61,141 nucleotides of DNA, taken from positions 1-61,141 of the forward strand of contig CANIIC010000003.1 of the NCBI GenBank assembly GCA_947467395.1, read 5' to 3'. The stretch's first letter is position 1. Each line of letters begins with the position of its first letter. Below are positions 1-61,141 of this stretch, in pieces. Origin of the DNA: Bryobacterales bacterium. GTDB taxonomy: Bacteria > Acidobacteriota > Terriglobia > Bryobacterales > Bryobacteraceae. The translations under genes were made by a program, and so were the position numbers. The notes under the pieces were generated by a model that saw nothing but the letters and a program-made list of their open reading frames with translations, did not search any database and was not told where the DNA came from.

Positions 1-1533
1 ATGAAGATCACGCTCTTGGCCTTGGTGCTGGCTGCTTCCGCTTTCGGGCAGCAGCCGTGTGAGCAACTGAAGAACCTCGCGTTGCCGAACACGCGCATCG
101 TGGCGGCAACATCGGTGCCCGCGGGCTCCTTCACCATCCCCGGCCAAACTGCGCCCACGCAGGTGACGGCGTTCTGTCGCGTCGAAGGCGTGGTGTGGCC
201 CGAAGTGAACTTTGAGGTGTGGTTGCCGGCGAACTGGAATCGCAAGTTCCTGGGACTCGGCAACGGCGGCCTCGCGGGAACCATCAGCTACAGCGGTATG
301 CCCGGCTCCATCGCGAGCGGTTATGCCGTAGCCAGTACCGACACAGGCCACAAGGCCTCCGATCCAGCTTGGGCCTTAGGCCACATGGAGCGCGTGGTCG
401 ACTTTGGCCATCGCGGCATCCATGTGATGACGCAGGCCGCGAAGGCGATCACGGCGGCGCACTACGGTCGCGCACCCGAGCACTCTTATTTCGACGGCTG
501 CTCCAACGGTGGCCGCCAGGCGCTGATGGAGGCGCAGCGTTACCCCGAAGACTACGAAGGCATCATCGCTGGCGACCCCGCGCACAATTGGACCCACCTC
601 TATACGGGCGGCCACGTCTGGGCGTTGAAGGCGCTCGAGGGCGATGCGTACATCCCGCAAGCCAAGGTCGCGGTTCTCGCCGAGGCCGTGACCAAAGCGT
701 GCGATGAACTCGACGGTATCAAGGACGGCATCCTCAACGATCCGCGGCGCTGCCACTTCGATCCCGCGATTCTGGCGTGCAAGGGCGCCGACGCGCCGAC
801 CTGTTTCACGCAAGCCCAGATTGGCGCGATTCACAAGTTGTGGAACGGCCCACGCACCGAACAAGGCGATCAGATCTACCCCGGGCTGATGCCCGGCGGC
901 GAAGAGGGCAACAACGGCTGGTATGGCTGGATCACGTCGACCGGTCCCGCTCTTGCGGGTCACGCCTCGTTAGGACTGCCCGGCATGCGCTACATCGTCT
1001 ATGAAGATGCGAACTGGGATTGGAAGACGCTGAAGTACGATGCGCCCAAGGGATTCGATAGCGACGTGGACTTCGTCGATCAGAAGCTCGCAGGCACCAT
1101 GAACGCGACCAATACCGACCTTACACGCTTCCACGCGCGCGGCGGCAAACTGATCCAGTATCACGGCTGGAGCGATCCAGATATTTCGCCGCTCAACAGC
1201 ATCCACTACTACGAGCAGGTCTCCGGCATGGCTTCGCAAGACCCCACCCACGCGCTGCGCGACACGCAGGAGTGGTACCGCCTGTTCCTGGTTCCCGGTA
1301 TGCAGCACTGCAGCGGCGGCCCGGGACCCACGGATTTCCGCATGATCACGGCGCTGGAGCAGTGGGTGGAGAAGGGAACCGCCCCGGAGAAAGTCATCGC
1401 CACGCACTCGACCGCAGGCAAAGTGGATCGCAGCCGCCCGCTCTGCCCGTATCCTCAAGAAGCGCAATACAAGGGCTCGGGCAGCACGGATGAGGCGGCT
1501 AATTTCGTGTGCGGATTGCCGCATCAGCCCTAG
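1..1533 (+). CDS. Exported tannase/feruloyl esterase family protein
   Basis: The 510-residue protein starts with a signal peptide (hydrophobic residues 4-14, cleavage likely near AFG-QQ). The tannase/feruloyl esterase fold is shown by the nucleophile motif GCSNGGRQ, with Cys167 beside Ser168, a candidate acid at Asp392 or Asp394, and His436 followed by Cys437. These form the CS-D-HC arrangement, in which a disulfide ties Ser and His together. A calcium-loop-like DELDGIKDG lies near 235-243. Family members hydrolyse ester bonds of gallate or hydroxycinnamate on plant polymers; the actual substrate is not visible. The window begins exactly on this ATG, so the promoter and any upstream partner are unseen. 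Its TAG overlaps the stop of the convergent next gene at CTAG 1530-1533. Confidence 0.88.
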   Translation: MKITLLALVLAASAFGQQPCEQLKNLALPNTRIVAATSVPAGSFTIPGQTAPTQVTAFCRVEGVVWPEVNFEVWLPANWNRKFLGLGNGGLAGTISYSGMPGSIASGYAVASTDTGHKASDPAWALGHMERVVDFGHRGIHVMTQAAKAITAAHYGRAPEHSYFDGCSNGGRQALMEAQRYPEDYEGIIAGDPAHNWTHLYTGGHVWALKALEGDAYIPQAKVAVLAEAVTKACDELDGIKDGILNDPRRCHFDPAILACKGADAPTCFTQAQIGAIHKLWNGPRTEQGDQIYPGLMPGGEEGNNGWYGWITSTGPALAGHASLGLPGMRYIVYEDANWDWKTLKYDAPKGFDSDVDFVDQKLAGTMNATNTDLTRFHARGGKLIQYHGWSDPDISPLNSIHYYEQVSGMASQDPTHALRDTQEWYRLFLVPGMQHCSGGPGPTDFRMITALEQWVEKGTAPEKVIATHSTAGKVDRSRPLCPYPQEAQYKGSGSTDEAANFVCGLPHQP

Positions 1534-2186
1534 CGGAATCGCTCCTCGAGCCACGGGTCGCCGCGCATGTGGTAGCCGCCTTCTTCCCAATACCCGGCTT
1601 GGTCTTTGTCGAGGAACTTCAGCCCGGCGACCCACTTTGCGCTCTTCCACGCATACAACTGGGGCACGATCAACCGAGCCGGGCCACCGTGTTCGGCAGT
1701 CAGAGGCTCGCCGTCATGCGTGAAGGCGACCAGCGCGTCTTCGGCCAAGAAATGTTCCAGCGGCAGGTTCGTCGTCCAGCCGTAATCGTGCCCGTAGACG
1801 AGCACAAACTTCGCCTCCGGCTTGATCCCGCCGACCCGCTCGATAATCTCCTTGGTCGACACGCCTTCCCACAGGTTCCCGAGCCGTGACCAGCGCGTCA
1901 CGCAATGGAAGTCGGCGAAAACCCTGACCTTCGGCAGCGCCTGGAACTCGTCCCAACTCCACGTCACCGGTTTGCCGACCAAACCTTGCACGGTGAAGCT
2001 CCAACGCGCGAGATCAATCTTTGGCGCTCCGGAGGCGTCCAGCACCGGCCATTTGAGCGTGCGCGCCTGATGCGGGGGAATCCGGTTGTCGCGCCGCGTA
2101 TCCGGGCTGACAATTACGTCTTCCCCGGCGATGTCGGGCGTAGGGATTTCCTTGCCCTGGGTTTTTGAGTCGTCCATGCCGAACAT
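1530..2186 (-). CDS. Sulfite-oxidase-like molybdopterin oxidoreductase
   Basis: The 218-residue protein consists of a single sulfite-oxidase-type Moco domain (YuiH/YedY-like fold). Residues 62-100 run through WSFTVQGLVGKPVTW into DFHCVTRWS, where Cys95 is the expected molybdenum ligand. Conserved stretches YGHDYGWTTNLPLE and HGGPARLIVP follow. No Tat or Sec signal is visible, so it is probably cytoplasmic, unlike exported MsrP. The substrate is unknown. It needs molybdopterin cofactor, and moeA, moaC and mog genes lie 45 kb away in this window. It is convergent with the tannase gene, sharing the CTAG at its end. Confidence 0.85.
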   Translation of the reverse strand: MFGMDDSKTQGKEIPTPDIAGEDVIVSPDTRRDNRIPPHQARTLKWPVLDASGAPKIDLARWSFTVQGLVGKPVTWSWDEFQALPKVRVFADFHCVTRWSRLGNLWEGVSTKEIIERVGGIKPEAKFVLVYGHDYGWTTNLPLEHFLAEDALVAFTHDGEPLTAEHGGPARLIVPQLYAWKSAKWVAGLKFLDKDQAGYWEEGGYHMRGDPWLEERFR

Positions 2187-2275
2187 AGGTGTAAGCGAAA
2201 TCCGCCCTCTCCTTTCAGTCTATTCCCACGGAAGATCTGATTCCGCAGCGGAGACTTCGGTGGCAGAATCTCCAC

Positions 2276-2725
2276 ATGAATCGTATGTGGATTCGTGCCG
2301 TGTTCGCGCTCCTGCTGATTTCGGCTCTCCGGGCTGAGACGCCGGCGGATTATATCGGAGGAACAGCGGCGAAGCTCGATTCGGGCACGGCGGGTCGGCT
2401 GGAACTCGCCGACGAGCAGTATCTCGCCTTCTACTCCGGCAAAACTCAGGTGCGCGTGCCTTACAGCCAGATGAACCTGGTCGAATACGGGCAGCAGGTG
2501 GACCGGCGGCTGGCGATGGCCGTGGTGATTTCGCCGGTGTTCCTGCTGAGCAAGTCCCGCAAGCACTACTTGACGGTCGGGTATGCCGACGAGCGGGGAC
2601 TGCAACAGGCGATGGTGTTTCGCGTGGACAAGAACGCGATTCGGGCCGCGCTCGTGACGCTAGAAGCTCGGACGGGGTTGAAGGTGCAGTATCAGGATCA
2701 GGAGGCCCGCAAGGCGGGGAACTAG
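2276..2725 (+). CDS. Small secreted protein of unknown function
   Basis: The 149-residue product has a signal peptide (residues 1-20, cleavage near LRA-ET) followed by a mostly beta-strand-like domain with a short hydrophobic patch AMAVVISPVFLL near 83-94. I do not recognise a named family. One base separates its stop from the ATG of the next secreted protein, so the two are almost certainly co-transcribed and probably act together outside the cytoplasm. The start is ATG followed closely by Arg and hydrophobic residues, which fits a Sec signal. Confidence 0.7.
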   Translation: MNRMWIRAVFALLLISALRAETPADYIGGTAAKLDSGTAGRLELADEQYLAFYSGKTQVRVPYSQMNLVEYGQQVDRRLAMAVVISPVFLLSKSRKHYLTVGYADERGLQQAMVFRVDKNAIRAALVTLEARTGLKVQYQDQEARKAGN

Positions 2726-2726
2726 G

Positions 2727-3287
2727 ATGCGGATTCTTGCGGTGTTTTCCTTGGCGGCGGTTGCCGTGTTTGCCGAAGATGAACCTGGCCTGACGGAGGT
2801 CAAACGTGTGCACGTCGATCGACTGGTCGGCGGCGAATCGGCCGACCAACTCCGGGAGCTGATCATCGCCAGCCTGCACAACTCTAAGCTGTTCGTGCTC
2901 ACCGAAGATCCGGAGCGCGCCGACGCGATCTTGCGCGGCGCCGCCGAAGACGTGGTCTACACCGAACAGTTTCAGGCCTCCGACGGAGTCGACATGCGCG
3001 CGGGGCTAGGGGCAGGGACGCGCTCGACGCGCACCAGCAACCTGGGCGCGCGCAGTCTGAGCGTCAGCGTGAGCGACGACGAATCCGTCAATCGCCACGA
3101 ACGCAAGCATGAGGCGATGGCCGCCGTTCGTCTGGTGAATCGAGCGGGCGACATCATCTGGTCCACCACGCAGGAGTCGGCTGGCGGCAAGTTCCGGGGC
3201 GCGGGCGCGGACGTGGCGGAGAAAATTGCGAAGCGATTATTGGAAGACGTGGAGCGCGCGAAATCCGTTGTGTCGCAAAAACGCTAG
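2727..3287 (+). CDS. Secreted protein, possible outer-envelope lipoprotein-like fold
   Basis: The 186-residue protein begins with a signal peptide (MRILAVFSLAAVAVFA). The body has the pattern of periplasmic proteins that polymerise or bind at the outer membrane: a strand ending in VKRVHVDRL, then LRELIIASLHNSKLFVLTEDPERADAILRG, then AAVRLVNRAGDIIWSTTQES. This resembles CsgG- or LptE-like ADP-type folds, but the resemblance is only by eye. It sits one base after the preceding secreted gene. Its end overlaps the convergent receiver-like gene at CTAG 3284-3287. Confidence 0.65.
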   Translation: MRILAVFSLAAVAVFAEDEPGLTEVKRVHVDRLVGGESADQLRELIIASLHNSKLFVLTEDPERADAILRGAAEDVVYTEQFQASDGVDMRAGLGAGTRSTRTSNLGARSLSVSVSDDESVNRHERKHEAMAAVRLVNRAGDIIWSTTQESAGGKFRGAGADVAEKIAKRLLEDVERAKSVVSQKR

Positions 3288-3643
3288 CGCTTCAGTAATT
3301 GCGGGAGGTTCGCCGAAAATGCCGACCGTGCCAGCACCATGTCACAACCGGCCTGCTGAGCCGCCTGCTTCAGGTCGCCTTGCACGTGCGATACGTAGCT
3401 GATCAGGGGAACCGATTTTGTTTCCGGGTCTGTCTTCAGTGACCCGATCAGACGCAGCGCATCCACCGAGTTACAGTTGAGATCGAGAATCATCAGAGAG
3501 GGAGCCGAGCGCGCCTTATCCATGGCGTCGATTTCGCTCTTCACGAACTCGATCGCCACTCCGGCGCGCTTGGCTGCCTCGTGGATCTTTACGGTGAACA
3601 TCAGGTCGTCGAGAACCGCGACGACCCGGCTGCATTCTGCCAC
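3284..3643 (-). CDS. Stand-alone response-regulator receiver-like protein
   Basis: The 119-residue protein has the CheY-like order of elements: a first strand ending in the acidic pair Asp12-Asp13, LMILDLN with candidate phospho-acceptor Asp54, and a switch-like Ser in LISYVSHV. The invariant C-terminal Lys of receivers is replaced by Arg in VLARSAF. No output domain is present. It may be a degenerate receiver that signals by binding alone, or a CheY-type partner of the nearby CHASE histidine kinase; neither is demonstrated. Its stop overlaps that of the convergent secreted gene. Confidence 0.65.
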   Translation of the reverse strand: MAECSRVVAVLDDLMFTVKIHEAAKRAGVAIEFVKSEIDAMDKARSAPSLMILDLNCNSVDALRLIGSLKTDPETKSVPLISYVSHVQGDLKQAAQQAGCDMVLARSAFSANLPQLLKR

Positions 3644-3668
3644 GTGCTGAGTGTAGCAGAGGCGGGAA

Positions 3669-4070
3669 TTACTTCCCGTTTTCCGCCTGGCCGGCTAGCA
3701 CGCGACGTCCATCCGGCAACGTCACGTCTTGTGCGTTCCCCGTGGTGGCGCTCAGCCCGGCGCTGACCTTCGCCATGATGCCGCGAATCGTCACCTGATC
3801 GCCCTCTTTGAGCGAGTCGCGATTCCAGCCGCCACGTTTCAATGCGTTCGGGGGGCCGCCCTCGAACTGCCACTTCACAACCTTGCCGTCCTTGTCTTTG
3901 ACGTCCAGGTAGATCCAGATGTGCGGGTTCATCCAGTCGAGTTTCGTCACCGTGCCGGTAACCGTGATCGGTTTCGTCTTGTCAAATTCAGCGTCAATCG
4001 AATGGTGCGCAAAAACCGGCAGCGCGACCAGAGCAATCAAACCCGCCGCAAGTGTCCACAGAGCTCGCAT
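3669..4070 (-). CDS. Secreted DUF6152-family protein
   Basis: The chosen start (ATG at 4070) gives a 133-residue protein with a signal peptide MRALWTLAAGLIALVALPVFA and a strong ribosome binding site GGGGAGG about 8 bases upstream. The longer frame adds 27 unlikely residues. The mature protein begins HHSIDAEFD and continues through ITVTGTVTKLDWMNPHIWIYLDVKD, the pattern of DUF6152, a small OB-fold-like secreted family frequent in Acidobacteria and Proteobacteria. The paired His and repeated Trp/His residues suggest possible metal or cofactor binding, but function is unknown. Confidence 0.82.
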   Translation of the reverse strand: MRALWTLAAGLIALVALPVFAHHSIDAEFDKTKPITVTGTVTKLDWMNPHIWIYLDVKDKDGKVVKWQFEGGPPNALKRGGWNRDSLKEGDQVTIRGIMAKVSAGLSATTGNAQDVTLPDGRRVLAGQAENGK

Positions 4071-4147
4071 ACGTAAGCCTCCCCAAGAAACGTAACGTTC
4101 CGGACGCCGTGCGTCCAGGCCGGCGATCATTCTAGCGCGGCTGCGCG

Positions 4148-5977
4148 TCAACCGAAAGGGGCCAGTACGGACGATTCCCGAGCCGGCGGGTTTTCCGCTA
4201 CAACGGGCGCGACCGGCAACGGGATATGGAACCAGAAGTTCGAGCCGACTCCCACCTCGCTCCGCACTCCAATTTCTCCGCCCATCATGTCGACCAGCTT
4301 CTTACAAATTGCCAGTCCCAGCCCGGTTCCCCCGAAGCGCCGGGAAATCGACGAATCCGCCTGCGTGAACATCTCGAACAAGTGCCCCTGATGTTCCGGC
4401 GCAATTCCGATCCCGGTATCATCTACATCGACCCGCACCGTGACCTGGCCTTCGGTCTGGTCCACACTAGAGATCTGAATCGTGACGCGGCCCTCGCGCG
4501 TGAACTTTACCGCGTTGCCGGCCAGATTCAGCAGCACCTGCCTAATCCGCCCTTCATCGCCCACCAATAGCCGCGGCGTTCCGGCCCTCCAGGTCCATCT
4601 CAAGTCCACCCGTTTTTCCAGAGCCTGCCCTCGCAGCAGTAGCACGACGCCTTCCACCACACGCTCCAGATCGAAGGGCCGCTCTTCCAGATCCATGTGT
4701 CCGGCCTCGATTTTAGAAAAATCCAGAATGTCGTTCAGTAGACTCAGCAGGCCCGTCGCTGAATTGTGCGCCGTCTCTGCCAGATCGCGTTGATCTTCAT
4801 CCAGCGGCGTATCCAGCAATAACGCGGTCATGCCCAACACGCCGTTCATCGGCGTGCGAATCTCATGGCTCATGTTGGCCAGGAACTGACTCTTGGCCTG
4901 ATTCGCGCTATCGGCTGCTTCCACCGCGGCCGCCAGATCGCTGGTTCTCTCTCGAACTAACTCCTCGGCGCTGGCGTGACTGCACTGCAGGTTCCATACC
5001 AGCGCCGCGAGCAGCGTCGAAAGTAAGGCCGCACATGCGCCAGCCGCGACCGACGGCCAGCGGTCCACCGAAGGAAATCCGTTGCCGCGCGCGAACGCTA
5101 ATGTCCAGTGTGCGCCGGCTAACTCCAGGTCGTCGGTGGCCTCTGTCGCGCCCATCGCTCCGCGCGCGTAGGCCTCAGTCCCTGCAACCTGCTCGCGGAC
5201 CCGAACGCTGACCTGATCTCCGAACGTCGCGAAGACCCCGTCGAAGAAGGGCTGCGCCGGCACGCTGACAATGATCCATGCCCGCACCGCTCTCCGTCGC
5301 TGCTCTACTGTCGCGTGCGGCATCCCCTGTGCAAACACAGGCTGGAAATACAGGAACCCCGGTCGCGCTGGCTGTCCCACAATCGCGGCCATCATCACGG
5401 CCGGTGTCAGCGTCGCCTCGCCCGTATCCCGAGCTCGGTCTGCAGCTTCCTGGCGGATCCGGTTCGCGTTCATCTGCAGCCCCATCACCGGCGCCGGATG
5501 CCCCGGGGTGGAAGGTTCCGCGGCCACCACCACGTAGCGGTACTCGGGTTCTTCTGCGAAGTCGGGCGTCCCCGGTGGCAACTGCAACTGGAACCCGGGT
5601 ACAACGGCGCGCTGCGCGCTCAAGAACTCCGGAAGCTGCTGCCTCGAAACAGGGACCACTACCGCCAAGCCTGCTGTGCCCGAGAATCGCTGCGGAACGT
5701 CCAGCGCCTGCACGTAGCTGCGCCAGCCGTTCCAGTCCGGGTTTCGCGCCGCCGACCAATATCCGGCACCGCCGCGAAGCGCGTTCTCATACACCGTCAG
5801 CGACAGGCGAATATCATCTTCGATGCGCTCTACGATGCGTTCAAAGCGTGCTTCGTCATAGCGCCGCCGCCCTGTATCCAGGCCCGTGAACAGCCACGCA
5901 CTCAACAACCAGCCGACAAGCAGCAGCGCCATCGGCAGTGCGTGCCCTTTGGTCCAGTTGTAGAGGTTCTGTCCCAT
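4148..5977 (-). CDS. CHASE-domain sensor histidine kinase
   Basis: Starting at the ATG at 5977 (GGTCGG-like ribosome binding site upstream), the protein has 609 residues. A first membrane helix spans about 14-32 and a periplasmic CHASE-type sensor domain about 45-300. A second helix lies near 308-328, followed by a short coil ([16 protein letters not shown]). HisKA carries His371 in [12 protein letters not shown], and the HATPase has N-box [10 protein letters not shown] and G-boxes DDTGIGI and GGTGLGLAI. No receiver domain follows; the protein ends soon after the kinase. CHASE domains sense small extracellular molecules in many phyla; the ligand here is unknown. The reading frame is open a further 66 residues upstream but would run into the preceding hydratase gene. 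Confidence 0.88.
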
Positions 5978-6018
5978 CCACCGACCCTTATCGGACCGCT
6001 GGGGCAGGGTATGAGGAA

Positions 6019-6795
6019 CTACCCGATCGTGAGTTCTACGTGGCCCACCGGCCCGAAATCCGCTTCGACGCGATCGCCCGCACTGGCCAGGTAAATGTCG
6101 GTGGTCACGCCCGTCGTGATGCAGTCGCCCGCTTTCAGGCCCAGCCCGCGAGCGTTCAATGCGTTTGCCAGCCACGTCAGCGCATTCAACGGATGCCCCA
6201 GCACCGCCGCGCCGCTGCCTTCATCCTTCAGCTTCCCGTTGATTACCAGCCGCACTTTCTGCGCCGCCAGATCGATCCCCCGCCAGTCGGTCACCAACGG
6301 TCCATGGATCCACGCTCCATGGCAGGCATTATCCGCGATCAGCGACGGCGCGCCCATCGTCGTCCAGCTGTCGTAGCGGCTGTCTACCACCTCGATGCCC
6401 GCCATCACGCCCAGCACCGCATCGGCGACCTGTTCCCGCGTCCAATCCACGCCCGTCGCGGGCAGGTCCTTGGCCATCTGGAAGGCGAACTCGGCTTCCA
6501 TCACCATCATGAAGAACTCACTGGCCTGCAGCTCGCCCGGCGAATCCTGCGTGGTCCCGGCCAGCATCCTCCCGAAAAACGGATGCGGTACATGCAGCTG
6601 TTTCTGTGCGATCTCATTCGTGCAGGCGATCTTGTAGCCCACTGTCCCGCCGCCGAAATGCGCCAGCAGCAGCGGAATCAGCCCATCCTGCACATCGTAG
6701 GCCGCCTCCAGAGTCTGCGGCTTCACCGCCTCCGGCAGATCCGCCATTCTCTTCATCCCCGTGCGCGCCTGCGCCAACAATTCCGAAGCTGTCAT
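6019..6795 (-). CDS. 2-keto-4-pentenoate hydratase (MhpD-like)
   Basis: The 258-residue protein matches the fumarylacetoacetase-fold hydratase family that adds water to 2-hydroxypenta-2,4-dienoate in meta-cleavage of aromatic compounds. Visible signatures are [10 protein letters not shown], the metal-binding MEAEFAF near 99-105, IEVVDSRY, and [14 protein letters not shown]. It lies 41 bases upstream of the histidine kinase on the same strand. An AAHS-type aromatic-acid transporter occurs 13 kb away, but no ring-cleavage dioxygenase is nearby, so the pathway is not settled. Related decarboxylases (2-oxo-3-hexenedioate decarboxylase) share these motifs. Confidence 0.85.
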
Positions 6796-6807
6796 GTCTC
6801 CGTCATT

Positions 6808-6838
6808 CTAACTCCTGACTCCCGCCTCCTGACTTCTA
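6808..6838 (+). repeat. Heptanucleotide repeat, copy 1
   Basis: About four degenerate tandem units with consensus CTCCTGA occupy most of the gap between the divergent hydratase and uvrB genes. The same motif recurs at 13527, 19165 and 21472. It separates the start codons, so it may lie within the uvrB leader. Confidence 0.7.
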
Positions 6839-6852
6839 TACTGAAAGTTCCC

Positions 6853-8850
<1,998 letters not shown>

Positions 8851-9666
8851 GTGCGCTCTACTGAAAAACACGGCCTGATCTGTGCGGGAAGCGCGGTCCG
8901 GTCTTCTCTCCAACGCCTGCCGTCGTTGAACGCGCGCATTGGACCCATCAAAGGCGTCTCGTTCCCAGCCACCCGGCGGGTTGTGCTCAAGCTCCGGACC
9001 GGCTTCGCCGTGCCGAACTACGGAGCGCTAGAATTCTGCCCTGTCATCTGGGTCATCGTGCCCGAACCCAAGCTGGAAGCTGTCCTGCGCGATCTCGCCT
9101 CGGAGGCGCATCTGCGCAAAACCATGATCGTGATCTTCGACAGCCCCCGCGAGAGTTCTTCGTTCGACTTTCTTAAGGGTGCCCGCATCGTCACGCTGAA
9201 CGCTGTCGATGAGTCCCGCCAGACCGTCTTCGTCGCCGAAGGTCATCGAGAGACGATGCGTACGTTGCGTCAGTTCGCCGATCAGGATCAACGCAAACTC
9301 GTTGAACTGCGCCCCGGCGGCAAAGCCGGCTACCTCGCCGGCGTGCATCTCATGGCCCACCTGACTCGAGCGCTGGTGACATCGGCGATCAACTGCCTGC
9401 AGGCTGCTGGCATCGCGCGGCCTGAAGCGCTGGATATGGTGACGGCCCTCGCCACGCGCTCTGTGAAGGCCCACGGCCGCGCGGGCGCAAAACCTTGGAG
9501 CAAGTCCGAGTTGCTTGCCCTGCGCCAAGCGCTCGAACAACGCGCCGGTGACTTGCAGCAGATCTGTCCGTTGGAATCGGCCGTATACGCTCAGGCCGTC
9601 AAGCTTGCTCTAGAATATTTCGAGAGCCTCGGCTCCCCCAAGAAAGCCCGCAGCCACCATGCCTAA
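8851..9666 (+). CDS. Rossmann-like protein resembling DUF2520 family
   Basis: The 271-residue frame opens with GTG directly after the uvrB stop, so translation is probably coupled. The N-terminal half has a nucleotide-binding-like pattern (LICAGSAVRSSLQRL, then a strand PVIWVIVPEPKLEAVLRDLA). The C-terminal half is helical, with GYLAGVHLMAHLTRALVTSAINCLQAAG. That layout resembles the Rossmann-like plus DUF2520 proteins, but the glycine-rich loop is poor and I am not certain. Its last 8 bases overlap crcB. Confidence 0.55.
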   Translation: MRSTEKHGLICAGSAVRSSLQRLPSLNARIGPIKGVSFPATRRVVLKLRTGFAVPNYGALEFCPVIWVIVPEPKLEAVLRDLASEAHLRKTMIVIFDSPRESSSFDFLKGARIVTLNAVDESRQTVFVAEGHRETMRTLRQFADQDQRKLVELRPGGKAGYLAGVHLMAHLTRALVTSAINCLQAAGIARPEALDMVTALATRSVKAHGRAGAKPWSKSELLALRQALEQRAGDLQQICPLESAVYAQAVKLALEYFESLGSPKKARSHHA

Positions 9667-10030
9667 ATATTTCGCCGTGATGTTGGGAGCCGCACTCGGC
9701 GGAGCAGCACGCTACACCGTCGCGACGATGATCACCGCGCGCATCGCCAGCCGCTTTCCCTGGGGAACGTTCGTGGTGAACATGACCGGCTGCTTCCTCA
9801 TTGGCCTGATCTCCACCATCCTCACCGAACGGGTCGCCTCGCCGCTCACGTGGGGATTATTTCTGGTCACCGGAATCCTCGGCGGTTACACGACGTTCTC
9901 TGCCTTTGGCTGGGAAACCGTGCAACTCAGCCGCCAAGGGGAACACATCCTGGCACTCGCAAACTTGGTGGGCAGCGCCGTCGCTGGATACGCGGCCGTG
10001 TGGTTAGGCGTGATTCTTGCGCGCCGCTAG
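9659..10030 (+). CDS. crcB: Fluoride exporter CrcB/Fluc
   Basis: The 123-residue protein has four membrane helices and the Fluc signatures: GAALGGAARY, GTFVVNMTGCFLIG and GILGGYTTFSAFGWE. Fluc proteins form dual-topology dimers that export fluoride. The ATG overlaps the previous gene by 8 bases, so it is probably read from the uvrB transcript. No fluoride riboswitch is visible upstream. Its 3' end overlaps the convergent dehydrogenase gene by 27 bases. Confidence 0.93.
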   Translation: MPKYFAVMLGAALGGAARYTVATMITARIASRFPWGTFVVNMTGCFLIGLISTILTERVASPLTWGLFLVTGILGGYTTFSAFGWETVQLSRQGEHILALANLVGSAVAGYAAVWLGVILARR

Positions 10031-10915
10031 CTTGTTCAGCACTTCCTGATACGTGTTCGGGAACTCTCCGCCAAACTCATCGCGCAGCCCCGTCCCTACC
10101 GCCCAATCGAACCGCCTCGCGGTCGCCGATGCCATCATCGGCTCAATCCCCAACTCTTCCAAAGTCTTCGCGACTTCGTCCATCTCTCGCGCCCGGCGCT
10201 CGCCATGCACCACCACGCGACCCACCATGTAGTCCGCCAGCTTCTTCCAATCCACGCCGGGCAGGGATTCCTTCAACGACGCGAATACGCGTTCTTCCGC
10301 GCCATACTGCCCCGCGCCCAATACGCACTCAAACAACAGCGCCTCGATGCCCTTATAGACCACGCTCCGGAACATCTTCACCGCCGCCGCGCGACCCACC
10401 ACGTCTGTTGACACGATCTCCATCCGCAGCCCCAACGGCGTGAAGATCTCCTGGAACTGCGGCGCACCCGCCGCGCCCAACAGCAACGGAACCTTGTGCC
10501 CGTACCCCGGTATTGGTCCCATCACCGCGATCTCACAGAACGTCGCGCCTGTCGATGAGGCTGCCTTCGCGACGCCTTCCTTCGCTTTCGGAGATATCGA
10601 GTTCAGATCCGCATACAGATGCCGTTCACTTAAGTGGGGAGCTGTCTGTTCTGCCGCCTTCACCGCCTGATCCGCCGTCACTGCGCTAATGATTACGTCT
10701 ACCGCCGCAGCCAATTCTGCCGACGAACCAAGCAATATCGCCCCGGTTTCCTGCGCCCGAGCCTGAATCTTCGCGCCCAATGCCGGATGATTCGCGTTTA
10801 TGTCGAAGGCGTAAATCGCACCCACGCCCCCACCGCGCAAACCCTTCGCAAAGTGATACGCGGCTTCGCCGAACCCTACGAATCCGATCTTGTCAAGCGA
10901 CGTCGCCCCTGTCAT
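10004..10915 (-). CDS. NAD(P)-dependent dehydrogenase, 6PGDH-like with DUF1932 domain
   Basis: The 303-residue protein has an N-terminal Rossmann domain starting with IGFVGFGEAAYHFAKGL (GxGxxA-type loop at 13-18) and DVIISAVTADQAV. The middle contains ADLNSISPKAKEGVA and MGPIPGYGHKVPLLLGA, typical of beta-hydroxyacid dehydrogenases. The helical C-terminal part, with a Lys in AAAVKMFRSVVYKGIEALLFE, matches DUF1932. The substrate is unknown. It is divergent from the GH88 gene, with about 50 bases between the starts. Confidence 0.8.
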   Translation of the reverse strand: MTGATSLDKIGFVGFGEAAYHFAKGLRGGGVGAIYAFDINANHPALGAKIQARAQETGAILLGSSAELAAAVDVIISAVTADQAVKAAEQTAPHLSERHLYADLNSISPKAKEGVAKAASSTGATFCEIAVMGPIPGYGHKVPLLLGAAGAPQFQEIFTPLGLRMEIVSTDVVGRAAAVKMFRSVVYKGIEALLFECVLGAGQYGAEERVFASLKESLPGVDWKKLADYMVGRVVVHGERRAREMDEVAKTLEELGIEPMMASATARRFDWAVGTGLRDEFGGEFPNTYQEVLNKLAARKNHA

Positions 10916-10966
10916 AAGTACACAGTATCTCGCGAAAGACCCTCAAAACGTGGCATCCTCATAAAC

Positions 10967-12088
10967 GTGATTCATCTTTCGAGCGATACCGGAGATCTGT
11001 TTGAGCAAGCGTTCGCCTACGCGCAAAAGCAGGTTCGCAAGCTGATTGAGAAGCATCCGAACGTTTACCCGTTAAGCACGGAAAATGGCAAGTGGATTGC
11101 CGACAGCCCCGCCTGGACGCATTGGGGCGATGGCTTCCTGCCCGGCATGATGTGGATGTTCGCCAAGCACTCGGAGCCCGATTCTGTCGAACGCACCTAC
11201 TGGACCGAACAAGCCATTAAGTACACCACGCCGCTAGAGCCGCGCAAAGGCGATCGCGACGTGCATGATCTCGGCTTCCTCTTCTTCTCCAGCTACTATC
11301 GTTGGTGGCGTTTGACTGGAGACCCCGCCCATCGCGAGATCATCATCGAAGCCGGAAAAACGCTCGCCACGCGCTTCAAGGAAAAGGGCGGCTACCTGCG
11401 TTCCTTCGTTGGCGACAATTCGATCTTCATCGACATCATGATGAACGTCGGCCTGATCTTCGTCGCCGCGCGCGAAACCGGCGATCGCCGTCTGCGGGAA
11501 ATCGCGATGCGTCACTCGCACACCACGCGTCGTGTTCTCGTCCGTGGCGACGGCTCCACCGCTCAAGAAGGCATCTTCGACACCGACACCGGCGAGTTCC
11601 TGAAACAGACGACGCACCAGGGCTACCGTGGCGATTCCTGCTGGTCCCGCGGCTTGGCGTGGGCGCTCTACGGCTTCACCACCTGCTACGAATACAGCCG
11701 TGATCCGCACTTCCTGCATACCGCCGAAGCCTGTGCTGACTTCTACATCACGCACGCCCCCGCCGACGGGGTTGCCCCTTGGGACTTCAACGCGCCCATG
11801 GAAAGTCGCATGCTGCCTGATACCTCGGCTGCGGCCATCTGCGCGTCCGGCTTACTGCGGCTCTGCCGCCTCACTCCTGATCCTCTTAAGGGTCATCTCT
11901 ATTGGTCGACCGCCGTGCATATCCTACGCTCGTTGTGTGAGAAGCACCTGACGAAGAACGATCCCAAGTGGGAAGGCATCCTGCGGGGCGGCGTGTATCA
12001 CGTCAATCAGGGCTTGGGTGTCGATGAGTCGGTGATGTGGGGTGAGTACTACTTCTGCGAAGCGCTTGAGCGGGTGCTCTGGAACTAG
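10967..12088 (+). CDS. Unsaturated glucuronyl hydrolase, GH88
   Basis: With the GTG at 10967 the protein has 373 residues, the usual GH88 size; the longer open frame upstream is antisense to the dehydrogenase gene. The (alpha/alpha)6-barrel family is shown by TENGKWIADSPAWTHWGDGF, the acid DVHDLGF (Asp101) and SIFIDIMMN (Asp156), and WSRGLAWALYGF. GH88 enzymes hydrate and cleave the 4,5-unsaturated uronate left by polysaccharide lyases. No signal peptide is present, so it likely acts on imported oligosaccharides in the cytoplasm. Its stop overlaps the convergent spermidine-synthase-like gene at CTAG. Confidence 0.88.
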   Translation: MIHLSSDTGDLFEQAFAYAQKQVRKLIEKHPNVYPLSTENGKWIADSPAWTHWGDGFLPGMMWMFAKHSEPDSVERTYWTEQAIKYTTPLEPRKGDRDVHDLGFLFFSSYYRWWRLTGDPAHREIIIEAGKTLATRFKEKGGYLRSFVGDNSIFIDIMMNVGLIFVAARETGDRRLREIAMRHSHTTRRVLVRGDGSTAQEGIFDTDTGEFLKQTTHQGYRGDSCWSRGLAWALYGFTTCYEYSRDPHFLHTAEACADFYITHAPADGVAPWDFNAPMESRMLPDTSAAAICASGLLRLCRLTPDPLKGHLYWSTAVHILRSLCEKHLTKNDPKWEGILRGGVYHVNQGLGVDESVMWGEYYFCEALERVLWN

Positions 12089-14127
12089 CGCATCAATACA
12101 TGCCACAGGCTTGAAAAGTCATCGGTCCACAGCAGCGGCTGCTCTTTCGTCCAACCCGAAACCAGCCGCTGCAAGTCCGTTCGTTTGGTGAAGTCATCAT
12201 CGCCGGTGATCAGGATCCACTTCGATCCGTCCTCGCCAGTCGGTAGGTTGCCGCTCGAAAGAAAGTTGTACGGCTTCCAGCCCAGATGGCCCGCCATCCC
12301 GCGCACCACCGGTTCCAGATTCAGGCTACGGTTCGAGATGTGCATCATCAACACACCGCCCGGCTTCAACCGCTGCTTGTACAGATCCGCACACTGCTCT
12401 GTCAGTAAGTGCACTGGAATTGCGTCACTCGAAAATGCGTCCACCACCAGAATGTCGAAGTCGTTCTTGCGACCCGCCGCGATTTCGCGCTCCAGCACAA
12501 TGCGAGCATCGCCCAGCGCCACGTCGACCTTCGCCTTCGAATCGCTCAGGTAGCTGAACCACTTCCGCGCGACGCCTTCGTCATCGGGGTTGATCTCGTA
12601 AAAGTGAATCGTGTCTCCCGGTCGGCCCCATGCCGCCATCGTGCCCGCGCCCAGCCCCACGATCCCGATATCGATCGCCGGCTTCTCCTTCTGCAGCGCG
12701 TTCATCACGACGCCCACCCCGCCATGCGGCCCGAAGTACGACGTCGGCTGCGACTTCAGTGGCTCCTTCGCATACTGTGACCCGTGCTTGATGCGTCCAT
12801 GCGTCAGTTGCCGGTAATCGCCGGCCTGATCGGTGCGTTCTACCACCCACAGAATCCCGAAGAAGTTCCGCACGATGGCATCCGCCGTTTTGCCCACCGT
12901 CGGCAATGCCGCCAGCGCGGCCGCGCCCAGCGATCCGAACAGCAACGCCATCATCGGAATCCGCACGGCGAAGTTTTCTTTCACCCACGCGCCCCACGCG
13001 CCCGTCCGCAACCACCCGATCATGCCCAGCACGCAAGCCGCCAGCAACGCTAGCGGATACTCCGTGAACTGCTCGAAGATGTTCGGCGCGATCAACGCCA
13101 CGAACACCCCGCCCAGCACGCCGCCCGCCGATACGATGAGGTAGAAGGACGTCAGGTACTTGGCCGAAGGCCGCGCCAGCGCCAGTTCGCCATGACACAG
13201 CATGCACGCCGCAAACAGCGCCACCAGATACACGGCCGCTTCGCCCCACAGCGGAATGAATACGAACCCCGCGCTCGTTGTCGCCGCGGACACCGGCGCT
13301 AGCACGCCAACCAGCACCGCGAACAATAGTCGCCGGTACCAGCGGTCACTCTCAAACGTAAGGATGAAGCTCAGTAGGTAGATCGACAACGGCACGATCC
13401 ACAGGAACGGAGCCACCGCAATGTCCTGGGTGATCATGTTCGTCGTCGCCAGCAACAGCGTCGAAGCCGTCGCCGCCAACCCCAGCCAGAAGATCACGTC
13501 CCAAGCCGAAGGCCGTGCAACGTCGCCTTCTGACACCTGACTCCTGACTACTTGCTGCCCTCTCACTACCCACGCCGTGAATCCGCACACGCCCACGAAC
13601 GCCACGTACATCCCGCTCCACAACCATCCCTGCGCCTGCAGCCTCAGGAAGGGCTCCAGCAAGAACGGGTAGCTGAACAACGCCAGGAACGATCCGAAGT
13701 TTGACAACGCATAGAGCCGCCAACCCGAGCCAGTCGACTGCATCGTGAACCAACGCTGCAACAGCGGAGTCGTCGACGACAACAGGAAATACGGCCCGCC
13801 CACCGACACCAGCAGTAACAGCAGGATCCGCAACTCCGGACTCTCCGCGCCCGTCGGCTTCCACGCGATGCTGGGAGCCACCGGCAACAGCAGCAGCGAA
13901 GCCGCCAGCAGACTCATGTGAATCGTGGCCTGTTGCTTGGTCGATTTCAGCGATCCCACCCAGTGCGCATACGCGTACCCGGCTAGCAGGATGCACTGGA
14001 AGAACAGCATGCACACGCTCCACACGGCCGGAGTTCCGCCAAACCACGGCAGAATGTACCGGCCCATCATGGGCTGCACTTGAAAGAGGAGAAACGCGCT
14101 GAGGAAAATCGTGATCGGAAACAACAC
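12085..14127 (-). CDS. Membrane-fused spermidine synthase-like protein
   Basis: The 680-residue protein has about ten or more membrane helices over residues 1-420, then a methyltransferase-fold domain with DIGIVGLGAGTMAAWG, FYEINPD and ILVVDAFSSDAIPVHLLT. This is the fused MFS/spermidine-synthase architecture common in Acidobacteria. Many of these do not make polyamines, and I cannot confirm the activity. It starts 12 bases after argR on the same strand and so probably belongs to the arginine operon. A heptamer repeat copy interrupts it at 13527-13552, in a loop between two helices, without breaking the frame. Confidence 0.82.
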   Translation of the reverse strand: MLFPITIFLSAFLLFQVQPMMGRYILPWFGGTPAVWSVCMLFFQCILLAGYAYAHWVGSLKSTKQQATIHMSLLAASLLLLPVAPSIAWKPTGAESPELRILLLLLVSVGGPYFLLSSTTPLLQRWFTMQSTGSGWRLYALSNFGSFLALFSYPFLLEPFLRLQAQGWLWSGMYVAFVGVCGFTAWVVRGQQVVRSQVSEGDVARPSAWDVIFWLGLAATASTLLLATTNMITQDIAVAPFLWIVPLSIYLLSFILTFESDRWYRRLLFAVLVGVLAPVSAATTSAGFVFIPLWGEAAVYLVALFAACMLCHGELALARPSAKYLTSFYLIVSAGGVLGGVFVALIAPNIFEQFTEYPLALLAACVLGMIGWLRTGAWGAWVKENFAVRIPMMALLFGSLGAAALAALPTVGKTADAIVRNFFGILWVVERTDQAGDYRQLTHGRIKHGSQYAKEPLKSQPTSYFGPHGGVGVVMNALQKEKPAIDIGIVGLGAGTMAAWGRPGDTIHFYEINPDDEGVARKWFSYLSDSKAKVDVALGDARIVLEREIAAGRKNDFDILVVDAFSSDAIPVHLLTEQCADLYKQRLKPGGVLMMHISNRSLNLEPVVRGMAGHLGWKPYNFLSSGNLPTGEDGSKWILITGDDDFTKRTDLQRLVSGWTKEQPLLWTDDFSSLWHVLMR
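13527..13552 (+). repeat. Heptanucleotide repeat, copy 2, inside a coding region
   Basis: Units CTTCTGA, CACCTGA, CTCCTGA and CTACT match the intergenic copies; it agrees with the copy at 21472 in 23 of 26 positions. It lies inside the minus-strand membrane-fused spermidine-synthase-like gene, where it encodes the hydrophilic loop residues around QQVVRSQVSEG. Confidence 0.75.
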
Positions 14128-14139
14128 GGTGACTCTGAG

Positions 14140-14571
14140 TTATATCAGCTTCAGTAACTTGTTTTGAACTGCCACGGCCGTTGCCGCATCCTGCGCCACC
14201 ACCAGAATCGTGTTGTCGCCCGCGATCGTGCCCACTACTTCCGGCCAATTCGCCTGATCCAGAGCCTCGGCCAACGGCCCCGCACTACCCGGTGACGTCC
14301 GCAAAACCAGCGTGTGCTGCGCCACGCGCACGTCCTGTAGGAACTCCTGCACCACGGTCTCGAGATCGGGCCCAGCAGGCGCCACCGCCGTCGGCAACAC
14401 GTACCCTTGTGGCGTCTTGACCAACTGCAACTCCGCGATATCGCGCGAAAGCGTCGCCTGTGTGGTCTCGATGCCGACCGTGCGCAAGGCCTCCGCCAAA
14501 GCCTCCTGTGTGCGCACCTTTTGAGTGCGCACCAGGTTCAGGATCTGGCCGTGACGGAAGCTCTTGTTCAT
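14140..14571 (-). CDS. argR: Arginine repressor
   Basis: The 143-residue protein has the N-terminal winged helix (QILNLVRTQKVRTQEALAEALRTVGIETTQATLSRDI) and the C-terminal arginine-binding and oligomerisation domain, with VVGTIAGDNTILVVA near 115-130. ArgR hexamers bind ARG boxes when arginine is plentiful. The gene is the fourth in the argF-argG-argH-argR run, 6 bases after argH. A double ARG box overlaps the operon promoter at 18169-18207, so negative autoregulation is expected. Confidence 0.93.
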   Translation of the reverse strand: MNKSFRHGQILNLVRTQKVRTQEALAEALRTVGIETTQATLSRDIAELQLVKTPQGYVLPTAVAPAGPDLETVVQEFLQDVRVAQHTLVLRTSPGSAGPLAEALDQANWPEVVGTIAGDNTILVVAQDAATAVAVQNKLLKLI

Positions 14572-14577
14572 GACGAC

Positions 14578-15960
14578 TTACTTGGTGAAAGACGCCAGAC
14601 GTTCGCGAGCCGTCGCCAGCGCCTTCGCAACCGTTGCCGGTCCCGTGCCGCCGCGAATCTCGCGCGTCTTCATACCTTCGGAAGGCTTCATCAAGGCGAT
14701 CATCTCCGGCTTGAACGCCGCGTCGAACTTCACCAGATCTTCCGCCGTCCAATCCGCGGGCTTCTTGCCGTTCCGAACACTCTCCAGCACCAACCGCCCG
14801 ACAATCTGATGTGCCTGATGGAACGCCGTCCCGCTCCGAGCCAGCGCTTCCGCCAGGTCCGTCGCGACCACCCAGCTGTCCTCGGCCGCGGCGGCCGGCT
14901 TCTCGACGTGCAACTTTGCCGAATCCACCACCACCCGAGCCATCTCCAGCGACGCATTCAGCTGATCCGCCGCCGTGAAGATCGGTTCCTTGTCTTCCTG
15001 CATATCGCGGTTGTAGGTCGTCGGCAGGCCCTTCATCGTGACGAACAACGCATTCAGTTCGCCGAACACGCGGCCGCACTTGCCGCGAATCAACTCCAAC
15101 GAATCAGGATTCTTCTTCTGCGGCATCAGGCTCGACCCGCTGGTCACGCCATCACCCAGTTCCAGCCAACCCCATTCTTCGCCCGAGTAGAGAATCCAGT
15201 CTTCCGACAGGCGGCTCAAGTGCAGCATGATCGTCGACGCCGCGTAGAGGAAGTCCAGCGCCCAATCGCGATCCGCCGAAACGTCCATGCTGTTGTTCGT
15301 CACAGCCGCGAATCCGAGTTCCTTCGCGATCGCCTCCCGATCGAACGGGAACCCGCTCCCCGCAAGCGCGCCCGAACCCAGCGGCATCACATTCACCCGC
15401 GCCCGAGCCTGCTGCAACCGCTCGAAATCCCGCGAGAACATCTCGAAATACGCCAGTAAGTAATGCGGCCACAACACCGCTTGAGCCCGCCGCATGTGCG
15501 TGTAACCCGGCAGCACCGCATCCGGATACTTGGCCGCGCAATCCAGAAGCGCCGTCATCAGTCCTGCGAGCAACTCCGAAGCGCGATCGATCTCTTCCCG
15601 CACCCACAGGCGCGTGTCGAGCGACACCTGCTCATTACGGCTGCGGCCCGTGTGAATCTTATCCGCCACCGCACCCGCGCGTTCCTTGGTCATGCGAATG
15701 ACGACGGTATGTACGTCCTCATCCATCAACCCGTCCAGGAACTTCGGATTCTGCGCATCCACGCGAATCGACTCGAGCGTCGATACTAGCGTCTCACGCT
15801 CGGCCGCCGTCAGGATCCCGACGCGCTCCAGGGCTCGCGCAAATGCCTGCGAGCCCCGAATGTCGCAATCGATGAGACGCCCGTCAAAATGGATGGACCG
15901 GCCGAAGCGTTCGAACACCTCCGACGGCCCTTCCTCGAAACGTCCACCCCAGAGCTTCAT
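14578..15960 (-). CDS. argH: Argininosuccinate lyase
   Basis: The 460-residue protein carries the fumarase/aspartase superfamily signature GSSLMPQKKNPDSLELIRGK (catalytic Ser in the flexible loop), TGRSRNEQVSLDTRL and the start MKLWGGRFEE. It cleaves argininosuccinate to arginine and fumarate, the last step of arginine synthesis. Its ATG follows the argG stop with no intervening base, which points to coupled translation. Confidence 0.97.
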   Translation of the reverse strand: MKLWGGRFEEGPSEVFERFGRSIHFDGRLIDCDIRGSQAFARALERVGILTAAERETLVSTLESIRVDAQNPKFLDGLMDEDVHTVVIRMTKERAGAVADKIHTGRSRNEQVSLDTRLWVREEIDRASELLAGLMTALLDCAAKYPDAVLPGYTHMRRAQAVLWPHYLLAYFEMFSRDFERLQQARARVNVMPLGSGALAGSGFPFDREAIAKELGFAAVTNNSMDVSADRDWALDFLYAASTIMLHLSRLSEDWILYSGEEWGWLELGDGVTSGSSLMPQKKNPDSLELIRGKCGRVFGELNALFVTMKGLPTTYNRDMQEDKEPIFTAADQLNASLEMARVVVDSAKLHVEKPAAAAEDSWVVATDLAEALARSGTAFHQAHQIVGRLVLESVRNGKKPADWTAEDLVKFDAAFKPEMIALMKPSEGMKTREIRGGTGPATVAKALATARERLASFTK

Positions 15961-17193
15961 TTACTTCTTCTTCCGCTTCTTCGCCGCTTGCTCGACAGCC
16001 GCACGCACCTGAATCGGCAGGCCGATCAGGTTGATGAAGCCGCGCGCGTCCTTCTGGTCGTATTCGGCGCCCATCGTGAAGCTGGCGATCGCATGCGAGT
16101 ACAGCGAATACGGCGACTTGCGGCTCACCGGCTGAATGCTGCCCTTGTACATGCGCAAAGTCACTTCGCCCGTCGTGTTCTGACAGGCCACGTCGAAGAA
16201 CTTGTCCAGCGCCTCGCGCAGTGGCGTGAACCACAGGCCGTTGTAGACCAGCTCCGCGTAGTCCAACGCCAGCTTTTCCTTGTAGTGCGCCATGCTCTTG
16301 TCGAGCGTCAGCGCTTCCAATTCGTGGAACGCAGCCATGATCAGCGTGCCGCCCGGCGTTTCGTAACAGCCGCGCGACTTCATACCCACAAAGCGGTTTT
16401 CAACGAGATCGATGCGGCCGATGCCGTGCTTGCTGCCGATCTTGTTCAACTGCTCCAGCAGCGACAACGCCGTCTTCGCGACTTTGCCGTTCACCGAAAC
16501 CGGGATGCCCTTTTCGAACCCGATCGTCACGTCTTCCGGCTTGTCCGGAGCTTGGCGAGGATCCGCCGTCAGCATCCAGATTTCATCCGGAGCCGCGTTG
16601 GCCGGATCTTCCAGCGCGCCGCCTTCGTGCGAAATGTGCCAAATGTTGCGATCGCGACTGTAGATCTTCTTGGTGGATTGTTGAATCGGCACGTTATGCT
16701 GCGCCGCATATTCGATGCAGTCTTCGCGCGAAATCAGATTCCACTCGCGCCACGGTGCGATCACCGGCAGGTGCGGAGCCAGCGCCTTGTAGGTCAGCTC
16801 AAAGCGAACCTGATCGTTGCCCTTGCCCGTGCAGCCGTGCGCCAACGCATCGCAGCCGCTCTCAAGAGCCACTTCCACCTGGCGCTTGGCCAGCAGCGGA
16901 CGCGCAATCGAGGTTCCCAGAAGGTACTTGTGTTCGTACTCGCCGCCGGCGCGCACGATCTTCCACAGGTAGTCCCGGACAAATTCTTCGCGCAGATCGG
17001 CCACGTAACATTCCTTCGCGCCGGTTGCCTTGGCCTTCTTCTTCAGGCCCGTCAGCTCTTCGCCGCCCTGGCCCACGTCGCCGCATACCGCGACCACTTC
17101 GCAGCCGTAGTTCTCTTTCAACCACGGAATGATGATGGATGTGTCCAAGCCGCCCGAGTAGGCGAGCGCGACCTTCTTAGGATTGTTGTTCAT
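15961..17193 (-). CDS. argG: Argininosuccinate synthase
   Basis: The 410-residue protein begins with the N-type ATP pyrophosphatase loop AYSGGLDTSI and contains HGCTGKGNDQVRFE and MKSRGCYETPGGTLI, all diagnostic. It condenses citrulline and aspartate using ATP. Length matches the family. It sits 31 bases after argF and directly abuts argH. The C-terminus is a basic tail KKRKKK. Confidence 0.97.
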   Translation of the reverse strand: MNNNPKKVALAYSGGLDTSIIIPWLKENYGCEVVAVCGDVGQGGEELTGLKKKAKATGAKECYVADLREEFVRDYLWKIVRAGGEYEHKYLLGTSIARPLLAKRQVEVALESGCDALAHGCTGKGNDQVRFELTYKALAPHLPVIAPWREWNLISREDCIEYAAQHNVPIQQSTKKIYSRDRNIWHISHEGGALEDPANAAPDEIWMLTADPRQAPDKPEDVTIGFEKGIPVSVNGKVAKTALSLLEQLNKIGSKHGIGRIDLVENRFVGMKSRGCYETPGGTLIMAAFHELEALTLDKSMAHYKEKLALDYAELVYNGLWFTPLREALDKFFDVACQNTTGEVTLRMYKGSIQPVSRKSPYSLYSHAIASFTMGAEYDQKDARGFINLIGLPIQVRAAVEQAAKKRKKK

Positions 17194-17224
17194 AGATTTG
17201 TTGTGTGAAAAAACTCAGTTCTAA

Positions 17225-18145
17225 CTAATTCTTGAGCAGCGTGTACAGCAGTGCCTTCTGCGTATGCAGCCGGTTCTCTGCCTGATCGAACACAGCCGAC
17301 TGCGGCGATTCAATCACCGAATCCGTCACTTCATCGCCCCGATGCGCGGGCAGGCAGTGCAGGAAAATCGCGTCCTTGCTGGCCAGCGACATCATCGCAT
17401 CGTCCACGCGATATCCCTGGAACGCCTTCATCCGGACCGCGGTCTCTTCTTCCTGACCCATGCTGGTCCAGACATCGGTATAAATCGCGTGCGCTCCGGC
17501 AGCCGCTTCCCGGGGATCGTTCGTGATCAGAACCTCGCCCCCGCGCCGCGCCATCGCCACGATCTCTGGATTCGGTTCATAACCCTTCGGTGCCGCGATC
17601 ACCACCTGCGCGCCCAGACGAGCGGCCGTGATCATCAACGAATGCGCCACGTTGTTGCCGTCTCCAACGTAGGCCACGCGCAGCCCGTCCCAGCCTCCGA
17701 ACCGTTCTTTGAGCGTCATCACGTCCGCCAGCGCCTGGCAGGGATGATACAAATCGCTCAGCGCGTTCACCACCGGCACTCCCGAATATTGCGCCAACTC
17801 ATCCACCGTCGCCTGCGCGAACACGCGCGCGGCCATGATGTGGACCCACCGGCCCAGAATCCGAGCCATATCCTTCACCGGCTCGCGCTGCCCCATGGTG
17901 CCGTTCGCCATCACCGAATCGCCGCCCATCTGCTTCATGGCCAGCTCAAAGCCCACTGCGGTGCGCAGCGACGGCTTCTCAAACAGCAACGCCAGATACT
18001 TGCCCTCCAGGGCCTTCGCAAACTGCTTCGGCGTCCGCTTCATTTCAGCGGAAAGTTCCAATACCTGACGCAGCTGCTCCACGCTCAGATCCAAATCCTG
18101 ACACACGTGCGCCACCGGCGGCGCAGTGATCTGCGTAGCTGCCAT
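17225..18145 (-). CDS. argF: Ornithine carbamoyltransferase
   Basis: The ATG at 18145 is chosen because GAGGGA stands just upstream; an ATG ten codons earlier lacks a site and lies inside the operator. The 306-residue enzyme has the carbamoyl-phosphate motif EKPSLRTAVGFE (the usual STRT is SLRT here) and the ornithine-binding HCLPAHRGDEV. It makes citrulline from ornithine and carbamoyl phosphate. It is the first gene of the arginine operon, with the promoter and two ARG boxes immediately upstream. The S-L-R-T form of the phosphate loop is also known in N-acetyl- or N-succinylornithine transcarbamylases, so substrate preference should not be assumed. Confidence 0.92.
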   Translation of the reverse strand: MAATQITAPPVAHVCQDLDLSVEQLRQVLELSAEMKRTPKQFAKALEGKYLALLFEKPSLRTAVGFELAMKQMGGDSVMANGTMGQREPVKDMARILGRWVHIMAARVFAQATVDELAQYSGVPVVNALSDLYHPCQALADVMTLKERFGGWDGLRVAYVGDGNNVAHSLMITAARLGAQVVIAAPKGYEPNPEIVAMARRGGEVLITNDPREAAAGAHAIYTDVWTSMGQEEETAVRMKAFQGYRVDDAMMSLASKDAIFLHCLPAHRGDEVTDSVIESPQSAVFDQAENRLHTQKALLYTLLKN

Positions 18146-18168
18146 CGTCTTCCCTCGCTCAGAACTTG

Positions 18169-18207
18169 ACTGCATGATTATTCAGACTAGATGTATAATT
18201 ATACGCG
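18169..18207 (-). promoter_or_regulatory. Double ARG box (ArgR operator)
   Basis: Two 18-base imperfect palindromes are separated by exactly 3 bases. Box 1 at 18169-18186 reads ACTGCATGATTATTCAGA; box 2 at 18190-18207 reads GATGTATAATTATACGCG. Both fit TGNAT-WWWW-ATNCA with one or two mismatches. The 21-base centre spacing is that of known tandem ARG boxes. They cover the -10 element and likely start site of argF and also lie just before the divergent gene. Confidence 0.8.
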
Positions 18208-18226
18208 CCATGCATGACACGCGCAA
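18198..18226 (-). promoter_or_regulatory. Promoter of the argFGHR operon
   Basis: On the minus strand a -35 TTGCGC (18221-18226) is followed by a 17-base spacer and a perfect -10 TATAAT (18198-18203). The transcript would start near 18190, leaving about 45 bases of leader with the GAGGGA site before argF. ARG box 2 overlaps the -10. Confidence 0.7.
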
Positions 18227-18566
18227 GATCGAAAATCTCCACGTCTCCCTCTGGTTGCTCAAGGACGTATCGTGGTGCTCGGAGTGGAAGATGCTCGGCA
18301 TGGTCATGGTCATCCCGACCCTCGTCGTCGCGCTTAAGATCTGCTGGGACACCCGCCGCAGCACGCCCGATCTCATTCACAACATCGCCGTCGCTCTGTG
18401 GATCTGCGCCAACACCACGTGGATGATCGGCGAGTTCTTCTACGAGGACACGACGCGCGACTACGCGAAGATCTTCTTCTACGCCGGCATGATTTTGCTG
18501 GCCGGCTACTACGCTTGGAGCTGGCTCAAGCGCCACGACGACGAGGCTCCCGGAGCGTTCGCCTAA
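18210..18566 (+). CDS. Small conserved membrane protein
   Basis: The 118-residue protein has about three membrane helices (MLGMVMVIPTLVVALKICW, NIAVALWICANTTWMIGEFF, IFFYAGMILLAGYYAWSWL) and a short charged tail. The pattern WLLKDVSWC and WICANTTWM recalls a family of uncharacterised membrane proteins also seen in Bacteroidetes. The ATG at 18210 follows box 2 of the arg operator by 2 bases and has no ribosome binding site. A TATAAT at 18194-18199 would give a leaderless or nearly leaderless message, so ArgR could also affect this gene. Two bases separate it from the methyltransferase. Confidence 0.72.
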   Translation: MHDTRKIENLHVSLWLLKDVSWCSEWKMLGMVMVIPTLVVALKICWDTRRSTPDLIHNIAVALWICANTTWMIGEFFYEDTTRDYAKIFFYAGMILLAGYYAWSWLKRHDDEAPGAFA

Positions 18567-18568
18567 GT

Positions 18569-19171
18569 ATGGACACGCAACAACACTGGGACGCTACCTA
18601 CGCGAAGGACCCCCAACAACTCAGTTGGACACAGCCCGAGCCCACCGTCTCCCTGCAACTCATCGCGGAAGCCACACCGGTCGGCCACGTCATCGACATT
18701 GGCGGCGGTGCATCGCCCCTCGCCGGGCTCCTCCTGGATCGCGGCTATCAGCCCACCGTACTCGACATCTCCGGTGCCGCAGTCGAGCGAGCCAAAGCCG
18801 CGCTAGGTCCCCGGGCAGCGCAGATCGAGTGGATCGTGGCTGATGTCACCGGCGATGTGGACCTGAGAAGCTGTGATGTCTGGCACGACCGCGCGACCTT
18901 CCACTTCCTCACGGAGCTAGCCCAGCGCGCTGCCTATTTCGTGAAGCTTCGTCAAACCCTCCGCCCCGGCGGCCATGTCATCCTGGCGACCTTCGCCCTC
19001 GACGGCCCCGAAAAATGCAGCGGTCTCCAAGTTCGCCGCTACAGCCCCGAGTTGCTCACCCAAGAACTCGGCCCCCAGTTCCATCTCATCAAAACCATCC
19101 TCGAAACCCACCACACCCCCTGGGGCGCAACTCAGTCCTGCCAGTACAGCCTCTTCCAGCGAACCTTCTGA
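18569..19171 (+). CDS. Class I SAM-dependent methyltransferase
   Basis: The 200-residue protein has motif I HVIDIGGGASPLAG (40-53), an acidic end of strand 2 in TVLDIS, and the family-specific DVWHDRATFHFLT and LATFALDGPEKCSGLQV. The latter two are shared by a distinct group of small bacterial methyltransferases whose substrate I do not know. Translation probably starts at 18569, three bases after the upstream membrane protein. The TGA stop lies inside a heptamer repeat copy. Confidence 0.85.
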   Translation: MDTQQHWDATYAKDPQQLSWTQPEPTVSLQLIAEATPVGHVIDIGGGASPLAGLLLDRGYQPTVLDISGAAVERAKAALGPRAAQIEWIVADVTGDVDLRSCDVWHDRATFHFLTELAQRAAYFVKLRQTLRPGGHVILATFALDGPEKCSGLQVRRYSPELLTQELGPQFHLIKTILETHHTPWGATQSCQYSLFQRTF

Positions 19172-19199
19172 CTCCTAACTCCTGACTTCTGTCTCCTGT
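19165..19199 (+). repeat. Heptanucleotide repeat, copy 3
   Basis: Five units close to CTCCTGA (CTTCTGA, CTCCTAA, CTCCTGA, CTTCTGT, CTCCTGT) span the end of the methyltransferase gene and the start of the gap before the MFS gene. The stop codon TGA of the methyltransferase is supplied by the first unit. Confidence 0.75.
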
Positions 19200-19217
19200 T
19201 ACAATCGTCCCCACTCC

Positions 19218-20546
19218 ATGTCCGCTACCGACCCCCGCCACATCATCGACCAGTCGAAAATGACCGCCGCGCAAATTGCCGTCGTTGTCATCACCGTCTT
19301 CCTGAACGCCATGGACGGCTTCGACGTTCTCTCCATCGCCTTCGCCAGCCCGCTGGTCGCCAAGGAATGGAACATTTCCCCGCTTGAACTCGGCAACCTC
19401 TTGGGCATGGAGCTCTACGGCATGGCGATCGGCTCCATCGTGCTCGGGGGCGTGGCCGATAAAATCGGACGCCGACCTACACTACTTGGGTGTCTGCTGG
19501 TCATGACCCTCGGCATGTTGGGAGCAACCACGGCCACTGGCGCGCTGCAACTCTCCATCTGGCGCGTCCTCACCGGCCTCGGCATCGGCGGTGTGCTCTC
19601 AGCCACCAACGCGACCGTCGCTGAATTCTCAAACGCCAAGCACCGAGCCATCTGCATCGCGATCATGGTCATCGGCTACCCGCTGGGCGGCGGCTTCGGG
19701 GGCCTCTTCGCCTCCAGTCTCATCGCCACCAACGGTTGGCATGCGGTGTTCTACCTTGGAGCCGCAGCCACCGGCATCCTGATTCCGACCGTCTACTTCC
19801 TCGTCCCCGAATCCGTCCACTGGATGACCCGCCAGCGCCCGGCCAACGCCCTCGAACGCATCAACCACTCGCTGCGCAAACTCGGCCACCCGACCGTTTT
19901 CGCCATGCCACCTGCAGACACCCAGCCGCGCAAGGCCTCGCTCGCAGAAATCTTCTCGCCCGGCCTGATCGGCACGACGCTGCTGGTCGCCGGAGCCTAC
20001 TTCCTCCACATCCTGACCTTCTACTTCTTGCTGAAGTGGACCCCGAAGCTGGTCACCGACCTCGGCTTCGCGCCCTCGCAAGGCGGCTGGGTCCTCACCA
20101 TGGCGAACTTCGGCGGCGCCGCCGGCGGCGCCATCTTCGGCATCCTCACCGCCCGCATCGGTCTCAAGCCGCTCACCATCGGCATCCTGTTGTTCAACAC
20201 GATCTCCGTTGCTGTCTTCGGTCACTTCGCGACAGATTTCAACCTGCTGACCACCGCATCCATCGTCGTTGGCTTCTTCGGCAACGCCGCGATTTCGGGC
20301 CTCTATTCCATCGCCGCCTACGCTTTCCCCACCCATGTCCGAGCCACCGGCACTGGTTTCGTCATCGGCTTCGGCCGCTTCGGCTCCATTGCCTCACCTG
20401 CCATGGTCGGCTACCTGTTCCAGAACAACACCAGCCTCTCCACGGTCTGCGTGCTGATGTGTATCGGTTCTCTGCTCGCCGCTTTGGTACTGATGTTCCT
20501 GCAACTGAACACCAACGCCCAGCGTCCGGTCCCCGCCGGGCACTGA
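19218..20546 (+). CDS. MFS transporter, aromatic acid:H+ symporter type
   Basis: The 442-residue protein has twelve predicted helices and the AAHS/PcaK-type features: VFLNAMDGFDVLSIAFASPLVAKEW in helix 1 with the charged Asp, and the loop GGVADKIGRRPTLL between helices 2 and 3. Members import 4-hydroxybenzoate, protocatechuate or related acids. The MhpD-like hydratase 12 kb away could handle a downstream product, but there is no operon link. Confidence 0.85.
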   Translation: MSATDPRHIIDQSKMTAAQIAVVVITVFLNAMDGFDVLSIAFASPLVAKEWNISPLELGNLLGMELYGMAIGSIVLGGVADKIGRRPTLLGCLLVMTLGMLGATTATGALQLSIWRVLTGLGIGGVLSATNATVAEFSNAKHRAICIAIMVIGYPLGGGFGGLFASSLIATNGWHAVFYLGAAATGILIPTVYFLVPESVHWMTRQRPANALERINHSLRKLGHPTVFAMPPADTQPRKASLAEIFSPGLIGTTLLVAGAYFLHILTFYFLLKWTPKLVTDLGFAPSQGGWVLTMANFGGAAGGAIFGILTARIGLKPLTIGILLFNTISVAVFGHFATDFNLLTTASIVVGFFGNAAISGLYSIAAYAFPTHVRATGTGFVIGFGRFGSIASPAMVGYLFQNNTSLSTVCVLMCIGSLLAALVLMFLQLNTNAQRPVPAGH

Positions 20547-20612
20547 TCTCCGCATTGAGTCCGACAGTCACGTCGATTTGACTCGCGGTGCCAAGCAGCG
20601 TAGACTTCGCCC

Positions 20613-21449
20613 ATGTTGCGACATCTACTTCCTCTGCTCTTTGCCGCAAGCGCCTACGCGCAGTGGGTGAACCTTCCCACACCGGGAGTCCCTCGCCTGC
20701 GCGACGGCAAGCCGAACCTCACCGCCAAAGCTCCACGTGTCAACGGCAAGCCCGACCTCTCCGGCTCTTGGCACGTCCACGCCGACACTCTGGAACGCTT
20801 CCAGAAACTGTTCGGACCGAACTTCAAGGACGACAACAACCCCGTCGGTATGGAACTGAACACCGTCTCCATCTACGGCGTCGACGCCTTTGCTGACTTC
20901 GAATTCGGCAAGGAACCCATGCGCCCTGCAGCCGCCCAGATCTTCGGCCGCCGCTTCCCGGATGGCCCGGAACAACTGCCCTCGACGCACTGCCTGCCCA
21001 TGCCGACGATGCCCGCAATGCTGCTCTCCGAACCCATCAAGTTCGTCCAATCTCGGGGCCTTACCCTGATCCTGCACGAGTTCAACAACGACTATCGCCA
21101 GATCTACACGGACGGCCGCAAGCTCCCGCAGGATCCGTTTCCCGCTACGCTCGGTTACTCCATCGGACGCTGGGAGGGCGACACCTTCGTCGTCGAATCG
21201 AACGGGTTTAAGAACGAAGGCTGGCTCGACGTCCTCGGTCACCCCTACAGCGAAGCGCTCCACATGACCGAACGCTATCGCCGCCGTGACTTCGGCCACC
21301 TCGATGCCGAGTTCACCTTTGATGACCCGCCGATGTACACCCGCCCGCTTAGCTACAAAGTCACCTTCGACCTTCTCGCTGATGCGGACCTGTACGAATA
21401 CACCTGTCTCGAAAACGAAAAAGACCGCTCCCACATCGCCATGAAATAG
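20613..21449 (+). CDS. Secreted protein of unknown function
   Basis: The 278-residue protein has a signal peptide (MLRHLLPLLFAASAYAQ) and motifs RLRDGKPNLTA, GKPDLSGSWHV, IGRWEGDTFVVESNGF and LHMTERYRRRD. This pattern is abundant in secreted proteins of Acidobacteria and some Proteobacteria, often beside DUF6152 genes, and is functionally uncharacterised. The C-terminus is contained in a strong hairpin that overlaps the stop codon. Confidence 0.75.
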   Translation: MLRHLLPLLFAASAYAQWVNLPTPGVPRLRDGKPNLTAKAPRVNGKPDLSGSWHVHADTLERFQKLFGPNFKDDNNPVGMELNTVSIYGVDAFADFEFGKEPMRPAAAQIFGRRFPDGPEQLPSTHCLPMPTMPAMLLSEPIKFVQSRGLTLILHEFNNDYRQIYTDGRKLPQDPFPATLGYSIGRWEGDTFVVESNGFKNEGWLDVLGHPYSEALHMTERYRRRDFGHLDAEFTFDDPPMYTRPLSYKVTFDLLADADLYEYTCLENEKDRSHIAMK

Positions 21450-21465
21450 GGCGATGGGAGCGGTC
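21423..21465 (+). terminator. Strong hairpin overlapping a stop codon
   Basis: The left arm at 21423-21440 pairs with 21450-21465 through 16 base pairs with a two-base bulge; the loop is 9 bases and contains the TAG of the secreted-protein gene. No U-rich tail follows, so a rho-independent terminator is probable but not certain. It stands between convergent genes and could act on both strands. Confidence 0.65.
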
Positions 21466-21471
21466 CTCCCA

Positions 21472-21498
21472 CTTCTGACTGCTGTCTCCTGACTACTG
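21472..21498 (+). repeat. Heptanucleotide repeat, copy 4
   Basis: Units CTTCTGA, CTGCTGT, CTCCTGA and CTACTG lie between two convergent genes. The complement of the last unit supplies the TAG stop of the minus-strand PEGA-like gene. Confidence 0.75.
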
Positions 21499-22020
21499 TT
21501 TTCTCAATATCTCCGTGACCTTCTCTCGAATCGTCACTTTCTGCTGCAGCAGCGTGTCGCCGTTCATCGACGTCACCTTCACTTCGTACTCGCCCGGATT
21601 CAGCAGCAGTCCCTGGCGGCTCGCATTGAATTCGTCCGCGTGGCCTACGTACTGGCCGTTGACGTACACCGGGGCAAACTTCTCGAAGCCATTGACGCGC
21701 AGCACCCCGTACGGAGGTTGCGTCAGAGTTTTTGCCTGCATCGCCGGTCCGACAATCGTCTTCTTGCCCTTCACGATCGTGATCTTCTGGCTCTGTTCCT
21801 GATACCGCGGCTCGCGCAGCACCACTTCGTGCTCGCCCACTGCCAACTTGTACGTCCGCGCGCGCATCAGGTTGCTCGCCGGGCCCAGATACTTGCCGTC
21901 TACGAACACACCCGTGCGTCCCGGCTTCACCTTCACCACCAGCCTGCCTGTGTCCTGTGCGTTGGCTGCGCCCAGTACCGCCATCACTGCCACTGCGATC
22001 GTCGTCAGTTTCATCGTCAT
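21493..22020 (-). CDS. Secreted PEGA-like domain protein
   Basis: Start at the ATG at 22020, with GGGAG upstream, overlapping the stop of the DUF167 gene. The 175-residue product has a signal peptide (MKLTTIAVAVMAVLGAANA) and two PEGA-like segments: VFVDGKYLGPASNL with YKLAVGEHEVVL, and VYVNGQYVGHADEF with LLLNPGEYEVKV. Such domains occur in surface-associated proteins. It is the last gene of the minus-strand run that begins with the AI-2E-type transporter. Confidence 0.75.
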   Translation of the reverse strand: MTMKLTTIAVAVMAVLGAANAQDTGRLVVKVKPGRTGVFVDGKYLGPASNLMRARTYKLAVGEHEVVLREPRYQEQSQKITIVKGKKTIVGPAMQAKTLTQPPYGVLRVNGFEKFAPVYVNGQYVGHADEFNASRQGLLLNPGEYEVKVTSMNGDTLLQQKVTIREKVTEILRKQ

Positions 22021-22244
22021 TAGTCTCCCACTCTCACTAGCTTGCGTGTGGCAGTCTGTCCACTGATCACCGTCACCGCCGACCGAGGAACTCCGTAGTG
22101 TTTCGCCAGGAACCCGCACAACTCATCGTTGGCCTGGCCCTTATCCGGCGGAGCCGCTACATGCACCTTCAAGGTTCCGTCCGCCATCTCGCCGGCAAAC
22201 TCCGTCCGCGAACTCCGCGGCGTCACCTTGATCTTCAACGTCAT
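22020..22244 (-). CDS. DUF167 (YggU) family protein
   Basis: The 74-residue protein has the complete DUF167 pattern: LKIKVTPRSSRTEF, LKVHVAAPPDKGQANDELCGFLAKHYGV, and AVTVISGQTATRKLVRV. The family is small, cytoplasmic and of unknown function. It overlaps the PEGA-like gene by one base and follows the HIUase-like gene by 3 bases. Confidence 0.88.
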   Translation of the reverse strand: MTLKIKVTPRSSRTEFAGEMADGTLKVHVAAPPDKGQANDELCGFLAKHYGVPRSAVTVISGQTATRKLVRVGD

Positions 22245-22247
22245 CTC

Positions 22248-22565
22248 TTACCCGCGATACGCCGAGTATCCGAACGGACTCAGCACCAACTCCAGGTGGT
22301 AGGTATCGCCGGGGTCTTTCACTTCAAACATCACCGCGATGGAGGGAAAGAATGCATCCGGGTGGAACGTGGCCACGTCGAAGTTCAATCGGTAAAATCC
22401 CGGAGCCGACGGCTCGTGAAACTCATCGATCAGGCCGTCATCGTTCGTGACGCCGTGGCCCACTTCACGCCAACCCTGGCCCGTAATGAAGATGTCCAGT
22501 TCCACCGGAATCCGCGCTCCCGGAACTCCGCGCGCCGAATCCTGTACGTGGGTTGTGATCATCAT
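22248..22565 (-). CDS. 5-hydroxyisourate hydrolase-like (transthyretin-like) protein
   Basis: The 105-residue protein has the transthyretin-like fold signatures TTHVQDSARGVPG at the N-terminus and YHLELVLSPFGYSAYRG at the end. HIUase opens 5-hydroxyisourate in urate breakdown. Two features are odd. The usual Arg of the (N/D)xDGR segment is Leu here (TNDDGLID), and the final Ser of YRGS is missing because a TAA follows YRG. It may be a diverged enzyme. No other urate gene is nearby; neighbours are DUF167 and an anchored unknown. Confidence 0.8.
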   Translation of the reverse strand: MMITTHVQDSARGVPGARIPVELDIFITGQGWREVGHGVTNDDGLIDEFHEPSAPGFYRLNFDVATFHPDAFFPSIAVMFEVKDPGDTYHLELVLSPFGYSAYRG

Positions 22566-22569
22566 GCGA

Positions 22570-23070
22570 CTAACGCTTGCTCCCTCTTTTCGCCTTTTTC
22601 CCTTTGACCTCGGACATGACGTGATTCACGTTGGTAAAGCGAATCACGAACTCGGCGTCCGCCAACTGCTCCGGCATCACTTCAAAGCGCGCAGCCACCA
22701 TGCGCTTCGCCGTCTCGCCAGCTTTCACCTGATCCCCGAACCCGATCTGCGCATACCTGGGTGTGTACTTCTGGAACTCCAGCACATCCCCCAGATCGCG
22801 CTTGCCGAACAAGGTCGAAGGCAGCGTGTCCTTGCCCACATGCGCCTCAATCTCGACGCCGTTCACCTCGAAGCCGATCGACGACGGATTCTTGGCCTCA
22901 AAATCGATCATCGCCAGGCTAGACCCATCGCCCAGTGCCAATACCAGAACGTCTTTTACCTCACCGTTCAGTTGCACCACGGAACTTTGGTTCTGCTTCA
23001 CCAGCGCAAACATCGCCAGTCCCAGCACTATTACGCCGCTCAGTAGGATCAGCAGGAACTGTCGATTCAT
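22570..23070 (-). CDS. Membrane-anchored protein of unknown function
   Basis: The 166-residue protein has one N-terminal helix (FLLILLSGVIVLGLAMFALV) acting as anchor or signal, a beta-rich domain, and a basic tail KGKKAKRGSKR. No family recognised. It lies 2 bases after the AI-2E-type transporter gene and 4 bases before the HIUase-like gene, so it is co-transcribed with both. Confidence 0.65.
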   Translation of the reverse strand: MNRQFLLILLSGVIVLGLAMFALVKQNQSSVVQLNGEVKDVLVLALGDGSSLAMIDFEAKNPSSIGFEVNGVEIEAHVGKDTLPSTLFGKRDLGDVLEFQKYTPRYAQIGFGDQVKAGETAKRMVAARFEVMPEQLADAEFVIRFTNVNHVMSEVKGKKAKRGSKR

Positions 23071-23072
23071 GG

Positions 23073-24230
23073 TTAGTCTCCCAACAGCTTGCCGTACGGC
23101 TCCAGCCCCTCAACGTGATCGCACACCGCTTTCAACCCCGCCGTAATCGGGATCGCCAGCAGCAGCCCGATGCCGCCCCACAGCATGCCCCAGATCATCA
23201 GCGCCAGCGTCACCACCAGCGGATTCAAGTGGACGCGTGATCCCACAAATTTCGGATACAGCAGATTCAGCGCGAACAAGTGCAGCACTGCGACGCTCAC
23301 CGCCAGGAACAGGTACATGGTCGGTTCGGTGGAGAAGGGGAGGGCAGCCACCATCGGCGGAATCAGCCCGAGCGGCAGCCCGATATACGGCACCAAGCTG
23401 AGGAACCCGCTCATCGGCCCCACCAGTGGCCAATACGGCAGACTCACGCTCGCGAACAGAATCGAACTCGCCGTCGCCAGCAACAGACCCAGCAGGAAGT
23501 TGCCCACTACGTAGGCGCGCACCATGTCGCCGACGCCGTCGAGTGCCTTCATCATCGTGTAGCGAGGCTCGCCTTCCAGCGTCACCATCAGCCGTGACCG
23601 CAGGTGATCGCCCCAACTCAGGATGAAGTAGACGAGGAACGGCACGAAGGACGCCATTAGGATCACTTCGTAGAGGGATTGAAGGTACTCCACCGCGACC
23701 TTTAGCAGCGCCGTCGGCTCCTGCTGAATCCGCACCTCCTGCACCGCCGGCGGCGCGGGCTGCGCAGGATCCGTCGATGCCGGGGCCCGTTTGCCCCGAG
23801 TCGGCGGAGGTGCCACCGGCACTGCGACCGGTGCACGATCCTGGAACCGGCGAGGCACTAGGTTCTTGTATACGTTGTTCTCGAAGCTCTCGGCGCGAAT
23901 CGCGGCGCCCTCCACGATCTGGTTCAGCCGCTCGCCATAGACCGGAGCAGCCGCCAGGAACGCCTGCGCCTGAATGAAGGCGCCTAGTCCAGCCAGATAC
24001 AGGCACGCCAGCCACAACGCGCACGCCAGGAAGCTGGCCAGCCCGCGTGGGACCCGGATGCGCATGAATATCTTCACTACCGGCTCCAGTAGGAACGCGA
24101 TGATGAACGCGATGATGACCGTGATGAAGAAGACCCGCCCGTAGTACAACAAGGCGACCGTTGCCCCAGCCGCCAGCGCCGTGGTCGCAACCCGGTAACT
24201 CTTCTCGGCAGTGGAGCTTGGAGCGTACAC
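23073..24230 (-). CDS. AI-2E/PerM family transporter
   Basis: The 385-residue protein has about eight membrane helices and the family's C-terminal motif PLVGPMSGFLSLVPYIGLPLGLIPP and AIPITAGLKAVCDHV. A long Pro/Ala-rich insert (about 150-185) lies between helix groups. The family includes AI-2 exporters and sodium/proton antiporters, so the substrate is unknown. The start is uncertain: GTG at 24230 is preferred because an ATG at 24269 would overlap the divergent ruvX start, and a -10-like TATAGT lies at 24240-24245. First gene of a five-gene minus-strand run. Confidence 0.8.
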   Translation of the reverse strand: MYAPSSTAEKSYRVATTALAAGATVALLYYGRVFFITVIIAFIIAFLLEPVVKIFMRIRVPRGLASFLACALWLACLYLAGLGAFIQAQAFLAAAPVYGERLNQIVEGAAIRAESFENNVYKNLVPRRFQDRAPVAVPVAPPPTRGKRAPASTDPAQPAPPAVQEVRIQQEPTALLKVAVEYLQSLYEVILMASFVPFLVYFILSWGDHLRSRLMVTLEGEPRYTMMKALDGVGDMVRAYVVGNFLLGLLLATASSILFASVSLPYWPLVGPMSGFLSLVPYIGLPLGLIPPMVAALPFSTEPTMYLFLAVSVAVLHLFALNLLYPKFVGSRVHLNPLVVTLALMIWGMLWGGIGLLLAIPITAGLKAVCDHVEGLEPYGKLLGD

Positions 24231-24247
24231 CCGCCTATCACTATAAT
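24218..24247 (+). promoter_or_regulatory. Candidate ruvX promoter
   Basis: TTGGAG (24218-24223), an 18-base spacer and a perfect TATAAT (24242-24247) would place the transcript start about 5 bases before the GTG of ruvX. The message would be nearly leaderless. Confidence 0.45.
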
Positions 24248-24258
24248 TTGAGTTACAC

Positions 24259-24735
24259 GTGCTCCACAATCAAAGTCCAGCCAATGGGCGAATTTTGGCC
24301 CTCGACCTGGGGAAAAAGCGGATCGGAATGGCGCTGAGCGATCCCATGGGGATTACGGCTCAGGGCCTGCCCACGCTCCAACGAACCACCATCCGGGCCG
24401 ACGTGGCCGAGCTCGACCGCATCGCGACTGAGCAGAATGTTACCCTAATCTTGCTGGGTTTACCCCTGCACATGGACGGCAATGAAAGCCGCCAGTCGAA
24501 GTATACGCGTGAATTCGCCGAATATTTGACCGGCCGTACGGGTCGCGAAGTCAAATTCTGGGATGAACGCATGACCTCAATAGAAGCCGGCCGCGTGCTC
24601 AAAGAGAGCGGAATCAGTATCGCCAAGCGCGCCAAGGCCGTAGACAAGCTGTCTGCCCAAATTCTCCTGGAGAGTTACCTGGGCTCGCTTGGAAACACGT
24701 GGGGGGATGACGGTTACGAGTCCCCGCTGGAGTAA
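24259..24735 (+). CDS. ruvX: Putative Holliday junction resolvase RuvX/YqgF
   Basis: The 158-residue protein has the RNase H-like fold motifs ILALDLGKKRIGMALSDP with the first catalytic Asp, ILLGLPLHMDGNES, and FWDERMTSIEAGRVL. RuvX acts in rRNA maturation and/or recombination. The start is GTG; no ribosome binding site is visible. It heads a run with mltG, a hypothetical and recX; the ruvX-mltG adjacency is widespread in bacteria. Confidence 0.92.
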   Translation: MLHNQSPANGRILALDLGKKRIGMALSDPMGITAQGLPTLQRTTIRADVAELDRIATEQNVTLILLGLPLHMDGNESRQSKYTREFAEYLTGRTGREVKFWDERMTSIEAGRVLKESGISIAKRAKAVDKLSAQILLESYLGSLGNTWGDDGYESPLE

Positions 24736-24741
24736 AACATA

Positions 24742-25797
24742 GTGTTGCGTTGGTTCATTCGAGTTTTTGTTGTTCTGTTGGTTCTGTCCGGAGTGGCTGG
24801 GTTTGCCGGCTACCGGATGTTATCCCAGCCCTTCCGGAGTTTTGAAGGCGAGCGTATGCTCGAAATTGAGCGCGGCTCCACCTCCCGTCAAATCGCCCAA
24901 CAATTGGCCACCGCCGGTGTCATCCGCAACGAGTGGGTGTTTCTGGCCGCCCGCGCCCTGGATCGCGACACCATCCTGCAAGCCGGCGAGTATCAGTTCC
25001 TGGATGCCTCCACCGTGTGGCAGGTGATCGAGAAACTGCGCAAGGGCGAAGTCTACACCTACGAATTCACGATTCCCGAAGGCAGCAACATCTGGGACAT
25101 CGCCCGTACGCTGGAATCGCGCGGCATCATGAAAGAGAAGGACTTCTTGGCCGCAGCGTCGAATCCGTCCATGGTGCAGGACATTGATCCGAACGCCGAA
25201 TCCCTCGAAGGCTACCTCTTCCCCGCCACCTACCGCCTCAGCCGCCGCACCACTGCCGAAGAACTGTGCCGCATGATGGTCGAAAACTTCAAGCGGCAGT
25301 GGAAGCAGATCGGTGGCGAGTCCTCGCCGCATGACATGGTCACGCTGGCCTCACTGGTGGAAGAAGAGACCGGCGTTTCGGAAGAACGCGGCCTGGTTGC
25401 CGGAGTCTTCGCGAATCGCCTCAAGAAGGGGATCCAGCTGGCTTGCGACCCCACCGTCGTCTACGCCAGCCGCCTGATGGGCAAGTTCAAGGGCACTATC
25501 TACAAGGCCGACCTGAAGCGCGACCATCCCTACAACACCTACGTGCGCCACGGTCTGCCGCCGGGCCCCATCTCAAATCCGGGCAAGGCCGCCATCGAAG
25601 CCGCTATCCACCCGGCTGCCACCAACGCCATCTACTTCGTCGCCAAACCCGACGCCAGCGGCCACATCTTCTCCGCGACACTTGCGGCCCACACCCGAGC
25701 GGTTCAAAATTATCGCAGTGCCCTTGCCGCCGCCAAAGCAGCCAAAGCCGCCGAAGCCGACGTCGTCATCGCCGCGGAAACCGTCCAAGCGAACTGA
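24742..25797 (+). CDS. mltG: Endolytic murein transglycosylase
   Basis: The 351-residue protein has one N-terminal helix (FVVLLVLSGVAGFAGYRM), a LysM-like part with FTIPEGSNIWDIARTL, and the YceG catalytic domain. That domain includes VTLASLVEEETG with the catalytic Glu, FANRLKKGIQLACDPTVVYA, and HGLPPGPISNPGKAAIEAAIHPA. It cuts nascent glycan strands at the inner membrane. The start is GTG, 6 bases after ruvX. Confidence 0.95.
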   Translation: MLRWFIRVFVVLLVLSGVAGFAGYRMLSQPFRSFEGERMLEIERGSTSRQIAQQLATAGVIRNEWVFLAARALDRDTILQAGEYQFLDASTVWQVIEKLRKGEVYTYEFTIPEGSNIWDIARTLESRGIMKEKDFLAAASNPSMVQDIDPNAESLEGYLFPATYRLSRRTTAEELCRMMVENFKRQWKQIGGESSPHDMVTLASLVEEETGVSEERGLVAGVFANRLKKGIQLACDPTVVYASRLMGKFKGTIYKADLKRDHPYNTYVRHGLPPGPISNPGKAAIEAAIHPAATNAIYFVAKPDASGHIFSATLAAHTRAVQNYRSALAAAKAAKAAEADVVIAAETVQAN

Positions 25798-26197
25798 GCT
25801 GACGAACTGGCTCGAACAGGATCCTGGCGCACTCATCGGTCCGGATGAATGGGCCGCGTTGCAGGTCGCGCTGGCACCCGTTTCCAACTCGTACCTGCGA
25901 AAGCTGCTGAGAGAATCCGGTGCGCCGCTGCACTCGTTAGTGGAAGGTGTGCGTCAGGATGACTTCGATCAACTGGAACGGACGTTGCTGGCGCTGCTGG
26001 CCGACTACGAAGGCAGCGACGATCCCGGAGCCGTGCGCAAGCTGGTGATTGAGGCCCGCGAGCACGCAGGGTTTGCGCTCAAGAAACATCCAGAGAAAGC
26101 GGAGATGATTCTGTGGATGCGAACTTGGCTCGAGAACCCGGGCATCTTCCCGCAGTGGTTGAAGCTCCGACGAGAGAAGATGAATCATGATGCGTAG
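25718..26197 (+). CDS. Hypothetical protein between mltG and recX
   Basis: The 159-residue protein is mainly helical: WLEQDPGALIGPDEWAALQVALAPVSNSYLRKLLRESG, SLVEGVRQDDFDQLERTLLALLADYEG, and KKHPEKAEMILWMRTWLENP. I recognise no family. The start is uncertain: GTG at 25718 overlaps mltG by 80 bases, TTG at 25682 by more, and TTG at 25859 would avoid overlap but lose the first helix. Its last 11 bases overlap recX, so translation is coupled. Confidence 0.6.
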   Translation: MPLPPPKQPKPPKPTSSSPRKPSKRTELTNWLEQDPGALIGPDEWAALQVALAPVSNSYLRKLLRESGAPLHSLVEGVRQDDFDQLERTLLALLADYEGSDDPGAVRKLVIEAREHAGFALKKHPEKAEMILWMRTWLENPGIFPQWLKLRREKMNHDA

Positions 26198-26735
26198 CGC
26201 GCGTAAGCCGAAATTGCTGGAACTGGAAGAACTGAAGACGTACGCCGCAACGGCGCTGGCTGCTCGTGCGCAGTCAAGTACCGAACTCCGCACTCGCCTC
26301 CGCAAAAAGGCCGCGCGCATCGAAGACGTCGACGAGATCCTGGCGTATCTGAAGGAGTCCGGTTACGTCGACGACACCCGCTTCGCCGGAGCCTTCGCCG
26401 AGTGGCGCAAGGACAGCCAAGGTATGGGCAAGGCCCGCGTGGTCCGCGATCTCATGTCGCGCCGTGTGGCCCCTGGTGTCGCACAAGCCGCTGCGGAAGC
26501 CGCGTACACAGGTACCGACGAAATCGCCATGATTGAGGCGTTTCTCGCCCGTAAGTATCGCGGCAAGAACCTGCGGGAGTTCCTCTCTGAACAGAAGAAC
26601 CTTGCCTCGGCCTTTCGACGTTTGCGCACTGCGGGATTCGCCAGCGGCAACTCCATCAAAGTGCTGAAACGCTATGCCAACTCCGCGGAAGAGATCGACG
26701 AGTCGTCGATGGACGACTCTGAGTCCGAAGGCTAG
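26187..26735 (+). CDS. recX: Regulatory protein RecX
   Basis: The 182-residue protein has the three-helix tandem repeats of RecX: LKTYAATALAARAQSSTELRTRLRKK, then ILAYLKESGYVDDTRFAGAFAEWRKDSQGMGKARVVRDLMSRRV in the middle, and AMIEAFLARKY. RecX limits RecA filaments. It has no recA neighbour here. The tail is acidic (DESSMDDSESEG). Its TAG overlaps the stop of the convergent lemA-like gene. Confidence 0.85.
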   Translation: MMRSARKPKLLELEELKTYAATALAARAQSSTELRTRLRKKAARIEDVDEILAYLKESGYVDDTRFAGAFAEWRKDSQGMGKARVVRDLMSRRVAPGVAQAAAEAAYTGTDEIAMIEAFLARKYRGKNLREFLSEQKNLASAFRRLRTAGFASGNSIKVLKRYANSAEEIDESSMDDSESEG

Positions 26736-27298
26736 AACGCGACCTTGGGAACCTGTCTGGCCGACGCTTCCGCGCTGAAGTACGCGTTCTCGCGCTGGAA
26801 CCCGAATAACGACGCCGCGATGTTCTTTGGGAACAGGTCGATGCTGGTGTTATAGTGCTGCACCGCTTCGTTATAGCGGCGGCGTGATACGGCGATCCGG
26901 TTTTCGGTGCCCGCTAATTCATCCTGCAAACGCAGGAAGTTCGCGTCGGATTTCAGCTGCGGGTAGTTTTCGACCACCACCATCAAGCGGCCCAGCGCGC
27001 CTTCCAACTGATTGTTGGCTGCGATGCGATCGGCCGGCGATTGCGCGCCCATCATTGCCGCGCGTGCCTTGGTCACAGAATCGGTCACCGCCAGTTCCTG
27101 CTTGGCGAAGCCCTTCACAGTCTCCACCAGGTTCGGGATCAGGTCCAGGCGCCGTTGAAGATCCACGTCCACTTGTTGAAACGCGGCTTTGTATTCTTCG
27201 CGTTCGGTCACCAGTTCGTTGCGCGAACCCATCAGGCTGCTGCCCAACATCAGTCCGCCCAAAACGATCACACCCAGCACAATCCAAACGGTCTTCAT
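26732..27298 (-). CDS. LemA family protein
   Basis: Starting at the ATG at 27298 (GGAGA upstream) the protein has 188 residues. A short N-terminal helix ([20 protein letters not shown]) precedes the helical bundle with [22 protein letters not shown] and [49 protein letters not shown]-type heptads. LemA proteins are membrane-bound and often paired with TPM-domain proteins, as here two genes upstream. Confidence 0.9.
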   Translation of the reverse strand: [188 protein letters not shown]

Positions 27299-27323
27299 CT
27301 TGTTCTCCGGAGCTCCATTCACC

Positions 27324-28025
27324 CTAGTTCACGGTGTCGACAAACACAACCAACTTACCAAGACATACGAGGTAGCGCGCGAAAAGTTCCATCGGGTCTA
27401 CACCCGCTACGTTCTTAGATTCACGTAGGTCCAACAGCGATTCAAGCGCCGACATGTCGGCGCTCAAGGTCTTGGCCAACTGCCGGACCACCTCGCGGCG
27501 ATCTTCGGACGGTGTGACGCCCGCCAGCGTCAGCACGTGACGACCCAGCACGCAAAACGTCGCGACCGATTCCGCGCACAGCCCCAGCAGCCGCGCATCC
27601 TCCGACAACACCGCCGCGCCCTGCGTCCGCAGTCGCAATAATTTGGACCGCAACTCATACTCCACTTGCGTGCGATAGTCGGCATCGCTGACCTTCAGAT
27701 CCGCGATCGGGTCGATGCCGAACAACACCTTCCGGCGATGCTTCATATCGCGAAACTCGATCGGGAAGCTGTCGGCGGAGTTGTAGACTTCTTCCTCGCT
27801 CATCAACAGGGGCGCAGGGTGATTCTGCTCCTGCCACCATTTCAGCACCGGCTCGAAATCGGCGAGTTCCTTGGGCGTGATCTCTTTCACCACGCACAGC
27901 ACGTTGTAGTCCGAGAACTGGTCAGACCAGCCAGGCGTCGCCGCCGCGCCGTACAGCACCACCGAAACCAGGCGTCCGCTGAACGCGCCTTCCAGCCTCG
28001 AAACAAGTTGATTCAGTGCGTCCAT
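27324..28025 (-). CDS. Nucleotidyltransferase-fold protein, catalytic motif incomplete
   Basis: The 233-residue protein has the beginning of a pol-beta-type nucleotidyltransferase domain (VSVVLYGAAATPGWSDQFSDYNVLCVV near 21-46). The usual GS...DxD pair is altered: GA for GS, and D-Y-N for D-x-D. The C-terminal half is helical. It may bind rather than transfer nucleotides. It lies 2 bases downstream of the TPM gene and 25 upstream of lemA in one minus-strand run. Confidence 0.65.
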   Translation of the reverse strand: MDALNQLVSRLEGAFSGRLVSVVLYGAAATPGWSDQFSDYNVLCVVKEITPKELADFEPVLKWWQEQNHPAPLLMSEEEVYNSADSFPIEFRDMKHRRKVLFGIDPIADLKVSDADYRTQVEYELRSKLLRLRTQGAAVLSEDARLLGLCAESVATFCVLGRHVLTLAGVTPSEDRREVVRQLAKTLSADMSALESLLDLRESKNVAGVDPMELFARYLVCLGKLVVFVDTVN

Positions 28026-28027
28026 CG

Positions 28028-28801
28028 TTACCAGTCTCCTGAAGCTCCACCACCGCCGGAACCGCCGCCACCGAAGCCGCCAAACCCACCGCCACCACCG
28101 CCGCCAAAGCCGCCGCCATCCCAGCCACCGCCGCGACGTCGTCCGCCACCCAACATCTGGCCCAGAATCATGCCCGCCACCATGTTGCCCGCGCCGCCAC
28201 CACCACCGCTGCGGCGTCCACCGCCCAGCAGATTCATGACAATCATGAAGATGACAAACGCGATCAGAATGCCGGGGATGCCCTGCTGCTCGCGCCGTTG
28301 CCGCGGAGCAGGCTGACCTTCAATCGTGACGCCCTTAGCCTGTGCGACTTGCTGCCCGAGGATCTGCAGCGCCGTCATCAGCGCACCGCCGTAGTCGCCC
28401 TGCCGTAGAATCGGCCGGATGCTGCGCAGCACGTCGCCCGCATCGCCATCGGTGATCATCGGCTCCAACCCGTAGCCGACCTCAATGCGATTCTTGTGAT
28501 CTTCCACGGCCAGCAGCAGCAACAGACCTTCGTCAGTCTTCTTGTTGCCGATCTTCCACTTTTCGAACAGGCGCACCGCCGCGTCGTCCACCTGGTCGCC
28601 TTCGAGCGACTTCACGGTCACGATGGCGAACTGCGCGCCGGTGGCCCTCTCGACGTTGCCGCAGTAGGTTTCGATGGCCGCGCGCGACTGTGCGTCCAGC
28701 ACACCGGCAAAGTCGTTGACGTAGCCGCTGGGCTCCAGCTTGGAGAGGTCGAGTCCCCACGCCAGAGTGGTCAAGGCCAACGCGAGCAGCGCCTGTTTCA
28801 T
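28028..28801 (-). CDS. TPM domain protein (YgcG-like)
   Basis: The 257-residue protein has a signal peptide (MKQALLALALTTLAWG) and a TPM domain (about 25-150) with GYVNDFAGVLDAQSRAAIE, VKSLEGDQVDDAAVRLFEKWKIGNKKTDEGLLLL and RIEVGYGLEPMITD. A membrane helix (GILIAFVIFMIVMNLL) follows, then a glycine-rich tail. This is the typical architecture of envelope TPM proteins, which frequently neighbour LemA. Confidence 0.9.
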   Translation of the reverse strand: MKQALLALALTTLAWGLDLSKLEPSGYVNDFAGVLDAQSRAAIETYCGNVERATGAQFAIVTVKSLEGDQVDDAAVRLFEKWKIGNKKTDEGLLLLLAVEDHKNRIEVGYGLEPMITDGDAGDVLRSIRPILRQGDYGGALMTALQILGQQVAQAKGVTIEGQPAPRQRREQQGIPGILIAFVIFMIVMNLLGGGRRSGGGGGAGNMVAGMILGQMLGGGRRRGGGWDGGGFGGGGGGGFGGFGGGGSGGGGASGDW

Positions 28802-28812
28802 GAGTCGAATCG

Positions 28813-30129
28813 TTACCAGCCGAGATCCTGCCGCCGCAGTTTGAAGTCACCCAGCGGACCCAGCATCGCCACGGCGATCTGTTTCGGATGGAAGAAGCGC
28901 TGCGCCAGAGCCAGCACTTCCTCGGCGGTCACGCGTTCAATGCGCTCCAGCATCTCGTCCATTGACATGAAGCGCTTAAAGTACGTCTCCTGCCGCGCGA
29001 GATTCGCCATACGCGACGAGGTGCTTTCGAGGCCCAGCACGATGGACCCTTTCAGGTGATCCTTGGCCCGGCGCAGTTCCTCATCGCTGACGCGCGTGGA
29101 AGCCGCCTCATGCAGTTCCTTCGAGATCGACTTGATCACCTTGTCCGCCCAGCGCATCGATGTGCCGGCGTAGATCACCATGCAGCCCGCGTCGCGGTAC
29201 ATCGAAAGTTCGCTGTAGACCGAATACGCCAAGCCCTGCTTCTCGCGAATGTTCTGGAACAGGCGCGAACTCATTCCGCCCCCCAGGATCGCGTTGAGAA
29301 TGTAGCAGGCGAAGCGCGATTCGTCGGACATGGCAATCGACGGCACGCCCACGAACAAGTGGACCTGTTCGACCGACTTCTTGTCTTTGAATACCAGCGA
29401 CGCGTGCGGCTCCGGGACAGCGCTGACCGCACGCTTGCGGCGCGGCTTCAAGTCCCCCAGATGGCCCTCGGCGAGCTCCACCAGTTGCTTGTGCTTCAGG
29501 TTTCCCGCCGCCGTCACCAGTATGTTCGCCGGCGAGTAGATCTGCTTGTAGTAACGCTCAATCGTGTCGCGATCGAAACTGCGAATCGTTTGACGGGTGC
29601 CCAGAATGGAGCGACCCAGTCCATGCCCGCGCCAGAAGTGGCTGCTGAACAGTTCGTGAGCCTGATACTCCGGATTGTCCACTTCCATCTTCAGTTCTTC
29701 GAGGATCACGCCCTTCTCTTTTTCGATGTCCAGCTTGTCGAACAGAGGGTTGCGAACCAGATCGCTGACGATGTCGAAGGCTTCCGGCAGATGTTCGTCG
29801 AGAACCTTTACGTTGTAGCTGACCACTTCTTTCGAAGTGAACGCGTCCAGGCCGCCACCGATGGAATCGACCGAACGGGCGATCTCCTCGGCAGTCCGGT
29901 TCTTGGTCCCCTTAAACACCATGTGTTCGACGAAATGGGAGATCCCGGACTCTGCTACGGTTTCTTCCCGGGAGCCGGTGCCAATCCAGATTCCAACCGA
30001 AACGCTGCGTACGTGCGGCATTCTTTCTGTAACTACGCAGATGCCGTTGGAAAGTTCCTGCCGTTCAATATCCCGGATCTTGGAAAAATGAGCGAGTTTG
30101 GGGTGGGAGCGCTTGGCGAGGGGCCGCAT
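28813..30129 (-). CDS. M16 family zinc metallopeptidase
   Basis: The 438-residue protein has the inverted zinc motif HFVEHMVFKGT (HxxEH) with the downstream Glu in LEELKMEVDNPEYQ, and the second half contains GGGMSSRLFQNIREKQGLAYSVYS, the substrate-channel region. It resembles processing-peptidase-like proteins of Bacteria (PqqL/YmxG type). No signal peptide is evident. It is the first gene of the M16-TPM-nucleotidyltransferase-LemA run. Confidence 0.9.
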   Translation of the reverse strand: MRPLAKRSHPKLAHFSKIRDIERQELSNGICVVTERMPHVRSVSVGIWIGTGSREETVAESGISHFVEHMVFKGTKNRTAEEIARSVDSIGGGLDAFTSKEVVSYNVKVLDEHLPEAFDIVSDLVRNPLFDKLDIEKEKGVILEELKMEVDNPEYQAHELFSSHFWRGHGLGRSILGTRQTIRSFDRDTIERYYKQIYSPANILVTAAGNLKHKQLVELAEGHLGDLKPRRKRAVSAVPEPHASLVFKDKKSVEQVHLFVGVPSIAMSDESRFACYILNAILGGGMSSRLFQNIREKQGLAYSVYSELSMYRDAGCMVIYAGTSMRWADKVIKSISKELHEAASTRVSDEELRRAKDHLKGSIVLGLESTSSRMANLARQETYFKRFMSMDEMLERIERVTAEEVLALAQRFFHPKQIAVAMLGPLGDFKLRRQDLGW

Positions 30130-30212
30130 CTGCCCTTATCATAGCGCCCCCGTCTTTTCGGTTAACGGCTGAGGCTAACGCCTTAGGCGCAAGATGCCGA
30201 TAAACAAGGTGC

Positions 30213-30956
30213 ATGTCTTCAGCCTCAGCGGGAAAATTTCAGGACCACTACGAAGTGCTTGGAGTGGAGCCCAAGGCCAGCATGGATGCCGTCCAACTGG
30301 CTTACGCCCGCCTGTCTGAGAAATTCCACCCGAAGGTCGGCACCACGCCGGACCCCGAAAAGTATGAGGGCATCGTCCTGGCGTTTGAGGTTTTGTCGGA
30401 CCCCGAGCTGCGCAAGGACTTCGACAAGCTGAAGGGCATCGGCGGGGAAGAGAAGCCCAAGTTTAGCGGCCGGGCGTTCTTTGAAGCCTACGGGCGCGAC
30501 GTGGAGTTGCGTGTCGCTCTGTTGTGCCTGCTCTATGACCGCCGCCGCTCGATGCCGTTTACCCCGAGCCTCTCCATGCGCCACATCGAAGCCATGGTGA
30601 TCGCCACGACCGAGGAGATCAACTTCGCGCTGTGGTACCTCAAGATCCGCGACCTGGTGACGCAGGATGACAAGAGCTCACTCCAGATTTCGGCCGATGG
30701 CATGGACTACCTGAAGAACCACCCGCCTTCACCGGATGACGTGCTGCGCTTCATTCGTGTTGAATCAACGCTGGATGGCGCCGGGGCTGGGGCTGTTCCC
30801 ACTCCTGCTGCGGCCGCGCCTGTGTCGGTCGCCGAACCCGCGCCTACCCCCATCCCGGTGCAGCCCGAGGCTCCCGTTCCCAACGCGAACCCGGCCATTG
30901 AGATGTCGGCCGCGCGCATCGGCAACCTGCTGCTGGCTCGCAAGCGTACGAACTAG
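30213..30956 (+). CDS. J-domain-like protein with altered HPD motif
   Basis: The 247-residue protein begins with a J-like domain (HYEVLGVEPKASMDAVQLAYARLSEKFHP, about 12-70), but the HPD tripeptide reads His-Pro-Lys at 39-41, so DnaK stimulation is unlikely. A winged-helix-like segment follows (SLSMRHIEAMVIATTEEINFALWYLKIRDL, about 128-160). Last comes a Pro/Ala-rich linker and a short conserved-looking end, AARIGNLLLARKR. AAGGTG precedes the ATG. Function unknown; possibly a scaffold. It converges on the DUF2103-like gene at CTAG. Confidence 0.7.
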   Translation: MSSASAGKFQDHYEVLGVEPKASMDAVQLAYARLSEKFHPKVGTTPDPEKYEGIVLAFEVLSDPELRKDFDKLKGIGGEEKPKFSGRAFFEAYGRDVELRVALLCLLYDRRRSMPFTPSLSMRHIEAMVIATTEEINFALWYLKIRDLVTQDDKSSLQISADGMDYLKNHPPSPDDVLRFIRVESTLDGAGAGAVPTPAAAAPVSVAEPAPTPIPVQPEAPVPNANPAIEMSAARIGNLLLARKRTN

Positions 30957-31249
30957 CGGGCGTCCCATTTGGCCGTGATCTCGGCCATCGCTTTCTCCGG
31001 GCTCGTCGTGTACACCCAGAACGTCTGCACAGCGTTCGTTCCGCGGACCTGCATCTTCACGCAGCCGCTGGCCGGCGCAAACTTCAGGTGTTCGGCGCCC
31101 ACGCGAATCGGTGTGATCACGCCCAGCGCGATCTTCGTCACCAGAGCACAATCGCGAGCTGCTTCCACCGCGGGCACCGCGCTATCAATGACCGTTGAGT
31201 GCCGGCCGTTGAACTTCGGTCCCTTCAGCAGTCCCTTCGCGTGCGCCAT
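30953..31249 (-). CDS. DUF2103-like small protein
   Basis: The 98-residue protein contains NGRHSTVIDSAVPAVEAA, TKIALGVI and KMQVRGTNAVQTFWVYTTSPEKA. The HST...GVI...R...Q...TT order resembles DUF2103, a putative metal-binding family best known in cyanobacteria; the match is by eye. It is a single gene 9 bases upstream of nothing else on its strand except the TonB receptor end at 31259. Confidence 0.55.
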   Translation of the reverse strand: MAHAKGLLKGPKFNGRHSTVIDSAVPAVEAARDCALVTKIALGVITPIRVGAEHLKFAPASGCVKMQVRGTNAVQTFWVYTTSPEKAMAEITAKWDAR

Positions 31250-31258
31250 CTCTCTATT

Positions 31259-33646
31259 TTAGAAGTAGAGTCTCAGTCGCACACCCACTGTGCGCGGGGC
31301 GACCACGCGCGTGCCGACGAAGATCGACTGGAAGTTGTACAGCGCCGTCTGATTCGTCAGGTTCGCGAAACTCGCACTCACTTCCCAGCGTCGCGAGCCG
31401 AGATGTTCCGGCGGCGCGTAGCCGAACCCGAGGTCCGTAATCGTTCGCGGTCGGACGCGCGCCGTCTTGCCCCCGAGCTTCACGTACGGCAGCAGGTCCG
31501 CATAGTCCGGATCGGCCGCGACATCGGCTGCGCTCGACGGGTTCGCTACCAAGCCACTGTCGTAGCGCACGCTTGGTGCGATCCACCAGCCGCTGTGATG
31601 CGTGTATTGCGTGGTCAGGTAGGCGCTCAGGAACTGATCGTGGTCGATGAGAAACGCTCCCTGGCTCAACGCGTTCACAGCGGAGTTGTCGATGTACAGG
31701 CCTCCGGTGAACGGCGGGTTCGACACGGCGCGCGAGTGCGTCACCGAGAGATTCGCGCTGAATCCGCGCCACGGCAGCAGTGCGATGCGGCCCTCGGCGC
31801 CGTTCACGCGGATGCTCTCGAGCGTGATTGGGAAGATGATGCCCGTGTTCAAGAAGTTGTTGTTGTCCTGCTGATCCACGGCGTTTTTGTGATAGACCGC
31901 GGCGTTCAGGCTCACATGAGAACCCAACGCCTGCTGAACACCGGCTTCGAAGACGTTCTGGCGTTCGGGCCGCAGCGGTGCAACGGTGCCGCCCAGCGTC
32001 TGCGGCACCACCGGCGGCGCGAGCCTCGCTGCATCGCGCGAAGCAGACAGCAGCAGGTTCTCATTCGGCGGCGTCTGGAACGTGCGGTTGTAGCTGAGGC
32101 GGAACACCGTGTTGGTGCGGCGGATCGCGTAGGCTGCGCCGACGCGCGGCTGCCACTGGCTCGCGTTGACCAGGAAGCGATACTGATCGGCACGCAGCCC
32201 CAGGGACAGCGTGAGCCTCCCCAGTCGCAGATTGTCCTGTGCAAACAAACCTCGCAGGGAGCCACCGCGTTTCGCCGTGAAGCGGAACAGCGAGCCTCCG
32301 CGGCTCAGGTCATAGGGCACCAGGTTTGGATTAAAGCCGTCGCCCAGCGGATCATTGAACGTGGGCGACGTGATGCCGAACGTGAAGTCTTCGCTCACCG
32401 GGAAGCGTTGAAAATCGCCACCTGCGCGCAGGTTATGGAGCGACGTAGAGTAGTTCGTATGCGCGCCCAGCGTGACGGTCGTGAGATGGCGCGCTTGGCT
32501 CGCGGTCACCGGCGTATCGCCCGCGCTGGGAACCAGCTTTGAAAGCGCCGTGCGATAGGAAGCGCTCGCGTCGAACGTCGCGTGCGGTGTGAGCGAGCGC
32601 ACCCAACCCAGCGACGTCGACAAGTCACCGAGGCTCTGTCGCTGGTCCTGACGCGCGGCTTGCTGCGAACGCAGGTTTGCGAGTTCGAACCCGGATTGTC
32701 CGGCCATGACGGTGAGACGCAGGGCGTCTTGCGGGCTCGCTTGATAATCGAGGCGCGAGAATCCGCGCTGCGAGTTGCCCCCGTTATGCAGATTGTCCCG
32801 GCCGACCTGATCCAGGAAGCGATGCGTGCGCATCGTCGTTGCCGAACTGCTGTAGCCCCACTTGCCCGCTTCGCCTGTGGCCTGCGTGGTCTGAGTCAAC
32901 ATGTCGAACTGCGCGGCCTCGACGGTAGAGCTTCCCAGGACGCGGCGGCCCACGCCTGCACCGGAACGCGTGGTGATGTTCGCGACGGCTCCCGTTTTGC
33001 CGAAGTACTCGGCTGAGATGTTGCCGGTGAAGAGTTCGATGGTTTGTGCCACTGATGGATCGAGGGTGTTCGCGAAGGCTCCGTTCAACTGATCGGAGAT
33101 CGGCATGCCGTCGATCACGAAGGTCATCTGGTTGTGCGCGCCGCGCGGGTGGATCGCGCCGTTCGCATTTTTGGCGAAGCCGGGGAAGCGCACCAGCGCC
33201 GATTCCAGGCCGCGAGCCCCCGGGCCGCTCACCATGCGGTCCACGTCCTGCTGATTCACCTGTGCGTAGGTGCCGGAGATCTCGGGATCGATCAAGGTCT
33301 GCGCCTCCGCTTCGACGGTTACGGAGGTGCGCGTGCCTTCGATGGCCAGAGTGAGAGTCAGGCTGACGGGAACATTCGACCGCAACGCCACGGCCTGCTG
33401 CACCGACTCAAATCCGGAGTGCTTCACCTGCACATCGTAGCCGCCCAGCGGTAGGTTGGTGAACGAGAAGTCACCATGGGCACTGCTCTGTCGTTCCATG
33501 TGAAACCCAGCCGGGGAGTTCTCCAATACGACAGACGCACCGACTACGGCGGCGCCTGTAGGGTCCGTCACATGGCCGTGCAAGGTTGCTGTCGACTGCG
33601 CGTGCAGGAGTCCAGTTGTAACTACGGCTAGAAGCCAGCTGTTCAT
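31259..33646 (-). CDS. TonB-dependent receptor with carboxypeptidase-regulatory domain
   Basis: The 795-residue protein has a signal peptide (MNSWLLAVVTTGLLHA). A carboxypeptidase-regulatory-like beta-sandwich follows (about 20-105: TLHGHVTDPTGAAVVGASVVL, GDFSFTNLPLGGYDVQVKHSGF). Then come a plug domain (HPRGAHNQMTFVIDGMPISDQ) and a 22-strand-type barrel ending in aromatic Phe (VGVRLRLYF). Acidobacteria carry many such receptors for polymers or metal complexes; the ligand is unknown. The 70 bases upstream are AT-rich and probably hold the promoter. The neighbouring genes are not obviously related. Confidence 0.88.
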   Translation of the reverse strand: MNSWLLAVVTTGLLHAQSTATLHGHVTDPTGAAVVGASVVLENSPAGFHMERQSSAHGDFSFTNLPLGGYDVQVKHSGFESVQQAVALRSNVPVSLTLTLAIEGTRTSVTVEAEAQTLIDPEISGTYAQVNQQDVDRMVSGPGARGLESALVRFPGFAKNANGAIHPRGAHNQMTFVIDGMPISDQLNGAFANTLDPSVAQTIELFTGNISAEYFGKTGAVANITTRSGAGVGRRVLGSSTVEAAQFDMLTQTTQATGEAGKWGYSSSATTMRTHRFLDQVGRDNLHNGGNSQRGFSRLDYQASPQDALRLTVMAGQSGFELANLRSQQAARQDQRQSLGDLSTSLGWVRSLTPHATFDASASYRTALSKLVPSAGDTPVTASQARHLTTVTLGAHTNYSTSLHNLRAGGDFQRFPVSEDFTFGITSPTFNDPLGDGFNPNLVPYDLSRGGSLFRFTAKRGGSLRGLFAQDNLRLGRLTLSLGLRADQYRFLVNASQWQPRVGAAYAIRRTNTVFRLSYNRTFQTPPNENLLLSASRDAARLAPPVVPQTLGGTVAPLRPERQNVFEAGVQQALGSHVSLNAAVYHKNAVDQQDNNNFLNTGIIFPITLESIRVNGAEGRIALLPWRGFSANLSVTHSRAVSNPPFTGGLYIDNSAVNALSQGAFLIDHDQFLSAYLTTQYTHHSGWWIAPSVRYDSGLVANPSSAADVAADPDYADLLPYVKLGGKTARVRPRTITDLGFGYAPPEHLGSRRWEVSASFANLTNQTALYNFQSIFVGTRVVAPRTVGVRLRLYF

Positions 33647-33727
33647 GTAGATTATTAAATCATACTAAACCATAGTTAACATCAGGCAGGCAGAGCTTCG
33701 CCCCGAAGGTTTCCGCGTGGGGCTGGG

Positions 33728-34054
33728 CTAGTGCTTCGAGGGAGGCGGGGCCAGCACCGCCAGGATCACCAGTCGTCCGGGGCCGGTGTTCTTCACGCTG
33801 TGGGCGACATCGCTGGCGGCGAACGCGCCATCGCCCACGCCGAGCGTCTGCCGTTCGTCGCCGATCTGCACAGTGGCCGTTCCTTCCAGTACCATGTACA
33901 GCTTCTCCTGGCCGGCATGCGTGTGCAGCGCGTGTTCCTGGCCCGGTTCGAAGCAGTTCAGGCCTGCCATCATCTGCGTCCCGTGGACCAGCGTGGTCTT
34001 GCCCATTTTGTCTGAGTTGAATACGGCGGTGCCTGCGGCGTTACGAAGGAACAT
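33728..34054 (-). CDS. Cupin domain protein
   Basis: The 108-residue protein (start at 34054; an ATG at 34072 is also possible) is a single cupin barrel. The first motif GQEHALHTHAGQEKLYMVLEG carries two His and a Glu-like position, and the second motif GDGAFAASDVAHSVKNTG carries the last His. These would hold one metal ion. Function unknown. It is divergent from an MFS gene, starting 32 bases away. Confidence 0.82.
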   Translation of the reverse strand: MFLRNAAGTAVFNSDKMGKTTLVHGTQMMAGLNCFEPGQEHALHTHAGQEKLYMVLEGTATVQIGDERQTLGVGDGAFAASDVAHSVKNTGPGRLVILAVLAPPPSKH

Positions 34055-34086
34055 ACGCGTGTATGTCACCATGAAGATGTCCCCGC

Positions 34087-35283
34087 ATGCAAGCTGCGCC
34101 TACTGATCCCGAAGTGTCTCAATCCGAGCCGTCCGGACTCGGCATACAGTTCTGGTCGCTGATCGTCGCCACGTTTCTTGCGTTTCTTGGGATCGGCACT
34201 GTGCTCCCCGGCATGGCGTTGCATGTGCGGCACGACTTGGGCGGCAGCGATCGCACCGTGGGCTTCGTCATCGGAACATTTTCGGTGATTGCGCTCGGTT
34301 CGCGCTTCATCTCCGGTCCACTGGCTGATCGCAAGGGCCGCAAGATCGCGTTTCTCACAGGTCTCGTTGCATGTGGTTGCGCCGGACTCGCGTATTTTCT
34401 GCCGCTCGGCATCTTCGGCATGTATCTTGGACGCGGCATGCGAGGCTTCGGCGAAGCCTGTCTCTATACCGGGGCAGCAGCATGGGCTGTCGAATCCGCG
34501 GGTGTCGAACGCAGCGGGCGAGCGTTGGGCTTCGTCTCCACCGGTATCTGGGGCGGATTCTCCGCCGGACCCGTCATCGGGCAATGGCTGGGGACCTTCG
34601 AGCGCGCCGCCGCCTTGCAGGTGATCGCCGCGATCGCGGCCTTCGCGTTCCTGTGGCGCGTGCCCGAACATTATGTGCCGCATCCTTGGCCCGGCAAACG
34701 CATGTGGATCCCCGGGCACCTCATCCCGTCGGGGCTGGCCGTAGGCTTCGTGAACATTCACTACCCCGTGATGACCGGTTTCCTCATCCTGCACATGGCA
34801 CGCACTGGCGGTCCCGGTCCGCTCGCGTTCTCTGCCTGGGCTGTGATGGTGCTGGTGACGCGCTTCTTCCTGGGTGGCTTGCCGGACCGCTTGCCCGCGT
34901 CGTTGACCTACTACGTTGGCCTTGCGTCGATGGCTGCGGGGCTCGCGATTCTCGCCTTCATTCCCGGACCCACCGTGTCGGTGGCCGCGACGATCCTCAT
35001 CGGATTTGGATTCGCGTTCCCGTGGTCCTCAGTCGCCGCGACCGTGCTGAAGCGTACCGACAGTCACCAGCGTGGATCTACCGTTGGGGTGTTGAGCGCG
35101 TTTGTGGACATGTTCGTCGGTTCAGGCTCGTTCACTGCGGGCATGCTGGCCGATCGTTTCGGCTATAACGCCGCATTCATGCTGGCGTTGGCGGGCATCG
35201 GCGGTGCAGCGATCGTGGGCTTCAAGGTGTTTCAATCGCCTCCCGTGAACACGGGAAGCGCCCCTGCCGGTCTTCGGGGATAA
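34087..35283 (+). CDS. MFS transporter
   Basis: The 398-residue protein has twelve helices and the major facilitator loop GPLADRKGRKIAFL between helices 2 and 3. The second half contains LGGLPDRLPASLTYYVG. No substrate-specific motif is recognised. Divergent cupin and following alginate-export-like porin genes give no clear hint of its cargo. Confidence 0.82.
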   Translation: MQAAPTDPEVSQSEPSGLGIQFWSLIVATFLAFLGIGTVLPGMALHVRHDLGGSDRTVGFVIGTFSVIALGSRFISGPLADRKGRKIAFLTGLVACGCAGLAYFLPLGIFGMYLGRGMRGFGEACLYTGAAAWAVESAGVERSGRALGFVSTGIWGGFSAGPVIGQWLGTFERAAALQVIAAIAAFAFLWRVPEHYVPHPWPGKRMWIPGHLIPSGLAVGFVNIHYPVMTGFLILHMARTGGPGPLAFSAWAVMVLVTRFFLGGLPDRLPASLTYYVGLASMAAGLAILAFIPGPTVSVAATILIGFGFAFPWSSVAATVLKRTDSHQRGSTVGVLSAFVDMFVGSGSFTAGMLADRFGYNAAFMLALAGIGGAAIVGFKVFQSPPVNTGSAPAGLRG

Positions 35284-35344
35284 AACCTCCCGAAATTACA
35301 CCACGTGTTTGCAATCGCGCAAAGTGACCGTAGCATGGGGCTGT

Positions 35345-36628
35345 ATGCGGAACGTTCTGCTCTTTTCTCTTCTGTTCCTTCCCTTAACGTTCGCTCAAAG
35401 TCAGCGCGGCTTGATCGATTCCGAATTGAACCTTCCCAAGTGGCTGGATCTTACGGCGCAATCGCGTTGGCGGGCCGAAGGTCAGCATGATATCGGATTT
35501 CAGCCCGGCAACAATCAGGACTTCCTGCTGCAGCGCCTGCGTGTGGGCCTTGGTATCAAGCCCACCACTTGGCTGCAGGTTTATGCCGAGGCGCAGGATG
35601 CCCGGAGTCCCGGCATTCCGAACTCCACTTCTTCCACGCGGGACACGCTCGATCTGCGGCAGGCATATGTCGATATCGGCAAGGAAGACGCGTGGTGGGA
35701 TGTGAAGGTCGGCCGACAGGCGATCGCGTTCGGCAGTGAGCGTGTCATCGGTGCAAGCGACTGGACCAATCCCGCGCGTGTCTTCGATGCCGTACGGCTC
35801 GGTATTCATCACCACAACGACCGGCTCGACTTGTTCTCGAGTTCCGTCGTCAACTCCAATCACGACGCCTGGGATCATCATACGCAGGGAGACGTGTTGC
35901 ACGGTGCGTATGCGTCGCTAGGTTCTCTGATCCCGAACGCCAAGATTGAACCGTATGTGTTGTTGCGCTTCAGTCCTCGCCTTGCCGTCGCTGGAGCGAG
36001 TGGGCACTACAACAGCGTGACCTACGGCATGCGAGCTGCCGGCACGATCCGCAAGGAGTGGACGTATGAGTTGGAAGCGCTGGGGCAGGGCGGTAGCATC
36101 GGCGGTCAGCAAGTGCGCGCGTGGGGCGGGGAGGCGCAAGTGCGCCGCTTGTTCCCGGAACGGCTGTGGAAGCCGTCGCTCATCGCCGAGTATAACTTCG
36201 CGTCCGGCGACAAGCAGCGCGGCGATGGCAAGGTGAATACGCTCGACCAGCTGTATCCCACCAATCACAGCATCTACGGTATCGCGGACATCATCGGGCG
36301 CCGGAATATGCGCAACTTGCGTGTCGGCGTATGGGCGCAGCCGGAGAAGTGGCTGACAGTGAAGGTCGAAGGCCACGACCTGCGGCTCGCCAGCAAGAAT
36401 GACGCGCTGTACGCTGCGAGCGGTGTGGTCTCCGTCGCGGCCGTTCCCGGCGGAGCCTCGTCGGCGCAGGTTGGCGAGGAACTGGACCTGGTCGGCGAAG
36501 TTCGAGTCTCAAGACACTACAGCATCGGCGCGCAAACCGGTCACCTGTTCGCGGGCCAGTTCCTCCAGCAGAATTCGCCTGGTTCCGGCCGCACGTTCTA
36601 CGCGACGTTCATCGACTTTCGGCTGTAG
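35345..36628 (+). CDS. Alginate-export-like outer-membrane beta-barrel protein
   Basis: Starting at the ATG at 35345 the protein has 427 residues with a signal peptide (MRNVLLFSLLFLPLTFAQ). The body alternates polar and aromatic residues as in porins, with LQRLRVGLGIKPTTWLQVYAEAQDAR, WWDVKVGRQAIAFGSERVIG and the C-terminal strand FYATFIDFRL. This matches the alginate-export (AlgE-type) barrel domain in pattern; actual alginate export is not implied, as no alginate genes are near. Its end overlaps the orphan antitoxin gene by 20 bases. Confidence 0.8.
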   Translation: MRNVLLFSLLFLPLTFAQSQRGLIDSELNLPKWLDLTAQSRWRAEGQHDIGFQPGNNQDFLLQRLRVGLGIKPTTWLQVYAEAQDARSPGIPNSTSSTRDTLDLRQAYVDIGKEDAWWDVKVGRQAIAFGSERVIGASDWTNPARVFDAVRLGIHHHNDRLDLFSSSVVNSNHDAWDHHTQGDVLHGAYASLGSLIPNAKIEPYVLLRFSPRLAVAGASGHYNSVTYGMRAAGTIRKEWTYELEALGQGGSIGGQQVRAWGGEAQVRRLFPERLWKPSLIAEYNFASGDKQRGDGKVNTLDQLYPTNHSIYGIADIIGRRNMRNLRVGVWAQPEKWLTVKVEGHDLRLASKNDALYAASGVVSVAAVPGGASSAQVGEELDLVGEVRVSRHYSIGAQTGHLFAGQFLQQNSPGSGRTFYATFIDFRL

Positions 36629-36854
36629 CTCCGGCGTCGTACTCGGCTTGTAGCTTCAACCATAATTGCGCAGTGGTTCCAGCGAGCTTCGCCAATTGTG
36701 CGGCGATCTCCGGTGTCACCGAAGCTCGCCCGGCGATGAGGTCCCCCAGTTGGTCCTCGGTGAGCCCGGTCCGTTCCGCCGCCGCGTGGACCAGGATCTC
36801 TTCTTCAAAGAGCAGGAAGCGCAGAAAACTCCCGGGATGCTCGACGCGGCTCAT
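36609..36854 (-). CDS. HigA-like HTH antitoxin, without a visible toxin gene
   Basis: The 81-residue protein follows the HigA/VapI pattern: HPGSFLRFLLFEEEILVHAAAERTGLTEDQLGDLIAGRASVTPEIAAQLAKLAGTTAQLWLKLQAEYD, an XRE-type helix-turn-helix. HigB toxins normally sit immediately upstream, but the 220 bases at 36855-37074 contain no such frame on this strand. It is therefore probably a solitary regulator or the remnant of a lost module. Confidence 0.72.
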   Translation of the reverse strand: MSRVEHPGSFLRFLLFEEEILVHAAAERTGLTEDQLGDLIAGRASVTPEIAAQLAKLAGTTAQLWLKLQAEYDAGATAESR

Positions 36855-36995
36855 GTGAGTCAGTGTATCGCCTCGAGGTGCTCTTGCAACCCGCTGGATC
36901 GCCTCCGAAACCCGGCGTCCCCACCGTTAAGTCCCCCCAACAACCTGTCCTGAACCGGGCCGCCCGGGGTAACTTGGCGGCATATGGGGCGCGTC

Positions 36996-37011
36996 TGTAT
37001 TATGTGATACA
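36996..37011. promoter_or_regulatory. 16-base palindrome upstream of the DUF1592 operon
   Basis: TGTATTATGTGATACA has perfect 5-base arms (TGTAT/ATACA) around 6 bases and lies 64 bases before the DUF1592 gene. It could be an operator. No cognate regulator is known. Confidence 0.3.
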
Positions 37012-37074
37012 ACAGTAGGATTCCAGGATGAAGGTCCGACTGCAAACTGTTGATCGAACTATAGGTTCCAAGCC

Positions 37075-39594
37075 ATGAAACGCTTCGTTTGTCTGAGTGC
37101 CCTAGCGGCTCTGATCGCCTCTTTCGCGCTCCTCCAAGACCGGGCAATCGGTCAAACTGCCGCTGCGGCGGCCCCCGACCCGCATCGCGCGATGTTGACG
37201 CAATATTGCGTGGGTTGTCACAACGCGCGCGCGAAGACCGGAGGCCTGGTGCTGGAAGGATTGAGCACGAAGCAGGTCGCGGCCAATGCAACGATTTGGG
37301 AGAAGTCCCTCAAGAAACTGCGCGGGCACCTGATGCCGCCGCCGGGCCTTCCCCAGCCGCCGCAGAAGGACATCGATGCCTTCACTGCCTACATGGAGAC
37401 GGCGCTCGACGCGTCGGCCAACGGACCTAAAGCCGGTTATGTCCCGATTCAACGCCTAAATCGTACCGAATACGCCGCGTCCGTCAAGGCGTTGATCGGC
37501 GTGGACGTGAATGAGAAAGAAATCCTGCCGCAGGACATCCAGGTGGAAGGCTTCGACAACATCGCCGAGGCGCTGACCACCTCGCCCGCATTCCTGGATC
37601 AATATATGACGGCCGCGCGCCACCTGGCCAGAGCGGGCGTCGGGAACATGGCTCCGCCCATTTCCAGCATGATGTTCCAGACCGAAGGCAACCAGGACCC
37701 GGCTCTGCCGTTTCCTGCCGGCATGCGCGGCGGCGTGAAGTTCACGACCAGCGTCCCGGCCGACGGCGAGTACCGCTTCAGCTTCTTCGATCTCGACATC
37801 GGCCTGTACAACCGGCAGATGCAGAACAGCACCACGCTGGTTCTCCTGGTGGACGGAAAGCGCGTGTTTAAGGGGGACCTGGGCGGCGAGCATGACCTGT
37901 GGTTGGCCAACGTCAAGGGCAGCGACGGCTGGCAGCAGATTCTGGACCGTTTCCAGAAGATTCCGGTCAATTTGCTGGCCGGTGAACATGAAATCATGGC
38001 CGGCTTTATCCAGCGGTCGCGCGTGGAATCCGATGACAACGTCGGTGCGGGCGGCGGCGTGGGTGGTGCGGTTCCGGCGGCCGGTTTCCGCCGCGGCATC
38101 GACATTCTGGAGATCAAGGGTCCTTACAACCCGACCGGCATCACGAACAGCAAGACGCGGCCGATGATTTTCGTCTGCGATCCCAAGACCGCAGGCGAGC
38201 TTCCCTGCGCCCGGCAGATCGCGCAGAACCTGGCCCATCGCGCCTATGCACGTCCGATCACGGAAGCGGACATGGCGTACCTGATGCGTTTCTATAACGA
38301 AGGCCGCCTGGACAACCAACCCTTCGACAGCGGTGTGGAACAGATCGTGGCCGCGGTTCTGGCGAGCCCTGACTTCTTGTACCGTTCCATCCGTGGACCC
38401 AAGACCGCGGTGAAGACCACGCAGTTCGCGCTTACGGATCTAGAACTGGCCAAGCGCCTCTCCTTCTTCCTGTGGAACACGCCTCCCGATGCCGAGCTGC
38501 TCAAGCTGGCCGAATCGAACGGCCTGTCCAAGCCCGGCGTCGTGAACGCGCAGGTGAAGCGCATGCTGGCTGATCCGAAGGCGTCCAGCCTGGTCTCAGG
38601 CTTCGCGATGAAGTGGTTGAATCTGAATACGCTCGACTCGGTGCAACCGGATGCCCGCATCTTCCAGGGCTTCAACGCCACGTTGCGGCGCGACTTCCAA
38701 CAGGAAGCTGAGATGTTCCTCAGCAGTATCCTGCTGGACAACAAGAGCGTGCTGGACCTGCTGACCTCGGACCAGACGTTCATGAACAACCGGCTGGCCC
38801 GGCACTACGGTATCCAGAACGGCCCCAGCACTTCGGCCTTCAAGCCGGTGACGGTGACCGATCCAACTCGCTTCGGCCTGTTGGGCAAGGCTGCTGTGTT
38901 GATGCGTACGTCGTACGGAGACCGCACTTCGCCGGTGCTGCGCGGCGCATGGGTGCTCGACAAGTTGATCGGGACGCCGCCGCCCCCTCCTCCTCCCACC
39001 GTTGTGGCGAATCTGGATCAGAAGCCGGGCGAAGCTCCGAAGACGGTGCGCGCGCGACTCGAACTGCATCGCGATAACCCGACCTGCAAAATGTGCCACG
39101 GCGTGATCGATCCCACGGGACTCGCGCTCGAGAACTTCGATTCGATCGGGCGTTTCCGCCAGACCGATCCGCAGGCCAATAACACGATGATCGATGCCAG
39201 CACGGTCATGGCCAGTGGCGTGAAGATCAACGGCCCGGTGGAACTGCGGCAGGAACTTGCCAACCATCCGGAATCGTTCGTGATTTCCATGACGGAAAAG
39301 TTGATGATGTATTCCGTGAACCGGCCCCTGCAGTATTTCGACATGCCGCAGATTCGCAAGATCGTGCGGGATGCGAAGAAAGACAATTACACCTTCGCGT
39401 CGCTGGTGTTGGGAATCGTGAATACGGATGCGTTCCGCAAGCAAGGCTTGGCGGTGAAGACGGCTCCGAAAGCCGCGCCGACGGCAGTTTCAGCCAAATC
39501 GCAAACGACCGGTGACAAGTTGCCGGTGTCATCGTCCATCAAGGCCGCGGCGGCCCCCGCGCTCACCCCGGCAACCCAAGGCAAGTCCAAGTAG
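37075..39594 (+). CDS. Exported DUF1592-type dihaem cytochrome-like protein
   Basis: The 839-residue protein starts with a signal sequence (LSALAALIASFALL). A first haem motif YCVGCH (Cys45, Cys48, His49) sits in a cytochrome-like N-terminal part, followed by DUF1587 (PIQRLNRTEYA), a carbohydrate-binding-like region and DUF1595/DUF1592 (LAKRLSFFLWNTPPDAEL). DUF1588 (RTSPVLRGAWVLDKLIGTPPPPPPPTV) carries a second motif CKMCHGVIDPTGLALENFD, and DUF1585 ends the protein. The set is typical of Planctomycetes and Acidobacteria and lacks a known role, probably oxidative and periplasmic. It heads a four-gene operon. Confidence 0.9.
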   Translation: MKRFVCLSALAALIASFALLQDRAIGQTAAAAAPDPHRAMLTQYCVGCHNARAKTGGLVLEGLSTKQVAANATIWEKSLKKLRGHLMPPPGLPQPPQKDIDAFTAYMETALDASANGPKAGYVPIQRLNRTEYAASVKALIGVDVNEKEILPQDIQVEGFDNIAEALTTSPAFLDQYMTAARHLARAGVGNMAPPISSMMFQTEGNQDPALPFPAGMRGGVKFTTSVPADGEYRFSFFDLDIGLYNRQMQNSTTLVLLVDGKRVFKGDLGGEHDLWLANVKGSDGWQQILDRFQKIPVNLLAGEHEIMAGFIQRSRVESDDNVGAGGGVGGAVPAAGFRRGIDILEIKGPYNPTGITNSKTRPMIFVCDPKTAGELPCARQIAQNLAHRAYARPITEADMAYLMRFYNEGRLDNQPFDSGVEQIVAAVLASPDFLYRSIRGPKTAVKTTQFALTDLELAKRLSFFLWNTPPDAELLKLAESNGLSKPGVVNAQVKRMLADPKASSLVSGFAMKWLNLNTLDSVQPDARIFQGFNATLRRDFQQEAEMFLSSILLDNKSVLDLLTSDQTFMNNRLARHYGIQNGPSTSAFKPVTVTDPTRFGLLGKAAVLMRTSYGDRTSPVLRGAWVLDKLIGTPPPPPPPTVVANLDQKPGEAPKTVRARLELHRDNPTCKMCHGVIDPTGLALENFDSIGRFRQTDPQANNTMIDASTVMASGVKINGPVELRQELANHPESFVISMTEKLMMYSVNRPLQYFDMPQIRKIVRDAKKDNYTFASLVLGIVNTDAFRKQGLAVKTAPKAAPTAVSAKSQTTGDKLPVSSSIKAAAAPALTPATQGKSK

Positions 39595-39608
39595 GTCAAG
39601 AGGCGAAC

Positions 39609-40934
39609 ATGTTTATCACCAAGAAGCATCTCTCCCGCAGAACGGTTCTGAAGGGTGTTGGCGTCAATCTGGCGTTGCCGTTCTTGAGCGCCATGGTTCC
39701 CGCCTCGACGGCGCTCGCGCAAACGGCCGCGAATCCGAAGCTGCGCGCCGGCTTCTTCTACATCCCTCACGGCGCGATCATGCACAACACCAAGTTCGGC
39801 CCGGCGCAGGATCGCTGGACGCCGAGCGGGTCGGGCGCCAACTTCAAGCTCAACGAGATCAACTCGCCGCTGGAGCCGTTCAAGAAGTACGTCACCTCCT
39901 TTGGCAACTTGGAAAACGCAGCTGCCGCTGGATCTGTCCACGTCCGCAACCCCGCGACCTGGCTGAGCGCGACGCTGCCGACCGGCAACAACATGGCCAC
40001 GACGTTGGACCAGGAGATGGCGAAGTTCATCAGTAAGGACACGCCGTTCCCCACGCTGGAACTGGCCTCTGAGACCACCGTGCAGGTGGCGGCCGGTAAC
40101 GGCGGCCCGTTCACGACACTATCGTTCCGCGACGATCACACGCCGCTGCCGATGGAGTACAACCCGCGCAAGGTGTTCTTGGCCCTGTTTGGCGAAGGCG
40201 AAACGCCGCAGGAACGCAAGGCCATGGCCCGTCAGAACAACAGTCTGCTGGACATGATTCTCGATCGCACCAAGAAGCTACAGAGCGAACTGGGTAGCGA
40301 GGATCGCGCAATCCTGGACGCGTATCTGACCAATGTGCGCGAAATCGAACGTCGCGCCAAGATGACCTCGAACACCAACCTCTCGGCCATCACGATTCCC
40401 AACGCGCCCATCGGTGAACTCGAAAACTTCGCCGAACAGGTGAAGCTGATGTACGATCTGCTCACCTTGGCGTATCAGGCTGACCTCACCCGCGTCGCCA
40501 CCTACGTCACCGTTGCCGAAGGCACCAACCGCACGTATCCGTTCCTCGACGTCACCGACGGGTTCCACCCCGTTTCGCATCACGGCGATCTCCCGGAGCG
40601 CCTGGAGAAGCTGGTCAAGATCCAGAAGTGGCACATGCAGATGTTCGCCGACTTCCTCAAGAAGATGTCGGAGACGCCGGATGGACAGGGTTCGTTGTTG
40701 GATCACTCGCTGTTCATGTACGGCTCGAACATGAGCAACTCGAACCAGCACAGCAACTACCCGATTCCGAATCTGGTGGTGGGCGGCGGTAACGGCAAGT
40801 TAAAGCAGGGCGGCCAGCACTTGGTGCTGCCGGAGCACACGCCTCTCGCCAACGTGCACCTGACGCTGATGCAGAAAGTCGGTCTCGAACGCGACAAGTT
40901 CGGCGACAGCACCGGCGTGATTTCGGAGATCTAG
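39609..40934 (+). CDS. Tat-exported DUF1552 protein
   Basis: The 441-residue protein carries a twin-arginine signal (SRRTVLKG, Arg10-Arg11, then LPFLSAMVPASTALA). The mature part (AGFFYIPHGAIM, GNLENAA..HVRNPATWLS, QEMAKFI) matches DUF1552, related in fold to the sulfatase/DUF1501 group. AGAGGCG precedes the ATG, and it starts 14 bases after the DUF1592 gene. DUF1552 and DUF1592 proteins pair across Acidobacteria and Planctomycetes, so they likely form a complex or pathway; Tat export suggests a cofactor is loaded before export. Confidence 0.9.
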   Translation: MFITKKHLSRRTVLKGVGVNLALPFLSAMVPASTALAQTAANPKLRAGFFYIPHGAIMHNTKFGPAQDRWTPSGSGANFKLNEINSPLEPFKKYVTSFGNLENAAAAGSVHVRNPATWLSATLPTGNNMATTLDQEMAKFISKDTPFPTLELASETTVQVAAGNGGPFTTLSFRDDHTPLPMEYNPRKVFLALFGEGETPQERKAMARQNNSLLDMILDRTKKLQSELGSEDRAILDAYLTNVREIERRAKMTSNTNLSAITIPNAPIGELENFAEQVKLMYDLLTLAYQADLTRVATYVTVAEGTNRTYPFLDVTDGFHPVSHHGDLPERLEKLVKIQKWHMQMFADFLKKMSETPDGQGSLLDHSLFMYGSNMSNSNQHSNYPIPNLVVGGGNGKLKQGGQHLVLPEHTPLANVHLTLMQKVGLERDKFGDSTGVISEI

Positions 40935-40942
40935 GGGTTCCT

Positions 40943-41851
40943 GTGAAGAGACGAGAATTATTGAAGGGTGCCGCCGCGGGAGCGCTTGCAATGTGGGCTC
41001 CACGCCTGCTGCGTGCCCAGCAGGGCGTGACCAAGCTAACGGACAAACTGGCCGTGATCGATGCCGGTGGCGCCAACGTGACCGCCTTCGTGACGAGTGA
41101 AGGTCTGGTGGTGGTCGATAGCGGCGCGCCGAATACGGGCGATGCCGTGATGGCAGCGCTGAAGAGCCTGGCTCCGAACGCCAAGGTCACCACGCTGTTC
41201 AATACGCACTATCACCTGGATCAAACGGCTAACAACGAAATGTTCGCGGCGCAGGGGGCCAAGATCCTCTCGCAGAAGCGCACGCGTGAGTGGTTGTCGC
41301 GCGATTACTGGGTGCCCGGCGAAGAGCGGTACGTCAAGGCGCGTCCCAAGGCGGCCTGGCCCGTCGAAACGTTCGTCGACAAGGGCAGCCTCAAGTCGGG
41401 CGGGGAAGACATCGACTACGGGTATCTGCTGATGGCGCACACCTCTGGCGATGCCTACTTCCACTTCAAGAGTGCGAATGTGATCGCCGTCGGCGATGTC
41501 GCTTCCCCGGTGCGCGACCCTGAACTGGACTGGTTCACGGGCGGCTGGGTGGGTGGCCGCACGGATTCCATGGATCTGGTGCTGTCGATCAGCAATGATC
41601 AGACCAAGATCATCCCGGCGTATGGTCCAGCGATGACCAAGGCGGAGTTTAAGGCGGAGCGCAACATGATGGAAGAGGTCCGGCAGCGGATCTACGATCG
41701 TGTCCGTGCCGGCGAAGGCCCCAAGGACATGCTGGAGGGGGGCGCTCTGGAGGGGCTTCCGCGCAAGTGGAAGGATCCCGCGAAATTCTTGTACTCGGCG
41801 GCAAAGGGTGGCTGGGCTTTCCACGATAAGCTGGGCCCGAATGTTGTTTAG
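40943..41851 (+). CDS. Tat-exported metallo-beta-lactamase-fold protein with altered second metal site
   Basis: The 302-residue product starts at GTG with AGGGG upstream and has a twin-arginine-like signal (MKRRELLKGAAAGALAMW). The MBL-fold core is clear: VVVDSGAP, THYHLDQT (His89, His91, Asp93), HTSGD (His166) and GDV (Asp185). The usual HxHxDH ends in Gln94 instead of His, and the usual GH of PGHG is Tyr227 (PAYGP). The two residues changed are the ones expected to hold the second metal, so this may be a mononuclear or non-hydrolytic member. Eight bases after the DUF1552 gene. Confidence 0.85.
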   Translation: MKRRELLKGAAAGALAMWAPRLLRAQQGVTKLTDKLAVIDAGGANVTAFVTSEGLVVVDSGAPNTGDAVMAALKSLAPNAKVTTLFNTHYHLDQTANNEMFAAQGAKILSQKRTREWLSRDYWVPGEERYVKARPKAAWPVETFVDKGSLKSGGEDIDYGYLLMAHTSGDAYFHFKSANVIAVGDVASPVRDPELDWFTGGWVGGRTDSMDLVLSISNDQTKIIPAYGPAMTKAEFKAERNMMEEVRQRIYDRVRAGEGPKDMLEGGALEGLPRKWKDPAKFLYSAAKGGWAFHDKLGPNVV

Positions 41852-41860
41852 GAGGCATGC

Positions 41861-43558
41861 TTGAAACGTTTTCGTCTAGCTGTTGTGTTGGTGGGCGCCG
41901 TAGCCGCCGTGATTCTGGTGCAGTCCGTATTGGCGCAGGCTCCCAAGGACCTGCCGACCGCCGTTCAAGCAGGCGCGACCAAGCAGGCTCTGGAAATGAT
42001 TCGGAGCGGAGCCGACGTCAATCAAGCGCAGGGCGATGGGTCCACGCCCCTGATCTGGGCGGTCAACCGTCAGGATTATGAAGTAGCCGAAGCGCTACTG
42101 GCGAAGAAGGCGAATCCGAACGCGGTCAACGAATTCGGCGCCATGCCGCTGACCGAAGCCGTCCGCCTAAACGACGCTCGTCTGGTGAAGATGCTGCTCG
42201 ATGCCGGGGCCAAGGTGGATTCTGCCAATCCCGACGATGAGACCGCGTTGATGCTGGCCATCAAGAACGGCAACTTGCAGATGACGGAAACGTTCCTCAA
42301 CGCCGGCGCGAAGATCAACATCGTGGAGAAGTTCCATAATCAGACGCCGCTGATTTACGCGGCCGCAGGTGGCAATCCCGCCATCGTGAAGCTGCTGCTC
42401 TCCAAGGGCGCCGACATCAAACCGCGTTCGCTGTACACCGACTGGCCCAGCCAGGTGACCAGTGAGCCGCGCGTTCAGTATCGCTCCGTGGGTGGTTTGA
42501 ATGCGCTGATGTACGCCATTCGTGGCGGCTGTTACTCCTGCGTCGAACAACTGGTGGCGGCCGGAAGCGACATCAACTTCCCGACTCCGGAGGGTATCAC
42601 GCCTCTGATGCTGGCCCTCGATAACGAACACAACGAAATCGCAAAGTTCCTGATGGACAAGGGCGCCGCTCTCGACGTTTGGGATTGGTGGGGCCGCACG
42701 CCGCTGTGGATCGCTGTGGATCGCAAGACACCTCCTGCTGCGGCTGCTGCACCGCTGGGTGGCGCGCGCGGTGGCGGGCAGGGTAAGGCTGGCCCGGGAG
42801 CTGCCAAAGGTGGTCCCGGACGTGGACCCGGTGGCGCGCAGGCTGCGCGTGATCCGAACGCTCCTCCGCCGGTCTCCAGCATGGAGATCATTAATCGTCT
42901 TCTGGCCGCCGGTGTCGATCCGAATCCGGAAATGAACTTCCATCGTCCGAATGCTCCGGCTCGCGGCCGTTTCGGCGACAACCAGGTGAGCACCAGCACG
43001 ACGGCGCTGTTCCGCGCCGTGCAACTGGGTGATCAGGAAGTGGTGGAAGCGCTGCTGGCCAAGGGCGCGAACCCGAATATCAACTCCATGGGGTACACCC
43101 CGTTCGGTTTGGTGGCGGGCAATGGTCCGAATGCACGCGGCGCGCTCGCGACGGCCGGCAATGTAGCCATGATGGACCTGCTCGTGAAATATAAGGCGGA
43201 TGTGAATGCGAAGATCAGCGGGACGTTGAGCAACTCCTTCCATATCGGCTACGGCAACGCGAATGACGGCGTCAATAGCAAGGAAGGCACCACGGCGCTG
43301 CATGAGGCTGCTCGCAATGTGCAGGTGGACCTGCTGAAGCACCTATTGGAACTGGGCGCGAATCCGAACCTCACCGATGGCGACGGACAGAAGCCAGTCG
43401 ATGTGATCGGTAAACTGCGCGGCACCCCGGCTCCGGCTCCTACCGCGGCGCCTGTGGCTGCGAAGGGTAAGGGTAAGGGGCCGGCGGGTCCAAGCCCTGC
43501 TGCCGTGGCTGAAATCCGGACGCTGCTGGAAACGGCGTCCGCGAACGCAAAGCGCTAG
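41861..43558 (+). CDS. Exported ankyrin-repeat protein
   Basis: TTG is the start, with a strong TAGGAGG six bases upstream that also covers the previous stop. The 565-residue protein has a signal-anchor helix (AVVLVGAVAAVILVQSVLA) and about ten ankyrin repeats (NQAQGDGSTPLIWAVNRQDYEVAEALLAKKANPN, and so on). A Gly/Ala/Pro-rich insert with GGARGGGQGKAGPGAAKGGPGRG interrupts them near 295-335. A basic/Pro/Ala-rich stretch precedes the end. It is the fourth gene of the DUF1592 operon and probably mediates contacts among the exported proteins. Confidence 0.88.
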   Translation: MKRFRLAVVLVGAVAAVILVQSVLAQAPKDLPTAVQAGATKQALEMIRSGADVNQAQGDGSTPLIWAVNRQDYEVAEALLAKKANPNAVNEFGAMPLTEAVRLNDARLVKMLLDAGAKVDSANPDDETALMLAIKNGNLQMTETFLNAGAKINIVEKFHNQTPLIYAAAGGNPAIVKLLLSKGADIKPRSLYTDWPSQVTSEPRVQYRSVGGLNALMYAIRGGCYSCVEQLVAAGSDINFPTPEGITPLMLALDNEHNEIAKFLMDKGAALDVWDWWGRTPLWIAVDRKTPPAAAAAPLGGARGGGQGKAGPGAAKGGPGRGPGGAQAARDPNAPPPVSSMEIINRLLAAGVDPNPEMNFHRPNAPARGRFGDNQVSTSTTALFRAVQLGDQEVVEALLAKGANPNINSMGYTPFGLVAGNGPNARGALATAGNVAMMDLLVKYKADVNAKISGTLSNSFHIGYGNANDGVNSKEGTTALHEAARNVQVDLLKHLLELGANPNLTDGDGQKPVDVIGKLRGTPAPAPTAAPVAAKGKGKGPAGPSPAAVAEIRTLLETASANAKR

Positions 43559-43560
43559 AG

Positions 43561-43576
43561 TTCGCCCAAAGGCGAA
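43561..43576. terminator. Perfect short hairpin between ankyrin gene and tmRNA
   Basis: TTCGCC CAAA GGCGAA is a perfect 6-base stem with a 4-base loop, placed between the ankyrin gene's TAG and the tmRNA 3' end. No T-run follows on either strand, so it may be a weak bidirectional terminator or a processing boundary. Confidence 0.45.
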
Positions 43577-43584
43577 ATTGAAGT

Positions 43585-43937
43585 TGGTGGAGGCGGCGGG
43601 AGTTGAACCCGCGTCCGAGAAAGTCCACCGCAAAGAGACTACGTGCGTTTCCGGTTCGGTAGTTTTCGTCCGCGAAGTATAGAAACCGGCAAGAACACCG
43701 CGGCTTAGTCCGATTGATTTCGGGTTTCGGCTCCGAACAGAAGCCTTGGCCCTATCCTGCAAAATGACGTTCTTAGCAGAGCGCGCAGGCTCACCCCACC
43801 AGAACGGCTACTTAAAAATTAAGCAGCGTATGCAAACTGCGTGTTGGCAGTTGTTGTTTTCTGATCGTTTTACGGGAGCTCAGAACCCGGCACGACTCTC
43901 TACGCTGATTCGATCCCGTCGAATCCGTTGCGCCCCC
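43585..43937 (-). ncRNA. ssrA: Transfer-messenger RNA
   Basis: About 353 nt. The 5' end reads GGGGGCGCAACGGATTCGAC and the 3' end GCGGGTTCAACTCCCGCCGC then CTCCACCA. The first seven and last seven bases before the discriminator A pair (GGGGGCG with CGCCTCC), forming the acceptor stem, and the T-arm GGGTTCAACTCCC is present. The mRNA-like part at 43819-43848 encodes the tag ANTQFAYAA followed by TAA, starting from a GCC resume codon. The CCA is encoded. tmRNA frees stalled ribosomes and marks the truncated peptide for proteolysis. Confidence 0.95.
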
Positions 43938-43947
43938 TTCTTGTTTG

Positions 43948-43953
43948 ATTCTA
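43948..43953 (-). promoter_or_regulatory. Likely tmRNA promoter -10 element
   Basis: TAGAAT on the minus strand lies 10 bases before the tmRNA first G. No good -35 is found at the usual distance. Confidence 0.35.
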
Positions 43954-44044
43954 GCAGTTGGATGCGTAGATCCGGCCAATTGATTCAACGCGCTGGTGAC
44001 TTCTTGCGCCTTTTTCGGGTTTCAGTCTAGCATTGAGGGTATAC

Positions 44045-44392
44045 ATGGCTGACACTCTTCCGCAGCGCGTAGCGTTTCCAGACATCGGAACGGACACGGG
44101 CATTGAGGAACATCACGACATTCCGCCCATGTATCGCGTGGTGCTGCTGGATGACGACGAGCACACCTACGAGTACGTGATCGAGATGCTGTGCACGATC
44201 TTCTTCCTCTCCGCGGAGACCGCCTATCGGCATGCGTGCGAAGTGGACGCGCTGGGCCGCACCGTTGTGATCGTATGTGAGAAAGATCAGGCCGAGTTCG
44301 GGCGCGATCAGATTCACGCCTACGGAGCCGACCCGCGCATGGCGGTGTCGAAGGGCTCGATGAGTGCGATCGTCGAACCCGTCGGCCAGTAG
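44045..44392 (+). CDS. ClpS-like adaptor protein
   Basis: The ATG at 44045 follows GAGGG by 6 bases. The 115-residue protein has the ClpS core: PPMYRVVLLDDDEHTYEYVIEMLCTIFF, then AETAYRHACEVDALGRTVVIVCEKDQAE, and an extended end KGSMSAIVEPV. ClpS delivers N-degron substrates to ClpA. The Asn and His that hold the N-terminal residue of substrates in E. coli (Asn34, His66) correspond here to Asp36 and Asp68, so canonical N-end recognition is doubtful. It probably belongs to the ClpS-like paralogues of Planctomycetes and Acidobacteria. The gene lies 108 bases from the tmRNA and is divergently transcribed. Confidence 0.82.
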   Translation: MADTLPQRVAFPDIGTDTGIEEHHDIPPMYRVVLLDDDEHTYEYVIEMLCTIFFLSAETAYRHACEVDALGRTVVIVCEKDQAEFGRDQIHAYGADPRMAVSKGSMSAIVEPVGQ

Positions 44393-45529
44393 TTATTTCT
44401 TGTTTTTGCCCTTGTCCTGCGCTTCTTCATCGGCAGCGCGCGGCGCGATCCAGTATCCGTTGCGCGTGCGGATGTCGAGATTGGCGGCGGCCAATACCTT
44501 CACCGTAACCTCGTGATACCCGCCCTTGGCGGTCGTAGGCGGTGCGAAGGTCAGCAGGTACTGGCTGTGGACTTCTTCGCTAATATTCTGGACGGCTTCT
44601 TCCAGGCCCGAGAGCGTCACGAAGTTCTCTTCCTTGCCACCGCTGAACTTGGTGTAGACCTCATGCGAGTTGGGCACGAAGACGCCCTTCACCAGCGCGA
44701 AGATTTCCTTGAAGACGGGGGTCCAGTTGCCCATGTTGGTCTGGGCGTCGGTGGTGCCGGTCTGGATCACGCCCATGGGCAGCGGTCCGCGGGCTTCCGG
44801 CGGAACCGGTTTGGGGCGGTTCGGTTCGGCTTGCGTGGTCAACTGGTTCAGCAAGTGATTCATGCTGACTGTAAAGACCTGCACGCCGGAAAATTCAATG
44901 TTCGTCATCACGTCGCGCGGGCTGAAGGCGCTGCCGGAATCGCGGGTTTCGCTGATGATGATCAGCACCTTCTTGCGATCCTTGCCGCGGTTACGCAACA
45001 TGTTCACCGCTTGCATGGAAGCGTCGTCCAGATGATGCGGGCTGCTGCCGATCTTGATGTTGGCGAACGCTTTCTTGATTTCGTCGGGATTCGAGGTGAA
45101 CGGCGTCATCACCTGGATGCGGTGATCGAAGGCCAGCACGGCGACTTCGCCGGTTTCGCCCGCTACGATGGGTCCGAACATCGCTCCGACCTTCTGCACG
45201 GTGGGCAGGATTTGGCGGGCGGTGGAGTTGGCTTGCACGGCGACGACCAGTGAGATCGGATGCGCACTTACGTCCAGTACAACCTTCTGTTTCACGCCTT
45301 CGTCGTAGAGTTCGAAATCGACCGGCGCGAGGCCGTTGATGAAGTTGCCCTTGCGGTCACGCACGGTCACCGGGACCTGCACGTTCACAACGTCGGAGCG
45401 GAAGATGGGTGTCTCAATTTCTTCGACGGTGGTGGGGACCGGGCCTTTCGAGGTGCCCTGGGCCATCAGGAGGCCCGTCATCACTGCGCTGGCAGGAATC
45501 GCTGCCGCAAGAATGTGTCGAATCTTCAT
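44393..45529 (-). CDS. VWFA-related acidobacterial secreted protein (first)
   Basis: The start is the ATG at 45529, preceded by GTGAGG; the GTG at 45541 is less likely. The 378-residue protein has a signal peptide (HILAAAIPASAVMTGLLMA). A beta-sandwich part follows (VVNVQVPVTVRDRKGNFINGLAPVDFELYDEGVKQKV), then a von Willebrand A-like domain with VAVQANST in place of the usual DxSxS, and a C-terminal strand part. This is the VWFA-related acidobacterial domain family. A Lys-rich tail (KGKNKK) ends it. It is the last gene of the moeA-moaC-mog run. Confidence 0.85.
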   Translation of the reverse strand: MKIRHILAAAIPASAVMTGLLMAQGTSKGPVPTTVEEIETPIFRSDVVNVQVPVTVRDRKGNFINGLAPVDFELYDEGVKQKVVLDVSAHPISLVVAVQANSTARQILPTVQKVGAMFGPIVAGETGEVAVLAFDHRIQVMTPFTSNPDEIKKAFANIKIGSSPHHLDDASMQAVNMLRNRGKDRKKVLIIISETRDSGSAFSPRDVMTNIEFSGVQVFTVSMNHLLNQLTTQAEPNRPKPVPPEARGPLPMGVIQTGTTDAQTNMGNWTPVFKEIFALVKGVFVPNSHEVYTKFSGGKEENFVTLSGLEEAVQNISEEVHSQYLLTFAPPTTAKGGYHEVTVKVLAAANLDIRTRNGYWIAPRAADEEAQDKGKNKK

Positions 45530-45548
45530 GGATCGCCTCACCCTGACT

Positions 45549-46562
45549 CTACCGCACCTCAGGGGCCACTCGGTACGCCCGGCGGGCGCGGACCTTGGTC
45601 CCGGGGACCTTTACTTCGACTGCCAGCGAATGGAAGCCGGCGGTGGGCTGCGACGGCGCGAAGGTGAGAAGGTACTGATTGTGCACCTCGCGGCCAATCT
45701 GCTGGAGCGCTGCTTCGAGCTGCTTCTGATTGTCGAAGGTCTGCTGCGTGCCCCCGGTCATGGCGGCGTAGGCCTCCAGAGAGTTGCTTGCCGTGATTCC
45801 GCGCACGATCTCGTACATCTCAGCGACCGTCGGTGCGTACGCCCCATTTTGGACGTCGGTGGTCTGGGTCTGGATGGTGCCCATAGGGAGTGGTGCGCGA
45901 CCCTCAGGCGGGATCGGGTTGCGCGAGGTGACGCGTGGGGGAAGAGGAGCGGGCAGCTTCATGGTGACGGCGTAGACGAGGATGCCGTCGAGTTCGGCGC
46001 GCTGGAAGACGTCGCGTGTGGAGACGGCGCTGCCGAGGTCCTGCGCTTCGCCGATGAGGACCAGGATCTTCTTGCGGCCTTTAGCGCGGGTGTTCAGCAG
46101 CCGGATGCCTTCGAGCGCGGCGTCATCCAGATGGTGCTGCGTGCCGCCGACGGTGAGTTTGAGAAACGTAGTGTGGATCGAGTCGGCCTTGTTGGTGAAG
46201 GGCAGTAGCGTCTGTACTGTGTGGTCGAAGGTGAGCACGGCAACCTCGCCGGTCTCGCCCGCGAGCAGCGGCTCCAGAAGCGACGACGTGTTCTGGACCA
46301 AAGGCAGGATCTTCTTGGCCGGCGTGTTGGTCTGCACTGCGACGACGAGGGAGACGGGGTGATTCACGATATCGAGCTGGAAGTCCTGCGCGATGCCGTT
46401 ATCGAGAAGTTTGAAGTCGTTCAGCGTGAGGTTCGTCACCGGGCGGCTTTGTTTGTTGGTGACGGTGACGGGCACCTGCACGTTCACCACGGTGGAGCGG
46501 ATGATCGGCTCCTGCGCGGCGGCCACGAAGACAAGCAGGAAGCATAGGGCGGCGCGTTTCAT
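45549..46562 (-). CDS. VWFA-related acidobacterial secreted protein (second)
   Basis: The 337-residue protein, with signal peptide MKRAALCFLLVFVAAA, shares order and motifs with the next gene: VVNVQVPVTVTNKQSRPVTNLTLNDFKLLDNG, VSLVVAVQTNT, GETGEVAVLTFDH, HHLDDAALEGIRLLNTRAKGRKKILVLIGEAQDLGSA. The pair probably arose by tandem duplication. The 4-base overlap (ATGA) with the mog gene shows translational coupling to molybdenum cofactor genes. Role unknown; members are envelope or secreted adhesion-like proteins. Confidence 0.85.
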   Translation of the reverse strand: MKRAALCFLLVFVAAAQEPIIRSTVVNVQVPVTVTNKQSRPVTNLTLNDFKLLDNGIAQDFQLDIVNHPVSLVVAVQTNTPAKKILPLVQNTSSLLEPLLAGETGEVAVLTFDHTVQTLLPFTNKADSIHTTFLKLTVGGTQHHLDDAALEGIRLLNTRAKGRKKILVLIGEAQDLGSAVSTRDVFQRAELDGILVYAVTMKLPAPLPPRVTSRNPIPPEGRAPLPMGTIQTQTTDVQNGAYAPTVAEMYEIVRGITASNSLEAYAAMTGGTQQTFDNQKQLEAALQQIGREVHNQYLLTFAPSQPTAGFHSLAVEVKVPGTKVRARRAYRVAPEVR

Positions 46563-47041
46563 TTGTGCTCCGTTCGGCCGTTCAGTAAATCGACTACGTG
46601 CGGGACCAGGTAGGCGACCGCGGTAAGGGATTGCACTGCGCCTTTGGGCGAGCCGGGAAGGTTGAGGATGAGCGCAGTGCCTCGGGTCCAGCCGCCCCCG
46701 CGGGAGAGCGGAGCGAACTTCGTCGCCTTGAGGCCTTCGCTGCGCATGAGTTCGCCGAAGCCGGGGACGTCGCGATCGGCGATGCGCTTCGTTGCTTCCG
46801 GCGTGACATCGCGCGGGGCGAGGCCGGTCCCGCCGGTGGTGAGGATCACGTCGATGGCGCCGGAATCGGCGAGTTCGCGCAGGGCACTGGCGATGTGTTC
46901 TTCTTCGTCAGGCAGGATGAGTTTGTTGACGACAGACCAGCCGAGCTTCACGGCCTCTGCTTCGAGCGCGGGCCCCGATGCATCGGCGCGGGTGCCGGCG
47001 ACGGCGGAATCGCTGATGGTGAGGATCGCGGTGCGTGTCAT
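46559..47041 (-). CDS. mog: Molybdopterin adenylyltransferase (MogA/MoaB-like)
   Basis: The 160-residue protein has the MoCF-binding fold motifs ILTISDSAVAGTRADASGP, VILTTGGTGLAPRDVTPEAT and LNLPGSPKGAVQ. It adenylylates molybdopterin before metal insertion. Its ATG overlaps the moaC stop by 4 bases and its stop overlaps the secreted VWFA gene by 4 bases. Confidence 0.9.
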   Translation of the reverse strand: MTRTAILTISDSAVAGTRADASGPALEAEAVKLGWSVVNKLILPDEEEHIASALRELADSGAIDVILTTGGTGLAPRDVTPEATKRIADRDVPGFGELMRSEGLKATKFAPLSRGGGWTRGTALILNLPGSPKGAVQSLTAVAYLVPHVVDLLNGRTEHK

Positions 47042-47526
47042 TTCTTCGAGCTAGGCTGGGATCCGCGTTTGAAGTCACCCGACTTGCCACCGGTCTTGGT
47101 CAACAGGTAGAGATCCTGAATCTCGATCGCTTTGTCGAGCGCCTTGGTCATGTCGTAGACGGTGAGCGCGGCGACTGAAGCCGCGGTGAGCGCTTCCATC
47201 TCAACGCCGGTGGGGCCGCTGGTGCTGACTGTGGAGGTGATCTGCACGCCCTTTGACTTTACTTCGGCGCGCACATCGACGTGAGACAGTGCCAAGGGGT
47301 GGCACATGGGGATGAGTTCCGAGGTCTTCTTGGCGGCCATGATGCCGGCGATGCGCGCAACTTCGAGTGGGTCGCCTTTGGGGTTCTGCGGCAGCTTCTT
47401 CAGCACCGCGGGCCGGATCTTCACGAAGGCCTGCGCGGTGGCTGTGCGTTTGGTCTCGGTCTTGGCGGACACGTCGACCATGCTGGCGCGGCCCTTTTCG
47501 TCGTAGTGGGAGAGTTTGTTGATCAC
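47038..47526 (-). CDS. moaC: Cyclic pyranopterin monophosphate synthase
   Basis: The 162-residue protein has the MoaC motifs MVDVSAKTETKRTATAQAFV, TSELIPMCHPLALSHVDV and SGPTGVEMEALTAASVAALTVYDMTKALDK. It makes cPMP in molybdenum cofactor synthesis together with MoaA, which is not in this window. It overlaps moeA and mog by 4 bases each. Confidence 0.95.
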   Translation of the reverse strand: MINKLSHYDEKGRASMVDVSAKTETKRTATAQAFVKIRPAVLKKLPQNPKGDPLEVARIAGIMAAKKTSELIPMCHPLALSHVDVRAEVKSKGVQITSTVSTSGPTGVEMEALTAASVAALTVYDMTKALDKAIEIQDLYLLTKTGGKSGDFKRGSQPSSKK

Positions 47527-48743
47527 TTGAGTAGCACTCGAATCATTTCACCGGCCGCCCAATGTTCGCGGTCGGGTTCGCTGACTAAGAAAGCGTTGGA
47601 ACGGGAAAGCGCGGCGACGTCGCCGGAGCCCTGCCAGCCGAGCGGTTCGACGGTGGCTCCGTCTTCAGAGATGCGTGCCGGAAGAAAGCGGGTGAGGCCG
47701 GTCTTCTGCTTGAACTCGCGCGAGAGGCGGGCCTGCAGCAGAGGCAGCAACGGTTCGTCGAGGCCGCTCAGGAGTTCGATGGCGGCGCGCGCGAAGATTT
47801 CGAGGGTGACCATGGTCGACGCCGGGTTGCCGGGAAGGCCGAAGAACAACTTGTTCTGTGCGTGGCCGAAGACGACCGGCTGGCCGGGTTGAATGAGCGC
47901 GCGGGTGAAGAAGAACTCGGCTCCAAAGTCGGCCAGCACCTTCTCCACGATGTCGTACTTACCTGCGGAGACGCCGCCGGAGAGCATCAACATGTCGCAT
48001 TCCAGGCCCTCTTTGACCAGCGCGTAAGTGGACTCGTAGTTATCGCGCGCGATCGGCAGAATGACGGGTTCGGCACCGGCGCGCGCGGCTTGCACGGCCA
48101 TGGACCAGGCGTTGGAGTTACGGATCTGGAAGGGCTCGGGCGTTTCAGCGACAGTGACAATTTCGTCGCCGGTCGGCAGGATCGCCACGCGCGGCTTCTT
48201 GTAGACGCCCACTTGGGTGTAGCCCACGGTCGCGAGCAACGCGATTTCACTGAAACCAAGTCTGCAGCCTCGCGTCAGGACGACTGTGCCTTGCTTCGCT
48301 TCGACGCCGCGCGGGTTGAAGTTGTCGCCGGACTGATGCGTACGGTCGGTGCGCATGGACTCACCGTCCCGAGTGGTGTGTTCCACCATGACGACGGCAT
48401 CGGCACCCGCGGGCAGGGGAGCGCCGGTCATGATCTCGACGGTCTGGCGGGGTCCGACGGTACCGCTGAAAACCGAGCCGGCGCGGACTTCGCCGATGAT
48501 CTGGAACTCGCCCGGCAGGTCCGCGGCGCGGACGGCGAAGCCATCGCGGGCGGAACGCGGGAAGGGCGGGTAATCGCGATCGGTGGAGATGTCTTCGGCC
48601 AGAATCCGGCCGGCGGCCTCGAGCGAGGGAATCGTCTCGATGGCAGGTAGTTTGCGCCTCGCGCGGGCTTCCTTCAGCACAGCGGCGCGGGCTTGTTCAA
48701 AGGAACAGGTCACTGTTGATATCGTGTCACACGCCGGAGGCAT
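47523..48743 (-). CDS. moeA: Molybdopterin molybdenumtransferase
   Basis: The 406-residue protein has the MoeA domains: DYPPFPRSARDGFAV, MTGAPLPAGADAVVMVEHT, the MoCF-type VAILPTGDEIV and LMLSGGVSAGKYD, and the C-terminal beta domain. It inserts molybdate into adenylylated molybdopterin. It is the first gene of the run. The start is uncertain: an ATG at 48743 is used, but a GTG at 48713 would better match the usual N-terminus. The divergent propeller gene starts 32 bases away. Confidence 0.92.
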   Translation of the reverse strand: MPPACDTISTVTCSFEQARAAVLKEARARRKLPAIETIPSLEAAGRILAEDISTDRDYPPFPRSARDGFAVRAADLPGEFQIIGEVRAGSVFSGTVGPRQTVEIMTGAPLPAGADAVVMVEHTTRDGESMRTDRTHQSGDNFNPRGVEAKQGTVVLTRGCRLGFSEIALLATVGYTQVGVYKKPRVAILPTGDEIVTVAETPEPFQIRNSNAWSMAVQAARAGAEPVILPIARDNYESTYALVKEGLECDMLMLSGGVSAGKYDIVEKVLADFGAEFFFTRALIQPGQPVVFGHAQNKLFFGLPGNPASTMVTLEIFARAAIELLSGLDEPLLPLLQARLSREFKQKTGLTRFLPARISEDGATVEPLGWQGSGDVAALSRSNAFLVSEPDREHWAAGEMIRVLLK

Positions 48744-48775
48744 TGTGCCGTCATACTCTCTCGAAGTAGTTTTCC

Positions 48776-49774
48776 ATGAAGAAACGTCTGTTGCTGGGTA
48801 GCGCGGTGTTGGCCATGGCCGCCGCCCCGGGATTTAAGGTCACCGACCATATCAAGATCGGTGGCACCGGCACTTTCTGGGACTACATGTATGTAGACGC
48901 GGGCGCGGCTCGGCTGTACATGTCGCACCTTAACCAGACCGAAGTCATCGATCTGAAGACGAACAAAGTGATCGGGACGGTGACGGAGACTCCGCGTGTC
49001 CACGGGATTGCGGTGGCCGGCGATCTGGGGAAGGGCTACACCAGCAATGGCGGGAACAACACGGTCAGCGTGTTCGACCTGAAGACGTTCAAGACGACGG
49101 CCACGATTCCGACGGGCACGAATCCAGACGCCATCATTTATGAGCCGTCGACGCATCGCGTGCTGGCGTTTAACGGCAACAGCAAGGATGCGACGATCAT
49201 CGATGCCAAGACGGAGAAGGTGGTCGCGACGGTACCGGTGGGCGGGAAGCCGGAGTTTGCGCAAACCGACGGCAAGGGCAGGGTGTGGGTGAACATCGAA
49301 GATACGGCGGAAGTGATCGAAGTGGATGCGGCCAAGGCCACGATCACGCGTCGCTTGAAGATGGAGCCGTGTGAGGATCCCACGGGTCTCTCGATCGACA
49401 CCAAGAAGGGGCGGTTGTTCGCGGCGTGCAAGGGCCTCATGGCGGCGGTTGATATCAAGAGCTGGAAGGTGTTGGGAACGGCTCCGACGGGCGCGGGTTC
49501 CGATGGCATCGTCTATGACGATGGGCGCGCGTTCACCTCGAATGGCGGCGACGGCACGATGACGGTGCTGGGCGAGCAGGGCGGCAAGTGGGTGGTCGAA
49601 GAGACGGTTCCGACGATGCGCGGTGCGCGCACGATCGGCGTCGATTCGAAGACGCACAAGATCTACCTGCCGGTGGCCGAGAACGGTCCGGCTCCGGTGG
49701 GCAAAGACGGCAAGGCGAAGGGACGCGGCCCGGTGTTGGGCGAAACGTTCCAGTTGCTCGTGGTCAGTAAGTAA
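48776..49774 (+). CDS. YVTN-type beta-propeller protein
   Basis: The 332-residue protein has an N-terminal hydrophobic signal (LLLGSAVLAMAAAPG) and about seven propeller blades with the NTVSVFDLKTFKTTATIPTGTNPDAI pattern, as in YncE and surface-layer YVTN proteins. No catalytic motif. Its ATG lies 32 bases from moeA on the other strand; whether it uses molybdenum is not suggested. Confidence 0.85.
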   Translation: MKKRLLLGSAVLAMAAAPGFKVTDHIKIGGTGTFWDYMYVDAGAARLYMSHLNQTEVIDLKTNKVIGTVTETPRVHGIAVAGDLGKGYTSNGGNNTVSVFDLKTFKTTATIPTGTNPDAIIYEPSTHRVLAFNGNSKDATIIDAKTEKVVATVPVGGKPEFAQTDGKGRVWVNIEDTAEVIEVDAAKATITRRLKMEPCEDPTGLSIDTKKGRLFAACKGLMAAVDIKSWKVLGTAPTGAGSDGIVYDDGRAFTSNGGDGTMTVLGEQGGKWVVEETVPTMRGARTIGVDSKTHKIYLPVAENGPAPVGKDGKAKGRGPVLGETFQLLVVSK

Positions 49775-49780
49775 GCGGCT

Positions 49781-50563
49781 TTAGCCGATACGTTCGACGC
49801 GGCGAATGGCGGTGGTCTTGCCGTTCGCCTCGTCGATTTCGACGATGACGCCGTGGAGTTCGGGGCTGTTGTGCGCGGCCTGCATCTTCACGGGCATCTG
49901 CGTGAGGAAGCGTTGCAGGATGATGTCCTTGTCGACGCCGATCACGCCGCTGTAGGGGCCGGTCATGCCGGCATCGGTCTGATAGCCGGTGCCGCCGGGG
50001 AGGATGCGCGTGTCAGCGGTGGGGACATGTGTGTGCGTGCCGACCATCGCGGAGACGCGGCCATCCAGGTGCCAGCCCATCGCAACTTTTTCGCTGGTGA
50101 GTTCGGCGTGGAAGTCGACGAAGCGGACTTTTACCGTTGCCGGGATGGATGCCAGTAGATCGTCGGCCTTGTGGAAGGGGCAGTCGATCGGGATCATGTG
50201 GGCGCGGCCCTGCAGGTTGATAACAGCGACGTCTACGCCGTTCTTGGCGCGCACGGTGACCAGGCCGGAGCCGGGCAGTTCGGCGGGGTAGTTCGCGGGG
50301 CGCAGGATGCGTTGCTGGCGCTTGAAGTAGTCGTAGACTTCGCGCTTGTCCCAGGCGTGATTGCCGGTGGTGATCACCTGTACGCCGTAGCCGAAGATCT
50401 CGTCAGCCAGTTGTGGAGTGATGCCGAAGCCTCCCGCCGCGTTCTCGCCGTTGGCGATCGTCAGGTGGATGTTTTCGGCTTCTACGATTTCGGGAAGGTA
50501 GCGGGCCACCATGGTGCGGCCCGGCGAGGCGAAGATATCGCCGATAAAAAGTAAGTTGGTCAC
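49781..50563 (-). CDS. YmdB-family metallophosphoesterase
   Basis: The 260-residue protein starts at GTG and follows the TIGR00282/YmdB pattern: NLLFIGDIFASPGRTMV, ANGENAAGG, VITTGNHAWDKREV, VGTHTHVPTADTRILPGGTGYQTDAGMTG. Bacillus YmdB is a 2',3'-cyclic nucleotide phosphodiesterase that affects motility and biofilm; the E. coli YmdB macrodomain protein is unrelated. It lies 80 bases downstream of the 6S RNA on the same strand. Confidence 0.93.
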   Translation of the reverse strand: MTNLLFIGDIFASPGRTMVARYLPEIVEAENIHLTIANGENAAGGFGITPQLADEIFGYGVQVITTGNHAWDKREVYDYFKRQQRILRPANYPAELPGSGLVTVRAKNGVDVAVINLQGRAHMIPIDCPFHKADDLLASIPATVKVRFVDFHAELTSEKVAMGWHLDGRVSAMVGTHTHVPTADTRILPGGTGYQTDAGMTGPYSGVIGVDKDIILQRFLTQMPVKMQAAHNSPELHGVIVEIDEANGKTTAIRRVERIG

Positions 50564-50642
50564 TAAGGGAACACTGCAGCGCTAAGGTGCTTGCAGCGCG
50601 TCACTTTCTAAGCGCACCGCAGTGCGCGGGTGAAACAGAATT

Positions 50643-50849
50643 AGCGGGAACGCACCGCTACGCCGTCGCAACCCCCGTCATTTGACCCCGAACTTAACAG
50701 GGTGGAACCTTCCGAGTACCTTCAGGCTTCTCCATGGCGGTTTCCCACCGGAGCTTGCTCACCGGCACATCATCGAGTCAGGTTCCATGACATTGACTGT
50801 TGGATCAATTTATGGGGGCCACATACAAACGCGGCAGGAACGTTCCCAG
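50643..50849 (-). ncRNA. ssrS: 6S RNA
   Basis: The RNA carries the conserved 6S apical segments GGTGAGCAAGCTC (50751-50763) and GAGAAGCCTGAA (50721-50732), as in the E. coli GGTGAGCATGCTC and GAGAAGCCT. They are flanked by pairing arms GGAACCT and AGGTTCC and an outer helix in which CCCCC at 50814-50818 pairs with 50672-50676, and GGGAACG at 50841-50847 pairs with 50646-50652. A -10-like TATGCT lies at 50854-50859. The exact ends are estimated. 6S RNA binds the housekeeping RNA polymerase in stationary phase by mimicking an open promoter. Confidence 0.75.
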
Positions 50850-50895
50850 GACTAGCATAACAGGGAAGGACGACTGAAGCGCTCGACGGAAGACC

Positions 50896-51357
50896 TTAGA
50901 GGACCTGGAAAAACCGGACCACAACGCCTTCGGGGTAGCGTTCCCCCGTACCCACGCAGACCGCGTCGGCCAGCCACTGGTAGCCAGGGGCGCTGGTTTC
51001 GAACGTGGTGTAGGTGCGGAAGTAAAGTTGATCGGGATCGACCTTCTCCCCGGAATTGAGGCGTTTCAGGACGTCAGTCGAGCCGCGGCGCATGCCTCGG
51101 TTGGTGACGTAGATCAGGGCCCCGTCGTCGGTTTCGAGCGTGTAGCGGGCTTCGAGATCGGCGGCACCATCCGAGTGGAGGATCTGCCAGTCGGCACCGC
51201 CTTCGAGAACCTTGCCCTTGATGCGTGGACCTTCGATGGTGCCGCCGAGGATCGGGATGACGCGGCGATGGCCGGCGCGGGTGGTGCCGAGGTCGAGCGG
51301 CTTGGCGATGGAGACGCGGGCTTCGAAGGCGAAACTGAGTTGCGGGTCGCGTGGCAT
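50896..51357 (-). CDS. DUF3237 family protein
   Basis: With the ATG at 51357 the protein has 153 residues and begins MPRDPQLSFAFEARVSI, the usual DUF3237 start. VIPILGGTIEGPRIKGKVLEGGADWQ and YFRTYTTFETSAPGYQWLADAVCVGTGER follow. Function is unknown; it is a small cytoplasmic beta-rich protein. An ATG at 51378 is possible but would leave only 6 bases to the divergent cytochrome gene. Confidence 0.85.
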   Translation of the reverse strand: MPRDPQLSFAFEARVSIAKPLDLGTTRAGHRRVIPILGGTIEGPRIKGKVLEGGADWQILHSDGAADLEARYTLETDDGALIYVTNRGMRRGSTDVLKRLNSGEKVDPDQLYFRTYTTFETSAPGYQWLADAVCVGTGERYPEGVVVRFFQVL

Positions 51358-51384
51358 AATTTGTGTGGACCCGGACATTCTCTC

Positions 51385-52572
51385 ATGCGCAGACTTCTAT
51401 TGGCGATGGTTGTGATGGTGCCTGCGGGCATCGCTTGGGCGGCGTTCTCGGACACCTACCCGCCGGCCTTGGACAATCCTGCGATTCACTACGACCGCGA
51501 TGCGACGGATCCAGTGGCGAAGCTGGATGCTCGCTTGAAGGACGGGTCGGTGAAGCTGGCGTATGACGATCGCGGCGGCTACCTGAAGGCGCTTTTGGAC
51601 GCGCTGCAGATTCCCGTGGAGTCGCAGGTGTTCGTGCAATCGAAGACCAGTTTTCAGGCGCGGCTGATTTCGCCGGAAAATCCGCGCAGCATCTTCTTCA
51701 ACGATCGCGTGGCGGTGGGCTGGATGAACAAGGGCTTCATCGAGATCGCGTCGCAGGATCCGGTGCAGGGGATCATCTTCTACCTGCTGGAACAGGACCC
51801 CAAACGAGCCCCGCGCTTCCATCGCGACGATTCGTGCGTGAGTTGCCATCGCAACGATGCGACGCTGGGTGCCCCTGGAGTGTTCGCGCGCAGCTTCCCG
51901 ATCCTGCCGGACGGCGAGCCGTTGCTGATTTACGGCGCGGGGTTCACGGATCATCGCACGCCGCTGGAACAACGTTGGGGCGGGTGGTATGTGACGGGAG
52001 CGCCGGCGGGCGTGCGGCACATGGGCAACGCCGTGCTGGTGGATCGCGACAAACCGAACACGGTGAACTCGACTTCGGTGGCATCGCTGGCGGACAAGTT
52101 CCCGGTGGACAAGTATCTGTCGCCTTACAGCGATGCTGCGGCGTTGCTGGTGTTTGATCACCAGATGCAGATGATGAACTACATCACGCGGCTGGGTTGG
52201 GATGCTCGGGCAGGGGAGAAGTACGAGGAGAACGTGAAGGAGTTCGTCGACTACCTGCTGTTCGTCAACGAAGCGAAGCTGACGCAGCCGATGGGCGGAG
52301 AGGCGGGATTTGCGAAGACGTTCTCCGCGCAGGGGCCGCGCGATTCCAAAGGGCGCAGTCTGCGGCAGTTGAATCTGAAGACACGGTTACTCGAGTACCC
52401 GTGCAGCTACCTGATTTATTCCGAAGCGTTCGACGCGCTTCCGACGGCAGCCAAGGCTTCGGTCTACAAGCGCATGTATCAGGTGCTGACGACATCGCCG
52501 ACACCTACGAAGCAGGCGGTGATGGAGATCCTGCGGGAGACGAAGCCCGAAGTGCAGCAATATTTCCGTTAG
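51385..52572 (+). CDS. Exported protein with one c-type haem motif
   Basis: The 395-residue protein has a signal peptide ([16 protein letters not shown]) and a single CVSCH at residues 151-155, in a context [24 protein letters not shown] typical of periplasmic cytochrome-like proteins. A conserved-looking N-terminal part ([20 protein letters not shown]) and a helical C-terminus complete it. I cannot assign a reaction; it may be a cytochrome peroxidase-like or carrier protein. Its TAG overlaps the ferredoxin-like gene's stop. Confidence 0.72.
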
Positions 52573-52961
52573 TCGCGATTGGCGGCGAGCGGATCGCAGG
52601 CGATCAGGTGATCTTCGACGGGCTGGCCGTTGATCAGGTGCTCCTGGATGATGCGTTCGACCACATCGGGCGTGACGCTGTGATACCAGGTGCCTTCGGG
52701 ATACACGACGGCGATGGGGCCTTGTTCGCACACTTTGAGGCAGCTGGCTTTGGTACGGAACACACAGTTGTCGTTGGTCGACTTCGTGAGCCCGAGTTCC
52801 TTGAGGCGGCTCTTCAAATAATTCCAGCTGGCGATGCCGGTTTCGCGATCGCAACACTTCGCCTCATTGGGTTCGGCGCAGATGAAGACATGGCGTTGGA
52901 GCTTGCCGATACCGAGGCCTTTGGCGGTCTTGAGCAGGTGTTCGCGTTCTTGTTCGGTCAT
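52569..52961 (-). CDS. Thioredoxin-like [2Fe-2S] ferredoxin
   Basis: The ATG at 52961 gives a 130-residue protein with cysteines at 28, 36, 37, 66, 74 and 78, the segment [15 protein letters not shown] and the closing [18 protein letters not shown]. This is the thioredoxin-like [2Fe-2S] ferredoxin group, which carry electrons in assimilation or hydrogenase pathways. It is the last gene of a five-gene minus-strand run and probably acts as a general electron carrier, possibly for the sulfite reductase gene at 59363, though that is not shown. Confidence 0.82.
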
Positions 52962-52966
52962 GAGGG

Positions 52967-53443
52967 TTAGAGTTGAGCGTGCTTGGCTGCTTCGCCTTCG
53001 GTGAGGATGCGACGCAGGTAGCCGATCTGGCCCAGGTGCATGTTGAAGTGTCCGTAGAGATGGATCAGGAACAGGCGCGTGATGCGCGGCGCGCCCCACA
53101 TCGCTTCAGGAAAGAGTTCGTCGAGCTTCGCGTCGGGCAGCGTCTCGATAATGTTGGGTATCAATGGCTTCAGCGCATCAATGCGCGCGATGAGGCCGGA
53201 TGCGGGCATGCCCTTGGCGGAGAACTCGAAGTCGCGATCACGCTGGTAGGGGATGCCACCCAGATGGTGCCCGATGTAGTTGCGCAAGTTGCCTTCCAGA
53301 TGCAGTGTGATGTTACCGGCGGCGTTCTTCACACCGGGCAGCGTCTTCCAGAGATAGTCGTCCCCGGGGAACAGCGCAAGCTCCTGCGTGAGGCGCGTCA
53401 TGTCGCGGCGAAAGAGTTCGGCGAGCTCGGTTTGTAGGCTCAT
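52967..53443 (-). CDS. DinB-like four-helix protein
   Basis: The 158-residue protein has the DinB/YfiT pattern of metal-binding His: LHLEGNL (first), then [18 protein letters not shown] (second and third). Such proteins are four-helix thiol or zinc-dependent transferases, some DNA-damage induced. The substrate is unknown. It directly follows tsaC with no gap. Confidence 0.8.
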
Positions 53444-54082
53444 TTAGGTGTCCTTGAGAATCTCTGCGATTTCGCGTTCGCTGATCGCGCCTTCTTTGAT
53501 CACGCGCCAGTAGGGCTCGGTGATGTCGATGGTGGTCGCGCCGGGGCCGTGGCAGAGGCCGCCGTCGAGCACCAGGTCGACGCGGCCGTCCATGACGCCG
53601 AAGACTTCGATGCCGCTCTTGCAGGTCGGCTGGCCGGAGAGGTTCGCGCTGGTGGAGATGAGCGGCTGCCCCATTTTTTCAAGCAGCGCCATAGGAATGG
53701 CGGCTTTGGGCTGACGCATCGCGAGGCGTCCGGAGTTGCCGGTGACTTTCATCGGCACCTTGGCGTTGCCGGCGGTGATGATAGTGAGCGGGCCGGGCCA
53801 GAAGCGTCGGGCCAGACGGAAGAAGCGCGCCGAAGGTTCCTTGGCGAGTTCTTCGGCCATGATGACGCCATCCACCATCATGGGTAGCGCTTTGTTGGCC
53901 TCGCGGCCTTTCGCGCCGAAGATGCGGCCCACGGCCTTGAGGCTGAGTGGGTCGCACACCAGCGCGTAGAGAGTGTCTGTAGGGATCGCCACTACGCCAC
54001 CCCGGCGTAGAATCCCCGCTGCACGGTCAATCGCCGCCGCGGAGGGGTCCTGTGGATCCGTTTCGATCAGGTCGGTTGCCAC
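53444..54082 (-). CDS. tsaC: L-threonylcarbamoyladenylate synthase
   Basis: The 212-residue protein has the YrdC/Sua5 motifs GGVVAIPTDTLYALVCDP, IFGAKGREANKALPMMV, PGPLTIIT and LISTSANLSGQPT. It makes the threonylcarbamoyl-AMP used for t6A on tRNAs. There is no extra Sua5 C-terminal domain, so TsaC rather than full Sua5. It is in a run with homocysteine methyltransferase and DinB genes. Confidence 0.92.
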   Translation of the reverse strand: MATDLIETDPQDPSAAAIDRAAGILRRGGVVAIPTDTLYALVCDPLSLKAVGRIFGAKGREANKALPMMVDGVIMAEELAKEPSARFFRLARRFWPGPLTIITAGNAKVPMKVTGNSGRLAMRQPKAAIPMALLEKMGQPLISTSANLSGQPTCKSGIEVFGVMDGRVDLVLDGGLCHGPGATTIDITEPYWRVIKEGAISEREIAEILKDT

Positions 54083-54088
54083 GATGCT

Positions 54089-55792
54089 CTAGTGTAACGC
54101 TACGTCGATGGCGGTTTGAATCGATCCGCCGCGTGTGGTGATGCGAAGTCCGGCGCTGAGTTTGCGCAGTGCGGTCACCAGTTCGCGCGTCACCTTGTTG
54201 GCCTCTCCCGCAGCGATCCGTTTGAGTAGCGTTTTCGGGATGGGAAGATGCGCCTCGTGCATGGCGTAGTGTGCGTCTTCCAGATTAGCCAACGGCCAGA
54301 TAGTGGCGATCACGGGAATCTTTAGATGCCCGATGCGCTTCATCAATGCTTCAAATTGCGCGAGGTCAAAGACCGGTTGCGAGATGGCGAACTCGGCTCC
54401 GGCGCGGGCCTTGGCTTCGAAGCGTGCGACCTCTTTGTCCAGGTCGGGTGCGCTTTGGTTCACCGCGACGCCGATGTTCAGGGCGGTCTGCAGCACCACT
54501 TCGTTGCCGCCAAGATCGAGGCCGCGGTTCAGGTTGCTGGCGATGCGCGTGAGGCCGATGGAATCGACGTCCACGGGGCCCATGCCGATGCCGGTGACAC
54601 ACAGCACGTTGTAGACGCCCAACGCGTCGGTGGCGAGCAGGTCGCGCTGCAGGTCGCGCGCGCTGCGGCCGCGTGCGACAGTGTAGACGATCGTTTCGAG
54701 ATCGGCTTCGTCTTCGATGACACAGGCCGAGCCGAGCGTGTTCATGTAGCTGCGGTTGGGCAGGCCCACGGCGTCGATGCCGGCTTGCTTGCAGTTTTTT
54801 GCGAGCTGCACGTCGGGCGTGAACAGATCGGCGATGGTGACGAACTGTTTCGCGGCGAGCTTCTCTGCCAGCTGGCTGCGTTCGGCGAAGGGAATGGGCG
54901 TTTTCGCCTTGGGCGTGCTGACGGTTTTCAACTTGCGCGCAGCGCGAGACGCTTCGAACTTGGCATTGCGCAGTGCGTGAATATGTTCGGGTGTGGTGCC
55001 GCAGCAGCCACCGGCGATGGTGACGCCGCTTTGCCCGAAGCGTTCTGCGAAGTAGGCGGCGGAGGAGCCGCAGCCGGGGATGGCGCTGAGTGGTTTGTCG
55101 GTGGCCGCGGCCAAGCGCTTCAGCGCTTGGAAGACGGAGTGCGGGCCACTCGAGCAGTTGATCCCGATCGCGTCGACGGGCAGCGCGTTCAACGCGGGGC
55201 CGTAGCGTTCGGGCGTGGAGCCGTCTTCGAGGCGTCCATCTTCTTCGACGCTGACGTGCGCGACGATGACGACCTCCTCGCCAGCGGCTTCGCGGATCCC
55301 GAGCACGGCCGCACTGAGTTCGGAAACGTCGCGGAAGGTTTCGAGGATGAACAGATCGACGCCGGTGAGCGTGGCGGCCTGTTGGCGGAAGATCTGGCGG
55401 GCTTCTTCTTCGGTCAGCGATCCCAACGGAGCGAGACGAATACCGGTGGGTCCAATGGAACCCGCGACGAAGGCTCTGTCTTGAGCGGCCTCGCGGGCGA
55501 TGCGTACGCCGGCGTTGTTGATCGCGGTGACCTTGGTTTCAAGATCGAACTGCGCGAGCCGAATGCGGTTTGCACTGAATGTATTCGTGCGCAGGATCTG
55601 CGCGCCGGCTGAGAGGTAGTCGCGATGGACATCGCGGACCAGCGCGGCGAGCTTCAAGTTGAGTTCCTCGACGGGGCGATGCGGCGACGCTCCGCGGGCG
55701 AACAGCAGCGTAGCCATGGCACCGTCGGTGATCCAGCGTTGTTGCGCGAACATTTCCCGGAACTCCGCTGCCCGGGTCGGTATGGAGATCAT
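54089..55792 (-). CDS. Homocysteine S-methyltransferase / methylenetetrahydrofolate reductase fusion
   Basis: The 567-residue protein combines an N-terminal homocysteine methyltransferase domain with a C-terminal methylenetetrahydrofolate reductase domain. The first carries ITDGAMATLLFARG, TNTFSAN, GINCSSGP and GGCCGTTPEHI, with three zinc-ligand cysteines. The second shows EFAISQPVFDLAQFEALMKRI and IPVIATIWPLANLEDA. Bifunctional members produce methyl-THF and pass the methyl group to homocysteine. The length is a little shorter than usual, but both parts look complete. It lies 6 bases after the HipA-like kinase gene and 6 before tsaC. Confidence 0.9.
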   Translation of the reverse strand: MISIPTRAAEFREMFAQQRWITDGAMATLLFARGASPHRPVEELNLKLAALVRDVHRDYLSAGAQILRTNTFSANRIRLAQFDLETKVTAINNAGVRIAREAAQDRAFVAGSIGPTGIRLAPLGSLTEEEARQIFRQQAATLTGVDLFILETFRDVSELSAAVLGIREAAGEEVVIVAHVSVEEDGRLEDGSTPERYGPALNALPVDAIGINCSSGPHSVFQALKRLAAATDKPLSAIPGCGSSAAYFAERFGQSGVTIAGGCCGTTPEHIHALRNAKFEASRAARKLKTVSTPKAKTPIPFAERSQLAEKLAAKQFVTIADLFTPDVQLAKNCKQAGIDAVGLPNRSYMNTLGSACVIEDEADLETIVYTVARGRSARDLQRDLLATDALGVYNVLCVTGIGMGPVDVDSIGLTRIASNLNRGLDLGGNEVVLQTALNIGVAVNQSAPDLDKEVARFEAKARAGAEFAISQPVFDLAQFEALMKRIGHLKIPVIATIWPLANLEDAHYAMHEAHLPIPKTLLKRIAAGEANKVTRELVTALRKLSAGLRITTRGGSIQTAIDVALH

Positions 55793-55798
55793 GTGTTG

Positions 55799-56629
55799 TT
55801 ATTTTTTCCAGGCCGGGAAAGGGTCGCTGCGAGCGTCTCTGCACGCCGCGATCAGGTCCGGCACACGTGCCCGCCGGCGCAGCAACTGCGCCAACAGCCG
55901 TTCGAAGGCATCCTCATCGCCTTCCAGCCAACTCCGGGGCATGCTGTTCACCGCCCGGTCTACAATTTCTTCGGGGAAGTTCCGGATGCGCTCCAGCCAC
56001 GGCTCGAACGATTCCAGGCCGTGCACGTTGTCGTAGACCAAAGTCCGGAAATACAGACCTTGGATTGCCGACTCAGGGAAGCGCCAGTGCGGTCCCTCAA
56101 AGACATACCCATTGTCCACCATCTGCGCGACGAAGCCCAAACGCTCCGGCGCGCCGGACGGCCCCAGTTCGGAGACGCGGGCGCGGAAGAAGATGGCTTG
56201 GCGCGAGTCGGCATTGCCGGTCCACTTATCGAAGGCGAGCATGCCGAGCAGTTCGCGAATGTTGGCGACCTTGTGCAGCAGCGCGTCGGGCAGGAAGTCA
56301 TAGACAACGGTGCGCGCGACCTCGCCTGGGAAGCGTGAGCCGAAGTGCCAGCCTATGGGGATCGACGTACGTTCGCGGCCAAGTTGAATGTAGACGTCTG
56401 GGTTCGCGGCGAGAAAGTCGGCGGAGAAGTTCACGACTGCGGTTTCGGGCGTAGACAGGCCGAGGTAACGCAGGAATTCAGAAGAGACCCACTCATTGGC
56501 GAGGATGCGGCGGTGCTGCGGATTGTTGGTGAATTTGACGACGTAGGCGTGGCCGTCCGCGCATTGGATCAGGTGTGCTTGCGCGCCTCCGCGCATTTTG
56601 CGAATGAGGCGAACGGCTTCGACGGGCAT
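55799..56629 (-). CDS. HipA-like kinase domain protein
   Basis: The 276-residue protein is a protein-kinase-like fold of the HipA-like group: AYVVKFTNN (ATP-binding Lys), FDKWTGNADSRQAIF (catalytic loop with Asp and Asn), and AQMVDNGYVFEG (metal-binding Asp). It has no HipB antitoxin partner on its strand, and a small divergent gene of unknown kind starts 57 bases away. These HipA-like proteins often sit beside DUF3037 genes, which is not the case here. Phosphorylation targets are unknown. Confidence 0.8.
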   Translation of the reverse strand: MPVEAVRLIRKMRGGAQAHLIQCADGHAYVVKFTNNPQHRRILANEWVSSEFLRYLGLSTPETAVVNFSADFLAANPDVYIQLGRERTSIPIGWHFGSRFPGEVARTVVYDFLPDALLHKVANIRELLGMLAFDKWTGNADSRQAIFFRARVSELGPSGAPERLGFVAQMVDNGYVFEGPHWRFPESAIQGLYFRTLVYDNVHGLESFEPWLERIRNFPEEIVDRAVNSMPRSWLEGDEDAFERLLAQLLRRRARVPDLIAACRDARSDPFPAWKK

Positions 56630-56685
56630 GCGTTATGGAAACGATCGCGCGAAGCATGGTGCAGATCGAGTACCGTAAGAATTAT

Positions 56686-56898
56686 ATGACGGACGAAAAG
56701 GAACTCACACCTCGGCCTACGGGCGGATCGAAAGAGGAGATTGCGCTGGAGTTAATGCGATTCATCGCGACTACCACCGGCCTGGGTAAGACCGGCGGTA
56801 GTGCGGGTTTTGCTGGCAAGGCTCCGAAGAGCCCTGAGGAGCAGGTGGAAACGCTCTTTGCGTTATATGAACGCTGCAAGAGCGTGGTCACGAAGTAG
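56686..56898 (+). CDS. Small hypothetical protein
   Basis: The 70-residue protein (ATG at 56686; starts at 56656 or 56635 are also possible) is acidic and mostly helical: KEEIALELMRFIATTTGL, then a Gly/Ala/Lys-rich loop, and PEEQVETLFALYERCKSVV. It is divergent from the HipA-like kinase gene and could be its partner, but nothing in the sequence shows this. Confidence 0.55.
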   Translation: MTDEKELTPRPTGGSKEEIALELMRFIATTTGLGKTGGSAGFAGKAPKSPEEQVETLFALYERCKSVVTK

Positions 56899-56904
56899 AG
56901 CGGG

Positions 56905-57513
<609 letters not shown>

Positions 57514-57598
57514 CGCAAACCTCCGCTCCATACTGCATGACCGTCAGGTCAGAGTCTAGGTTATATCGGGTTGCGCAGTGAAGGCAAGGAAAAATCAG

Positions 57599-59269
57599 TT
57601 ACGCGCCGCTCTTGCGCGTGCTCTTGGAGGGCGCTGCTTTCGACTTTGCCTGCGGTTTCGGAGCAGCGTCGGTGCTCTTCGATGAGGTCGTGGGCTTGCT
57701 GGATTTCTTGCTCGACTTCTTCGTTGCAGGCTTCGGCGCGGGTGGCGGAGGCAATGCGGGGATCATCACAAACTTGCCTGTTTGCGGGAGTTCTTCGCTG
57801 TTTAATGCAGTGAGGCGAGTGACGGTTGTGCTGTATTGTTTGGCGATGCTCAACCACGTATCGTCTTCTTCCACGCGATGAATGCGTGCTGTCTTGCGTT
57901 GCGATGCAGGCACTGCTTGGAAGGCGGCTTCGATGAGTTCGGCCGAACCGACGGGAAGATGCATCGAGTAACCGCGCGGCGCGACGGTTTGCAGCAACGC
58001 GGGGTTAAGTTGCTTGATCTGGCCGATGGGGCGATCGATGGCGGTCGCCACGAGCGCGAGACTTGTGTCGGCTTCCAGCATGATGTTGTCGTACTCCAGC
58101 GTCGGGTCGTGCTCTACGTTCAAACCGTAGGCTTCGGCGTTCTTGTACATGATGGTCATCGCCAGAATTTCGGGAACGTAGTTGGTGGTGGCCAACGGCA
58201 GCGCCTTCATGCGACGCAGTTCCCAGAAGTCTGCGTACCCGGTGCGTTGGATCGCTCGGTCGACGCAACCGGCTCCGCAGTTGTAGGCGGCGAGCGCGAG
58301 ATACCAGTCGCCATAGTGACGATAGAGCGAGAGTAGGAATTGCGCGGCGGCACGCGTGGCCTTTTCTGGATCGCGGCGTTCATCGATTTGGCCGTTCATG
58401 CTGAGGTCGAAGTCGCTGCCGGCGGTGCGCATGAACTGCCACATGCCGACGGCGCTCGCGTAGGAGACGGCGGCCGGGTTGAAGTGGGATTCGAGTTGCG
58501 CGACGTGGATCAGTTCGGCGGGCAGTCCTTCTTCTGAGAACACGCGGCTGATCATCTCGCGATAACGGCCGGCGCGGGCGAAGCCGGAGAGCAGCACCTT
58601 GCGGCCGCGCTCGGTGGAGAAATAGTCGATGTAGCTGAGCACGGCGTCGGTGACTTCGAGCGGCAACTCAGACATGGTGGTCTCAATCTGTTCGCGGACG
58701 CGCTGGCGGAGTTCCGGGTTCACCGGAAGGTTTTCTTCCAGGATCTGCTTCTCGACGGAGGGTGGCAGCAGCGCCGATTCGGTTTCGCTGGGCAGGCCGG
58801 AGCCGAGCTGTTCCAGATCGTAGTGGTAGATGGCGTCGGCCATGTCGTCCAGGCGCTCTTCCAGACGACGGCGTTCGACGGGGTCGGAGGGCAGCGGTTC
58901 CGACATTAAGACTTGGATGGCGGTATCGAAGGAGCGGCGGGCGTCGCGGTTGCGGCCTTCCGCCATCGCTTTCTTGCCGTCGGCAAAGAGCCGGTCGGCA
59001 CGCTGCATGAGGAACTCAGGGTTGCTTGGGCGCGGCGGCAGATTCGGACGGGGGACCAGGAAGGCGTTCACTGGGACGGGTACCTGCGGGTCCAGGCCGG
59101 GGTCGGCGACCTCGGTGGGTTCGCTCATGCCGACCGCTTTCCGGATCGGCGGAGGGATGAATTTGCGGTAGCGTGAGGTGTTGGATTTGGACGTATCGCA
59201 ACTGCCCAACAAGAGGCAGATGCCCAACGCCAGCAGCGGCTTACAGACGAGCTTGAGGTTCCCGGTCAA
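57599..59269 (-). CDS. MltD-like lytic transglycosylase lipoprotein
   Basis: A TTG at 59269 is preferred because it directly precedes the lipoprotein signal VCKPLLALGICLLLGSC, with the lipobox LGSC; a GTG at 59308 is the alternative. The mature part has a Pro-rich linker, a helical region, and an SLT domain with LIHVAQLESHFNPAAVSYASAVGMWQFM (catalytic Glu in LES), LALAAYNCGAG and NYVPEILAMTIMYKN. A LysM-like segment follows (HRVEEDDTWLSIAKQYSTTVTRLTALN), then a Lys/Ser/Pro-rich tail. It is anchored in the outer membrane and cuts peptidoglycan. The frame stays open far upstream, antisense to the sulfite reductase gene. Confidence 0.85.
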   Translation of the reverse strand: MTGNLKLVCKPLLALGICLLLGSCDTSKSNTSRYRKFIPPPIRKAVGMSEPTEVADPGLDPQVPVPVNAFLVPRPNLPPRPSNPEFLMQRADRLFADGKKAMAEGRNRDARRSFDTAIQVLMSEPLPSDPVERRRLEERLDDMADAIYHYDLEQLGSGLPSETESALLPPSVEKQILEENLPVNPELRQRVREQIETTMSELPLEVTDAVLSYIDYFSTERGRKVLLSGFARAGRYREMISRVFSEEGLPAELIHVAQLESHFNPAAVSYASAVGMWQFMRTAGSDFDLSMNGQIDERRDPEKATRAAAQFLLSLYRHYGDWYLALAAYNCGAGCVDRAIQRTGYADFWELRRMKALPLATTNYVPEILAMTIMYKNAEAYGLNVEHDPTLEYDNIMLEADTSLALVATAIDRPIGQIKQLNPALLQTVAPRGYSMHLPVGSAELIEAAFQAVPASQRKTARIHRVEEDDTWLSIAKQYSTTVTRLTALNSEELPQTGKFVMIPALPPPPAPKPATKKSSKKSSKPTTSSKSTDAAPKPQAKSKAAPSKSTRKSGA

Positions 59270-59337
59270 CCCCTCAAGTATACCCCGGCCGAAGGTGCTA
59301 GAATCCACTGAAAGCCCACGGGGCTTGCCCGAAGTAG

Positions 59338-59361
59338 TATAATCTCTATAGGGAACTAGAG
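59338..59361 (+). promoter_or_regulatory. Promoter and inverted repeat of the reductase gene
   Basis: TATAAT at 59338-59343 lies 19 bases before the ATG. It is followed by an inverted repeat CTCTA-N8-TAGAG (59344-59361) that also encloses the AGGGA ribosome binding site. No good -35 is seen, so an activator may be needed. The repeat could be an operator or a translational hairpin. Confidence 0.4.
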
Positions 59362-59362
59362 T

Positions 59363-61120
59363 ATGGCGACAAACGACCAGCAACTGCTTGAGCAGCAATA
59401 TGATTCGACCGTCCGAGCGGACATTGAAGAGTTCCGGGCGAAGTCTCAGGCTTGGGTAAATAAAGAGATCACGGACGATCAGTTCCGTGCGCAGCGCCTG
59501 CGCCGCGGCGTCTACGGGCAGCGCCAGGAAGGCGTGCACATGATTCGGACGAAGATTCCGGGCGGCCTGCTGACCTCCGATCAGATGCGCAAGATGGGCG
59601 ACGTCGCCGACGCTGTTGCGGGTGGCAAAGGCCACCTGACCACGCGCCAGAACATTCAGTATCACTTTGTGCCGCTGGCGCAGGTTCCCGACGCCCTGCA
59701 CATGCTGGCTGATGTCCGCCTGACGACGCGCGAAGCCTGCTACAACACCGTTCGCAACGTGACGGCGTGTCCGTTGGCCGGGTTGCTGGCCGACGAACCG
59801 TTTAACGTGCAGCCCTACGCCCGGCGCCTGGCGCTCGCGTTCCTGCATAAGGAACTGACCGACGCGCTGCCGCGCAAATTCAAAGTGGCGTTTTCGGGCG
59901 GCGAAGTGGATACGGTCGCCACGGCGATTAACGATCTGGGCCTGCGTGCGGTGGTAAAGGACGGCAAGCCGGGTTTCCGCGTGACGGTGGCCGGCGGTCT
60001 GGGACCGTTGCCGACCGAGCCGAAGCTGCTGTGGGATTTCATCGATGCCGAAGATGTGGTTCGCCGCACAGAGGCCGTGATTCGCGTGTTCAACACGCAC
60101 GGCAACCGCAATAACAAGGACAAGGCAAGGTTGAAGTTCGTGCTGCGTGAGCGTGGTTTTGAGTGGCTGAAGAACGCCATCGAAGAACAGTACGCCGACA
60201 TTTTGAAGAACGGCGGCATCGCCATGCCGGATTCGGTTCCCGAAAACTTTGGCGGCTTCGTTTCGACGCCTCCTCCGAAGGGCACCGGCGAGTTCCTGCC
60301 GATCTTCGATCCGACTCCGGAATTCCAGGAGTGGCAGAAGACCAACGTTCGGGATCAGAAGCAGCCCGGCTACAAGATGGTGACGGTGATGGTTCGCCAG
60401 GGCAACCTGACGGGCGATCAGATGCGCGGACTGGCACAAATCGCCGATCAGGCCGGGGACGGCTTCCTGCGTGTCACCATGTCGCAGAACATCGTGTTCG
60501 CGTATGTGCCGGCGGGTGCGCTGGCTCGGGTGTACGGGATGTTGGCGAACATGGGTCTGTCGGCGGATCGCGCGCAAGAAATCAGCGACGTGGTCACCTG
60601 CCCGGGTGCCTACAGCTGCAACCTGGCGCTAACGAAATCGATGGGCCTGGGCGATGCGCTGGCGACGTCTACGCGCAAGTATGACGACCCGCAGGTTCGG
60701 GATTTGAAGATTCGCATCAGCGGCTGCCCAAACTCGTGCGGCCAGCACTGGATCGGGGATCTGGGCTTCTACGGCAACGCTCGCAAGGTTGAGGGCAAGG
60801 ACGGGCAAAAACAGGAAGTCCCGTACTACAAGATGCTGCTGGGCGGCACCGAGACCGAATTCGGTCTGACGGTGCAGAGTCTGCCGGCTCGTATGGTGCC
60901 GGTGGCGGTGGATCGCGTGCTATCGCACTTCCTGGAGAATCGCCAGGCGGGCGAGAGCTTCCGGGAATACGTGAAGCGTTTCAAGGTGGACACGTTCAAG
61001 AAGCTGACGGCCGATCTGGAAAAGCCCGTAGTCGCCGAAGTTGGCGAAGACGTGCTGAAGGATTGGGGCGACAACGAGAACTTCTCGTTGCAGCTGGGCC
61101 GCGGCGAGTGCGCGGCTTAA
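59363..61120 (+). CDS. Siroheme-[4Fe-4S] nitrite/sulfite reductase
   Basis: The 585-residue protein has two ferredoxin-like half domains and two siroheme domains: MIRTKIPGGLLTSDQM, GHLTTRQNIQYHFVPL, then VTCPGAYSCNLALTKS and KIRISGCPNSCGQHWIGDLGF. The C-x5-C and C-x3-C clusters hold the [4Fe-4S] centre next to siroheme. It reduces nitrite or sulfite by six electrons, probably with ferredoxin as donor because no flavoprotein subunit is next to it. Sulfite versus nitrite cannot be decided by eye. The gene ends 21 bases before the window ends. Confidence 0.9.
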   Translation: MATNDQQLLEQQYDSTVRADIEEFRAKSQAWVNKEITDDQFRAQRLRRGVYGQRQEGVHMIRTKIPGGLLTSDQMRKMGDVADAVAGGKGHLTTRQNIQYHFVPLAQVPDALHMLADVRLTTREACYNTVRNVTACPLAGLLADEPFNVQPYARRLALAFLHKELTDALPRKFKVAFSGGEVDTVATAINDLGLRAVVKDGKPGFRVTVAGGLGPLPTEPKLLWDFIDAEDVVRRTEAVIRVFNTHGNRNNKDKARLKFVLRERGFEWLKNAIEEQYADILKNGGIAMPDSVPENFGGFVSTPPPKGTGEFLPIFDPTPEFQEWQKTNVRDQKQPGYKMVTVMVRQGNLTGDQMRGLAQIADQAGDGFLRVTMSQNIVFAYVPAGALARVYGMLANMGLSADRAQEISDVVTCPGAYSCNLALTKSMGLGDALATSTRKYDDPQVRDLKIRISGCPNSCGQHWIGDLGFYGNARKVEGKDGQKQEVPYYKMLLGGTETEFGLTVQSLPARMVPVAVDRVLSHFLENRQAGESFREYVKRFKVDTFKKLTADLEKPVVAEVGEDVLKDWGDNENFSLQLGRGECAA

Positions 61121-61141
61121 GAAGAGTCTCTCTCTAAAGCG

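Follow-up and report, generated by a model that had tools for sequence, protein, structure and literature searches.

A conserved four-gene locus of a Bryobacterales bacterium that probably encodes an extracytoplasmic redox module

The window, the whole stretch of DNA analysed here, comprises 61,141 nucleotides of contig CANIIC010000003.1 from a Bryobacterales bacterium (assembly GCA_947467395.1). Between positions 37,075 and 43,558 it contains four genes on the forward strand, encoding a DUF1592-type protein, a DUF1552 protein, an MBL-fold protein (MBL) and an ankyrin-repeat protein (ANK), as listed in Table 1. The ORF coordinates bore out the gaps of 14, 8 and 9 bases given in the initial annotation. 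The leaders, called by eye without a signal predictor, were of the Sec type in the DUF1592 and ANK proteins and of the twin-arginine type in the DUF1552 and MBL proteins, in agreement with the earlier claim that all four carry export signals, two of them Tat. The twin-arginine pair R3 R4 of MBL was invariant (16/16), and Pfam TAT_signal was found at a lax limit in 18 of 32 DUF1552 proteins. The proposed TTG start of the ANK gene behind a strong Shine-Dalgarno sequence was also confirmed; of seven relatives, five use GTG at this codon, directly behind AGGAGG, and the other two use ATG. A single weak sigma-70-like promoter match lies upstream of the four genes at 36974-37003, and the terminator count at the locus was not above that of shuffled sequences. 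Long ORFs on the opposite strand, such as one of 391 aa within the ANK gene, were taken for composition artefacts.

Table 1 Features of the four-gene locus (positions in the window).
Feature	Position	Strand	Size or residues	Evidence and conservation
DUF1592 gene, exported two-haem DUF1592-type protein	37075..39594	+	839 aa	ORF; Pfam; model pLDDT 81.6
Haem motif 1, CVGCH	37207..37221	+	residues 45-49	invariant in 27/27 aligned proteins
Predicted beta-sandwich like CBM6/35/36	37654..38136	+	residues 194-354	Foldseek, VIA
Haem motif 2, CKMCH, in PSCyt3	39085..39099	+	residues 671-675	invariant in 27/27
DUF1552 gene, DUF1552 (HXXSHH) protein, twin-arginine leader, predicted alkaline-phosphatase-superfamily fold	39609..40934	+	441 aa	ORF; PF07586; model pLDDT 81.3
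HPVSHH motif	40566..40583	+	residues 320-325	32/32 alignment rows
MBL gene (GTG start), MBL-fold protein, twin-arginine leader, metal site 1 kept, site 2 lost	40943..41851	+	302 aa	ORF; Lactamase_B, motifs
HYHLDQ metal motif, Gln replaces second-site His	41207..41224	+	residues 89-94	16/16 of clade
AGGAGG ribosome-binding site of ANK gene	41850..41855	+		sequence; TTG start at 41861
ANK gene (TTG start), exported ankyrin-repeat protein, Gly-rich insert between repeats	41861..43558	+	565 aa	ORF; PF12796 192 bits, PF00023 193 bits; alignment

We compared the four genes with those of the nearest relative. In this one pair, dS was 0.80 to 1.29 across the genes, and dN/dS was 0.112, 0.062, 0.057 and 0.106 in gene order, values which suggest that the arrangement is more than chance. 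Synteny across genomes, proposed earlier as a check, was indeed found: in 23 named loci gathered through MBL alone, ANK followed MBL in 22, DUF1552 preceded it in 21 and DUF1592 lay upstream in 18. The four-gene order was observed in one Bryobacteraceae clade, and the DUF1592-DUF1552-ANK core without MBL was far wider. This part of the initial annotation, which had described a four-family unit, was thus modified: the order stands in that clade, the core consists of three genes, and MBL is an optional addition outside it. Module tallies were made with our own HMMs, built partly from the same loci, and gave 21 module places in the genome of the window, with ANK at 16 and the remaining five interrupted by contig ends. 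Seven ANK proteins of this genome outside the HMM training set scored 337-521, and other ankyrin ORFs scored at most 79. Across Acidobacteriota, 40 regions were chosen by hand from strong matches in 28 of 44 positive genomes; 26 of the 31 modules in full view contained ANK. By our thresholds ANK was absent from the other five, one of which (L134) has an overlapping ANK ORF, and ANK is accordingly not universal. No ANK turned up either in the records examined from Sphingobium and Planctomyces, and the complete triad was present on a plasmid of Novosphingobium sp. KACC 22771. Furthermore, gene distances were concordant over 48 modules (Mantel r 0.79, 0.80 and 0.69; reached by 0 of 999 permutations). 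Taken together, the DUF1592-DUF1552-ANK(-MBL) unit, whose order and conservation were observed directly, is well supported.

The DUF1592 protein consists of a PSCyt1-like haem domain, PSD3, a beta-sandwich, PSD5, PSD4, PSCyt3 and PSD2. PSD4/DUF1592, PSCyt3/DUF1588, PSD2, PSD3 and PSD5 were at or above the Pfam cut-off in the window and above it in 27 of 27 relatives; PSCyt1 was marginal in the window protein (23.1 against a cut-off of 22). DUF1587 (PSD3, residues 126-187) opens a region that has the second CxxCH (residues 671-675) towards its C-terminal end. The haem of c-type cytochromes is attached covalently through the Ccm system. M87, which sits in an MPP invariant in the 27 aligned proteins, is presumably the axial Met of the first haem. 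For the predicted sandwich, CBM35 and CBM6 were the top, albeit weak, structural matches (best Foldseek match CBM35, E 3.8e-3, with none at E <= 0.001), and the VIA Z was 8.4, against 7.2-8.3 for C1q-type and Pgp3 jelly rolls; the VIA tables contain only chains ranked by Foldseek, and families absent from them are not thereby excluded. An assignment of the sandwich to a CBM family through Pfam failed: no CBM was detected in the DUF1592 proteins, the nearest being CBM60 in 2 of 27 with a best E of 0.077. The sandwich is the most divergent folded domain among the paralogues of this genome (identity 0.30; the remaining folded domains lie at 0.45-0.57) and also diverges between orthologues (0.59 against 0.66-0.78).

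The DUF1552 protein matched PF07586 at 258 bits (cut-off 30) and has five invariant histidines, H111, H320, H324, H325 and H381 (32/32 rows). Its model has the AlkP-superfamily fold (VIA Z 17.1, rmsd 3.4, 243 residues; Foldseek E 1.3e-4), and among the chains ranked by Foldseek the matches were AlkP-superfamily rows only. The sulfatase Cys aligned with H111 in a profile alignment that was non-significant (P 0.22) and included poor rows, and a global hhalign run aligned a tail alone. Sequence-level proof of a lost sulfatase nucleophile was accordingly dropped to a lead.

MBL matched Lactamase_B at 54.4 bits (cut-off 22.7). The initial annotation had noted a lost second metal site, and this loss proved to be clade-wide: both second-site zinc histidines are gone in 25 of 25 module MBLs, with Tyr replacing the C-terminal one in the window. 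In ordinary relatives, by contrast, HxHxDH is retained at 18 of 19 loci and PGHG at all 19. In the tree, for which four of these 19 loci served as outgroup, the module MBLs form one clade. Two of the 25 clade members do not adjoin DUF1592/DUF1552 in the fetched DNA, namely L057, with ANK alone, and L067, with neither. Separately, the MBL ORFs of L060 and L066, outside the module clade, have an altered first motif. Class B beta-lactamases and the SoxH_rel_PQQ family share the fold and the first metal site with the module MBL, which differs from them in lacking the second-site His and in scoring far under the curated family cut-offs (50.9 bits against 280 for SoxH_rel_PQQ, TIGR04559).

Redox genes were found around several modules. 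Small cytochrome c genes adjoin two modules of the window's genome (L032 and L044). In two Sphingobium records DUF1552 is immediately followed by cytochrome c and b561 genes, and Novosphingobium RL4 has a b561 gene as well. Gluconolactonase-like or PQQ-dehydrogenase genes adjoin several modules. A PQQ/quinoprotein relay was considered as a standing partner and rejected; such genes form part of the operon in L069 and L070 and occur close to several further modules, yet do not look enriched in this genome, where there are 65 PF01011 matches and three gene places lie at most about 3 kb from a module. The Pfam scan covered 26 of 45 candidate operon neighbours and four proteins beyond that list. 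Electron donation to an LPMO was also rejected as the role, as AA10 was missing from 26 of 26 genomes; a non-AA10 acceptor is not thereby excluded.

The conserved grouping suggests that the four gene products work as a single redox machine beyond the inner membrane. Our best overall explanation, which we hold tentatively and at slightly under even chances, is an extracytoplasmic c-type oxidoreductase with a probably carbohydrate-like substrate and with ANK as a scaffold or maturation factor. The locus would be one of many copies of a periplasmic (or secreted) module whose core is the two-haem DUF1592 protein, DUF1552 and exported ANK. Gene order, joint conservation, the two haem motifs, the DUF1552 fold and the missing second MBL site are what the data show; the substrate, the reaction, the route of the electrons and what ANK and MBL do are inferred as follows. 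The sandwich would grip a carbohydrate-like polymer or oligomer, which the DUF1592/DUF1552 pair would oxidise and perhaps thereby cleave, at the second haem or at the His-rich DUF1552 site. Electrons would leave by way of the N-terminal haem, reaching first a c-type cytochrome and then the quinone pool. ANK may tether the parts or aid haem loading, as in published catalase systems with a periplasmic ankyrin partner, and the one-metal MBL, added beside the ankyrin gene in one Bryobacteraceae clade, may act on the oxidised product or bind it. The earlier proposal of an oxidative or polymer-processing machine fits the haems, the CBM-like sandwich and the Cbp2D-type relatives, and its substrate and reaction remain our reading. 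The neighbouring cytochrome genes also speak for redox work, and the gluconolactonase-like or PQQ-dehydrogenase neighbours and the divergence of the sandwich speak for a carbohydrate-like substrate. Against our explanation count the weakness of the CBM-like matches, the modules without ANK, the lack of apparent PQQ enrichment, the missing AA10 and the published X183 and X122 results. An ankyrin-organised oxidative glycan machine, in which the fast-diverging sandwich directs paralogues to different polymers, metal-binding His has taken the place of the AlkP nucleophile and MBL was reduced to one metal site on joining the module in one clade, is a bolder version that we consider unlikely; it would add a further way of processing glycans to those that use hydrolases, lyases or copper LPMOs.

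Of the other explanations, the most serious is that the pair is a dehydrogenase of small molecules (aromatic compounds, steroids or alcohols) feeding the quinone pool, with ANK and MBL as accessories; we regard it as possible but doubtful. In its favour, the Sphingobium herbicidovorans pair is accompanied by genes for cytochrome c, cytochrome b and an SDR enzyme, with VOC, flavin monooxygenase and Rieske genes at a greater distance; b561 also occurs in two other sphingomonad records, and L069 and L070 have genes of the PQQ alcohol-dehydrogenase type immediately upstream of MBL. However, the sphingomonad DUF1592 proteins encoded near b561 are shorter, have one CxxCH and may have a different task, and the explanation does not account for the fast-diverging CBM-like sandwich or for 17 to 21 copies per genome. 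If the system were instead mainly hydrolytic, DUF1552 would be sulfatase- or phosphodiesterase-like, MBL a second hydrolase and DUF1592 just a binding or electron-sink subunit. Sulfatases and phosphodiesterases are indeed among the best matches of the predicted DUF1552 fold. The usual nucleophile may be missing from DUF1552, given the weak alignment of the sulfatase Cys with H111; MBL has lost its second metal site, and the strict conservation of the haem motifs would be left unexplained. This explanation appears improbable.

A peroxide-linked role, with ANK supplying or inserting haem, as in AnkB/KatB and Cj1386/KatA, for a DUF1592 that acts like a di-haem cytochrome c peroxidase, would agree with the two haems and the exported ankyrin neighbour (cf. 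the available part of PMC7567364). We consider it hardly probable, since Pfam matched neither a catalase nor a peroxidase family in the four proteins, about 20 diverged copies would be superfluous for a single detoxifying enzyme, and DUF1552 would be unexplained. Finally, the genes could be chance or recent neighbours, inherited together within one clade without a joint function. The clade-1 MBL loci all belong to one genus-level group and the locus sets overlap (L051-L064 and L071-L093 share some contigs), so the MBL loci are not independent. Nevertheless, dS is about 1 between the nearest copies, the core is found again across Acidobacteriota, with its genes rearranged, and in a second phylum, and MBL-ANK was both duplicated as a pair (L052/L075) and retained where DUF1592/DUF1552 were lost (L057/L081). 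Chance neighbourhood is thus very improbable.

Bacteria of soil and water carry DUF1592/DUF1552 pairs in many copies. The standing exported ankyrin partner, the fixed order and the triad in a cultured Novosphingobium would provide concrete parts for DUF1592/DUF1552 and Cbp2D chemistry. Two elements have been published before, namely the DUF1592-DUF1552 pairing, as had been stated, and a redox link between this protein class and cellulose use (PMC5615132, PMC8981238, PMC12542752). Our literature search found no printed link of ANK or MBL to DUF1592/DUF1552.

In 2017, He et al. reported that PSCyt3 genes of Verrucomicrobia and Planctomycetes usually adjoin one unknown-gene family, that PSCyt/PSD genes occur in many copies per genome and that some PSCyt genes have carbohydrate-binding domains (PMC5615132). 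As far as the available part of that report goes, its PSCyt/PSD domain set is identical to that of the module, the word ankyrin is absent from its main text, and MBL is not mentioned in that part; here ANK is the regular third partner, joined in one clade by MBL as the fourth. The Cellvibrio japonicus protein Cbp2D, required for growth on insoluble cellulose (PMC12542752), and TERTU_3803 and TERTU_2913 of Teredinibacter are X183-X132 proteins (PMC8981238, PMC10916295, PMC12542752). According to the available portions of these papers, they are secreted and, like the module DUF1592, combine c-type haem domains with a DUF1587 region with a further CxxCH, and TERTU_3803 carries a fused PF08450 domain, the family whose genes adjoin some modules here. 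The module DUF1592 differs in having no CBM2/CBM10 and no YceI (X158) by Pfam, and DUF1552, ANK or MBL partners are not described in those portions. Homology of its haem domain to solved X183 cytochromes found no support from sequence, as no such entry appeared among the PDB matches listed at limits of E 10 and E 1. AA10 LPMOs are the acceptor proposed for Cbp2D; in the available part of PMC10916295, some X183 domains failed to drive an LPMO, and no binding of plant polysaccharides was seen for the related X122 domains. The periplasmic ankyrin partners in the pairs AnkB-KatB (aeruginosa) and Cj1386-KatA (C. jejuni) probably allow heme binding, as far as described in PMC7567364. Like them, the module ANK is an exported ankyrin encoded beside a haem protein, with the difference that its partner here is a c-type cytochrome.

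All four ORFs of the exported operon described in the initial annotation (DUF1592, DUF1552, a metallo-beta-lactamase-fold protein, MBL, and an ankyrin protein, ANK) agreed in gaps, families and start codons with ORF and Pfam re-examination. The window is an entire contig of a 4.07-Mb genome. Against the nearest relative, locus L051, dN/dS was 0.06-0.11 and dS 0.80-1.29 for all four genes. In seven relatives, ANK started with GTG (5/7) or ATG (2/7). The DUF1592 haem motifs CxxCH (residues 45-49 and 671-675) were kept, and M87 was invariant, in 27/27 aligned proteins.

Features in and around the four-gene block
Positions	Strand	Feature	Remarks
34087-36628	+	MFS transporter, then Alginate_exp-type porin	Upstream of operon, same strand
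36643-36854	-	Small ORF	Looks like lone HigA/XRE-type antitoxin (by eye)
37075-39594	+	DUF1592	Sec-type leader (by eye)
39609-40934	+	DUF1552	Twin-arginine leader (by eye)
40943-41851	+	MBL	Twin-arginine leader (by eye)
41861-43558	+	ANK	Sec-type leader (by eye); TTG start, AGGAGG five bases before
43585-43937	-	tmRNA gene	Tag ANTQFAYAA; convergent with operon, 26 bases beyond ANK stop
44393-46562	-	Two similar exported proteins in tandem	von Willebrand A domain in first

When genome contigs were scanned with an MBL alignment, 23 loci were obtained, and the conserved synteny proposed earlier as a check was observed. ANK lay directly downstream of MBL at 22/23 loci (the remaining locus is cut), DUF1552 upstream of MBL at 21/23 (one cut at a contig start, one true absence), and DUF1592 upstream of DUF1552 at 18/23, with three further loci cut. 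At the true absence (L057 and L081, same contig), MBL-ANK sit behind topA and dprA without DUF1592/DUF1552, and at L052/L075 a tandem MBL-ANK-MBL-ANK occurs in one module string, in which a third, more distant MBL precedes the next DUF1592. Since ANK adjoins MBL at 22 of the 23 loci and the pair also stands alone or doubled, the two genes move together as a unit. Records labelled Bryobacterales, Bryobacteraceae, Terriglobia or Acidobacteriota account for 22/23 loci. The Bordetella parapertussis label of locus L071 (CALQCC020000024.1) looks wrong, as its contig has the same length as G014:C24, which is assigned to the window's genus. Of the 23 same-genus genomes searched, 11 had MBL relatives of at least 60% identity, at 16 places in total; among the matches listed, the other 38 genomes had none. 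A second arrangement, MBL-DUF1592-DUF1552-ANK, was observed on contig C94 of the window's genome and in several relatives.

The 16 clade MBLs and nine MBLs of the second arrangement formed one clade (support 100/100). All 16 carry HYHxDQ, the final His being replaced by Tyr, Ser or Ala, and retain H166 and D185. Both second-site histidines are missing in 25/25 MBLs of that clade, whereas ordinary relatives keep HxHxDH in 18/19 (and PGHG in 19/19); accordingly, second-site loss goes with the module. The module MBL may be a one-metal hydrolase or a binding protein.

The module core is DUF1592-DUF1552-ANK. The window's genome gave 17 PSD2 and 17 DUF1552 matches, and ANK lay beside 16 of its 21 DUF1592/DUF1552 places, partial genes included; on C62, two small genes separate ANK from its module. 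The five places lacking ANK (C104, C10, C31, C187 and C58) are each cut on one side by a contig end, and no ANK was found on the visible side. With a custom profile, 17 module-type ankyrin proteins scored at least 337 bits: 16 of them adjoin a module and the remaining one is at the edge of a contig. The scores of six further ankyrin ORFs stayed below 80 bits. DUF1552 was present in 44/247 sampled Acidobacteriota genomes and 69/101 genomes of the family, and ANK in 26/31 modules with room on both sides (40 regions, 28 phylum genomes). Furthermore, DUF1592, DUF1552 and ANK distances agreed across 48 modules (r 0.79, 0.80 and 0.69; 0/999 permutations each), related genomes not being independent, and across seven paralogues of the window's genome (r 0.85, 0.66 and 0.51; 1, 3 and 3 of 999 permutations).

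The DUF1552 model (pLDDT 81) matched the alkaline-phosphatase superfamily (Z about 17, Foldseek E 1.3e-4). Its invariant residues include H111, H320, H324, H325 and H381, and a non-significant profile alignment placed H111 at the position of the sulfatase catalytic Cys. In the DUF1592 model (pLDDT 82), for which Foldseek gave nothing at E <= 0.001, the stretch of residues 194-354 is similar to CBM35/CBM6 (E 3.8e-3; Z 8.4), as it is to other jelly rolls. Among 11 paralogues of the genome, no folded part diverged more than this one (identity 0.30 vs 0.45-0.57), and its divergence was smaller among 11 orthologues (0.59 vs 0.66-0.78), a pattern that would be expected if module copies differ in substrate.

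Among 45 operon-neighbour candidates, the 26 scanned comprised two small cytochromes c, three PQQ dehydrogenase-like and four gluconolactonase- or Vgb-like proteins, the remainder being mixed or without a recognised family. PQQ genes were not enriched near modules in the window's genome. On its contig C162 (L034), a PQQ-type gene adjoins a module seemingly broken by an in-frame TAG. A DUF1552 plasmid search gave 15 records, five of which were examined. Novosphingobium sp. KACC 22771 has an overlapping DUF1592 (two CxxCH)-DUF1552-ANK triad; cytochrome c and cytochrome b/b561 genes follow DUF1552 in Sphingobium herbicidovorans and Sphingobium TomTYG46, and Novosphingobium RL4 has a b561 gene with DUF1552. 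Planctomyces SH-PL62 has a DUF1080 gene there, without cytochrome c or b561. These cytochrome neighbours outside the phylum are the best pointer to an electron path. On these two Sphingobium plasmids (L224 and L227), a TonB receptor also lies beside DUF1592-DUF1552/cytochrome c/b561, in catabolic surroundings.

Taken together, the DUF1592-DUF1552-ANK unit is genuine and conserved, occurs in multiple copies and is predicted to work as a redox module outside the cytoplasm; one clade adds a predicted one-metal MBL to it. We tentatively propose, at slightly under even chances, that DUF1592 and DUF1552 would oxidise a carbohydrate-like substrate, ANK would scaffold or load haem, and MBL would process or bind the product. 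In the open PMC literature, none of the four papers that mention DUF1552 or DUF1592 links DUF1552 with ankyrin, and wider searches found neither the triad nor the quartet described; the ankyrin partner is thus previously unreported there. In He et al. 2017 (PMC5615132), PSCyt3 genes adjoin a family of unknown genes, whose functions are stated as unknown. Cbp2D and TERTU_2913/3803 have X183 and X132 domains (PMC8981238, PMC10916295 and PMC12542752); X132 starts with DUF1587 (we read DUF1687 in a 2024 legend as a misprint). In those papers, CjX183 was capable of LPMO reduction, the Teredinibacter domains did not reduce an LPMO, and a 2025 hypothesis holds that Cbp2D/E cut cellulose directly.
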